NCBI GenBank assembly: GCA_945907245.1
Contig: CAMDTB010000027.1
Coordinates: 1-41,134, forward strand
Reading direction: 5' to 3'
Length of the DNA stretch: 41,134 bases
Source of the DNA: Rhizobium sp. Q54
GTDB lineage: Bacteria; Pseudomonadota; Alphaproteobacteria; SMXS01
Within the stretch, counting starts at the first letter, position 1. The number at the start of each line of letters is the position of its first letter. A program made the translations under genes and the position numbers. Shown here piece by piece: positions 1-41,134 of the stretch. The notes beneath the pieces are model-generated. The model saw only the letters and a list, made by a program, of their open reading frames with translations. It ran no database searches and was not told the DNA's origin.

Positions 1-53
1 ATCGCCGCAACGCCACCCCGTCAAAATCATCCCGCAAGCCGATCGCTGATCCC

Positions 54-335
54 ATGGTCACGCCCTCCAAATGCAGGACGCCATTGATTCAGACTTTCGT
101 CAGTTTGGGAATCCCTGACGCGAGTCAGCCTCACCGCAGGTTGGTATTATTCAAGGTTCGTCGGGGAGACACGATCCTGGCGCTGACCGACCCGCCGCTG
201 CTGTCCGTTGTGGCAGGCGTGGTGGCCGCCGTGAAACGCGCGCGGCTCGTCAACTGGTGCCAGGATCTGTTCTCAGACTATACCACCGCGGCCAGACTGG
301 GTGCCCCCTGGGCAACCCTGCTGCTTAGTGACTGA
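54..335 (+). pseudogene. Fragment of a family 4 glycosyltransferase (WcaI-like)
   Basis: The frame from about 140 to 300 translates to a stretch (RRGDTILALTDPPLLSVVAG, then RLVNWCQDLF) that closely resembles the interior of WcaI-type GT4 glycosyltransferases, where the segment after the first Rossmann helices reads V.ALTDPPLLS...LVNW.QDLFP. Nothing matching the usual GT4 N-terminus (the nucleotide-sugar glycosyltransferase start with its HE.G.G loop) precedes it, and the C-terminal donor-binding half is missing: the frame stops at 335, inside the 3' end of the opposing membrane-protein gene. It is therefore read as a decayed remnant of a larger exopolysaccharide gene rather than a working 93-residue protein. 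It fits the polysaccharide context of the next gene. The first ~25 residues after the ATG look like chance sequence. The alternative, a short orphan protein, is unlikely. Confidence 0.55.
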
Positions 336-1735
336 GCGCATCCGATGCCTAGAATGAAGGCAAAGGATGCGGCTATTGCCGGGATTTGCATTGGGAAATC
401 AACCAGCGAATGTGCAGCGCATAGGATAGAAACGGCAAATCCCACAGCTGGTATATGCTGGTCTTGGCGTCGCAGAACAGCCCCATTCCAGCAATGAATG
501 ACGGGAATCATAATCGTGGCAAACAGCACCAGGCCACCTACAATTCCAAGCTCGAGCGTATTTTCAAGAAAGCTATTATGTGCGGCATCAACAATGGTGG
601 TTAGATTGCTCTGGTCATACATTCGGTAAACGGATTTGAAGCTTCCAAGCCCATAGCCCAACCAAGGTGATGCTGCTATGGCATCCAAAGAGTTTTCGTA
701 AATCACGATGCGCTGATCGGCACCGAGCTCGTTCTGGTCGACTCGATCGAGGAGCCGAGCGAGACCAGGGCCGAATAGAGCGATGACCGCTAACGCTGTT
801 CCCAGAACAATCACGAATATGAAACTTGCCTTGGGCCTGCTCTGCCTCAAGAGTGCCGCCACCAGGGCGATGAATCCGAAGGCCGCCGCCACGAACCCAC
901 CGCGCGAAATGCTCATGATCAACGCTGCAGCGAGAACAAGGCCGGAAACAACTACATACCAGTATTTCGCAACAACCATCTCCAGGAACCGACGTAGCTT
1001 TTCTTGTCTTGGCGTCTCCAGGCGCCATAGACCGCGGGTCTCGCCGACCAGAAAACCGGCGGCACAGACGAGGCCAATTCCGGCCAGGCTGGAAAGATGG
1101 TTTGGATTTACGAAAGGCATGGCCAGACGACTACCGAACGAGGAGGCCTGTCTCGAACCATGGGCACTGAACCACAAGAAATCATCCCAGCCCATCAGCC
1201 ACGACATCATTCCGATTGCCGCGGTCGCACCGCTGGCGACAGCAATGCCTCCGAGACCAAATTTCGCCAAGCCGCGATCATGACCAGTTTGAAAAGCGAG
1301 CCAGAAGATAGCCGCATAACTGGTCAATCGCAGTAGAATGTGCAACCCCGCTTGAGGATCAACAGCGATCCTGCTGGGGCCGGGCGCCGGCAATGCCTCG
1401 GCGGCGATCATCCATATGGGGTGGTGCCATGCCATCGGAGCAAAGCTGCTGATCTGAAACAGGGCCCAGCTAGCAACGAGCAAGTAACCGACAAGGCTCC
1501 ATTTGAGCCAACGCGGGACATGGACCGTGCGCTTCCCGCGTATAGCGACCTCCGCACCCCAGGCAACCAGCAAGCCACCCGTTATAATGACCATCAGGCT
1601 CCAGGCCCAAGGCTGCACCGATCCGAACGGTAACGGCATCCAACACACAAGGATAAGCAGCGGCGCGAATATCCAGTTCATGCGTTGCAACGACAATTCC
1701 TCTTGCTCATCGCCCGTCTCCCCAGCATACGCCAA
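278..1735 (-). CDS. O-antigen ligase/polymerase family membrane protein (Wzy_C)
   Basis: This is a polytopic inner-membrane protein of the O-antigen ligase/Wzy superfamily, expected to ligate or polymerise undecaprenyl-linked glycans for exopolysaccharide or LPS. The N-terminus has the LPFGSVQPWAW pattern seen in exopolysaccharide-locus members. About ten hydrophobic segments follow. The Wzy_C core is visible around residues 200-400: NPNHLSSLAGIG, MSISRGGFVAA, a periplasmic-loop region around GYGLGSFKSVYRMY, then AHNSFLENTLELGIVGG. Length (485 aa) is normal. The first codon is a TTG at 1735; an ATG at 1681 (MNWIFAPLL) just before the first membrane segment is an equally plausible start. The gene is visibly less GC-rich than most of the window (about 52% in the line I counted), as is common for glycan loci. 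Its 3' end overlaps the glycosyltransferase fragment on the other strand. Confidence 0.85.
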   Translation of the reverse strand: MAYAGETGDEQEELSLQRMNWIFAPLLILVCWMPLPFGSVQPWAWSLMVIITGGLLVAWGAEVAIRGKRTVHVPRWLKWSLVGYLLVASWALFQISSFAPMAWHHPIWMIAAEALPAPGPSRIAVDPQAGLHILLRLTSYAAIFWLAFQTGHDRGLAKFGLGGIAVASGATAAIGMMSWLMGWDDFLWFSAHGSRQASSFGSRLAMPFVNPNHLSSLAGIGLVCAAGFLVGETRGLWRLETPRQEKLRRFLEMVVAKYWYVVVSGLVLAAALIMSISRGGFVAAAFGFIALVAALLRQSRPKASFIFVIVLGTALAVIALFGPGLARLLDRVDQNELGADQRIVIYENSLDAIAASPWLGYGLGSFKSVYRMYDQSNLTTIVDAAHNSFLENTLELGIVGGLVLFATIMIPVIHCWNGAVLRRQDQHIPAVGFAVSILCAAHSLVDFPMQIPAIAASFAFILGIGCAQSLSSRVAQGAPSLAAVV

Positions 1736-2030
1736 AGCGCCCCGTGTTCGCAGCGCTTTTAAGCTCCGATAGGCACTTTCAACGTTGCACCGGTGTTGAC
1801 CGCCCCCTGCGGGGGGCGTCCAGTCGCGGCATCAAGCCATGCGACCCTCACGGCACCAAGTGCTGACACGGGTTTGGTGAATAGGTCCGCGATGCTCGAT
1901 AGAGCGCCCTCCAAGCAGGAATGAAGTACTGAATGCGCCATCAGCGCATCACAGGGGCCATTACGGAACAGCAAGGTGACTGGCGTGGCGGCTCGCCAAC
2001 CTCCATGGGCAGAACCCAACTTCCGCCGTG
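1736..2030. other. Intergenic stretch with no gene recognised
   Basis: Between the polysaccharide gene and the repeat at 2031 no credible gene is seen. A minus-strand open frame spans it (from 2154 down to 1759), but its translation has no recognisable domain, runs straight through the palindromic repeat and has no ribosome binding site. A few residues near its end (VRVAWLDAATG) could be the relic of a protein but cannot be assigned. Confidence 0.5.
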
Positions 2031-2094
2031 TCCCTGAGCCTGTCAAAGGGCGTTGCATCAGCGTTCGTGCAGGGCCCTTTGACAGGCTCAGGGA
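2031..2094. repeat. Perfect 21-bp inverted repeat (dispersed-palindrome type)
   Basis: Arms 2031-2051 and 2074-2094 are perfect reverse complements, centred on CCTGAGCCTGTCAAAGGG and its complement, with a 22-nt spacer. CCTGAGCCTGTC-AAGG-type palindromes are, from general knowledge, scattered in many alphaproteobacterial genomes. It lies in non-coding DNA between an incoming and an outgoing minus-strand gene and could form a long hairpin in either strand's RNA, but has no T-tract, so it is not called a terminator. Confidence 0.8.
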
Positions 2095-2155
2095 TACGGA
2101 TACAGGAGTGTTCCGCATCAAACCCTGATTTCCCGCTGTTCCGCGATGAACCACG

Positions 2156-2189
2156 AAAAGGGCCTCCGCCCAACCGGGAGGAGGCCCTT
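2156..2189 (-). terminator. Intrinsic terminator of the methyltransferase gene
   Basis: On the minus strand, downstream of the stop at 2216, a 10-bp perfect stem (arms 2158-2167 and 2180-2189, AAGGGCCTCC/GGAGGCCCTT) with a 12-nt loop runs into a short T-run (complement of 2156-2159). Position and form fit a rho-independent terminator closing the minus-strand gene block. Confidence 0.8.
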
Positions 2190-2215
2190 CCAGGCATGGG
2201 CCGCGATCAGGCTTG

Positions 2216-3748
2216 TCAGGCGATGCCGAGCGCCTTGTAGATCGCCATGGTCTTGTCGATCTGGCTCTTGGCCTCGCGGCTGAACTCGGCCTTGTTCTCC
2301 GCCGGGTCGCTGATGGCGACGCCGTCGCGGGCCATGCGCTTGCCCTGGGCGGTGAACTGGCCGTAGGCGAAGTCGATGCAGGCCGTGTCTGTGGTGTGGC
2401 CGTTCTCGCGCCCCAGCAGCAGCAACTGGCCGATATTGTTGACGTGCACGCCGCCGCCGGTGACCGGGCTGGCCAGGTAGTTGACCTGCCGGCCGGACGG
2501 CGCCATGGCGAGGATCTTGCTGTTGAGCGCCTGGGTCTTGGGCCGCACGGCGTCGACCGTCCCGGCCGGATGGGCCGGCGACACGTCGCCCTTGCCGACC
2601 AGCACGAGGGCGGCCTGGACCACCTGGTTGAACGACTTGCCGGTGGGCTTCACCGCCGCCTCGATCTCGCCGAGGGACCTGGGCTGGCCGTCGGCCATGA
2701 AATCGAGCACCGGCTTGTAGACGTCCTCGTTCAGCGTCGCGCTGCCGCGGAAGCCGCTGGCCTCGAGCTTCACGTCGGCGCGCGGCACGTTGAGCACCAC
2801 CCGCTCGTCGCGGAGCATGTCGAGCTGCTGCATGGTCTGCAGCGAGCGTCCGCCGCGGATCCAGTAGTCGCGGCGGAACTGCTGGTTCAGCATGAAGTCG
2901 CGCACCGTCTCGCGGAAGGTGACGTCGGGAATGTCGCGCAGCATGGTCTGCTGCTCGTCCGACAGGTTGAGCGCGTCGATGTGCTCGCGGTAGGTGGCGG
3001 TGCAGGCGAAGCTGAGCTTGGCCGACGACAGCATCTTCGAGATCTCGGAGAAGTACATCGGGATCCAGCACTCGTTCAGATACTCGTGCGCCAGGTAGCT
3101 GCGGTCGTTGTTCCTGATCCCCTTGAGGCGGGTGGCAGCGTTCGGGTTGGCCTTGCCGTAGAGCGTGTTGGTGTTCATCAGCGCGTCGGCGAAGTCGAGC
3201 GCGGCGTCGACCCGTCCCTGCACGCCGATGCCGGGCGCCGACATGCTCGACGCATGCTGGGTCAGCAGGTGGCGGATTGGCGCCACCGTATTCCAGCCCG
3301 GATAGGTGTTGTAGCTGATGTAGCAGATGCCGCCGACCTTCAGCTTGCGCCGCAGGAAGTCGATGATGTGGTTCATGTTGGCCGGCGAGATCCAGCTCCA
3401 GATGCCGTGCAGGCCGATGAAGTCGAAATCGGGCAGGTCGGGCCGGTTGCAGAAATCGGCGAACGCCTCGTCATACAGCTTCGCGCCGGTGCCGGCGGCG
3501 GCCATGTCCTGGGCGAAGGCGGCGTGGGACGGATTGAAGTCGGTGCCGTACCACTCGGCGGTGCCGCCGGCGGCGTGCATGTTGGCGCTGATGCCGTGGC
3601 CGAAACCCAGCTCGCAGGCGGCGCCGATGGCCGGCGGCGCATAACCCGTCTTCAGCAGCGGCAGCCGCGCCTTGAGCGGATTGAGTTCGCTGTAGTAGCC
3701 GTAGGTGTAGCCGATTTCGACCAGATAGCCTTCAGCCCAATCAGACAT
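2216..3748 (-). CDS. Class I methyltransferase with methyltransferase regulatory domain
   Basis: This is a 510-residue SAM-dependent methyltransferase. Motif I, the SAM-binding glycine loop, is ACELGFGHGISANMHAAG near residue 45; the acidic end of the next strand is WYGTDFNP. The second half (around SYLAHEYLNECWIPMYF through FRRDYWIRGG) matches the methyltransferase regulatory domain (PF10119) arrangement, and the remaining C-terminus is a winged-helix-like region typical of these fused proteins. The substrate is unknown. The start is the ATG at 3748 because it has a strong Shine-Dalgarno (GAGGGGG) just upstream and the open frame further upstream reads as non-protein. A 272-bp gap separates it from the ligase gene upstream, so it may have its own promoter; it is followed by a good terminator. 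Confidence 0.85.
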   Translation of the reverse strand: MSDWAEGYLVEIGYTYGYYSELNPLKARLPLLKTGYAPPAIGAACELGFGHGISANMHAAGGTAEWYGTDFNPSHAAFAQDMAAAGTGAKLYDEAFADFCNRPDLPDFDFIGLHGIWSWISPANMNHIIDFLRRKLKVGGICYISYNTYPGWNTVAPIRHLLTQHASSMSAPGIGVQGRVDAALDFADALMNTNTLYGKANPNAATRLKGIRNNDRSYLAHEYLNECWIPMYFSEISKMLSSAKLSFACTATYREHIDALNLSDEQQTMLRDIPDVTFRETVRDFMLNQQFRRDYWIRGGRSLQTMQQLDMLRDERVVLNVPRADVKLEASGFRGSATLNEDVYKPVLDFMADGQPRSLGEIEAAVKPTGKSFNQVVQAALVLVGKGDVSPAHPAGTVDAVRPKTQALNSKILAMAPSGRQVNYLASPVTGGGVHVNNIGQLLLLGRENGHTTDTACIDFAYGQFTAQGKRMARDGVAISDPAENKAEFSREAKSQIDKTMAIYKALGIA

Positions 3749-4020
3749 GGGATTCCCCCTCTTGTTGCATTCGTTCGCCGGGATTTGCCCACTCGAAGAC
3801 CCGAAAGCCGCACACGCGCGCGACGTCAATGCCCGTGGCAATGGCGCAGGGCCCCTATTGGAAGGGTCCGGGCCGGAATATCAAGGGCCGTGTTGGGGGA
3901 GCTGCGTTATTTTTGTCTCTCGCCCCGCGGGAAAACAGCGCGCGGCGACAGCCGGCGGTAAGTTTCCGCCCGGCCGCCGGGACGCTTCCGGCAGCGAAAT
4001 GAAATCGACGTCCGGGACGG

Positions 4021-5544
4021 CTAGATCATCGGCCGCTTCGTCGCGGTGGCTTCCACCTGCCTAGCGATCTGTTGCCTGAGCCTGGGCCGGTCGACCTTGC
4101 CGCCGCTGGTGCGTGGGAACTGCTTGACGAACAGGTAGCCGCCCGGCGCCTGGCCGGCGCCCACAAGGTCGATGCAATGGCTGTGGAACGCCTGCGCGTC
4201 GGGCTTGCCGCTGGGAATGATCACAGCGATGATCTCCGAGACGCCCTCGCGCGTCAGCCCGATCACCGCGGCCTCCCGGACGCCCGGATGGGACATCAGC
4301 GCCAGCTCGACCGTCGTCGGCATGACGTCGACGCCGCGGCGCCGGATCACCTCCGAGACGCGGCCGCGCAGATAGACATAGCCGCCCTCGTCGATCGCCC
4401 CCAGGTCGCCGGTATAGCACCAGCCGTCGCGAAAACCCTCGAAGCGGCCCTGCGGCGCCTCGCTGATCACATGCGGCGAGACGCCCGATCCCCGGCACCG
4501 CAGGTAGCCGGTCACGCCGGGCGCCACCGGCCTGTCGTCGCCATCGACGATCTCGACCTCGACACCCGCGAACAGCCGTCCGACGCTGTCGGCGCGGTCC
4601 AGCATGTCCTCGGGGTGGAGCACGCTGACCAGCCCGAAACTCGAGCCGCCATAGGCTTCCGAGAACCGGGGCGAAACCCGGGTGATCATGTCCCGCTTCG
4701 CCCGCGCGGCAAGCGGCGTCCCCAGTGACAGGATCGCCCGGACGTTGGGGAACAACATGCCGTCCGCGGGCGCGCAGGAGATCAGGTCCTCGCACATGGC
4801 CGACGTCAGGATGAGCACCGCGTCGTTCTGTCCGCCGACGGCGCGGACGAAGTCCATCAGCTTGACGTATTCGGGCAGCACCGTGACCCGGCCGCCATTG
4901 CCCAGCCGGTTCATCAGCGTGTAGAGGAACCCGCCGAAGCTCATGCTGGAGGTCAGCAGGAAATTGCCGGTGCCGTCATTGGAGAAGATGTCGACCGCGC
5001 CGAGCGCCTCCAGATAGTCCCGCATCCGCCGCAGCTGTTGCTGGTGGCTCAGAGGGTAGCCCTTGGGCTTTCCGGTGCTGCCGGAGGAGAGGGCGATGTC
5101 GAAAGGCTCGAACCCCGGCGGATGCTTGTGGTCGCCCTTGAACGCCGACAGGCCGGCGCGCCAGTCAAGTCCGATGGAAATGCAGCGGAGCGCGCCGAGC
5201 GAGCGGGCCGGCGGCTCGATGAACAGGGTGCGGATCTTCAGCGTCTCGATCATGCCGTCGAATTTCCGGCCGGCCTCGCTGGTGCTGAACTCGACCTTGG
5301 CGGCGCCGACGCGCATCAGCGCCAGCGACAGGATGATGTGGTCGATGCTGTTGGTCATGCGGACGCCGACCGGCTCGCCGGGGGCGATCCCCAGGCTGTT
5401 CAGCCAGACGCTGGCGCGGCCGACGAGATCGGCCAGTTGCTTCCAGGTGAGCCTGGTGTAGTCGTCGGCGAGCGCGATCGCCTTCGGGCGGCTCGCGGCA
5501 TGGGCGAAGATGGTATCGGTGAAGTTGTCGGCAATTTGCGGCAC
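4021..5544 (-). CDS. AMP-forming acyl-CoA ligase-like protein (ANL superfamily), copy 1
   Basis: This 507-residue ANL-superfamily enzyme is expected to adenylate a carboxylate and pass it to CoA or another thiol. The P-loop-like A3 motif SSGSTGKPKG is at 153-162, YTGD at 375-378, the hinge motif GRVSEVIRRRG at 392-402, and the C-terminal catalytic Lys of PRTSGGKVDR at 481. The A5 motif, normally YGxTE, reads YGGSS (296-300), so the Glu that helps hold Mg-ATP is absent. The start is a GTG at 5544, since MPQIADNFTDTIF aligns with the N-terminus of the neighbouring paralog. The upstream paralog's stop is only 12 nt away, so the two are co-transcribed and presumably arose by tandem duplication. 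It could be a true ligase with shifted metal binding or an enzyme repurposed for another substrate. Confidence 0.8.
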   Translation of the reverse strand: MPQIADNFTDTIFAHAASRPKAIALADDYTRLTWKQLADLVGRASVWLNSLGIAPGEPVGVRMTNSIDHIILSLALMRVGAAKVEFSTSEAGRKFDGMIETLKIRTLFIEPPARSLGALRCISIGLDWRAGLSAFKGDHKHPPGFEPFDIALSSGSTGKPKGYPLSHQQQLRRMRDYLEALGAVDIFSNDGTGNFLLTSSMSFGGFLYTLMNRLGNGGRVTVLPEYVKLMDFVRAVGGQNDAVLILTSAMCEDLISCAPADGMLFPNVRAILSLGTPLAARAKRDMITRVSPRFSEAYGGSSFGLVSVLHPEDMLDRADSVGRLFAGVEVEIVDGDDRPVAPGVTGYLRCRGSGVSPHVISEAPQGRFEGFRDGWCYTGDLGAIDEGGYVYLRGRVSEVIRRRGVDVMPTTVELALMSHPGVREAAVIGLTREGVSEIIAVIIPSGKPDAQAFHSHCIDLVGAGQAPGGYLFVKQFPRTSGGKVDRPRLRQQIARQVEATATKRPMI

Positions 5545-5556
5545 GGTGCGTGTCCT

Positions 5557-7068
5557 CTAACGGAGGGTCCGGGCGAGCGCCCGGGCGGCGTGCTGGCGCA
5601 CCTTGGCCCGGTCGATCTTGCCACCACCGGTACGCGGCAGGCTGGCCATGATCATGATGCTGTCGGGCGATTGTTGCGCCCCTATGGTGTCGACGCAGTG
5701 GCGGTAAAGTGCCTCCGCGTCGCCATCTCCGCGCGGCATGACGGCCGCGACCACCTGAACCGTACTGCCGTGCGGCAAGATGACGACAGCCACTTCCTGC
5801 ACGCCGGGATGCGACATGAGCGCCGTCTCGATGACGCTGGGGAAGATTCGGACGCCGGCGCGCATCGTCACGTCGCTGGATCGCACCAGCAGGCGCACAT
5901 ACCCATCGGCGTCGATCTGCGCCACGTCACCCGGATAGTACCAGCCGTCGCGTATACCCTCGCTACCGCGCATCTCAGGGTCACCACCCACCAGAGCTTC
6001 GACCACGCTGCTTCCCCGGCACCGCAGATTGCCTGGTATACCGGGCCCGACCGGAAGATCCTCGTCGTCGACGATTTCCGCCGTCAGGCCGGATACGATA
6101 CGGCCTACCGTGTCGGCGTGCCCGGCGAGGTCCTCGGGAAACAGGGCGGTCATTACGCCCACGCCCGAGTTGCCGTAGATTTCGGTGAAGTGAGGCGTCA
6201 GCGACCGCAACGCCTGCTGCTTGATCCCGGCGGCGAGAGGCGTGCCGGTGCACACCATGCCGCGCAGGTTGGGGAAAAGCAGCCCTTCCTCGGGCGCACA
6301 GGACAACAGTTCCTGGCACATGCCCGGGGTGACGATCAGGAACGCCTCGTCATGGGCCCTGATCGCCCGCACGAAATCCAGCAACTTGGCGAATTCCGGG
6401 AGAATCACCACCTTGCCGCCGGTGTACAACCGCGCGAGAAGCGGCATGATGAAGCCGGTAAAACTCATGCTCGAGACGTGCAGGAACGTGCCCGAAAAGT
6501 CGTCGGACGTCATGCGCGCCTTGAGGAATGTCGGATTCCAGCTGTCGAGGCGGCGTATGGTGAGGCTGTGGGTGCACGGGACGCCCTTGGGAACCCCTGT
6601 GCTGCCCGACGACATCAGAATGTCCGATGGTTCCGGTTCGGTGCCGTCATAGCGGAAGTCGCCCTTGTAGCCGGACAGCCCCTCGCGCCAGCGGGCGTCG
6701 ATGGAGACGCACGCGATATCGCCGATCGCGCGGGCGGGCGGCTCTACGAACAGCAGCTTGACGCCAAGTTGCCTCACGATCGCATCGAAGCTCGCTCCGG
6801 CGGCATCGGCGGCGAACTCGATCTTTGCTGCGCCCACCCGCATAAGTGCCAGCGACAGGATGAGATGGTCGGCGCTGTTCGACAGCCTGACGCCCACAGG
6901 CTGCCCAGGCTCCACACCCAGGCTGCGCAGCCACATACTCGCCCGGCCAATCAGGCCGGCGAACTGCTTGTAGGTGAGGCGGCCGGTCATGTCCTCGAGT
7001 GCGACCATCTTCGGCTGTTTCGCGGCATGCTCGAAGATGGCGTCGGTCAGGTTGGCGGATGTGGGCAA
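5557..7068 (-). CDS. AMP-forming acyl-CoA ligase-like protein (ANL superfamily), copy 2
   Basis: This is the paralog of the ligase immediately downstream; the proteins align end to end (LTDAIFEHAAKQP against FTDTIFAHAASRP; MSHPGVQEVAV against MSHPGVREAAV). It has the A3 motif SSGSTGVPKG, YPGD in place of YTGD, a hinge region RSSDVTMRAG that lacks the usual Gly-Arg, and the C-terminal catalytic Lys in PRTGGGKIDR. A5 reads YGNSG instead of YGxTE. The open frame extends to 7257, but that N-terminus is proline/arginine-rich shadow of the thioesterase gene; the TTG at 7068 (LPTSANLTDAIF) aligns with the start of copy 1 and is chosen although its ribosome binding site is weak. The divergence at A5 and the hinge suggests an unusual substrate or partial loss of function. 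Confidence 0.78.
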   Translation of the reverse strand: MPTSANLTDAIFEHAAKQPKMVALEDMTGRLTYKQFAGLIGRASMWLRSLGVEPGQPVGVRLSNSADHLILSLALMRVGAAKIEFAADAAGASFDAIVRQLGVKLLFVEPPARAIGDIACVSIDARWREGLSGYKGDFRYDGTEPEPSDILMSSGSTGVPKGVPCTHSLTIRRLDSWNPTFLKARMTSDDFSGTFLHVSSMSFTGFIMPLLARLYTGGKVVILPEFAKLLDFVRAIRAHDEAFLIVTPGMCQELLSCAPEEGLLFPNLRGMVCTGTPLAAGIKQQALRSLTPHFTEIYGNSGVGVMTALFPEDLAGHADTVGRIVSGLTAEIVDDEDLPVGPGIPGNLRCRGSSVVEALVGGDPEMRGSEGIRDGWYYPGDVAQIDADGYVRLLVRSSDVTMRAGVRIFPSVIETALMSHPGVQEVAVVILPHGSTVQVVAAVMPRGDGDAEALYRHCVDTIGAQQSPDSIMIMASLPRTGGGKIDRAKVRQHAARALARTLR

Positions 7069-7144
7069 ATCGGTCTCACTGGGCAGGACGGAAAACCGCC
7101 GGATAGTGCGCCATGGACGGGGCCGGGCACAACGGGCTTTTCCG

Positions 7145-7501
7145 TCAGGAATATTGCTTGAGGATGGCGAGGAATCCCGCCGGAAGCGCGGCACCCCGGC
7201 GGGTCGCGGTATCGATGTGGACCTCGGCGCCCAGGCAGGTGGCGGCGCAGGTCTCACCGATGAACAGTCCCTGCCCCAGCGTGAACGACCGCACGCCGAT
7301 GCGCGTCACCCGGGTGCCGATCTCTACCGCGTCGCCCATGCGGATCTCCGCCAGGTAGCGTACATGCACCTCGCCCAGCACGAAGCCGCTGCCGGGCACG
7401 CGCTCGAACTGGCCCATCACCGACGCGCGGGCGGATTCGAAATAGGTGACGATCACCGCATGGTTGACATGGCCCATCATGTCCATGTCGCGGTAGCGCA
7501 C
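7145..7501 (-). CDS. Hotdog-fold acyl-CoA thioesterase (4HBT family)
   Basis: The protein shows the 4-hydroxybenzoyl-CoA thioesterase signature YRDMDMMGHVNHAVIVTYFE, including the catalytic Asp of the D-M-x-G-H-V-N-H element. It is expected to hydrolyse an acyl-CoA, which fits the two CoA-ligase-like genes just downstream. The coordinate given starts at a GTG (7501), leaving only two residues before the signature. The frame stays open to a CTG at about 7561 that is preceded by AGGGGA at good distance and would give the family's usual ~138 residues, so the true N-terminus may be 20 residues longer. The next gene upstream ends about 10 nt before that CTG, which also fits translational coupling. 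Confidence 0.8.
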   Translation of the reverse strand: MRYRDMDMMGHVNHAVIVTYFESARASVMGQFERVPGSGFVLGEVHVRYLAEIRMGDAVEIGTRVTRIGVRSFTLGQGLFIGETCAATCLGAEVHIDTATRRGAALPAGFLAILKQYS

Positions 7502-7571
7502 CTGGATCTGGCTCCACAGGCGGAAGCCGGCGCGCTCCCCGAGGCTGGCATGGTCGCTCAGGACATTTCCC

Positions 7572-8342
7572 CTATTGCCGCAGGACCAGCCGGTCGCCGG
7601 TCACCTGATAGCCCGACAGGCGGTTGAGGAAGCTCATCCCCAGCAGCGAGCCCTGCATCTCGCCCTCGATCACCATGGCCTCGACATAGCGGATATCGAT
7701 CGGGCCGATGGCGACGCTGCCGAGGGTGACGGGCGCGCCCCGCGTCGTGCCGTTGGCGGTACTGATGGGCTGGTTGAAATCCCGCTCCGCCGGCGTGATG
7801 CCGAGGCGCCGTGCATCGTCGCGGCTGAGCGCGATGACGCTGGCACCCGTATCCACCATGAACATCACTTTCTTGCCCTCGACCTCGGCCTCGGCGAAGA
7901 AGTGGCCGCCCTGCGCATAGAGCGTCACCGCCTTCTCGGTCGGCGTGACGCTGGCCACGCCCTGGGCCGGCATGGCGTTGCCCACGACCCGGTCCCGCGC
8001 CATCCCGAACTCGCCCCGGAAGGCGTAGAGCAGCGCGATGCCCGAGCCGATGGCAACCCAGATGGCGATGTGGCGGAGCGTACGGCCGGGGCTTTCGGCG
8101 AAGCTGGCGCCGAGACTCACGATCAGGATGGCCAGCAGCGCGACGAGATAGACCAGCCGCGGCGTTTCATCGCCGAGGCCCGACGCCTGATCCCCCAGGC
8201 CCGGCGCATTGGGGAAGGCCACCAGCAGTCCGACGACAAGCCCGGCGACGAGCACCAGGAGGATCAGCGTCCAGAAGCATCCCCCTCTGCCCTTCGGTGG
8301 CTCGTCGTAATGGTGTTCCCAATCCGGTCGCGGCGCCGCCAT
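7572..8342 (-). CDS. Membrane-anchored retropepsin-like aspartic protease (TIGR02281 type)
   Basis: The C-terminal half is a clan AA aspartic protease domain with the catalytic FMVDTGAS motif (Asp164) followed by LSRDDARRLGI and, near the end, GSLLGMSFLNRL, the pattern of the TIGR02281 family found mainly in alphaproteobacteria. The N-terminal half has three hydrophobic segments (about 22-43, 63-80, 91-107), so the protease domain is probably displayed in the periplasm. Such single-domain retropepsins must dimerise to be active. The start is the ATG at 8342 (MAAPRPDW), which has AAGGA five bases upstream and overlaps the stop of the dehydrogenase gene before it; an earlier ATG at 8372 adds ten residues that look like shadow sequence. 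The substrate is unknown; it lies in the middle of a catabolic operon. Confidence 0.82.
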   Translation of the reverse strand: MAAPRPDWEHHYDEPPKGRGGCFWTLILLVLVAGLVVGLLVAFPNAPGLGDQASGLGDETPRLVYLVALLAILIVSLGASFAESPGRTLRHIAIWVAIGSGIALLYAFRGEFGMARDRVVGNAMPAQGVASVTPTEKAVTLYAQGGHFFAEAEVEGKKVMFMVDTGASVIALSRDDARRLGITPAERDFNQPISTANGTTRGAPVTLGSVAIGPIDIRYVEAMVIEGEMQGSLLGMSFLNRLSGYQVTGDRLVLRQ

Positions 8343-8343
8343 C

Positions 8344-10311
8344 CTAATCCTTGCCGAACACCAGCATGACATTGCCCGGCATGTGGAAATACAGGCCGTA
8401 ACCCGAGTTCACGAACAGCATGCCGTTGGCGGTGATCGCCCCGGACGAGCCGCCGAGCGAGCCGCCATGGGCCTCCTCGCCGGAGACCGTCATCACCGGC
8501 GGCGCGGTGTCGTACTGCCAGGCGATCTGGCCGGTGGCGCTGTCGTGGATGCGCAGCACCCCGTCCATGGATCCGGCGAGAAGCAGACCCGGCGCGGCGG
8601 TGACCACCTGCGAGATGCCGGCGTGGCAGAACTCGCGGCCGGCGCAGCCGGCGCCGGCATAGGGCTGTTTCCAGATGAACTGACCGGTCTTCATATCCAC
8701 GCCGTAGAGACCGGGACGCCCCGGCTCCTTGTAGGTGCGGCCGTCGGGCGCGTCGTTGATGCCGACGAACAGGGTGTCACCCTCGGCCGCCATACCGAAA
8801 TGGACGCCGCCCTGGATCGCGCCGCGGCCGACCTGGTTCTGCCAGACCACCTTGCCGGTGTCCGGATCGACCGCGTGCACCTCGCCCGACTTCTGGCCGC
8901 CGATGACGAGGTCCCGGCCATCGCTGAGCGTGACCAGGAGCGTGGCCGCGCCGAAGTCGAAGTCAGGCCCGTTCTCCTTCGGGCAGTTGTCGTCATGGAC
9001 GGTGTCGCAGGCGCCGTTCCAGGCGTCGTTCGCCGTGCCCTGGTGCGTCCACTTGACCTTGCCGGTGTCCATGTCGACGGCGAACATGGCGTCGCTGGTC
9101 AGGGTGGCCGGCGACGACAGGTTCTCGGCGGTGCCGAAATAGATCTGGCGGCGTTTCGCGTCGATGGCCGGCGCGTTCCAGACCGCCGCGCCGGACGGGC
9201 CGTAATTGTCCGTGCCCGAACGGTTCTTGCCGGTCAGCTTCGGTGCTTCATCGATGGTGTAGGTCTGCCAGACATGCTTGCCGGTCGCCGCGTCGTAGGC
9301 CACCACCGACCCTCGGAACTTGCAGCATTCGTATTTCGGATCGGTCGGCGGGCCGGTCTCCAGCGACGACACCGGTACGAACAGCCGGCCCTCGAACAGC
9401 GACGGACTGCCGGTGATGGTCGCGTTGGGATGACCGTCGGGGCGGTCGCGCCAGATCAGCGCGCCGGTCCTCGCATCGATGGCGTAGACGTTGCCCAGGA
9501 TGTCGCCGAAGAAGGCGCGCGGTTTCGCCGCCGCATCGCCCTTCGTCCAGGGTTCGATGACGATGGCGGTGCGCACCTCGCCCGACGCCTCGAACGTCCA
9601 GCGCATGCAGCCGGTCTGCTGGTCGAGCGCATAGACCTTGCCGTTCTGCGCGCCCACATGCACCGCGCCGCCCGCCAGGCTCGGCTGCGACCGGGCCCGG
9701 TTCGCGCCGGGATAGGCGAACGCCCATTTCAGCTTCAGCGCCGGGAAGTCGGCCTTGGCCAGGGGTCTGGCCTCTGCCGGGATCAGCCGGGTGTTGGTGG
9801 CGGTCAGACCCCAGTTGCGGCCGACCGGGAGATCGCCCACATCAAAGACAGACCTGTCGGCCTTGCACACTGGTGGTTCGGCGATTTTCGCCTCGCCCAT
9901 TTTCTTGCCGGAGAGATATTCGGCGACCTGAACCTTCTGCGCCTCGTCGAGCGCGACGGCGTTCTCCTTCATCACGCCGGTGGTCAGCGACCGCAGGATC
10001 GCCTCCGGCGTCATCATCGAGATCATCGACTCGTGGGGCGCCTTGGCCATGCCGCCGTCATGGCAGGCGGCGCAGGCTTCCTTGTAGATGCCGTGGCCGG
10101 GCAACGCATCGCGCGCCCGCCTGGCCTCGGCGAGGCGCTCCATGCTCTCGCTGGCGCCGCGGTCGACGCCGAAAGCGGGCTCCGACGGGTCCTTGGCCGC
10201 GCCTTCCGCCGGCTTGTCCGCCGATTGGCCGCAGGCGGCGAGCGTCAGGGCCACAAGCGCGGCGGCAACGAACCGGCGCGTGGCTCTCCGGCCCCTACCG
10301 TTCAGCAGCAT
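8344..10311 (-). CDS. PQQ-dependent dehydrogenase with N-terminal cytochrome c (PVA-dehydrogenase-like), copy 2
   Basis: This is a 655-residue secreted quinohemoprotein. The N-terminus carries a lipoprotein signal (ALTLAAC, lipid Cys27), then one cytochrome c domain with CAACH (80-84) and a Met-rich stretch supplying the sixth ligand, then a PQQ-type beta-propeller. The order heme c then PQQ propeller is that of polyvinyl-alcohol dehydrogenase (EC 1.1.2.6), not of methanol or ethanol dehydrogenases, which have the heme at the C-terminus or none. Vicinal cysteines are present in KYECCKFRG. It should oxidise a secondary or polymeric alcohol at the cell surface and pass electrons to cytochrome c. 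Its ATG overlaps the previous stop as TGATG; a GTG three bases earlier is an alternative. The adjacent paralog is very similar. Confidence 0.85.
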   Translation of the reverse strand: MLLNGRGRRATRRFVAAALVALTLAACGQSADKPAEGAAKDPSEPAFGVDRGASESMERLAEARRARDALPGHGIYKEACAACHDGGMAKAPHESMISMMTPEAILRSLTTGVMKENAVALDEAQKVQVAEYLSGKKMGEAKIAEPPVCKADRSVFDVGDLPVGRNWGLTATNTRLIPAEARPLAKADFPALKLKWAFAYPGANRARSQPSLAGGAVHVGAQNGKVYALDQQTGCMRWTFEASGEVRTAIVIEPWTKGDAAAKPRAFFGDILGNVYAIDARTGALIWRDRPDGHPNATITGSPSLFEGRLFVPVSSLETGPPTDPKYECCKFRGSVVAYDAATGKHVWQTYTIDEAPKLTGKNRSGTDNYGPSGAAVWNAPAIDAKRRQIYFGTAENLSSPATLTSDAMFAVDMDTGKVKWTHQGTANDAWNGACDTVHDDNCPKENGPDFDFGAATLLVTLSDGRDLVIGGQKSGEVHAVDPDTGKVVWQNQVGRGAIQGGVHFGMAAEGDTLFVGINDAPDGRTYKEPGRPGLYGVDMKTGQFIWKQPYAGAGCAGREFCHAGISQVVTAAPGLLLAGSMDGVLRIHDSATGQIAWQYDTAPPVMTVSGEEAHGGSLGGSSGAITANGMLFVNSGYGLYFHMPGNVMLVFGKD

Positions 10312-12236
10312 CACTTGTCTCCGGGGCCAAACACGAGCAGGACGTTACCGGGCATGTGGCCATAGATGCCATAGCCCGAATTGACGAACACGCGGCCGTT
10401 CGACACCACCGGTCCGGCGGCGCCGCCGATGGAGCCGCCATGCGCCCTGGCGCCGCTGGTGGCGGTCACCTCGGCGGTCGTGTCGTTTTCCCAGAGCACC
10501 TTGCCGGTCGCGCCGTCATGGACCCGAAGCATACCGTCCATGCCGCCCGCCAGGACGAGGCCGGGCACGGCGGTGATGGCGGCGGAAATGCCGGGCTCGC
10601 AGAACTTGCGGCCCTTGCAGACGTCGACCGCTGGCGACTTCCAGGCGTACTGGCCAGTCTTCAGGTCGAGGGCATAGAGACCGGGCTGCCGCTTTTCCGG
10701 ATAGGTGCGGCCGTCCTCGCCGTCGCTGATCGGCACATAGAGAATGTCGCCCTCGGCCGCCATGCCGAAATGGATGCCGCCCTGGATGCCGCCGCGCCCG
10801 ACCTTGGCGTTCCAGACCAGCTTGCCGTTGGCGGGATCGAGCGCCGTGACCATCCCCGACTTCTGGCCGCCCAGCACCAGGTCGCGGCCGTCGCTGAGCG
10901 ATGCCAGCATGGTGGCGGCGCCGAAGTCGAAGTCGGGTCCGTCTTCCTTCGGGCAATTGTCCGGGGTGGGGCTGTCGCAGGATGTGTTCCAGGCGTCGTT
11001 GGGGGTCGCCTGGTAGCTCCACTTGACCTTGCCGCTCTTCAGGTCGATGGCGAAGATCGCGTCGCTGGTCAGGGTGGCCGGCGACGAATAGTTCTCGCCG
11101 GTGCCGACATAGAGTTGGCCGCGCTTTGCGTCGATGGCCGGGCTGTTCCAGATCGGTGCGCCCGATGGACCGTACATGTCGGTGCCCGACCTGTTCTTGC
11201 CGGTGACGGCGGCGGGCGTCTCGATGGTGTAGGTCTGCCAGAGCTTCTCGCCCGAGGCGGCGTCGTAGGCGACCACGGAGCCCCGGAACTTGCAGCACTC
11301 GAATTTGGGGTCGAGGGCGGGCGTGACCTCCAGCGACGACACTGGCACGTACAGCCGGCCGTCGTGGAGCGAGGGGCTTCCCGTGATCGTTGCGTTGGGA
11401 TGGGTATCGGCACGCATGCGCCACAGCTCGCGGCCGGTAAACGCCTCGACGCCATAGACATTGCCCAGCAGGTCGCCGAAATACAGCGCCGGCCTGGCTT
11501 GGGCATCGCCCGCCGTCCACGGGCTGATCGCGATGCCGGTGCGCACTTCGGCGGATGCGTGGTAGGTCCAGCGCACGCAGCCGGTTTCCTGGTCGAGCGC
11601 GAAGACCGTGCCGTCATGGCTGCCGACGAACACCGCGCCGGCGGCGAGCGACGGCTGGGACCGTGCGCGCAGCGCGTCCGGATAGGCGAACGCCCAAAGC
11701 AGCTTCAAGGACGGCAGATCATCCTTGGACAGGCCGGCGGCGCGGGCGTCGATCAGCCGCGTGTTGGTGCGCTGCTGACCCCAGTTGGTGGTCGAAGGCG
11801 GCGCCGCGCGGTCGAACTCGGCCGCCTTGCCGGTGCAGGACGCCCCCACCTGCGCCGATGCGGTGCCGAAGGCGCGGGTGGCCAGGTACTGCGAGACGTC
11901 GCGCTTCTGGCTGTCGTCGAGGCTCGCCGCCTCGTCCTGCATGACGCCTTCGGTCAGTGCCCGGTAGATGGATTCGGGCGACATGATCTGCAGCATGGAG
12001 ATATGCGGCGCCTTGGGCATCTGGCCCTCGTGGCAACTGGCGCATACCGACTGGTAGACCGCCTTGCCGGCGTCGGCCGTCGCGGCGGGAAGCGCCATCG
12101 GCGCGGCCGTCGACGCAGGCGTTTCGGCGGGTGCGGACACCGCTGGCTTCTCGTCAGGCTTGCCGGAATCGCCACAAGCCGCAAGCAGGCCGGCAAGAAC
12201 GCCGGCCGCGACCAAAATCCTCGAATTCATCTTCAT
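10311..12236 (-). CDS. PQQ-dependent dehydrogenase with N-terminal cytochrome c (PVA-dehydrogenase-like), copy 1
   Basis: This is the paralog of the next gene, 641 residues, with the same plan: lipoprotein signal GLLAAC (Cys21), a Pro/Ala-rich linker, a single cytochrome c domain with CASCH (65-69), and a PQQ beta-propeller rich in repeats such as GSVVAYDAASGEKLWQTYT. The vicinal cysteines occur in KFECCKFRG, and a DFDFGAATML element is shared with copy 2. Expected role: periplasmic, outer- or inner-membrane-anchored alcohol oxidation feeding cytochrome c. The start is uncertain between ATG 12236 and ATG 12230; both lie behind GGGGAG. The copies presumably differ in substrate preference. No gene resembling oxidised-PVA hydrolase is adjacent, so PVA itself is not assumed to be the substrate. 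Confidence 0.85.
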   Translation of the reverse strand: MKMNSRILVAAGVLAGLLAACGDSGKPDEKPAVSAPAETPASTAAPMALPAATADAGKAVYQSVCASCHEGQMPKAPHISMLQIMSPESIYRALTEGVMQDEAASLDDSQKRDVSQYLATRAFGTASAQVGASCTGKAAEFDRAAPPSTTNWGQQRTNTRLIDARAAGLSKDDLPSLKLLWAFAYPDALRARSQPSLAAGAVFVGSHDGTVFALDQETGCVRWTYHASAEVRTGIAISPWTAGDAQARPALYFGDLLGNVYGVEAFTGRELWRMRADTHPNATITGSPSLHDGRLYVPVSSLEVTPALDPKFECCKFRGSVVAYDAASGEKLWQTYTIETPAAVTGKNRSGTDMYGPSGAPIWNSPAIDAKRGQLYVGTGENYSSPATLTSDAIFAIDLKSGKVKWSYQATPNDAWNTSCDSPTPDNCPKEDGPDFDFGAATMLASLSDGRDLVLGGQKSGMVTALDPANGKLVWNAKVGRGGIQGGIHFGMAAEGDILYVPISDGEDGRTYPEKRQPGLYALDLKTGQYAWKSPAVDVCKGRKFCEPGISAAITAVPGLVLAGGMDGMLRVHDGATGKVLWENDTTAEVTATSGARAHGGSIGGAAGPVVSNGRVFVNSGYGIYGHMPGNVLLVFGPGDK

Positions 12237-12325
12237 GATCTCCCCATGCAGCCAGGATCGTGCCATGGGCTCAGGGCGCGGTGCAAGCGCCCGTGCAGGC
12301 CGAGAACGCGGGTCCGCCGCCCGCG

Positions 12326-14470
12326 TCAGGCGAAGCCGATGCCTTCGTCCATCATCGGCAGCTTACGGATGCGCTTGCCGCCGGCGGCGACGATGGCGTT
12401 GGCCAGCGCCGGCGCCAGCGGAGGAACGCCCGGCTCGGTGGCGCCGCCGATGGTGCCGCCCTCCATGACGTGCACGGAGACCGGCGGGACGTGCGGCATG
12501 AGCGCCATCCTGTAGGTGTCGAAGTCCTTCTGGACCGCCGCGCCGTCCTTGATGTCGATGCGTCCGAACATGGCAGCGGTCAGCGCGAAGATCATGCCGC
12601 CCTCGATCTGCGCCTCGATCCCCAATGGGTTGACGGCGACGCCGCAATCCACCGCCGCCGTCAGCTTCACCAGCTTGATCGTCGCCGGGCTGGGCATGGC
12701 GAGCTCGACCACCTGGGCGCAGATCGAGCCGAAGCTCTCGTGCACCGCGATGCCGCGTCCGTGCCCGGCCGGCGCCGGCGTGTCCCAGCCCGCTTCCCTG
12801 GCGGCGCGCTCGAGCACCGCCAGATGGCGCGGATAGGCGGTCATCAGCGAACGCCGGTACGCGAGCGGATCCTTGCCGCCCTCGCGCGCCAGTTCATCAA
12901 TGAAGCTCTCGATGAAAAAGGCGTTGTAGCTGTGCGGAACCGACCGCCAGAATCCCAGCGGCACGCCGGCCTGCGGCATGGCGTAGTCGAGCTTCTGGTT
13001 GGGCAGGTTGTAGCGCGGCGCGTCGGCGCCGAAGATCGAGATCGGGTCGATCCCGTTCATCACCCGGTTGGGGGTCAGCTGCTCGGCGATGGACGGCACC
13101 ACCAGGCGGTTGTCCCACAGCGCCGGCAGGCCGGCGGCGTCGAGCCCCGCCGTCAGCTTGCTCACCGCGCAAGGCCGCATCATGCCGTGGGACATGTCTT
13201 CCTGGCGGGTCCAGATCACCTTCACCGGCTTGTTCATGACCTGCGAGGCGACGATGGCCGGGCGGATGAACGCCATGCCGATGCGCCGGCCGAAGCCGCC
13301 GCCCATGTAGGGCACGTGCACGTTGACGTTTTCGGGACGGACCTTGAACTCCTCGGCGATCGAGTACCGCTCGCGGCCGGCGTTCTGGGTCGGTGCCCAC
13401 ACCTCGATCCTGTCGCCCTGTACCCAGGCCGTGGCGTTCATCGGCTCCATGGTGGCGTGGTGCAGGAACGGCACCTGGTAGGTGGCGCTGAACGTCTTCT
13501 TCACCGACTTGGCCGCGGATTTGGCGTCGCCCCGGTCGACGGCCACCGCGCCCGGCTTTTTCAGCGCCGCCTGCATGGCGGTGTCGATGGCGGCGGTGGA
13601 GTTCTTGGCGTTCGGACCCGGCTCCCATTGCGGGACGAGCGCCGCGGCGCCCTTTTTCGCCGGCCAGAAGCCGGTGGCGACGACCACGAAATAGTCTTCC
13701 TTGGGAATGACCCGCAGCACGCCGCGGATCGCCATCGCGGGCGCGGGATCAAGCGCCTTGAGTTTGCCGCCGAAGATCGGGCACTGGACGACGGTGCCCA
13801 CCAGCAGATCGGCCATGCCCACATCGATGCCGAAGACCGCGGCGCCGGTTGCGTGGGCGCGGGCGTCGAGCCGGATCGTCGGCTTGCCAACGATCCTGCG
13901 GTCAGCCGCGGCCTTGAGAGGCACGTTCTGGGGCGGCGTCAGCAACGCGGCGCCGCGCGCCAGATTGCCGAAGGTCTCGGTCTTGCCACTGGGATGGGAC
14001 ACGACGCCGGCCTTCGCCGAGCATTCGCTGACCGGCACGGCCCAGCGATTGGCCGCCGCCTGGATCATCAGCTGGCGCGCCGTGGCGCCCGCCTTCGACA
14101 GCGGCTCGAAGTTCACCCGCACCGAGCGGCTGCCGCCGGTGCCCATGGCCGCCGGCTCCATGCCATTGACCGGCAGCGCGTCGGCCTGTACGACCTTGAT
14201 CTTGCTCCAGTCGGCCTCGAGCTCCTCGGCGACGATAATCGGCAGCGAGGTCTGCACGCCCTGACCCATCTCGGCCTGGTGGAGCGTGACGGTCACGGTG
14301 CCGTCCGGGTCGATCTGGATGAAAGTGTTCAGCCGGCCCGGCTGGGCGGGCGCGACCTGCTGGCCGAAGGCGTCGAACACCGGCATGGAGACGCCGAGCA
14401 CGAGGCCGCCGGTGGCGGCCGACGCGCCCTTGAGAAAGGTACGGCGGGAAACATTGACGATCCTGGTCAT
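12326..14470 (-). CDS. Molybdopterin-binding subunit of an IorB-like molybdenum hydroxylase
   Basis: This 714-residue protein is of the xanthine dehydrogenase/aldehyde oxidoreductase family, isoquinoline 1-oxidoreductase beta-subunit type. It begins with a twin-arginine signal (SRRTFLKGASAATGG), meaning export of the folded, cofactor-loaded enzyme. Family elements seen are LHQAEMGQGVQTSLP, the glycine loop YMGGGFGRRIG, and the C-terminal GGATEPGVPPLAPA, whose Glu is in the position of the catalytic base. It pairs with the [2Fe-2S] subunit encoded 10 nt upstream, with which it would form a periplasmic hydroxylase oxidising an aldehyde or N-heterocycle; electrons would go to a cytochrome c. Placed just before two alcohol dehydrogenases, an aldehyde-oxidising role is attractive but inferred. 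Confidence 0.88.
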   Translation of the reverse strand: MTRIVNVSRRTFLKGASAATGGLVLGVSMPVFDAFGQQVAPAQPGRLNTFIQIDPDGTVTVTLHQAEMGQGVQTSLPIIVAEELEADWSKIKVVQADALPVNGMEPAAMGTGGSRSVRVNFEPLSKAGATARQLMIQAAANRWAVPVSECSAKAGVVSHPSGKTETFGNLARGAALLTPPQNVPLKAAADRRIVGKPTIRLDARAHATGAAVFGIDVGMADLLVGTVVQCPIFGGKLKALDPAPAMAIRGVLRVIPKEDYFVVVATGFWPAKKGAAALVPQWEPGPNAKNSTAAIDTAMQAALKKPGAVAVDRGDAKSAAKSVKKTFSATYQVPFLHHATMEPMNATAWVQGDRIEVWAPTQNAGRERYSIAEEFKVRPENVNVHVPYMGGGFGRRIGMAFIRPAIVASQVMNKPVKVIWTRQEDMSHGMMRPCAVSKLTAGLDAAGLPALWDNRLVVPSIAEQLTPNRVMNGIDPISIFGADAPRYNLPNQKLDYAMPQAGVPLGFWRSVPHSYNAFFIESFIDELAREGGKDPLAYRRSLMTAYPRHLAVLERAAREAGWDTPAPAGHGRGIAVHESFGSICAQVVELAMPSPATIKLVKLTAAVDCGVAVNPLGIEAQIEGGMIFALTAAMFGRIDIKDGAAVQKDFDTYRMALMPHVPPVSVHVMEGGTIGGATEPGVPPLAPALANAIVAAGGKRIRKLPMMDEGIGFA

Positions 14471-14480
14471 GCCGGCGCTC

Positions 14481-14927
14481 CTAAACCTGGCCCGAGGCGC
14501 GCTTGATCGCGGCCCGGATGCGGTTGTAGGTGCCGCAGCGGCAGATGTTGGACATGGCGCTATCGATGTCCGCGTCGGTCGGCTTGGCGCCGTTCGCGAT
14601 CAGCGCCGCGGCGGTCATGATCTGGCCGGCCTGGCAGTAGCCGCACTGGGACACGTCGCCTTCGACCCACGCGTTCTGCAGCGGATGCGTGCCGCCCAGC
14701 GCCTCGATGGTGATGACCTCGCGGTCGCCGGCGTCCTGGACCGCGACGGCGCAGCTCCGTGTCACCACGCCGCCGAGGTGAATGGTGCAGGCGCCACAGA
14801 TGCCCGCGTCGCAGCCATATTTGGTGCCGGTCAGCCCCAGACTGTCGCGCAGCACCCACAGCAGAGGCGTATCGCCGTCGACATCGACATTGTGCTGGGA
14901 CCCGTTCACCTTGATCGAAAACGCCAT
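14481..14927 (-). CDS. [2Fe-2S] subunit of an IorA-like molybdenum hydroxylase
   Basis: This 148-residue two-cluster ferredoxin-like subunit has the plant-type cluster ligands Cys39, 44, 47 and 59 ([12 protein letters not shown]...SC), and the second, alpha-helical cluster is held by Cys95, 98, 129 and 131 (CGYCQAG...CRCGTYNRI). All eight cysteines are present. It carries no export signal and would travel with the Tat-signal partner encoded immediately downstream. The ATG at 14927 is chosen because GGGGAG lies just upstream; an upstream in-frame start would add four residues. About 215 bp separate it from the end of the peptidase gene upstream, enough for an operon promoter, though none stands out. 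Confidence 0.9.
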
Positions 14928-15142
14928 GAAACTCCCCAACCCCTCGTCGGCTCTGTTGACTGGATCATCCCGCTCCCGGCCGTCCCGAAAGCGGATGGAT
15001 GATCGCTTCGAAAAATCCAGAGCGGCTTGCCTGCGTTCACGCCGAATGCAGGCTGCTCTGGGGCGAAGGTAGAGGGAATTGTGGCATCCGCCAACCGCCC
15101 GTCACGCACCCGCCGCCCGCATCGCCGTCTCCGGCGCCGCTT

Positions 15143-17091
15143 TTACTGGCTGGCGACCCTGCCGCCAAGATGCTGCGCGAGAAAATGCTCCATCCTGTCG
15201 GCGACGTCGAGGACGCGCTCGGGCGTGATCATGCCGTGCCCTTCTCCGGGCACCCACATGGTCTCGACCGGACGGCCCAGGGCATGCAGGCGCTGGGCCA
15301 TGCGCTCGCCGTGGTTGATCGGCACCCGGTCGTCCTCGGTGCCATGCACGATCAACACCGGGTCGACGATCTTCTCGGCGTTCTGCAGCGGCGAGCGGCT
15401 GTTCATGTCGGCGACGGCGCCTGGCTTGTCGGGGTTTCCCGCGAAGTCGGTCCAGATGCTGACCGTGGGCGACAGCCAGGCGACCAGGCTTGCCAGATCC
15501 GACGGGCCATTCATGGAGATACCGGCGACGAACCGGTCCGGCGCCTCGGCGAGTCCGACGAGCGCCGCCCAGCCGCCATAGGATGCGCCGCCAATGGCCA
15601 CATGGTCCTTGTCGACGATCCCTCTCGCTATCGCCCAGTCCAGCGCGTCGATCAGATCGGTGTTCATCTTGCGTGAGAACTCGCCACGGGCGGCGGCCAT
15701 GAACTTCTTGCCGTAGCCTGTCGACCCCCGGTAATTGACGTCGATCACCACATAGCCGCGGTTGGCGAGGAACTGGACCATCGGATCGTAGCCCCAGTAG
15801 CTGCGCGCGAACGGTCCGCCATGGACCCACACCACGGCCGGCAGCCGCCTGCCCTCGCCGCCCCGCGGCACGGTGACGTAGCCGTGAACGACCAGCCCGT
15901 CGCGGGCCCGGAAATCGAACGGCTCGGTCTTGGCGAAGTTTTCGGCATGGCGGCCGCGTTCGTCCCTGTACAGCAGCCTCCGGTCGCCGGACTGGCGATC
16001 CACCAGCCAGGTCTCCCGCCGGCCCTCGTCGGACGTCACGTTGACCACGACCCGGCGGGCCAGCGCGTCCAGATCCTCGATGGAGGCCACCGCGCGCGGA
16101 TCGTCGCCGGCGAGATCGCCCAGCGCGCTGCCCAGCACCGTGTCGAAATAATGCGCCGCCCGCCGCGCCGGATAGGCTTCCGCGACCACCGGCCGATCTC
16201 CGGGCCGGTGCGCCAGACCCACTCCACGTCGGCACCGGGCTCGGCATAGAGCACCTTCTCCTTGCCATCGGACAACGAGTATCGGACCAGCGCGACCTTG
16301 TCCCGTCCCCGGTTCGACAGCGCCAGCACGCCGCCCTCGACAATCCGGTTGCCGATGAATTCGAAGGTCTCCTCGACGGCCACGTCGGCCTGCTTGATCC
16401 ATGCGTCGCCGCGCAGCACGTCGATGGCGACCCCGCCCGACGGCACGCGCCTGGTGCGGGCGAACAACCCGGCGTCGCGCAACGCATGCCAGTCGATCAC
16501 GTCGCCCGGATTGCGGGCAATCCGCGTCTCCTTGCCGTCGCGCAGATCGCGGCGGTATACGTCCATCAGGTCGCGGTCGCGCCGGTTGTCGCTGACCAGC
16601 AGGTCGCTGCCCCAATACTGCTCGATCTCCGTGGTCACATTCTCGGGCGCCAGCGGCAGCGGCAACGGGTCCGGATCCTCGAGCTTCACGTAGTAGCTCC
16701 GGAAATGCTCGTTGCCGATGGTGTCGACGTCGAGGAACAGGGTCGTCGCTCCCGGCCCCCAGCTCAGATCCTGCGGCTTCATCGTCAGCTCGATGACCCG
16801 CCGCTGGCGCGTCGCAATGGTCTCGACCACCAGCCGGGTCTGGCGGTCCTGGCCCGGTTCCAGCCAGGCCAGCATCTCGCCATTGTCCGACAGCCGCCAT
16901 GCGCTCGGCTCGCGCCGTTCGCCGAACAGTTCCTGGCGCGTCAGGATGCGCGGCAGATGTACCTGCGCCAGCGCCGGATGGGTGGCGGCCGCTTCCTCGT
17001 ACGGGTCGTCCTGGCTGCAGGCAACGAAGGCGAGGGCAGCCGCGCCCAGAAGCAGACCGAGCCAGTAGACGAGGCCGCGCTTCGTCGCCAA
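15143..17091 (-). pseudogene. S9 prolyl-oligopeptidase family peptidase, frameshifted
   Basis: The gene reads as one S9C-type serine peptidase interrupted by a single frame change. From a TTG at 17091 one frame gives a signal-like N-terminus (LLLGAAALAFVACSQ) and a beta-propeller-like domain down to ADVEWVWRTGPE; a second frame then continues RPVVAEAYPARRAAHYFDTV and encodes the whole catalytic domain, with the nucleophile in GGASYGGWAAL, the Asp in HGTEDDRVP and the His in PGEGHGM. The switch lies at about 16194-16200; one extra base there would restore GPEDRPVVAEAY. No second base change or internal stop is seen, so this is either a recent mutation or a sequencing error. It starts 9 nt after the SDR stop and would be co-transcribed with it. 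Intact, it would be an exported, possibly lipid-anchored, peptidase of about 650 residues. Confidence 0.8.
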
Positions 17092-17100
17092 CAGAACCGC

Positions 17101-17886
17101 CTAGCGTTCGACCCGCATCGACGCACCCAGATGGGTGCCGGCGTCGACGAGGAGGGTTTCACCCGTCGTGTGGCGGGCGCTCAACGCGAAATAGATGATG
17201 GGCTCGGCAACCTCGGCGGGGGTGCTGGCTTGCTTGAGCGGGTTGGCCTTCGCCACCGACGCGCGCAGCTTCTCGAACGTTTCATCGCCCAGCCCGGTAC
17301 GCAGCCAGCGGGTGTCGATGAAGCCCGGGCATACCGTGTTGACGCGGATTTCCGGCCCCAGCGCGCGGGCGAGCGACATGGTCATGTTGTTGAGCGCGCC
17401 CTTCGAGGCAGCGTAGGCGATGGAGCTGCCGACGCCGCGCACGCCCGCCAGCGACGACACGTTGACGACCGAGCCGGAACCCTGCTTCTGCATCGCCGGC
17501 GCGACGGCGCGGGTCATCTGATAGGGACCGATGACATTGACCGCATAGATTCGCTGGAAGTCCTCGGCGGTCAGGCCTTCCAGGTCGTGATGGGCGACGA
17601 ACTTGGAGGTGCCGGCATTGTTGACCAGCACGTCGATGCGCCCCCACTTGTCGAGCGCGGCCTGCGCCATCCGGCGGCAATCGGCGTCGACCGACACGTC
17701 GGCCTGCACCATCAGTGTCTCGACGCCCAGCGCCTTGCACGCCGCCTCCGCTTCCTTCGCCTCGGCCTCGCTCTTGGTGTAGTTGATCACCACGTTGCAG
17801 CCGCGCTCCGCCAGCTGGCGGGCCACCTCTGCGCCTACGCCCGTCGCCGAGCCTGTGACGATCGCGACCTTCCCCTTGCCGTCCAT
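17101..17886 (-). CDS. Short-chain dehydrogenase/reductase
   Basis: This 261-residue classical SDR uses a nicotinamide cofactor to interconvert a hydroxyl and a carbonyl. It has the cofactor loop TGSATGVG (11-18), NNAG at 89-92, and a catalytic Ser145, Tyr158 and Lys162 in SSLAGVRGVGSSIAYAASK. Asn35-Tyr36 after strand 2, rather than an Asp, leaves NADP preference possible. AAGGGA lies five bases before the ATG. It is the first gene of the minus-strand block and is divergent from the TetR-efflux operon, with 155 bp between them that contain promoters for both. The substrate is unknown. Confidence 0.88.
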   Translation of the reverse strand: MDGKGKVAIVTGSATGVGAEVARQLAERGCNVVINYTKSEAEAKEAEAACKALGVETLMVQADVSVDADCRRMAQAALDKWGRIDVLVNNAGTSKFVAHHDLEGLTAEDFQRIYAVNVIGPYQMTRAVAPAMQKQGSGSVVNVSSLAGVRGVGSSIAYAASKGALNNMTMSLARALGPEIRVNTVCPGFIDTRWLRTGLGDETFEKLRASVAKANPLKQASTPAEVAEPIIYFALSARHTTGETLLVDAGTHLGASMRVER

Positions 17887-17932
17887 CGAATCCCTTTCCC
17901 GCCCGCATCCGGGCCCGTTTCGTTTCCGGGCC

Positions 17933-17961
17933 AGTCTAGGGACACCAAGGGGTCCGGTAAA
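17933..17961 (-). promoter_or_regulatory. Putative promoter of the SDR operon
   Basis: On the minus strand TTTACC (complement of 17956-17961) and TAGACT (complement of 17933-17938) are separated by 17 bp and would start transcription about 40 nt before the SDR ATG. Each hexamer matches the sigma-70 consensus at four of six positions. Confidence 0.4.
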
Positions 17962-17988
17962 TCGGCAACATGGCCGGTATCATCCGGA

Positions 17989-18017
17989 TTGACAGGCTTT
18001 TCCGGCTTGCCCATAGT
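17989..18017 (+). promoter_or_regulatory. Sigma-70-like promoter of the TetR-efflux operon
   Basis: A perfect TTGACA (17989-17994), a 17-bp spacer and CATAGT (18012-18017) place the start of transcription near 18024, inside the palindrome described next. About 25 nt would remain before the TetR ATG. Confidence 0.65.
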
Positions 18018-18020
18018 GAG

Positions 18021-18036
18021 ACTAACGAACGTTAGT
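18021..18036. promoter_or_regulatory. TetR-type operator palindrome
   Basis: ACTAACGAACGTTAGT is an inverted repeat with 7-bp arms and a 2-bp centre. It overlaps the expected start of transcription, immediately downstream of the -10 element and 12 bp before the TetR start codon. Binding here would block polymerase, the usual autorepression arrangement of TetR regulators governing efflux operons. Confidence 0.7.
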
Positions 18037-18047
18037 TAGGCTTGGGC

Positions 18048-18650
18048 ATGTCCACCTCGATCGCCACTGACCACTCGACCCGGGACCGTATCGCCGCGGC
18101 CGCGGCGCCGCTGTTCGCGGACCGTGGCTTTGCAGGAGTCTCCGTGCGCGACATCGCCGACGCCGTCGGCATCAAGGCGGCCAGCCTCTACAACCACTAT
18201 GCCGACAAGGAGGCGCTCTACTTCGCGGTCCTGGCGCTGGTGTTCAGCCGGCGCGCCGCGCTGGTGGAAGACGCGCTGAAGGCGACCGGCACGCCGCGCG
18301 CGCGGCTGAAGGAGATGGTGTCTGCGCTGGTGCAGGGGACGGCGGGCGACCCGGTCGCCGCGCGCCTGCTGCAGCGCGAGCTGCTCGATGGCGACATCAG
18401 GCGATTCGAGCGGCTGGTCGGCGACGTGTTCGGCCGGCCGTTCGCCCACATGACCGCGCTGCTCACCGAGCTGGCGCCCGGCGGCGACGGCGCCCAGACC
18501 GCCGCCTACCTGATCTCGCTGATCCACGGCTATTGCGTGTTCGCGCCGGTGTTCCCGGCGCTCGATCCGTCGCTGACCACCGATACCTCGGTACTGGCCG
18601 ACAACCTGGCGGAGGAGCTGCTGGGCCGGATGGAAAGGCCCCGCCCATGA
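18048..18650 (+). CDS. TetR/AcrR family transcriptional regulator
   Basis: This 200-residue repressor has the N-terminal TetR helix-turn-helix (IAAAAAPLFADRGFAG then SVRDIADAVGIKAASLYNHY, about residues 15-55). The C-terminal ligand domain is helical and unassigned. The ATG at 18048 is preferred over a TTG six bases earlier. Its stop overlaps the adaptor gene's start by ATGA, so regulator and pump are one operon. The palindrome at 18021-18036 is the probable operator, implying derepression of the pump by its ligand. Confidence 0.9.
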   Translation: MSTSIATDHSTRDRIAAAAAPLFADRGFAGVSVRDIADAVGIKAASLYNHYADKEALYFAVLALVFSRRAALVEDALKATGTPRARLKEMVSALVQGTAGDPVAARLLQRELLDGDIRRFERLVGDVFGRPFAHMTALLTELAPGGDGAQTAAYLISLIHGYCVFAPVFPALDPSLTTDTSVLADNLAEELLGRMERPRP

Positions 18651-19735
18651 TCCGCCCTGCCTCGACGCTGCTGGTTTGCGCCCTTCTCGCCTCGTGCGGC
18701 GACGGAAAGTCGGCGACCGCGCCCGCCGCCGAGCCATTGATGCTCGCCACGGCCATGGTGCGCGAGCAGGACGTGGTCAACCCGATCATGGCGACAGGCG
18801 AGGTCCATGCCGACAAGATCACCGAGATCAAGCCCAGGGTCGACGGCACAATCGACGCCGTGTTCGTCGACGTGGGCGACCGGGTGAGCATGGGCCAGCC
18901 GCTGTTTCGCACCCGCCAGGCCGACTACCGCAACCGGCTGAACGAGCAGGAACAGGCGCTGGCGCTCGCCCAGGCCGAGCTGAAGCAGGCGTCGGGCGAC
19001 CTGGAGCGCGCCGTCTCGCTCCGCGGCAAGGGCGTCGTCTCCCAGGGCCGCATGGACGAGGTGCAGGCCCGTTTCGACACCGCCCGCGCGCGCCTCGGCA
19101 TGGCGGAAGCCTCGCTGGCGCAGGCCAGGCAGAACCTGGCCGACGCTACGGTCACCGCCCCTTACGACGGAATCGTCACTGGCCGCTTCGTCGATGAGGG
19201 GACCATGATCCAGGTCGCGACGTCGAACACGCCGGTGGTGGAGGTGGCCAAGCTCGACACGGTCGAGGTGATCGCCCAGGTGGCGGCCGTCCACCTGTCC
19301 AGGTTGCGCCCCGAGACCCGCGTGACCGTCGCCGTCGAAGGCGTGCCGGCGCCGGTCGAGGCCACGCTCGGCGTGATCAACGACAAGGTCGACGCCCGCA
19401 CCAGGAGCGTGGAGATCAGACTCCATCTGCCGAACCCGGATCTGGCCATCAAGCCGGGGCTGTTCGCCAAACTGACCCTGCACCCGTCGCCAAGGCGCGC
19501 GGCGGTGCTGGAGCGCGCGGCCGTGCTCGGCCCGGCGGGCGACAGCTACGTCTACGTGGCGTGGGACAATGTGGCGAGCCGGCGGGCGGTAAAGGTCCGT
19601 GACGTGGACTCGGCGCTGGTCGAGGTGCTTTCGGGCCTGAAGCCGGGCGAGGCCGCGCTGGCCGGGCCGGCGCTGGCGGAGCTCAAGGACGGCACGCCCG
19701 TCATCATCCGGAAGACGGCCGATGGGTCTCGCTGA
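18647..19735 (+). CDS. RND efflux periplasmic adaptor (HlyD/MFP family) lipoprotein
   Basis: This 362-residue membrane-fusion protein has the N-terminal lipobox LLASC anchoring it to the inner membrane. Then come the paired lipoyl half-motifs (TEIKPRVDGTIDAVFVDVGDRV and, after the hairpin, ATVTAPYDGIVTGRFVDEG), separated by an Ala/Gln/Glu-rich coiled-coil hairpin of about 90 residues, then beta-barrel and membrane-proximal domains. It connects the RND pump encoded next with an outer-membrane channel; no channel gene is present here, so a TolC-like protein must come from elsewhere. The ATG at 18647 overlaps the TetR stop; the open frame further upstream is shadow. Confidence 0.9.
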   Translation: MIRPASTLLVCALLASCGDGKSATAPAAEPLMLATAMVREQDVVNPIMATGEVHADKITEIKPRVDGTIDAVFVDVGDRVSMGQPLFRTRQADYRNRLNEQEQALALAQAELKQASGDLERAVSLRGKGVVSQGRMDEVQARFDTARARLGMAEASLAQARQNLADATVTAPYDGIVTGRFVDEGTMIQVATSNTPVVEVAKLDTVEVIAQVAAVHLSRLRPETRVTVAVEGVPAPVEATLGVINDKVDARTRSVEIRLHLPNPDLAIKPGLFAKLTLHPSPRRAAVLERAAVLGPAGDSYVYVAWDNVASRRAVKVRDVDSALVEVLSGLKPGEAALAGPALAELKDGTPVIIRKTADGSR

Positions 19736-22700
19736 CTTCTGCATCAGGCGGCCGGTCTTCGCGGTCATGCTGATCGCGGGGCTGGTGGCGCTGGGCGCGC
19801 TGTCGCTGGGCCGGGTCGGCATCGACCTGTTCCCGCGCGTCGAGTATCCCTTCGTCGCCGTGTCGACGGTGCTGGAGGGCGCCACGCCCGAGACCATCGA
19901 GACCGAGGTCACCGACCCGATCGAGGAGAAGCTCAACACCATTTCCGGCATCAAGACCATGCGATCGGTCAGCTCGGAAGGCCTGAGCCAGATCTTCATC
20001 GAGTTCGAGCTGTCGGAGAACGTGGACATCAAGAGCCAGGAGGTCCGCGACAAGATCGCGCTGGCCCGAGGCGATATCCCGAAGGAGACCGAGCCGCCCA
20101 TCGTCGACAAGGTCGACCCGGATTCCGAACCGATCATGTCGGTGCTGGTGGCGGGCGACCTGCCCATCCGCGACCTGACGCTCTATGCCGACGACACGGT
20201 CAAGGAAGCGCTGCAGCGCATCCCCGGCGTCGGATCGGTGGAACTGGTCGGCGGCCGCGACCGCGAGGTACGGGTGTGGCTCGACATCGACCGGCTGCGC
20301 GGCTTCGGCGTGTCGGCCCAGCAGGTGATCGCCGCCATCGGCTCGGAGCATGCCGAGATTCCCGGCGGCCGGCTCGAGTCGGGGGGCGGCACGCGCGAGT
20401 TCTCGGTCAAGACCAAGGGCGAGGTGGAATCCGTCGCCGAGTTCGGCAACGTGGCGGTCGCGTTCCGCGACGGGTCGCCGATCTGGCTGCGCGATGTCGC
20501 CCGGGTCGAGGACGGCATGGAGGACGAGCGCACCTACGCCGAGCTGGGCGGCCAGCGCGGCGTGTCGCTGGAGATCAGGCGCCAATCCGGCAAGAACACG
20601 GTGGCCGTCGCCGAGGCGGTGCGCGACGCGCTGGGCGAGCTTCAGGCCGAGGCGCCGGCGGGCGTGCGGATGGTCGTCGCCAAGGACGTGGCCCGGTTCA
20701 TCCAGTCGTCGATTCGCGACGTGACGCTGGACATGGTGCTCGGCGGCGTGCTGGCGGTGATCATTACCTTCCTGTTCCTGCTCAACCCGCGCAGCACGGT
20801 GATCGTCGCCATCGCCATTCCGACATCGGTGATCGCGACCTTCTTCGCGTTCTATGTCTGCGGCTTCACCCTCAACATGCTGACCATGATGGCGCTGTCG
20901 GTGTCGGTCGGCCTGCTGGTCGACGACGCCATCGTGGTGGTCGAGAGCATCCACCGCCTGATCGAGGAGGGAAAGCCGCCCATGGAGGCGGCGTCCGAGG
21001 GCGTGCGCCAGGTCGGCGCGGCGGTGCTGGCGGGCACGCTCACCGTGATCGCGGTGTTCGTGCCGATCGCCTTCATGGAAGGCCTGGTCGGCTCGTTCTT
21101 CTTCCAGTACGGCCTGACCGTCTCCTTCGCGGTGGCGGTCTCCTTCCTGGTGTCGATGACGCTGACCCCCATGCTGAGCGCGCGATTCCTGAGCAAGAGC
21201 GACGGGCATGACGGCCTGCTGCAGCGGCTGGACGTGCTGCACACGCGGATGGAACGGGCCTATGGCCGGCTGCTCGACGCGACCCTGCGCCGCCGCTGGG
21301 TGGCCATGGCCGCGCTGTTCGGGGCGGTGATGCTGGGCGGCATGGTCGCCGGCCAGGTGCCGAACGAGTTCATGCCCCAGACCGACCGCGGCGAGTTCAC
21401 CGCCGAGATCGAGCTGCCGCTCGGCGCCGGCCTAGAGCAGACGCGGCAGGTGGCGCAGAAAATCGCCCGTGACGTGGAGAAGATCGAGGGCGTCGCTTCG
21501 GTGTTCCTGACCGTCGGCGCGGGCGTGCAGAACAAGGTCAACAAGGCCGATTTCTATGTGGGCCTGACGCCCAAGCGCGACCGCGATCTGACCCAGTTCC
21601 AGATCATGGACAAGGTCCGCGCCGCCATGCGGCGGCACGGCGACACGCTGAAGTCGGTGAAGCTGGCCGAGATTCCCTGGGTGTCGGGCGGCGCGGGCGC
21701 GGCCCAGCCCATCGACCAGATGTTCCAGGGCCAGGATCTGAACGAGCTCGACCGGCTCGCCCAGGAGCTGGCCTCGAAGATGCGCCCCTTGCCCGTCTTC
21801 CAGGACGTGAAGACCTCGTTCGAGGCCGGCAAGCCCGAGCTGCAGGTGCATGTGGACCGCCAGACCGCCGCCGATCTGGGCGTGTCGGTGGACAGGCTGG
21901 CCGGTACGGTCCGGGCACTGGTCGGCGGCGTCGATGTCGGCACCTACCAGGAGGGCGGCGAACGCTATGACGTCCGGGTGCGGCTCGAGGAGCCGCAGCG
22001 CGACGACCTGTCGCGGCTGAGCCTGCTCCAGATTCCCAGCGCCGGCGGCGCGCTGGTCGACCTCGACAACGTGGCGAGCCTGACCATCGGCAACGGCCCG
22101 GTCGAGATCACCCGCATGGACCGCAGCCGCATGGTCGGCGTGACCGCCGCCAATAGCACCGGCGTCACGCTGGGCCAGGCCGACGCGGAACTGCAGCGGT
22201 TGGCCTCGGAGATGGAGCTTCCTCCCGGCTATTCGGTCCGATCCGAGGGCATGGTCAAGACCATGAAGGAATCGTCCGCCGCCATCGGCTTCGCCTTCCT
22301 GATGGCACTGCTGGTGATCTACATGGTGCTGGCGAGCCAATTCGACAGCTTCGTGCAGCCGGCGATCATGATGCTGTGCGCACCGCTCGCCTTCATCGGC
22401 GCGTTCCTGCTGATCTGGCTGGACGGCAGCGGCCTCAGCCTGTTCGCGCAGATCGGCCTGGTCGTCCTGATGGGCCTGGTGATGAAGAACGGCATCCTGC
22501 TGGTCGAGTATGCCAACCAGTTCCGCGAGCGCGGCCTGACGGCGATCGAGGCCATGTGTGCCGCCGCGCCGCTGCGGCTGCGGCCGATCCTGATGACCGC
22601 GCTGGCGGCTATATTCGGCATGATCCCGATCGCCCTGGCGACGTCCGACGGCGCGGAGTGGCGCCGCCCCATGGGCGTCCTGGTGATCGGCGGGCTGCTG

Positions 22701-22823
22701 TCGTCCACCTTCCTGACGCTGCTGGTCGTGCCGGTCGCGTACACGCTGGTGGCGGACGCGGGCAAGCCGTTGAAGGGCCTTCTCGATCGCCTGCCGCGAA
22801 AGCGGGCCGCGCCCGCCGAATAA
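19722..22823 (+). CDS. RND-family efflux permease (HAE1-like)
   Basis: At 1033 residues with the twelve-helix, two-large-loop plan of proton-driven RND drug exporters, the length is typical. The N-terminus FCIRRPVFAVMLIAGLVALG is TM1; GLLVDDAIVVVESIHRLIEEG after about residue 400 is TM4 with the paired Asp residues of the proton relay. The second half repeats the plan, ending with FAQIGLVVLMGLVMKNGILLVEY and a short basic tail. Its start lies 14 nt inside the adaptor gene, so the two are translationally coupled. The substrate cannot be deduced; the TetR neighbour suggests induction by a small lipophilic compound. No terminator is evident after the stop. Confidence 0.93.
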   Translation: MGLADFCIRRPVFAVMLIAGLVALGALSLGRVGIDLFPRVEYPFVAVSTVLEGATPETIETEVTDPIEEKLNTISGIKTMRSVSSEGLSQIFIEFELSENVDIKSQEVRDKIALARGDIPKETEPPIVDKVDPDSEPIMSVLVAGDLPIRDLTLYADDTVKEALQRIPGVGSVELVGGRDREVRVWLDIDRLRGFGVSAQQVIAAIGSEHAEIPGGRLESGGGTREFSVKTKGEVESVAEFGNVAVAFRDGSPIWLRDVARVEDGMEDERTYAELGGQRGVSLEIRRQSGKNTVAVAEAVRDALGELQAEAPAGVRMVVAKDVARFIQSSIRDVTLDMVLGGVLAVIITFLFLLNPRSTVIVAIAIPTSVIATFFAFYVCGFTLNMLTMMALSVSVGLLVDDAIVVVESIHRLIEEGKPPMEAASEGVRQVGAAVLAGTLTVIAVFVPIAFMEGLVGSFFFQYGLTVSFAVAVSFLVSMTLTPMLSARFLSKSDGHDGLLQRLDVLHTRMERAYGRLLDATLRRRWVAMAALFGAVMLGGMVAGQVPNEFMPQTDRGEFTAEIELPLGAGLEQTRQVAQKIARDVEKIEGVASVFLTVGAGVQNKVNKADFYVGLTPKRDRDLTQFQIMDKVRAAMRRHGDTLKSVKLAEIPWVSGGAGAAQPIDQMFQGQDLNELDRLAQELASKMRPLPVFQDVKTSFEAGKPELQVHVDRQTAADLGVSVDRLAGTVRALVGGVDVGTYQEGGERYDVRVRLEEPQRDDLSRLSLLQIPSAGGALVDLDNVASLTIGNGPVEITRMDRSRMVGVTAANSTGVTLGQADAELQRLASEMELPPGYSVRSEGMVKTMKESSAAIGFAFLMALLVIYMVLASQFDSFVQPAIMMLCAPLAFIGAFLLIWLDGSGLSLFAQIGLVVLMGLVMKNGILLVEYANQFRERGLTAIEAMCAAAPLRLRPILMTALAAIFGMIPIALATSDGAEWRRPMGVLVIGGLLSSTFLTLLVVPVAYTLVADAGKPLKGLLDRLPRKRAAPAE

Positions 22824-22856
22824 CGCCGTCAAAAACTGTATGGCGCTCCAGGTTCG

Positions 22857-22898
22857 TTGATCACGATCAATGGAACGCGCGCCGATCCCCGCTCTACT
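22857..22898 (+). promoter_or_regulatory. FNR/FixK-type box and promoter of the Rieske oxygenase gene
   Basis: TTGATCACGATCAA (22857-22870) is a perfect TTGAT-N4-ATCAA box, the binding consensus of FNR/Anr/FixK-class regulators. Exactly 22 nt later, TCTACT (22893-22898) matches four of six -10 bases, so the box centre would sit near -41.5, the class II activation position. The ATG follows at 22927, 63 bp from the box centre. Confidence 0.65.
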
Positions 22899-22926
22899 GG
22901 CTGGGGAAACAGCAGCGGCGGGCACC

Positions 22927-24321
22927 ATGAACATCCAGACACCGAAGGGACTTAAGGGCGGCGACGCGCGGTGCGATGCGCCGTCCGTTCAGGACATTCT
23001 GGACCGCGACACGCGGCCGATCCCGGAGGTGCTCCGCAAGCAGGACTACACCTATGTGGGCTCGGACGACATTCCGGCCGACCGCTACTTCTCGCGCGCG
23101 TGGCACGACCGCGAGGTCGAGGGCGTCTGGAAGAAGGTCTGGCAGATGGCTTGCCGCGAGGAGGAAATCCCCGAGGTCGGCGACCATGTGGTCTACGACA
23201 TCGTCGGCCTGTCGTTCATCGTCATCCGCACCGCCGCCGACGAGATCAAGGCGTTCGTCAACGCCTGCCTGCACCGGGCCCGCAAGCTGCGGACCGAGGA
23301 CGGATCGGTCTCCAGCTTCCGCTGCCCCTATCATGGCTGGACGTGGGATATCTCGGGTGCGTTGACCGAAATCCCGTGCCGCTGGGATTTTCCCCACGTC
23401 AATGCCGAGAACGGGAGGCTGCCCGAGGCGCGCGTGGGCACGTGGGGCGGTTTCGTCTTCATCAATCCGGACCCGGACTGCGAGCCGCTGGAGAGCTTCC
23501 TCGGCGATCTCCCGGACCATTTCAAGCGGTGGAGACTCGAGGACTGCTACAAGGCGGTGCATGTCAGGAAGCGCATGCCGGCCAACTGGAAAGTCTGCGC
23601 CGAGGCGTTCATCGAGAGCTACCACGTCATCGACACGCACCCCCAGATCATGCCGCATACGGCGGATGCCAATACCCAGTACGACAATTACGAGGGTCAG
23701 AACTTCAATCGCATGATCACGCCCATGGGCGTGCCCAGCCCCCACCTGGAGTCGTGCTCGGGCCAGCAGACGGTAGACGCCATGGTGAACACGTCCGGCC
23801 GCCAGGTCGGCGCCGTCGGCACCTTGACGCTGCCGGAAGGCCAGAGTGCGCGGGTGTTCATGGCCGACGTGGCGCGCCGCCGCTGCAAGGAACTGACCGG
23901 GGTGGACTTCGGCGATGCATCGGACAGCGAGATGCTCGACGCCATCCAGTACTTCGTGTTCCCCAACTTCTTCCCGTGGGGCGGCTTCAGCCCGAACATC
24001 ATCTACCGGTTCCGGCCCGACGGTAACAATCCGGAATCGGCGATCGTCGAGATCATGATCCTGCACCGGGTCGATCCCGCCAGGCCTCGGCCCGCGCCGG
24101 TTCCCGTGCATGTCATGCGCGACGACGAGGTATGGGCCGACGCCAGGGAACTTGGCGGCCTGGGTGCGGTCTTCGACCAGGACATGTCGAACATCCCCTT
24201 CGTCCAGGAAGGCCTGCACGCGACGACCATCGGCAAGAACGCGGTCAGTGTCGGCAACTACCAGGAAAGCCGCATCCGCGATCTCCACAGAAGCCTGGAA
24301 CGGTACATTCAGCACCCCTGA
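22927..24321 (+). CDS. Rieske non-heme iron oxygenase, alpha subunit
   Basis: This 464-residue aromatic-ring-hydroxylating-type oxygenase has the Rieske [2Fe-2S] ligands Cys114, His116, Cys133 and His136 (CLHRARKL...FRCPYHGW). The catalytic iron would be bound by His233 and His238 in FIESYHVIDTHPQ and an Asp near 419 (FDQDMSNIP). Glu230 stands where many family members have the Asp that links the two centres. No ferredoxin, reductase or beta subunit lies nearby, so electron donors must be encoded elsewhere. The ATG at 22927 is chosen over an upstream start because the intervening 19 codons overlap the promoter. It is unusual for an O2-consuming enzyme to be preceded by an FNR-type box. The last six codons form part of the structured 3' element. 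Confidence 0.88.
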   Translation: MNIQTPKGLKGGDARCDAPSVQDILDRDTRPIPEVLRKQDYTYVGSDDIPADRYFSRAWHDREVEGVWKKVWQMACREEEIPEVGDHVVYDIVGLSFIVIRTAADEIKAFVNACLHRARKLRTEDGSVSSFRCPYHGWTWDISGALTEIPCRWDFPHVNAENGRLPEARVGTWGGFVFINPDPDCEPLESFLGDLPDHFKRWRLEDCYKAVHVRKRMPANWKVCAEAFIESYHVIDTHPQIMPHTADANTQYDNYEGQNFNRMITPMGVPSPHLESCSGQQTVDAMVNTSGRQVGAVGTLTLPEGQSARVFMADVARRRCKELTGVDFGDASDSEMLDAIQYFVFPNFFPWGGFSPNIIYRFRPDGNNPESAIVEIMILHRVDPARPRPAPVPVHVMRDDEVWADARELGGLGAVFDQDMSNIPFVQEGLHATTIGKNAVSVGNYQESRIRDLHRSLERYIQHP

Positions 24322-24381
24322 AGACGCTTCCCGCACCCGTACCGTTCCCGACCGAGCCCCGGCCCTCCCCGGCCGGGGCTC
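24297..24381 (+). terminator. Structured 3' element and terminator of the Rieske gene (copy 1)
   Basis: Ten-base arms GGAACGGTAC (24297-24306) and GTACCGTTCC (24339-24348) enclose a small hairpin TTCAG-CACCC-CTGAA (24308-24322) and an unpaired tract ACGCTTCCCGCACC. A second, 11-bp GC-rich hairpin follows (arms 24354-24364 and 24371-24381, loop CTCCCC), succeeded by a weak T-rich run. The first arm begins inside the final codons of the oxygenase gene. A diverged copy lies at 24752-24834. Confidence 0.7.
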
Positions 24382-24396
24382 TTCTGTTCCCGTCGG

Positions 24397-24606
24397 TCAG
24401 TCGAGGGCGTAGACGCCGGTGACCACGGTGCCCCTGGGCAGGTCGTCGGCCATGCGGATCGCCACGTTCCTCGCCTGGACCATCACGCAGTCCCCATAGG
24501 CGACGGCGCCCTCGTTGCCGTCATAGCGGATCAGTGCGCCGGTCTTAACCTCGGCGTCGATGCCAATTCTGACATCGTCGGTCTCGGCCAGGTCGACGAG
24601 TTGCAT
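24397..24606 (-). CDS. Small protein of unknown function
   Basis: A 69-residue acidic open frame from the ATG at 24606 (MQLVDLAETDDVRIGIDAEV) ends in RGTVVTGVYALD. Its composition looks protein-like, with alternating hydrophobic residues suggesting a small beta-rich domain and no signal or membrane segment. I recognise no family. The frame is open to a TTG at 24681, but that start would fall inside the FNR-type box, so the ATG is preferred; its ribosome binding site is weak. It is convergent with the Rieske gene and divergent from the candidate RNA. Expression from the shared box is possible, but no good -10 is seen on this strand. It could be a chance open frame. Confidence 0.4.
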   Translation of the reverse strand: MQLVDLAETDDVRIGIDAEVKTGALIRYDGNEGAVAYGDCVMVQARNVAIRMADDLPRGTVVTGVYALD

Positions 24607-24667
24607 GATCGTGCCCTGCCTGACCTCGAACGGCGCCGGCAAGACGCCGTCGAGGGCCGACAGTCGA

Positions 24668-24709
24668 TTGATCACAATCAATGAAGCCCGCGCGCACGCG
24701 GTGTCTCAT
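24668..24709 (+). promoter_or_regulatory. FNR/FixK-type box and promoter of a candidate small RNA
   Basis: TTGATCACAATCAA (24668-24681) is a perfect TTGAT-N4-ATCAA box, flanked by one more pairing base on each side. TCTCAT (24704-24709) follows after 22 nt, the same distance as box to TCTACT before the Rieske gene, and matches four of six -10 bases. Transcription would begin near 24716 on the plus strand, where there is no open gene before the terminator at 24805-24834. Confidence 0.55.
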
Positions 24710-24715
24710 GTGCCT

Positions 24716-24834
24716 GTTCCCGCGCAAAAGCCATCCGCGTGGGTGCGCCCCGGAACGGTACACTGAGCACCTCAGACGCTTCCCGCACCGTACCGTTCCT
24801 GACTGGCCCCGGCTCCCCGGCCGGGGCCATTTTT
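24716..24834 (+). ncRNA. Candidate FNR-type-regulated small RNA
   Basis: From the inferred start to the T-tract is about 118 nt with no credible coding gene. It contains, in order: a possible weak hairpin (GCGCA 24722-24726 with TGCGC 24744-24748); a second copy of the Rieske 3' element, with 10-bp arms 24752-24761 and 24790-24799; an inner hairpin CTGAG-CAC-CTCAG (24763-24775) whose bases differ from copy 1 yet still pair; the conserved unpaired ACGCTTCCCGCACC; and a strong terminator. Box, spacing and 3' element all mirror the oxygenase transcription unit, so it may be an internally deleted duplicate of it. Function is unknown. It may instead be only a relic of that duplication. Confidence 0.45.
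24805..24834 (+). terminator. Intrinsic terminator of the candidate small RNA
   Basis: An 8-bp GC stem (GGCCCCGG 24805-24812, CCGGGGCC 24821-24828) is followed by ATTTTT (T-tract 24830-24834) on the plus strand. The T-tract abuts the stop codon of the opposing M20 gene. It is stronger than the matching hairpin of copy 1 because of the uninterrupted T-run. Confidence 0.8.
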
Positions 24835-26138
24835 CATTTGCCGGCGGCCATGTAGTCGAGCGTCAGGCTGACCATGGCTTCGACGCCGGTCTTCAGCGCG
24901 TCTTCGTTGACGAAGAAATCGGGCGAGTGGTTGGGCGCCGCAACCTGCACGTCCGGCTTGTTGATCCCCAGGAAAAAATACATCCCCGGCACCTCCTTCT
25001 GGTACCAGGCGAAGTCCTCGGCGCCCATGGTGGCCGGCGCATCGCGCAGCACCCCGCCCGCGCCCGCGCCGACCCGTTCCAGCGTGGGCATCATCTGCGC
25101 GACCAGGCCGGCCGGATTGAAGACCGGCGGCGCATAGGGCTCGATCGTCACATCGGCGCTGGCGCCCGCGACCTCGGCGATGCCGTCGATGGTCTTGCGG
25201 ATGCGGTCGAGGAATGCGTCGTGGGTTTCGGGATCGAGATGGCGGATCGTGCCCGCCAGGTCGACCTTGTCGGGAATGATATTGTGGCGGACGCCGCCCG
25301 ATATCTTCCCGATCGAGATCACCACCGGAGAAGCCGACGCATCCATCTGCCGCGTGATCATGGTCTGCAGCCCGACGATGATCTGTGCCGACGCGGTCAC
25401 CGGATCGACGCCCTTCGACGGCATGGCGCCGTGGGTCTGCTGGCCTTTCACCGTCACGTAGAGCTGGTCGGAGCCGGCCATGGTGCCGCCAGTGCGCACG
25501 GTAAGGCGGCCGGGCGGCCCCGGCCAGACGTGCAGGCCAAACACCACGTCGACCTTCGGGTTGGCCAGCGCGCCTTCGGCGATCATCTGCGAGGCGCCGC
25601 CGGTCTCGCCCGCGGGCACGCCCTCCTCGGCTGGCTGGAACAGGAACACCACCGTGCCGGGAAGCTCGGCCCGCATGCCCGCCAGGATCGTCGCAACGCC
25701 CATCAGCATCGCGGTGTGGGCGTCGTGGCCGCAGGCATGCATGACGCCGACTTGCTGGCCGTTGTACTCGGCCTTGACCTTCGACGCGAAGGGCAGCCCT
25801 TCCCGCTCGGTGACCGGCAGCGCGTCCATGTCGGCGCGCAGGGCGACGACCGGTCCCGGCCTGCCGCCCTTCAGCACGCCGACGACGCCGGTATGGGCGA
25901 CGCCGGTGCGGACCCCCAGGCCCAGCGACAGCAGGTGGTCGGCGACGATCTTCGACGTGCGGACCTCGCGGTTGCCCAGTTCCGGGTGCTGGTGGATGTC
26001 GCGGCGCCAGGCGATGACCTGCTGTTCGACGGTCCCCACCTGGGCCCGGATCGCCGCCTGGTCGGGTGGCGCCGCCTCAGACGGCAAGGCCGAGGACAGC
26101 AAGAGGGCGGCGCCCAGCATCAAGGTCATTGTCCGCAT
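24834..26138 (-). CDS. Exported M20 family amidohydrolase
   Basis: This 434-residue zinc-dependent M20D-type amidohydrolase/carboxypeptidase is of the hippurate or IAA-amino-acid hydrolase kind. Metal-binding elements are seen: the Asp of LRADMDALPV, ACGHDAHTAML, the catalytic and metal Glu pair in FQPAEEGVP, and MGAEDFAWY near the end. A cleavable signal peptide (MTLMLGAALLLSSALPSEAA) sends it to the periplasm, where it would release amino acids or acyl groups from N-acyl amino acids or related amides. The start is at 26138 because the signal peptide begins there; the upstream 25 codons look non-coding. An FNR-type box lies 72 bp upstream in the divergent region shared with a small gene. Confidence 0.88.
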   Translation of the reverse strand: MRTMTLMLGAALLLSSALPSEAAPPDQAAIRAQVGTVEQQVIAWRRDIHQHPELGNREVRTSKIVADHLLSLGLGVRTGVAHTGVVGVLKGGRPGPVVALRADMDALPVTEREGLPFASKVKAEYNGQQVGVMHACGHDAHTAMLMGVATILAGMRAELPGTVVFLFQPAEEGVPAGETGGASQMIAEGALANPKVDVVFGLHVWPGPPGRLTVRTGGTMAGSDQLYVTVKGQQTHGAMPSKGVDPVTASAQIIVGLQTMITRQMDASASPVVISIGKISGGVRHNIIPDKVDLAGTIRHLDPETHDAFLDRIRKTIDGIAEVAGASADVTIEPYAPPVFNPAGLVAQMMPTLERVGAGAGGVLRDAPATMGAEDFAWYQKEVPGMYFFLGINKPDVQVAAPNHSPDFFVNEDALKTGVEAMVSLTLDYMAAGK

Positions 26139-26203
26139 TGGTCCCGGCCCTCCGTCAGCATCCGATGAGCGTATGCGGCAAGGTCCGCGCTGTCGAGCCG
26201 GGG

Positions 26204-26217
26204 TTGATTCCAATCAA
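26204..26217. promoter_or_regulatory. FNR/FixK-type box between divergent genes
   Basis: TTGATTCCAATCAA is the third perfect TTGAT-N4-ATCAA match in 3.4 kb. Its centre is 72 bp from the amidohydrolase start and 66 bp from the start of the small gene at 26276, so it could serve either. No convincing -10 hexamer is found at the 22-nt spacing on either strand, unlike at the first two boxes. Confidence 0.55.
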
Positions 26218-26275
26218 TGCCGGTCCGCCGCCTTTACGGGACGTTCGGGAGAATCATTCACGGGGAGGACGGCGC

Positions 26276-26482
26276 ATGAAGGGTATTCCGGTCGAATTGT
26301 GCAGCGAGGGCAGCGCCTGCCGCGCAGCCGCGACGCGCGCCTATGCGGCGTTGCGTGCCAGCGGGATCATCGATCCACGCGCCTTCGAGGCGGCGGTCAC
26401 CGTGTTCCGCTATCACCATCCCGAGGCGCAGCCCCTGCACGCACGTCACATCGTCGCCGAATGGCTGGCGCCCGACGCGTGA
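26276..26482 (+). CDS. Small protein of unknown function
   Basis: A 68-residue protein starting MKGIPVELCSEGSACRAAAT, behind a strong Shine-Dalgarno (GGGGAGGA, about 6 nt spacing), which is the best argument that it is real. It is predicted to be helical, with two Cys near the N-terminus and a His-rich middle (FRYHHPEAQPLHARH); no signal or membrane segment. No family is recognised. It is divergent from the exported amidohydrolase across an FNR-type box and ends 3 nt before the convergent rhomboid gene. Cys/His content would suit metal binding, but no standard motif is formed. Confidence 0.6.
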   Translation: MKGIPVELCSEGSACRAAATRAYAALRASGIIDPRAFEAAVTVFRYHHPEAQPLHARHIVAEWLAPDA

Positions 26483-26485
26483 GGA

Positions 26486-27232
26486 TCAGCGCCGTCCCCA
26501 CGGCCCGTCCGCGGGGTCGCGTTTCTTGCGGACCAGGCTGAACGGGCGGTGATGGCCGCGCGCGAAATAGGGAATGTGTCCCGGCTTGAACAGCGGCAGC
26601 AGCACCATGCCGGCGACGAAGCCGCCCACATGGGCCCAGAACGCCACGCCGCCTTCACCCGAGGGGTCGCGCAGGCCATCCAGCAACTGCAGCAGGAACC
26701 AGAGACCCAGCACGATCAGGGCAGGCACGAACACCAGCCCGAACGGAAACATCAGCACCTTCACGTTGGCGCGCGGAAACAGCAGGAAGTAAGCCCCGAG
26801 CACGCCCGAAATGGCGCCGCTCGCGCCGATCATGGGGATCTTCGACCCCGGATCCAGCAGCGCCTGGGTCAGCGCCGCGGCTACGCCGCACAACAGGTAG
26901 AATGCCAGAAACCGCACGTGCCCCATGACCTCCTCGACATTGTCGCCGAAGATCCACAGAAAGAGCATGTTGCCCGCCAGGTGCATGAACCCGCCATGCA
27001 TGAACATCGAGGTGAGCAGCGTCGCCCAGGCCGGGACGACGGCGATTTCCTCGGGCAACTGGAGGCTGTTGAACAGCACCGCCGGGATCATGCCGAAGAC
27101 GTAGACCGCCTCCTGCCCGTCCTGCTCGCCGAGGCCCGCCTGCCAGAGGAACACCACCACGCACAGGGCAATGACAGCCCAGTTCACGTAGGAACGGCCG
27201 CCGTGCGGATTGTCGTCGAAAAGCGGGAACAT
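26486..27232 (-). CDS. Rhomboid family intramembrane serine protease
   Basis: This 248-residue polytopic rhomboid has the catalytic serine in GASGAISG (Ser138), its partner His201 in WAHVGGFVAG, and the conserved HGGFMHLAGNM (His79, His84, Asn88) of TM2 that helps form the oxyanion hole. Six hydrophobic segments fit the six-TM bacterial core. The C-terminus is a short basic cytoplasmic tail. It would cleave membrane-protein substrates within the bilayer; the natural substrate is unknown. No operon partner is obvious: the gene is convergent with the small gene before it and divergent from the VOC gene. Confidence 0.9.
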   Translation of the reverse strand: MFPLFDDNPHGGRSYVNWAVIALCVVVFLWQAGLGEQDGQEAVYVFGMIPAVLFNSLQLPEEIAVVPAWATLLTSMFMHGGFMHLAGNMLFLWIFGDNVEEVMGHVRFLAFYLLCGVAAALTQALLDPGSKIPMIGASGAISGVLGAYFLLFPRANVKVLMFPFGLVFVPALIVLGLWFLLQLLDGLRDPSGEGGVAFWAHVGGFVAGMVLLPLFKPGHIPYFARGHHRPFSLVRKKRDPADGPWGRR

Positions 27233-27381
27233 GAGGCGATTCTACAGAGGGTTGGCCACGCGCGCACATGCTTTCAATGCCGTTCCGATCCCAATGTTCC
27301 CTTTATCCGTGCAGGTAGCGTGGCTAGTATGACCCGACTCGCCAATCTCTGGCTCGAAACATCTCTGGGGAGAGAACCATC

Positions 27382-27909
27382 ATGCCGTTGCTCAATCGGG
27401 CGCCCGTCGTGCAGAACTGCTACGTCGTCAACGACCTGCGCGAAGCCTGCAAGCGCTACAACGAAGTCTACGGCGTTGGGCCGTTCTTCGTTTTCGACCA
27501 CATCCAGCTGGTGAAGAACTGGTACCGCGGCAACGAGGCGCCGCTCGATATCTCGGCCGCCTTCGTCCAGTCGGGCGACCTCAACATCGAGTTCATCCAG
27601 CAGCACAATGACGGCCCGAGCTGCTACCGCGACATGTTCAAGCCGGGCGAGGAAGGCTTCCACCACACCGCCATCTTCTGCAAGGACTACGACGCCGAGA
27701 AGAAGGCGTTCGAGGCGGCGGGCTTCCCGATCGCCAACGAGTTCCAGACCAGCGAGACCACCTTCCTGTGCTACACCGACACCCGCAAGGCGCTCGGGCA
27801 CATGATCGAGCTCTACCAGGACCATGCGGGCGTGCGCGGCATGTACGCCATGATCCGCGAGGCCGCCGAAAACTGGGACGGCCGCGACGTGTTCAAGAAT
27901 CTCGGCTGA
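27382..27909 (+). CDS. VOC (glyoxalase-fold) family protein
   Basis: This 175-residue vicinal-oxygen-chelate protein has the paired beta-alpha-beta-beta-beta plan. The N-terminal module begins VVQNCYVVNDLREACKRY and carries IEFIQQ; the second begins GFHHTAIFCKDYDAEKKAF and ends GHMIELYQDH. His and Glu in FHHTAIF and MIELYQ occupy the usual metal-ligand positions. It may be a lyase, isomerase or dioxygenase; VOC proteins next to oxidative genes often act on CoA or aromatic intermediates, but nothing specific is implied here. GGGGAGAG precedes the ATG. A strong terminator follows, so it is monocistronic. Confidence 0.85.
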   Translation: MPLLNRAPVVQNCYVVNDLREACKRYNEVYGVGPFFVFDHIQLVKNWYRGNEAPLDISAAFVQSGDLNIEFIQQHNDGPSCYRDMFKPGEEGFHHTAIFCKDYDAEKKAFEAAGFPIANEFQTSETTFLCYTDTRKALGHMIELYQDHAGVRGMYAMIREAAENWDGRDVFKNLG

Positions 27910-27931
27910 AGCTGCCCACCAGACGCGAGAA

Positions 27932-27958
27932 CGGGGCGCCGCGGCGCCCCGTTTTTTT
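27932..27958 (+). terminator. Intrinsic terminator of the VOC gene
   Basis: A perfect stem CGGGGCGCC/GGCGCCCCG (27932-27940 and 27943-27951) with a two-base loop is followed by seven T residues on the plus strand. The T-run reaches the stop codon of the convergent lipoprotein gene, whose 3' end therefore supplies part of the signal. Confidence 0.9.
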
Positions 27959-28769
27959 ATCGGCCGCGGCCGCCGCCGCGAGAGCCTCCACCACCCGAGC
28001 CGCCGCTCCAGCCCTGACCGCCGGAGCCACCGCCAGATCCCCGGTAGCTGCTGCCGGAGCCGCGCGCGCCGCCATCGCCGCCTCGGCTCGACGCGCGCGA
28101 ACCACCGTCGGAGCGATAATTGCCCGCGCCGCGCGCCGCCGCCCGGTCGGCCTTGCGCTCGGCCTTCGACAGGGCGCGGTCGGCCTTGCTGTCGCCGCCC
28201 CGCCAGGCGCCGTCGCCGCCCGCTGCGCGGCTCGCAGCCCATTCATGGCGGGCCGCGGCCTGGGCGCGGCTGAACTGGCCGCGCACCTGCGCCGGGTTGT
28301 TGGCGAGACTGGGCATGCGGTAGCCGCCGCCCTGCCCGGCCTGAGGAGCGTTGGGCCTGCCCTTGAAGCCGATCCGGTCCGGCGTCCCCTGATCCTGCGG
28401 GCCGCCGGCGCCGGCATTGTCCCGGTCGCGGCCCGGGCGGTCCCTGTCGCGGTCCTTGTCGCCGTGCCAACCGCCCGCATGGCCGTGGCCGCCATGCCCG
28501 TGGTTCCAGCCGTCCGGCCAATGCCGGTGCTTGCGCCAGTAGCTCCAGTAGTGCCGGGGCACGTGCACCGGCGGGCAGTAGGCGTAGTAGCCGGGATAGT
28601 AGGAATAGTAGTGGCCGGGATAGTCGTAGAAGCCGCCGCCATAATAGGCGCCGCCATAGCTGTCGGCGACCTCGTCAGGGTAGACGGCGCAGCCTGCCAG
28701 CAAGGACAGAGCCGCAGCGGCCAGCAATGGCCGCAGCCTTCCGAACGCCGATATCCCGTGGCCCCGCAT
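27957..28769 (-). CDS. Low-complexity Tyr/His/Gly-rich lipoprotein
   Basis: This 270-residue exported protein has the lipobox LSLLAGC (about residue 27). After it the sequence is almost entirely biased: a Tyr/Gly/Pro-rich stretch (GGAYYGGGFYDYPGHYYSYY), a His/Gly segment (WNHGHGGHGHAGGWHGDKD), alternating Asp/Arg, a short more ordered part (NNPAQVRGQFSRAQAAARHE), and an Arg/Ser/Gly-rich tail of about 70 residues. No family is recognised with confidence. Such composition suits a disordered surface or cell-envelope protein, possibly metal-binding through the His cluster. The ATG at 28769 is chosen because GGAGA lies six bases upstream. It is convergent with the VOC gene. Confidence 0.75.
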   Translation of the reverse strand: MRGHGISAFGRLRPLLAAAALSLLAGCAVYPDEVADSYGGAYYGGGFYDYPGHYYSYYPGYYAYCPPVHVPRHYWSYWRKHRHWPDGWNHGHGGHGHAGGWHGDKDRDRDRPGRDRDNAGAGGPQDQGTPDRIGFKGRPNAPQAGQGGGYRMPSLANNPAQVRGQFSRAQAAARHEWAASRAAGGDGAWRGGDSKADRALSKAERKADRAAARGAGNYRSDGGSRASSRGGDGGARGSGSSYRGSGGGSGGQGWSGGSGGGGSRGGGRGR

Positions 28770-28869
28770 CGTCATTCTCCGTTCACGCCGTCCCCCGGAA
28801 GATATAAGCCCCGCGGCAGGCACCGGCGACCGTGCCAGGTTACCGCGAGATTGCCCGGCATATCAGGGC

Positions 28870-29283
28870 TCAGGACTTCACGCCGAGCGACAGCGGCACG
28901 TTGACCCGGTCGTGGTAGTCGACCTCGTGCACGACGACGCCGTCCCTGATCACCAGGTAGCTCATGCCGGGCGAGCGCCACACCTTGCCGACGGCCTCGG
29001 GGCCGAAATCGGCGTTGAGCTGCGTCGCGCTCATCTCCCAGGTCAACGCGACGCCGTCCTCGCTGACCCAGAACTTCCCGGGGATCAGTTTCAGATCCGG
29101 CCAGCGGACCAGGCCGTCGGCAAAGAACGACCTGATATCGGGCCAGCCCGTGTGCGTGCCGCCGACGATATCCTCGAGCACGCAATCGGGCGCCAGGTAC
29201 CGTTCCGGCGCGTCCGGATTGCCGCTGCTCCAGGCCTCGAACAGATCGATCGCCAACTGGATTCGCGCGTCCCGCTGCGCCAT
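28870..29283 (-). CDS. NTF2/SnoaL-like fold protein
   Basis: This 137-residue protein has the features of the SnoaL-like/NTF2 fold: a helical start (ARIQLAIDLFEAWSSG) followed by RYLAPDCVLEDIVGGTHTGWPDIRSFF and a C-terminal beta sheet ending VVVHEVDYHDRVN. Members include isomerases, cyclases, dehydratases and non-enzymatic partners, so no reaction is assigned. GGGGAGG precedes the ATG at 29283. It is divergent from the MFS gene, with about 95 bp between starts. A second, weakly similar fold member lies at 37366-37743. Confidence 0.75.
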   Translation of the reverse strand: MAQRDARIQLAIDLFEAWSSGNPDAPERYLAPDCVLEDIVGGTHTGWPDIRSFFADGLVRWPDLKLIPGKFWVSEDGVALTWEMSATQLNADFGPEAVGKVWRSPGMSYLVIRDGVVVHEVDYHDRVNVPLSLGVKS

Positions 29284-29378
29284 CAACGCCTCCCCTTATT
29301 TCGATAACGATTTCGACGGACCGTATGCTAGCGTCGGCGCAGTACCGTTGCATCACGCGATCTTGGGGAGAAGCGCGA

Positions 29379-30602
29379 ATGTCCAGCGCCACCGATACGT
29401 TGTCAGACGGCAGGATGGACATCGGCGGCCCGCGCCTGATTGCGTTGACCTGCCTGTTGTTGCTGGTTTTCTCTGCCGCGGTGGCGATGTCGTTCAATAT
29501 CGCCAGTTTCGTGACATCGTTCGACGTTTCGTTTACCGAAGCCGGCACGGTCGCCACGATTGAGCTGGGCGGCATCGCGATCAGTTCACTGCTGTTTTCG
29601 CAACTGGCGCCAAGACTTCAGCCGCGAAAAGTCTACCTCTACGCCATCCTGGCCATCGCAATGATGAACGCGGCGACCATCTTCGTCCCGAGTATCACCG
29701 CCCTGTTCGTTGTCCGCGGCATCGCGGGCCTGGCCGCCGGCTCGGTGACCGCCATGGTCATGTACACCGCCGGCCACAGCCGGACGCCGGAAAAGACTTT
29801 CGGCATCATCAACAGCTTCGTTGGCGTGCTGGGCATCATGCTGGCGCTTGTGCTGCCCCAGGCCGGAAAACTCTACCTGGTCTCCGGCGCGCCCGAGGGC
29901 ATCTCCGAAGCCGATGGCCTGTTTCTGGTCTATCTGGTGGCATCGATAGGCGCATTGTTCTTCGTCAGATCCGTACCTGTCCCGCCGCGCGCGGCCCTCG
30001 CAGGCGAAGGAGGCCGGTCGACCGCCGCACCGCCGCTGCTCGGCTGGCTGGCGTTGTTGGGCATGGGTATCGTGTTTTTCGGCCATGGCGTGCTGGCGCT
30101 GTACATCGTCGATGTCGGCAAGGGAGTCGGCCTGTCGCCAGACACCATCGGACTGGTATTCAGCATCGCGGCGATCATGGGAATCGTGTTGCCGCTGGCA
30201 GCCGGCTTCCTCGGCGCCCGGTTTCCAGCGTTGCCACCGACCGTGATCGTGCTGATCGTAACCGCATTGTTCGCCGTACTGCTGGGCCACGCGACCACGG
30301 CGCTGGGGTACTTCATCGCCGCGCCTATCTACGCGTTCGCGCCGATCGCGATGCTGCCCATCGTGCTCGGCGCGCTGGTCCGCGTCGATCCGAGTGGGCG
30401 GCTGGCCGCCGCACACCCGGCTTTCGTGACCCTGGGCGGCGCGGCGGCGCCATTGACCGGGGGCGCGATTCGGGACTGGGCCGGCAATTTCGCTGCCAGT
30501 GGATGGTTCGTGACCGGCTGCATCATCGCGGGTGGCGCGCTGATGGTTGCCGCGCTTGTCAAAGCCGACAGAATGCGCCGGCAACAAATCGGCATCGCCT
30601 GA
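29379..30602 (+). CDS. MFS transporter
   Basis: This 407-residue protein has about twelve transmembrane segments in two six-helix halves joined by a short Ala/Gly/Arg-rich loop near residue 200. The first half includes FEAG-type residues after TM1 (VSFTEAGTVATIELGG) and PRKVYLYAIL after TM2, the place of the MFS A-motif. Secondary transport of a small solute is expected; the substrate and direction are unknown. The ATG at 29379 is chosen for the GGGGAG upstream and because the preceding in-frame codons look non-coding. It stands alone, divergent from the NTF2-like gene. Confidence 0.85.
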   Translation: MSSATDTLSDGRMDIGGPRLIALTCLLLLVFSAAVAMSFNIASFVTSFDVSFTEAGTVATIELGGIAISSLLFSQLAPRLQPRKVYLYAILAIAMMNAATIFVPSITALFVVRGIAGLAAGSVTAMVMYTAGHSRTPEKTFGIINSFVGVLGIMLALVLPQAGKLYLVSGAPEGISEADGLFLVYLVASIGALFFVRSVPVPPRAALAGEGGRSTAAPPLLGWLALLGMGIVFFGHGVLALYIVDVGKGVGLSPDTIGLVFSIAAIMGIVLPLAAGFLGARFPALPPTVIVLIVTALFAVLLGHATTALGYFIAAPIYAFAPIAMLPIVLGALVRVDPSGRLAAAHPAFVTLGGAAAPLTGGAIRDWAGNFAASGWFVTGCIIAGGALMVAALVKADRMRRQQIGIA

Positions 30603-30639
30603 TGCCCGCGACCCAAATTGGGACGTGCCCCAGCAATCC

Positions 30640-30655
30640 GTTACTTGTTGGTAAC
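30640..30655. promoter_or_regulatory. Possible operator upstream of the P450 gene
   Basis: GTTAC-N6-GTAAC is a perfect 5-bp inverted repeat, 45 bp before the P450 start codon, in an otherwise featureless 97-bp gap. Size and position fit a dimeric repressor or activator site, but no regulator gene is adjacent and the arms are short. Confidence 0.3.
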
Positions 30656-30699
30656 AGACATCCGCATTAGGTACTGTGCCTGACCACAGGAGATCGCGC

Positions 30700-32040
30700 A
30701 TGGCCCGAAACCCGCGTCTGAACGGCATACCCGGCGAGCCGGGCCTGCCGCTTGTCGGCAAGTCCCTCGACCTGCTGCGCGATCCCGCGGCGGTCAGCGA
30801 CGACATGGTGAGCAAGTACGGACGCGTCTACTGGTCGAACGCGTTCGGCCGCACCAACGTGACCTTGCTGGGTCCCGAAGCCAACGAGTTCGTGCTGATG
30901 GACCGGGAGCGCAACTTCTCCTCGAAGGGCGGCTGGAACCCCATCCTTGGCCGGCTGTTCCCCAACGGCCTGATGCTGCGGGACTTCGACGACCACCGTG
31001 CCCATCGCCGCATCATGCAGGTGGCCTTCAAGCAGCCCGCCATGCAGGCCTATATCGAGAATCTCAACGAAGGCATCCGCCAGGGTCTCGACCGCTGGCG
31101 CGCCAAGGGCGACTTCCGCTTCTACGAGGCGATCAAGCAGCTCACCCTCAACACCGCGGCCTCGGTGTTCCTGGGCATGCCGCTCGGACCCGTGGCCGAC
31201 AAGGTCAACCGGGCGTTCTTCGACAGCGTGCAGGCGTCGGTTTCGGTTATCAGGACGCCGATTCCGGGCACGAAGATGTGGCGCGGCGTACAGGGCCGCA
31301 AGTTCCTCGAGAACTATTTCCGCGAGCAGATCCCGCTCCGGCGCGGCACTCAGGGGACCGACATGTTCACCCTGCTGTGCAACGCCGTGGACGACGAGGG
31401 CAACTCGTACACCGACGCCGACGTCGTCGACCACATGGACTTCCTGATGATGGCGGCGCACGACACGCTGACCAGCTCGATCACCACCCTGATCTATCAC
31501 CTGTGCCGCAATCCCGACTGGCAGGACGCCGCCCGCCGCGAATGCGCCGCGCTGGGCCTGCCCGGCGACAACCTGCCCTATGACCGCCTCGGCGACATCC
31601 AGATCGTCGAGTGGTGCTTCAAGGAGGCGCTGCGGATCAACCCGCCGGTGCCGTCGATCCCGCGGACGGCGGTGCGCGACTGCGAGTTCGGTGGCTACAC
31701 CATCCCCGCCGGCACCGCCATCGCGATCAGCCCCGGCTACACGCACCGCATGCCCGAACTATGGCAGAACCCGGAACGGTTCGAGCCCGACCGCTTCTCT
31801 GAGCAGCGCGCCGAGGACCGCAAGCACAAGTTCGCCTGGGTGCCGTTCGGCGGCGGTGCGCACATGTGCATCGGCCTGCATTTCGCCTATATGCAGACCA
31901 AGGTCTTCATGTACCAATTGCTGCTGAACTACCGCTTTCATCTGGACGAAGGCTACAAGGCCGACTTCCAGATCATGCCGATCCCCAAGCCCAAGGACGG
32001 CCTGCCGATCCACCTCCGACCGCTCAAGGAAGCCGCCTGA
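30700..32040 (+). CDS. Cytochrome P450
   Basis: This 446-residue soluble bacterial P450 has the heme-binding loop FGGGAHMCIG with the thiolate ligand at Cys390; the K-helix ExxR is seen in KEALRINPP; the I-helix reads MMAAHDTLTSS, so the usual A-G-x-D-T has Ala-His before Asp-Thr. It would hydroxylate a hydrophobic substrate using electrons from a ferredoxin not encoded nearby. AGGAG lies seven bases before the ATG. Its stop overlaps the acyl-CoA dehydrogenase start (TGATG), so the two products act together, suggesting oxidation of a lipid, terpenoid or steroid side chain that is then handled as a CoA ester. The family number within P450s is not assigned. Confidence 0.92.
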   Translation: MARNPRLNGIPGEPGLPLVGKSLDLLRDPAAVSDDMVSKYGRVYWSNAFGRTNVTLLGPEANEFVLMDRERNFSSKGGWNPILGRLFPNGLMLRDFDDHRAHRRIMQVAFKQPAMQAYIENLNEGIRQGLDRWRAKGDFRFYEAIKQLTLNTAASVFLGMPLGPVADKVNRAFFDSVQASVSVIRTPIPGTKMWRGVQGRKFLENYFREQIPLRRGTQGTDMFTLLCNAVDDEGNSYTDADVVDHMDFLMMAAHDTLTSSITTLIYHLCRNPDWQDAARRECAALGLPGDNLPYDRLGDIQIVEWCFKEALRINPPVPSIPRTAVRDCEFGGYTIPAGTAIAISPGYTHRMPELWQNPERFEPDRFSEQRAEDRKHKFAWVPFGGGAHMCIGLHFAYMQTKVFMYQLLLNYRFHLDEGYKADFQIMPIPKPKDGLPIHLRPLKEAA

Positions 32041-33269
32041 TGAATTTCGAGGACTCACCCGAAGAGGCCAAATTCCGCGCCGAGGCCCGCGCCTGGCTGG
32101 CGGAGAACGCCGCCGAGTACCGCAAGCCCCTGCCCGAGAACATGACAGAGGCGGAAACGCTGAAGATGGCCAAGTCCTGGCAGGCGAAGAAGGCGGCGGC
32201 GGGCTATGCCGCCATCACCTGGCCGAAGGAAGTCGGCGGCCTGGGCGGCACGCCCATGCAGCGGGTGATCTTCGAGCAAGAGGAGAGCGAGTACAACCTG
32301 CCGCCGGCCGTGTTCTCCATCGGCCTGGGCATGTGCATGCCGACCATGATGGCCTTCGCCACGCCCGAGCAGCAAAAGCGCTTCGTGCCCAAGGCGCTGG
32401 CGGGCGAGGAAATCTGGTGCCAGCTGTTCTCCGAGCCGGCCGGCGGCTCCGACCTGGCGGCGCTCCGCACCAAGGCCGAGCGCGACGGCGACGACTGGAT
32501 CATCAACGGCCAGAAGATCTGGACCTCGGGCGCGCAGTTCTCCGACTGGGGCATCCTGGTTACCCGCACCGATCCCAACGTGGCCAAGCACGAGGGCCTG
32601 ACCTTCTTCTTCCTCAGCATGAAGTCGCCCGGCGTCGAGGTGAAGCCGATCAAGCAGGCATCCGGCGGACGCGGCTTCAACGAGGTCTATTTCACCAATG
32701 TCCGCATCCCCGACAGCCAGCGCCTCGGCGCCGTCGGCGATGGCTGGAAGGTATCGCTGACCACGCTGATGAACGAGCGCCTGTCGATCAGCGAAAACTC
32801 CCAGCGCGGCATCAATTTCGAGACGCTGATGAAGCTGGCGAACGCCGTCGACGGCGGCCGCGGCCCGGCCATCCAGGACAAGGCGGTGCGCGAGCAGCTC
32901 GCCGGCTGGTACGCCAAGTACATGGGCCTGCGCAACGGCCGCTACCGCACCATGACCGCCCTGTCGCAGGGCGCGCGGCCCGGTCCGGAAGCGTCGATCA
33001 ACAAGGCGGTGTTCGCCTCCATGCTGCAGGACATGGCGTCCTTCGGCCTCGACCTGCTGGACACGGCCGGCATCGCCTATGACCCGGAACTGGAAGGCTT
33101 CCGCCGCCAGTTCGCCGAGGCCTATATGGGCTCGCCGGGCCTGCGCATCGCCGGCGGCACGGACGAGATCCTGCGCAACATCATCGCCGAGCGCGTGCTG
33201 GGCCTGCCACCGGATATCCGCGCCGACAAGGGCATCCCGTTCAACAAGGTGCCGACGGGGGCGAACTGA
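32040..33269 (+). CDS. Acyl-CoA dehydrogenase
   Basis: This 409-residue FAD-dependent acyl-CoA dehydrogenase has the N-terminal helical domain to about residue 120, then the beta domain with CQLFSEPAGGSDLAALRT and KIWTSGAQFSDWG, the two flavin-contact signatures, and the C-terminal helical domain with RIAGGTDEILRNIIAERVLGLP. The sequence is close to the long-chain/branched 'FadE-like' group. It is coupled to the P450 gene by a shared base in TGATG, so it is translated from the same message. It would introduce a double bond next to the thioester of the P450 product or a related acyl-CoA. The substrate remains open. Confidence 0.92.
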   Translation: MNFEDSPEEAKFRAEARAWLAENAAEYRKPLPENMTEAETLKMAKSWQAKKAAAGYAAITWPKEVGGLGGTPMQRVIFEQEESEYNLPPAVFSIGLGMCMPTMMAFATPEQQKRFVPKALAGEEIWCQLFSEPAGGSDLAALRTKAERDGDDWIINGQKIWTSGAQFSDWGILVTRTDPNVAKHEGLTFFFLSMKSPGVEVKPIKQASGGRGFNEVYFTNVRIPDSQRLGAVGDGWKVSLTTLMNERLSISENSQRGINFETLMKLANAVDGGRGPAIQDKAVREQLAGWYAKYMGLRNGRYRTMTALSQGARPGPEASINKAVFASMLQDMASFGLDLLDTAGIAYDPELEGFRRQFAEAYMGSPGLRIAGGTDEILRNIIAERVLGLPPDIRADKGIPFNKVPTGAN

Positions 33270-33288
33270 GCGGTTCGCCCTTTAGGCT

Positions 33289-33957
33289 TCAGGGCTTGGC
33301 TGCAGCCTGAAATTCCTGCGACACGAACAGCTTGTCGATGGCTTTGTCGAAGGCGGCAAAAAGGATGGCGTACATGCCGCCGCTGATGTTTTTGGGCTCA
33401 GCATGGCTCGTTTCGACTTCGAGCACGGCCACGATCTTCTGTTCGGCCTTCGAGTAGATCTTCCAGGTAATCTTTAGGGATGCCGAGCCCTTCGTTTTCA
33501 TGCCGCCACTGGGCGCGCAAATGTCCATCTGTATCCGGTCAATCGTTCCGCCGAGCTTGAAGCGGGACTCATCAGATGTTTCGCCGAAGATATCGAGCGG
33601 GTCTTGAGGCAGTGAAAAGCCCGCCTCGCCCATCCGGACGCGCATTCGCTGATCCATCATCTTGGTGAGTTCGTTCCTCTTCTCGGTTTCCGTCCACACC
33701 TGTTCGAAATGGGTCCAGCAGCCCCAGCTAAAAGTCAGCTCGCCCATCTTTTCAAGCCGGTCGAAGCTCACGACGAGCGGAATCAGCTGCATCGCTTTGG
33801 CATCGATCTCGAACGGCAGCCTTGCCCCGCCGGACGATGGCACCGACATCTTTGGTTCCGAGCCCGCGGCATCCGCTGAAGCCTGTGCGGTGACCGGTTC
33901 CGACCAGACTGCCAAGAGCAAGACCAGGGCAGCTGCACGGCAGATAGCGGATTTCAT
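33289..33957 (-). CDS. Exported protein of unknown function, paralog A of three
   Basis: This 222-residue protein has a signal peptide (AAALVLLLAVWSEPVTAQA) and a single ~160-residue domain shared with the two proteins that follow. Common elements are LVVSFDRLEKMG, a first Cys (WGCWTHFEQVW), ELTKMMDQRMR, GFSLP..PLDIFGE, GGTIDRIQMDIC with a second Cys, KGSASLKITWKIYSKAEQKIV and FDKAIDKLFVSQEFQA. Two conserved cysteines in an exported protein suggest a disulfide. No catalytic pattern is seen. The 'GSAS..WKiySK.EkkVV' part reminds me of non-catalytic regions in some exported trypsin-like proteases, but this is a weak recollection. The start may instead be a GTG at 33993 overlapping paralog B's stop. 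GC is low (about 53% in the line I counted). Confidence 0.7.
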   Translation of the reverse strand: MKSAICRAAALVLLLAVWSEPVTAQASADAAGSEPKMSVPSSGGARLPFEIDAKAMQLIPLVVSFDRLEKMGELTFSWGCWTHFEQVWTETEKRNELTKMMDQRMRVRMGEAGFSLPQDPLDIFGETSDESRFKLGGTIDRIQMDICAPSGGMKTKGSASLKITWKIYSKAEQKIVAVLEVETSHAEPKNISGGMYAILFAAFDKAIDKLFVSQEFQAAAKP

Positions 33958-33989
33958 CGCCCCGAAGCCGAATGCTGCGCCGTTGGTGT

Positions 33990-34724
33990 TCACCGCGTCT
34001 CACCGCCTCGCGACACTGCCAAATAGGCCTGGAATTCTGACGAGGCAAATAGCTGATCGATGGCTTTGTCAAAGGCATGCATAAGGATCAGCAGCATTTC
34101 GCCCTGAACACCTTTGGGCTCGTCGACATCGCCCAGCACCTTGAACGCCATGACCACCTTCTTTTCAGCCTTGGAGTAAAGCTTCCAGGTCACCGCGATG
34201 GATGCCGATCCCTTTGAACGGACGTCATTGCCTTCCTGTCCACCCGGAATGCATACGGCGACATTGATCTTGTCGATGGTGGCGCCGAGCATGAAGCGCG
34301 AGAGATCGCTACCCTCACCGAACAGATCGGGGGATGCTTCCGGCAGCGCGAAACCCTTGGCCGTGAGATACTTGCGAAGGCGGTCATCCAGCATCTTCGT
34401 GAGCTCTGCGGTTTTCTCGGTGGGCAACCAAGCCAAGTCACTCCCGGCCGAACAGAACCAGCCCATGGTGATCCTGCCCATCTTCTCTAGGCGCTCGAAG
34501 CTCACAACCATGGGGACGGTCTTCAACGCTGTAGTGTCCAACCGTGGAAGACTGTCCCCCGTCGCCGGCTCAACAATCGCCACACCGGCTTCCGGTTGAG
34601 CAGCCGACGGGCGGCCGTCATGCGCGCTCGATGACTCGGCCGCCGCATTCGCTGAATTAACGATGGCAAGACACGCCGCGAGAGCCAGCAGGATTAGGCG
34701 TTTACGTGCGGATACAGATTGCAT
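33990..34724 (-). CDS. Exported protein of unknown function, paralog B of three
   Basis: This 244-residue protein has a signal peptide (LILLALAACLAIVNSANA) and a linker rich in Ala/Ser/Pro, then the shared domain: MVVSFERLEKMG, Cys in GWFCSAGSDLAW, ELTKMLDDRLRKYL, GFALPEASPDLFGE, GATIDKINVAVC with the second Cys, KGSASIAVTWKLYSKAEKKVV, FDKAIDQLFASSEFQA. It is closer to paralog A than to C. The ATG at 34724 has GGAG six bases upstream; the long open frame further upstream is shadow of the divergent gene. Its stop touches the possible GTG start of paralog A, so A and B form an operon that probably arose by tandem duplication. Function is unknown. Confidence 0.72.
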   Translation of the reverse strand: MQSVSARKRLILLALAACLAIVNSANAAAESSSAHDGRPSAAQPEAGVAIVEPATGDSLPRLDTTALKTVPMVVSFERLEKMGRITMGWFCSAGSDLAWLPTEKTAELTKMLDDRLRKYLTAKGFALPEASPDLFGEGSDLSRFMLGATIDKINVAVCIPGGQEGNDVRSKGSASIAVTWKLYSKAEKKVVMAFKVLGDVDEPKGVQGEMLLILMHAFDKAIDQLFASSEFQAYLAVSRGGETR

Positions 34725-34763
34725 CGAATCTCCGTCAAAAATTCGATATTTCAACTCACTCCA

Positions 34764-34791
34764 ATTATGGTTGATCCACACTGGCAGGCAA
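34764..34791 (-). promoter_or_regulatory. Putative promoter of the paralog B-A operon
   Basis: On the minus strand TTGCCT (complement of 34786-34791), a 16-bp spacer and CATAAT (complement of 34764-34769) give a fair sigma-70 promoter about 40 bp before paralog B's ATG. The region is AT-rich compared with the rest of the window and must also hold the promoter for divergent paralog C, for which no clear hexamers are seen. Confidence 0.45.
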
Positions 34792-34815
34792 TGAATTGTG
34801 GTTTGGGGGTATGCA

Positions 34816-35526
34816 ATGCATGTGAAAATTCTTCGGGCTGCAGCGGTGTCCTTGCTGTGCACGGGCTGGGCTGTGACATCCTGGGCCCAATCCGACGCGC
34901 CACTCGCGAATGAAACGCCTGCCGGGGCCGAGGACTCCAACGCCAACCAGACAGACGCCGCACCGTTGGAAGCACCAGCGCCGCCAGATGCGAACATCAA
35001 TGCCCAGGCTCTATCAGTCTCCCCGCTCGTCGTCGGCTTCAGCCGCGGCGAGCCCATGGGATCATATCAGGGCGGCATCTTCTGCTGGGGAAGCGGGGAT
35101 TACGTTTGGAATTCGACAGAGAACAAGGGCAGGATCACGAAAGTCATGGACGCCCGACTGCGCCAAAGGCTTAAAGATCGCGGCTTCGCGATTCCTGAGG
35201 ATCCCACTGACATATTCGGCGAATTGAAAGACGAATCGAAATTTATCGTCGGCGGGATCATCACCAAGATCCATATGAAGGTCTGCTATCCGAAGATCGG
35301 ATATGGCGACGTCACCCGGTCCGCGGGCACTGCTTCAATGTCCATCACATGGAAAATATTTTCGAAGGATGAGAAAAAGGTCGTGGCGACTATAGACGCC
35401 ACTGCGGAAATCGCCGTGCCCAAGGGTATCACCGGAGAAGAATATAGCATCCTGCTGGGCGCGTTCGACATGGTGCTCGACCAACTCATGGCGACGCCGG
35501 AATTTACAGCAGCTACTACCCATTAG
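34816..35526 (+). CDS. Exported protein of unknown function, paralog C of three
   Basis: This 236-residue protein is divergent from paralogs B and A. Its signal peptide is AAAVSLLCTGWAVTSWAQS, followed by an Asn/Ala/Pro-rich linker and the shared domain: PLVVGFSRGEPMG, Cys in GIFCWGSGDYVW, ITKVMDARLRQRL, GFAIPEDPTDIFGE, GGIITKIHMKVC with the second Cys, GTASMSITWKIFSKDEKKVV, FDMVLDQLMATPEFTA. It is the most diverged member, with RLEKMG changed to RGEPMG. Both Cys and the DIFGE motif are kept. The ATG at 34816 is preferred (GGGGG upstream); a GTG at 34798 would add six residues. Function is unknown. Confidence 0.7.
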   Translation: MHVKILRAAAVSLLCTGWAVTSWAQSDAPLANETPAGAEDSNANQTDAAPLEAPAPPDANINAQALSVSPLVVGFSRGEPMGSYQGGIFCWGSGDYVWNSTENKGRITKVMDARLRQRLKDRGFAIPEDPTDIFGELKDESKFIVGGIITKIHMKVCYPKIGYGDVTRSAGTASMSITWKIFSKDEKKVVATIDATAEIAVPKGITGEEYSILLGAFDMVLDQLMATPEFTAATTH

Positions 35527-35602
35527 ACTCGGTCAACAGGGCGGCAACCCGCTGCGCTTGTCGGTCAACTTGGTCGACACGCCCGCCCCAACCGTTAATA
35601 TG

Positions 35603-35620
35603 CCCCTTATCAAACAGGGG
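35603..35620 (+). promoter_or_regulatory. Leader hairpin covering the ribosome binding site of the aldo/keto reductase gene
   Basis: CCCCT (35603-35607) can pair with AGGGG (35616-35620), the latter being the Shine-Dalgarno of the gene starting at 35629. A five-bp stem with an 8-nt loop would partly hide the ribosome binding site. Weak thermal or translational control is possible, but the stem is short. Confidence 0.3.
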
Positions 35621-35628
35621 GATCGGCG

Positions 35629-36615
35629 ATGAAATATACCCGACTGGGTTCTACCGGCATGCGCGTGTCGCGGCTGTGCCTGGGCACCATGAGCTATGGC
35701 GATCCGGCGCAGCGCGCCTGGGTGCTGGACGAGACGGCGGCGCGGCCGTTCTATGAGAAGGCGATCGAGGCCGGCATCAACTTCTTCGATACCGCCGACG
35801 TCTACTGCAACGGCGTCACCGAAGAGATCCTGGGCCGGGCGATCAAGGACCTGGTGCCTGACCGCGAGGACGTGGTGATCGCCACCAAATGCTTCGGCGG
35901 TACCCACAACGGCAAGCTCAACCGCCACGGCCTGTCGCGCAAGAACATCATGGCGTCGTGCGACGCCTCGCTGAAGCGCATGGGGCTGGACTACATCGAC
36001 CTCTACCAGATTCACCGCTTCGACTACAAAACCCCCATGGAAGAGACCATGGAAGCGCTGAGCGACCTCGTCCGCGCCGGCAAGGTGCGCTACCTGGGCG
36101 CCTCGTCCATGTTCGCCTGGCAGTTCGGCGAGTACCTGAGCCTCTCGGAAAAGAACGGCTGGGCGAAGTTCGTCTCCATGCAGAACCACTACAATCTGGT
36201 CTACCGCGAGGAAGAGCGGGAAATGATCCCGCTGTGCGCGGCCAAGGGCGTCGGCCTGATCCCGTGGAGCCCGCTGGCGCGCGGCTTCCTGGCCGGCAAC
36301 CGGCACCGCCAGGGCGGCGGCGAGACCGCGCGCGCCACCTCGGACGACTTCGCCACCCAGCTTTACTATGCCGACGACGACTTCAAGGTAGCCGACCGGA
36401 ACGTGGAAATCGCGGGCCGCCTGGGCGTCAAGCCGATGCAGGTGGCGCTGGCCTGGATCCTGTCCAAACCGGCGGTTTCCGCGCCCATTATAGGTGCCAC
36501 GAAACTGTCGCATCTCGACGATGCAATTGCCGCGCTTGATCTGACCCTTGTAGAATCCGATATAAAGTCATTGGAAGAGCCCTATCGCCCGCATGCGATC
36601 CTGGGCCATTCGTAA
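35629..36615 (+). CDS. Aldo/keto reductase
   Basis: This 328-residue NADP-dependent (beta/alpha)8-barrel oxidoreductase has the catalytic tetrad visible: Asp54 and Tyr59 in FFDTADVYCNG, Lys87 in VIATK, His129 in LYQIHRFD. The C-terminal cofactor-binding segment is seen in PIIGATKLSHLDDAI. It belongs to the YdhF/YajO-like group of general aldehyde and ketone reductases (MKYTRLGSTGMRVSRLCLG start). The ATG follows AGGGGG. It ends 9 nt before hspQ, so the pair is probably one operon, suggesting a stress or detoxification role. The substrate is unassigned. Confidence 0.92.
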   Translation: MKYTRLGSTGMRVSRLCLGTMSYGDPAQRAWVLDETAARPFYEKAIEAGINFFDTADVYCNGVTEEILGRAIKDLVPDREDVVIATKCFGGTHNGKLNRHGLSRKNIMASCDASLKRMGLDYIDLYQIHRFDYKTPMEETMEALSDLVRAGKVRYLGASSMFAWQFGEYLSLSEKNGWAKFVSMQNHYNLVYREEEREMIPLCAAKGVGLIPWSPLARGFLAGNRHRQGGGETARATSDDFATQLYYADDDFKVADRNVEIAGRLGVKPMQVALAWILSKPAVSAPIIGATKLSHLDDAIAALDLTLVESDIKSLEEPYRPHAILGHS

Positions 36616-36624
36616 GGAACAGTC

Positions 36625-36954
36625 GTGTTACAGCGTGAGGCGAAGTATCGGATCGGCCAGGTGGTAAAGCATCGCTTCTACCCGTTCCGCGGCGTGATCT
36701 TCGATATCGACGCCACCTTCAGCAATACCGAGGAATGGTGGCAGTCGATCCCCGAGCACATGCGCCCGGCCAAGGACCAGCCCTATTACCACCTGCTGGC
36801 CGAGAACGACGAGAGCACCTACATCGCCTATGTCTCGCAGCAGAACCTGCTGCCCGATGAATCAGGCGAGCCGGTGCACCATCCGCAGGTGCCCGAGATG
36901 TTCGCCGAAATGGACAACGGCTCCTACGAGCCGATCCACACCCAGACCCACTAA
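36625..36954 (+). CDS. hspQ: Heat shock protein HspQ
   Basis: This 109-residue member of the HspQ/YccV hemimethylated-DNA-binding family has the typical core KYRIGQVVKHRFYPFRGVIFDIDATF, then PYYHLLAENDESTYIAYVSQQNLLPDESGEPV. In enterobacteria HspQ is a specificity factor for Lon protease and is heat-induced; the alphaproteobacterial form is assumed similar. The start is a GTG at 36625 behind AAGGA. It follows the aldo/keto reductase gene closely and overlaps the stop of the convergent thiol-protein gene by a few bases. Confidence 0.93.
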   Translation: MLQREAKYRIGQVVKHRFYPFRGVIFDIDATFSNTEEWWQSIPEHMRPAKDQPYYHLLAENDESTYIAYVSQQNLLPDESGEPVHHPQVPEMFAEMDNGSYEPIHTQTH

Positions 36955-37364
36955 CCGATAAACCTGCCCCGCTGTTCGGCGGTTGGGATCAGGCAGGTAT
37001 CTCGTTTTCCGAATATCTGATAGCGGTTTCGGGCTATCCGGTCATACAGGGCATCACGCCAGTGCCGTGGCAGCACACGGATTACGCTTGCGATGCGCCA
37101 CGGCCAGTCCAGATGCCGCGCAAGTCTTATAACCGCATCGGACTTCTCCCAGACTCGCCGATCCTCATAAAAGGCGAAAGTGTCGAAGCCGTCGAGCGGC
37201 AGGCCGAGGCGTTGCAGCATCTCCTGCCCCGGCACAGACTGCATGGTGCAGACGGAAACATCACGCGAGTGTCGAACAACAAACAGCGCCGAGCCACTGC
37301 ACAGCGCGCAAATGCCATCAAAGAGCATCAGGGGTGGTTCCCCGTCTGTGTGCCCGGGAACCAA
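36951..37364 (-). CDS. DCC family thiol-disulfide oxidoreductase-like protein (DUF393)
   Basis: This 137-residue protein opens with the family signature PPLMLFDGICALCSGSALFV, where the Cys-x-x-Cys is thioredoxin-like, and continues with WPWRIASVIRVLPRHWRDALYDRIARNRYQIFG and a third Cys in RDTCLIP, all standard for the DCC (DUF393) family. It is soluble and cytoplasmic. The redox partner is unknown. The start is a TTG at 37364, one base after the stop of the upstream NTF2-like gene, suggesting translational coupling; an ATG at 37328 would cut into the signature. It is convergent with hspQ. Confidence 0.85.
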   Translation of the reverse strand: MVPGHTDGEPPLMLFDGICALCSGSALFVVRHSRDVSVCTMQSVPGQEMLQRLGLPLDGFDTFAFYEDRRVWEKSDAVIRLARHLDWPWRIASVIRVLPRHWRDALYDRIARNRYQIFGKRDTCLIPTAEQRGRFIG

Positions 37365-37365
37365 T

Positions 37366-37743
37366 TTAGTCCGGCGCCGGAACAGGGCCGCCCGCGTGAT
37401 GGTGGGCGAGCCGCCAGGTGCCCGCTTCGCGCACGAACACGTTGGTCGCCAGCAGGCAGGCCGACTGCATCAGTTCGTAGCAGAGCACGATCGCCGTATC
37501 GCCGTGGATGATGGCCGATGGATGGACGCACTCGATCTGCGGCCGGCCGGGATGGGCGAGGATGCCGCGCCAGCTCTGGAGCACCGGCTCGCGGCCTTCC
37601 AGCTTGGGCCAGCCGGGATGCAGGCAGGTGACCTCCGCGTCATGGGCCCAGATGGCTTCCATGGCGGCCACGTCCGCGGCGGCGAACGCGTCGTAGAACG
37701 CCTCGTTGGCCGATATCACCGTTTCCTGATCGCCAAGCGCCAT
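37366..37743 (-). CDS. NTF2/SnoaL-like (ketosteroid-isomerase-fold) protein
   Basis: This 125-residue protein is of the YybH/SnoaL kind: ISANEAFYDAFAAADVAAMEAIWAHDAEVTCLHPGWPKLEGREPVLQSW, then a beta sheet ending TWRLAHHHAGG. The His-rich end (HPGW and HHHAGG) is typical of this subgroup. The start is the ATG at 37743, since a much longer open frame upstream (to 38037) is shadow of the carboxylase gene on the other strand. It is coupled to the DCC protein gene. The role is not known; members are often small-molecule isomerases or stand-alone ligand binders. Confidence 0.82.
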   Translation of the reverse strand: MALGDQETVISANEAFYDAFAAADVAAMEAIWAHDAEVTCLHPGWPKLEGREPVLQSWRGILAHPGRPQIECVHPSAIIHGDTAIVLCYELMQSACLLATNVFVREAGTWRLAHHHAGGPVPAPD

Positions 37744-37813
37744 TCCGGGAGTGTGCGGTTGCCCGCCCGGCAACGTCAAGTTTACAGTCCCGGTGTACTT
37801 GAAGGATGAGCGG

Positions 37814-39364
37814 ATGAGCTGGAAGGACGAGGCGGAGCAGATCCGCAAAAGACGCGAGCTGGCCAAGGGTCTGGGCGGACCCGACGGCATCGCCCGCCAG
37901 CATGCCAAGGGACGCCTGACCATCCGCGAGCGCATCGCTGGACTGGTGGATGGCGGCAGCTTCGAGGAGCAGGGCGAGACCGCCGGCCAGGCCGAGTTGG
38001 ACGACGACGGCAACCTGACCGGCTTCCAGCCCGCCAACTACATATTAGGCTTTGGCAAGCTGGACGGCCGCCGGGTCATCGTCGGCGGCGAGGACTTCAC
38101 CCTGCGCGGCGGCTCGCCCAACGCGGCGGGCCTGCGCAAGAGTGTGTTCGCCGAGGACATGGCGATCCGCTACCGGGTGCCGCTGGTGCGCTTCCTCGAA
38201 GGCGGTGGCGGCAGCGTTTCGGGCGCCAGCGGCAAGGGTCTGTCGTTCTCGCCGGTCTATGACCGCCCGCGCTTCAAGTCGCTGGCCGACGCCATGGCGA
38301 TCGTGCCGGTGGCCGCCGCAGCCTGCGGCCCGGTCGCCGGTTTTCCGGCCGCGCGCCTCGCCGCCTCGCATTTTTCGGTGATGGTCAAGGACACGGCGCA
38401 GGTGCTGGTCGCCGGCCCGGCCGTGGTCGAGCGAGCGCTGGGCGTGTCGATGACCAAGGAACAGCTGGGCGGCCACCAGGTGCACCTGAAGAATGGGACC
38501 GTCGACAATCTGGCGAAGGACGAGGCCGATGCCTTCACCCAGGTCCGCCGGTTCCTGTCCTACATGCCGCAGAACGTCTGGGAGCTGCCGCCGGTCGTAA
38601 AAACCGGCGATGATCCGGCCCGCGCCGACGAGGCGCTGCTCGAGATCATCCCGCGCGACCGGCGCAAGCCCTATGACGGGCGCAAGCTGGTCGAGCATGT
38701 CGTCGACCTGGGCAGCTTCTTCGAACTGGGCCGCCGCTTCGGGCCGGGCCAGATCGTCGGTCTCGCCCGGCTCGACGGCAGGCCGGTGGGAATCATCGCC
38801 GCCGACTGCCGGTTCGCAGCCGGCGCCATGACCGCGCATGGCTCGCAGAAGGTGCGCCGCTTCGTCGATCTGTGCGACACCTTCCACCTGCCGATCCTCA
38901 GCTTCGTCGACGAGCCCGGCTTCATGATCGGCCCCGACGCCGAGCAGGCCGGCACCATCCGCTACGGCACCGCGCTGGTGCTGGCGGTGATGCAGAGCCG
39001 GGTGCCGTGGGTCTCGATCGTCGTCCGGAAAAGCTTCGGCGTGGCTGCCGCCGCCCACTATGGGCCCGACGGGCTGGTGCTGGCATGGCCGTCCGCCGAG
39101 ATGGGCGCCCTGCCCGTCGAGGGCGGCGTCGCCGTCGCCTTCGCCCGGCAACTGGCCGAGGCCGAAGACCCGGATGCCCTGCGCGCCGAGCTGGAAGCGA
39201 AGATGGCCGCCGCCAACGGCGCCTTTCCGCGCGGCGAACAGTTCAACGTCCACGAGCTGATCGACCCGCGCGAGACGCGGGCAAGGCTGTGCGCCTGGCT
39301 GGAATGGGTGACACCGCTGCTGGAAGCGCAGAAGGGGCCGACGGGGTATTCGATCCGGCCTTAA
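37814..39364 (+). CDS. Acyl-CoA carboxylase carboxyltransferase (beta) subunit
   Basis: This 516-residue biotin-dependent carboxyltransferase of the propionyl/methylcrotonyl-CoA type transfers CO2 from carboxybiotin to an acyl-CoA. The N domain carries GRLTIRERIAGLVDGGSFEE, GEDFTLRGGSPNAAG and FLEGGGGSVSGASGKG; the C domain carries PILSFVDEPGFMIGPDAEQAG and VPWVSIVVRKSFGVAAAAH. Both halves of the crotonase-like fold are complete. The ATG at 37814 is behind GGATGAGCGG. The matching biotin carboxylase/biotin-carrier subunit is not in this window, so the acyl specificity is open. A long palindrome follows the stop. Confidence 0.9.
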   Translation: MSWKDEAEQIRKRRELAKGLGGPDGIARQHAKGRLTIRERIAGLVDGGSFEEQGETAGQAELDDDGNLTGFQPANYILGFGKLDGRRVIVGGEDFTLRGGSPNAAGLRKSVFAEDMAIRYRVPLVRFLEGGGGSVSGASGKGLSFSPVYDRPRFKSLADAMAIVPVAAAACGPVAGFPAARLAASHFSVMVKDTAQVLVAGPAVVERALGVSMTKEQLGGHQVHLKNGTVDNLAKDEADAFTQVRRFLSYMPQNVWELPPVVKTGDDPARADEALLEIIPRDRRKPYDGRKLVEHVVDLGSFFELGRRFGPGQIVGLARLDGRPVGIIAADCRFAAGAMTAHGSQKVRRFVDLCDTFHLPILSFVDEPGFMIGPDAEQAGTIRYGTALVLAVMQSRVPWVSIVVRKSFGVAAAAHYGPDGLVLAWPSAEMGALPVEGGVAVAFARQLAEAEDPDALRAELEAKMAAANGAFPRGEQFNVHELIDPRETRARLCAWLEWVTPLLEAQKGPTGYSIRP

Positions 39365-39387
39365 GCGATTGGAAATAAATACGTATT

Positions 39388-39471
39388 GTCATCCCGGCGA
39401 AAGCCGGGACCCAGAACGGGGAAGGGACTGAGCCTTACGATCCCCTGGGTCCCGGCTTTCGCCGGGATGAC
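39388..39471. repeat. Perfect 26-bp inverted repeat between convergent genes
   Basis: Arms 39388-39413 and 39446-39471 are perfect reverse complements (core ATCCCGGCGAAAGCCGGGAC) with a 32-nt spacer. Each arm is itself a stem-loop, CCCGGC-GAAA-GCCGGG, with a GNRA-type loop. The right arm is followed by AAGAATTTTTG on the plus strand, so it may act as a terminator for the carboxylase gene. From general knowledge, copies of this GTCATCCCGGCGAAAGCC unit are scattered in many alphaproteobacterial genomes. Confidence 0.85.
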
Positions 39472-39484
39472 AAGAATTTTTGAG

Positions 39485-40402
39485 TTAACCGCCCCGGTTC
39501 GGCCTCGAATGCCGCCATTCCGCCAGCAATGCCCTCAAGGCCGCGACGAACGGCAGCGGCTGGTCGAGGAACAGGTGATGATCGGCCTCGGGGATCGCGA
39601 CGAACGGCACCGAGCTGTCCAGCACCTCGAACATGTAGTCGGCGATTTCCTGGGAGAAAAGCTGGCTGCGGTCGCCGTACATCACGCCGACGCGGCACGG
39701 AATGCTCTTCAGCGCCTCGCGCATGTCGCCAAAGCGGAACTTGCCGAACAGCTGGTCGTCGAACTTCCAGGTCCAGCCGTTCTCCTCCGGCGTCACCGAA
39801 TGCCGTCCGATATAGTCGACCAGATAGTCGTTGGCGCACTCCTGCGGCGGCATCAGCCGGAAACGCTCGAGGATGGTCTCGAAGTCCGGATAAAGCTTTT
39901 TCGGCCGGATCGGCGCGCGCTTGCGGTCGCGCTGCCACTGGTAGTCCGGCGGCCTGACCGGCGAATCGACCAGCACCACGCCGGTCAGCTGGCTGCCGAT
40001 GATGGTCGTCGCATGCAGCGTGACGAAGCCGCCGAAGCTGTGGCCGACGATGATCGGCTTGTCGTCGAAGCCGGCATCCTTGCACACGCCCATCAGTTCG
40101 GCGGTGAACAGCTCGCCGGAATAGGCGTCGCGCCTTCCGCTGTCGCCGGCGCCCGACAGGTCGATGGCCGCGACGCTGTAATGGTCGGTGAAGAACGGCG
40201 CCAGGAAGCGCCACCAGTGGGCATGGGCGCCGCCGCCATGAACCAGCAGCAGGCCCGGCTTGCCGGGCCGCTCCCAGTGCAGATAGTGGATCGGGCATCC
40301 CTCGACCTCGACCGTGCGGTCGCGGTACGGGACGGCGAGCGCCTTGCGGAACCATTCCGGGGCGTCGGGGTGGACGATGTCGATCTGCGATTCCCTGTTC
40401 AT
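39485..40402 (-). CDS. Alpha/beta hydrolase
   Basis: This 305-residue alpha/beta-hydrolase-fold protein has an oxyanion-hole HGGG-type turn (LLVHGGGAHAHWW), the nucleophile elbow GHSFGG, an acid in VMYGDRSQLF and a terminal His in PEADHHLF. The N-terminus has no signal, so it is cytoplasmic. The cap region carries a conserved-looking RRPK/YPDFETILERFRLMPPQE stretch. It may be an esterase, lactonase or epoxide-type hydrolase; the sequence does not decide. It is followed by the palindromic repeat and preceded, 53 nt away, by the flavin-fold gene on the same strand, with which it may be co-transcribed. Confidence 0.87.
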   Translation of the reverse strand: MNRESQIDIVHPDAPEWFRKALAVPYRDRTVEVEGCPIHYLHWERPGKPGLLLVHGGGAHAHWWRFLAPFFTDHYSVAAIDLSGAGDSGRRDAYSGELFTAELMGVCKDAGFDDKPIIVGHSFGGFVTLHATTIIGSQLTGVVLVDSPVRPPDYQWQRDRKRAPIRPKKLYPDFETILERFRLMPPQECANDYLVDYIGRHSVTPEENGWTWKFDDQLFGKFRFGDMREALKSIPCRVGVMYGDRSQLFSQEIADYMFEVLDSSVPFVAIPEADHHLFLDQPLPFVAALRALLAEWRHSRPNRGG

Positions 40403-40454
40403 GCCCGCATCTTCGTCCGCGGCGCGGATACGCGCAAGAGTCTGGGCGCGGGCC

Positions 40455-40925
40455 TCAGGCTGTCCAGAGGCCCGGCGGCTTGCCCTGGCCCAGATCGGCG
40501 ATGGACCAGGTCTCGACCCGCCACGGCACCAGCTTCAGGGCGCCATAGGTCGGATCGTCGACGCTCTTCCAGAACATGTTGAGGTTGTAGCCATAGGGCT
40601 CGGGCTTGGAGCCGAACAGCTTCCATACCCGGTCCTTCTCGGCCATGTCCTCGGCCCACTCGGTCTTGCAGTCGACGATGACGTGCTCCATCTGCGGCGT
40701 CCAGTAGGCCACCGAGACATACGGGTTGCCCGCCAGGTGCCTGGCCTTCAGGCTCTGGCGCCCGGTGGCGATCCAGCCCTGCGGCTTGCCGTCGGGAAAC
40801 TCCCACACCGGGTGCAGGATGCGCGCCCGCAGGCGCCCCTTGGTGTCCTGGGTCGTCACCGACGCCCAGACGACGGTTGAAACCCGCTGCTCGAATGTTT
40901 CCCGGATGCTGTCGAACGATGCCAT
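40455..40925 (-). CDS. Pyridoxamine 5'-phosphate oxidase-like split-barrel protein
   Basis: This 156-residue flavin-reductase/PNPOx-like split barrel has the pattern RVSTVVWASVTTQDTKGRLRARIL, then FPDGKPQGWIATGRQSLKARHL and YVSVAYWTPQMEHVIV, as in the FMN- or F420-binding general-stress/PNPOx-like group. The C-terminal PWRVETWSI strand closes the barrel. The cofactor is not certain from sequence. The ATG at 40925 is chosen for the GGGAGGG upstream; earlier in-frame codons look non-coding. It is probably co-transcribed with the alpha/beta hydrolase. Confidence 0.8.
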   Translation of the reverse strand: MASFDSIRETFEQRVSTVVWASVTTQDTKGRLRARILHPVWEFPDGKPQGWIATGRQSLKARHLAGNPYVSVAYWTPQMEHVIVDCKTEWAEDMAEKDRVWKLFGSKPEPYGYNLNMFWKSVDDPTYGALKLVPWRVETWSIADLGQGKPPGLWTA

Positions 40926-40999
40926 GAAAGCCCTCCCTGCGTTACCAGAGGGAAACATAGCAGGTTGATGCGGTATTCATCCACCGGGATCGGGGAGCC

Positions 41000-41134
41000 C
41001 TAGCCGGCAATTTTCCTGAGCGCATCCCGCACCAGTTCAGGGCGCTCCATGGGCAGGAAATGCGTGGTGCCGGGAATCTGGTCCAGGGTCCAGCCGGGCT
41101 GGCGTTCGCGGATAAGTGCCGGCACATCGCCTCG
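41000..41134 (-). CDS. Alpha/beta hydrolase, C-terminal end only
   Basis: Only the last 44 codons are inside the window. They read ...VPALIRERQPGWTLDQIPGT followed by THFLPMERPELVRDALRKIA, the typical C-terminus of an alpha/beta hydrolase with the catalytic His in TTHFLPMERP. The rest lies beyond position 41134. It would sit upstream of the split-barrel gene on the same strand. Confidence 0.75.
   Translation of the reverse strand, partial: RGDVPALIRERQPGWTLDQIPGTTHFLPMERPELVRDALRKIAG

Follow-up and report, generated by a model that had tools for sequence, protein, structure and literature searches.

Three paralogous exported proteins in a low-GC insertion of Rhizobium sp. Q54 share an unnamed domain with HtrA-like lipoproteins

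Two tandem genes and one divergent gene in Rhizobium sp. Q54 encode related exported proteins in a patch of low GC, which raises the question of what family these proteins belong to, how the genes came to lie at this site and what their products might do. The window, here the whole stretch of 41,134 nucleotides that was analyzed (contig CAMDTB010000027.1), had been described in an earlier note made from the sequence alone, in which the three proteins, termed A, B and C below, were regarded as an unrecognized family that might form a multi-subunit envelope assembly.

Organization of genes A, B and C

The three open reading frames are intact and share one domain, as the earlier note had claimed (Table 1). 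The proteins are mutually 40–50% identical, BLASTP giving 48% identity for A and B (E 4e-62) and 40% for A and C (E 3e-58), and their paralogy is far above chance level. In a tree they form a single clade (support 100/99) on a long stem (length 2.0). Gene A starts either at GTG 33993 (234 aa) or at ATG 33957 (222 aa), and gene C probably at ATG 34816. Since the stop codon of B overlaps the GTG start of A (GTGA), B and A probably constitute one translationally coupled operon. A promoter and terminator scan of the locus was uninformative; the region between B and C holds a single sigma-70-like match (34791–34764, minus strand), which is weak and gives no evidence of function. No co-conserved partner gene was found in the window.

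Table 1 Coordinates of the features considered at the locus (window positions)
Feature	Position	Strand	Remarks
Acyl-CoA dehydrogenase-like gene, left flank	32034..33269	+	Named from sequence; border conserved in five congeners
Insertion relative to congeners	33272..35573		About 2.3 kb, GC 57.3%
Gene A	33289..33993	-	Exported stand-alone domain protein; signal-peptidase I type A-x-A site (VTA|QA); no lipobox
Gene B	33990..34724	-	Paralogue, 244 aa; LAAC string present, yet no match to the PROSITE-type lipobox pattern
B-C divergent intergenic region	34725..34815		91 bp
Gene C	34816..35526	+	Divergent paralogue, 236 aa; AlphaFold model with a PqiC/CsgG-like alpha/beta fold
Aldo/keto reductase-like gene, right flank	35629..36615	+	Named from sequence; border conserved in five congeners

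The motifs described previously are real, with small corrections to three of the four. The first reads (L/M)VV.F.R.E.MG in A, B and C; the second is D(I/L)FGE and not (D/L)FGE; the third, given before as an S(A/T)S block, is G(S/T)AS..(I/V)TWK(I/L)(Y/F)SK.E.K(I/V)V; and the C-terminal element, formerly (F/M)D, is FD..(I/L)D.L...EF with F in all three window proteins. Both cysteines pointed out in the earlier note are invariant in the window copies and are retained in 28/28 and 27/28 sequences of a family alignment that includes A, B and C, in which a tryptophan is likewise present in 28/28. The description of the three as exported also held, each protein having an n-region, an h-region and an A-x-A site, with the signal peptides called from the sequence by eye. 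A PROSITE-type lipobox was recognized in none of the three by a pattern test. No protease domain was detected in A, B or C with Pfam, and each protein ends straight after the shared domain.

The shared domain in HtrA-like lipoproteins

No family in Pfam or NCBIfam covers A, B or C in HMM searches, in agreement with the earlier failure to assign them. PADLOC and PHROGs gave nothing meaningful for the three proteins, sequence searches of the PDB returned chance-level matches only, tblastn found no relative of C in plasmids and none of A in phages, and viral contigs contained no relative when the three-sequence alignment was the query. The domain did not turn up in literature searches, whether these targeted the domain itself or TraT in combination with CsgG and PelC. 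A genome-contig scan seeded with the three window proteins alone returned nothing, and one seeded with an alignment of relatives returned ten named loci.

The family is nevertheless not the orphan it had been taken for, because the same domain constitutes the N-terminal part of HtrA-like protease lipoproteins across the class. In a class sample of 385 genomes, a profile of A, B and C matched 29 other genomes with E-values down to about 1e-18, some of these matches being weak, while a profile that included the relatives identified the domain, of about 180 residues, in 46 of the 384 other genomes, with exactly one copy in each. Six genomes of a phylum-wide sample matched, host included, three of them outside the class. 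When the window profile was aligned with a profile built from the relatives only, hhalign gave a probability of 99.6% (E 2.5e-24, 169 columns); CsgG, the protease half, the exported paralogues of a congener described below and reversed profiles all gave background scores. Positions shared with the fused proteins in the alignment are C, C, W, GxAS..W and AF..L..F.

The open frame that holds the domain is at least 424 residues long in 44 of the 46 genomes, and nearly all of the long frames that were read out encode a lipoprotein with this domain as its N-terminal half and, C-terminally, a protease of the HtrA/DegP type (Trypsin_2) or a degenerate form of it. The architecture thus consists of a signal peptide, usually with a lipobox (PROSITE-type pattern in 33 of 38 long fused relatives), the domain, a linker and a C-terminal trypsin-like domain. 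The C-terminal half matches PF13365 (Trypsin_2) in Pfam with E-values of 1e-30 to 1e-32, the nearest NCBIfam models are Deg/HtrA proteases, below their cut-offs, and the predicted fold of this half matches DegP/DegQ with Z of about 25. Seven relatives (L018, L023, L028, L029, L096, L099 and L016) have lost the GNSGG serine motif and kept the N-terminal domain, and are pseudoprotease-like. Judged from sequence, this loss in several relatives suggests that the N-terminal domain can also function independently of the protease.

A representative fused relative is the HtrA-like (Trypsin_2, S1C-type) lipoprotein of Telmatospirillum sp. J64-1 (L038:5878-7227), whose N-terminal domain is homologous to A, B and C (hhalign 99.6%). 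It has in common with them both cysteines, the tryptophan in the TWK/VxWxV strand and the C-terminal AF..A...L....F helix. The window proteins differ from it, and from their relatives generally, in that they possess neither a protease half nor a recognizable lipobox and are present in three copies; they also occupy a different, variable locus. Two other apparently stand-alone copies (L012 and L025), recognized from reading their neighborhoods, are single and lipoprotein-like. A further candidate, L042, was rejected as a stand-alone copy since the protease half follows in another frame; there, domain and protease lie in two overlapping frames (L042:5788-7153), so that the gene is either split or affected by a sequencing frameshift. 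No nearer stand-alone relative turned up when the orders to which two genomes with fused copies belong were searched, with a 272-aa frame (L109) left out.

Genes hisB and hslVU flank the fused gene of Telmatospirillum and of two further MAGs (L037, L038 and L039), and the stand-alone copy of one additional genome (L104) occupies the same hisB-hslV position, with hisB, hslV and hslU named from sequence. The hisB-hslV gap measures only about 110 bp in the host genome and the congeners, which leaves no space for a gene, so this lineage is without a fused copy at that site and the trio sits elsewhere; nor was a fused copy of the family found anywhere in the host genome or the congeners. This bears on the idea that A, B and C regulate or titrate HtrA-type proteases, by acting as free copies of the proteases' own sensor domain that associate with the protease subunits so as to block or divert their activity. 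The fusion of the same domain to HtrA-like proteases in most relatives speaks for such a role, but with no fused family protease found in the host or its congeners, and the hisB-hslV position empty, the target would need to be an ordinary Deg protease that lacks this domain, and we consider the idea very unlikely. Its narrower version, in which the trio would act as decoys for a fused protease of the cell itself, was rejected since no such protease was found.

The placement of A, B and C exposes a wider, unnamed domain that occurs across the class, is fused to HtrA-like lipoproteins and is described in neither Pfam nor NCBIfam.

Predicted fold and candidate function

An AlphaFold2 model of C, built from 13 sequences, has a mean pLDDT of 77.8 and a pTM of 0.72, with values of about 90 or more in the core blocks. 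Its best structural match is XCC0632, a PqiC homologue (2iqi; Z 11.3, 156 aligned residues, rmsd 5.0), and other PqiC structures match with Z 10.6 (6osx) and Z 10.3 (E. coli PqiC, 8q2d); Foldseek of the model against PqiC gave an E-value of 7e-6. The further leading matches, CsgG, PelC, FlgT, LptE, TolB, HpaA and TraT (Z 8.0 for TraT), belong to one fold group, and the N-terminal half of the fused Telmatospirillum protein, modelled from relatives only, has the same order of strands and helices as C. The domain is thus predicted to adopt the PqiC/CsgG/LptE/PelC/TolB-N fold of periplasmic outer-membrane adaptors. Weak Pfam hints among 18 members scanned, to CsgG (PF03783, E 0.17, in one member only) and to ABC_trans_aux (PF03886, E 0.18), point to the same fold as the model.

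At the level of sequence, membership of the PqiC family was rejected, A, B and C having no Pfam match and the profile comparison being weak: against ten PqiC sequences, hhalign of the whole family gave 20.7%, compared with 0.2% for a reversed control and 0.7% for the window copies alone. As the family value stands well above the reversed control, we regard the domain as PqiC-like in fold without assigning it to PqiC. PqiC (ABC_trans_aux, DUF330) remains the best structural match, with a weak signal in the profile comparison that covers the last strands and the helix. A, B and C differ from it in that the similarity falls far under the Pfam cut-off, no lipid anchor is recognized, extra cysteines are conserved and no MCE partner gene was seen next to them. 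CsgG, PelC, LptE, the N-terminal domain of TolB and FlgT share the alpha/beta periplasmic fold group (Z 8-10), but A, B and C show no sequence-level match to these proteins (hhalign against CsgG, 0.4%) and no neighboring curli, Pel, Lpt or Tol genes. In an overall view, not position by position, neither the domain alignment nor the model of C appears to have room for long extra hairpins of the CsgG type, and no insertion comparable to the transmembrane hairpins of CsgG is apparent in A, B and C.

The reading that we favor, at about even probability, takes A, B and C to be soluble proteins of the periplasm with an adaptor or binding role that were acquired horizontally and probably oligomerize. 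They would be stand-alone, non-lipidated and triplicated copies of a domain that elsewhere precedes an HtrA/DegP-like protease in lipoproteins of the outer-membrane type. According to this proposal, each of the three proteins would enter the periplasm after export and fold with a single disulfide between its two conserved cysteines. They may then self-associate or co-assemble, in analogy to the rings of PqiC and PelC, and the assembly could bind, or serve as an adaptor for, a partner in the envelope; where a protease is fused to it, the domain would place or gate that enzyme. Ring assemblies have been reported for PqiC, XCC0632 and PelC (PMC10897342). The multi-subunit envelope assembly suggested in the earlier note is compatible with the predicted fold, in which some of the best-known proteins assemble into rings, and we infer both the ring and the adaptor role by carrying them over from that fold.

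If the free copies do co-assemble, one could study with them, as a minimal system, what the domain senses or binds ahead of an envelope protease; otherwise, they extend the large PqiC/CsgG/LptE-type fold group to a modest degree. This fold also has roles outside rings, as in the LptE plug, TolB and the HpaA adhesin. A, B and C might accordingly be other, non-assembling soluble periplasmic proteins that bind a ligand or have a structural role (e.g. with lipid, peptidoglycan or metal), the fold being uninformative on function. The functional diversity of the fold and the divergence of the window copies from the fused family, seen in the long stem of the tree, agree with this alternative, and no specific observation speaks against it; we judge it unlikely, though worth keeping in mind.

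A low-GC insertion at a variable junction

The earlier note had placed the genes in a low-GC patch at about 53%. GC is indeed well below that of the flanks, but the value for the insert is 57.3%, compared with 67.4 ± 1.3% in windows of the same size elsewhere, and is the minimum for that size in the whole stretch. The gap amounts to nearly eight standard deviations, a rough figure as the windows overlap. A, B and C have GC3 values of 0.67-0.73, compared with 0.93 and 0.85 for the flanking genes. With both flanks aligned, the flanking genes are only 53-169 bp apart in four congeners, which identifies 33272-35573 as extra DNA, and the low GC is likely to be caused by this insertion. The family was absent from nine other genomes of the host's family and order. 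Based on the empty site in the congeners, the composition and this absence, horizontal acquisition of the insert is probably the simplest reading, the alternative being loss in all congeners.

Recent acquisitions may also have little or no function and be heading for loss. Occurrence in one species only among the family genomes compared, together with low GC3, would fit such a fate, but all three frames are uninterrupted, the proteins are mutually 40-50% identical with only in-frame differences, and the family cysteines and tryptophan are retained, all of which makes decay highly improbable.

A fifth congener carries another insert, with five tandem exported paralogues, at the same junction. 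This insert of about 4.6 kb (G002, L071:1970-6293) encodes proteins of about 280 residues that are 40-54% identical to the first copy and share a VCGW.TD.V motif and conserved cysteines. The three that were scanned have no Pfam match, and no further member of this family was found in the class in a search run without a positive control.

Arrays of this kind raise the question of whether A, B and C are a periplasmic immunity or exclusion array, an orphan immunity cargo that binds an incoming envelope-acting toxin, phage or conjugation factor. They are accessory, probably horizontally acquired and divergent paralogues, the same site in a congener holds five other exported paralogues, and the model of C also matches the surface-exclusion protein TraT in structure. 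Yet TraT is one such match of many, with others scoring higher, no toxin, secretion or conjugation gene was recognized among ten proteins of the window that were scanned, and there is neither a meaningful PADLOC match nor a phage or viral relative; an immunity array is thus distinctly unlikely, and our preference remains with soluble adaptor or binding proteins. It would be bolder still to propose that the junction is a genus hotspot that swaps small arrays of exported paralogues, and that A, B and C represent an unrecognized periplasmic immunity or hetero-ring class derived from the sensor domain of HtrA lipoproteins, which we regard as a long shot.

Finally, a second gene of lower GC (GC3 0.60) is located at the left end of the window (278-1735, minus strand); it belongs to the O-antigen ligase (Wzy_C) family and was possibly also acquired.
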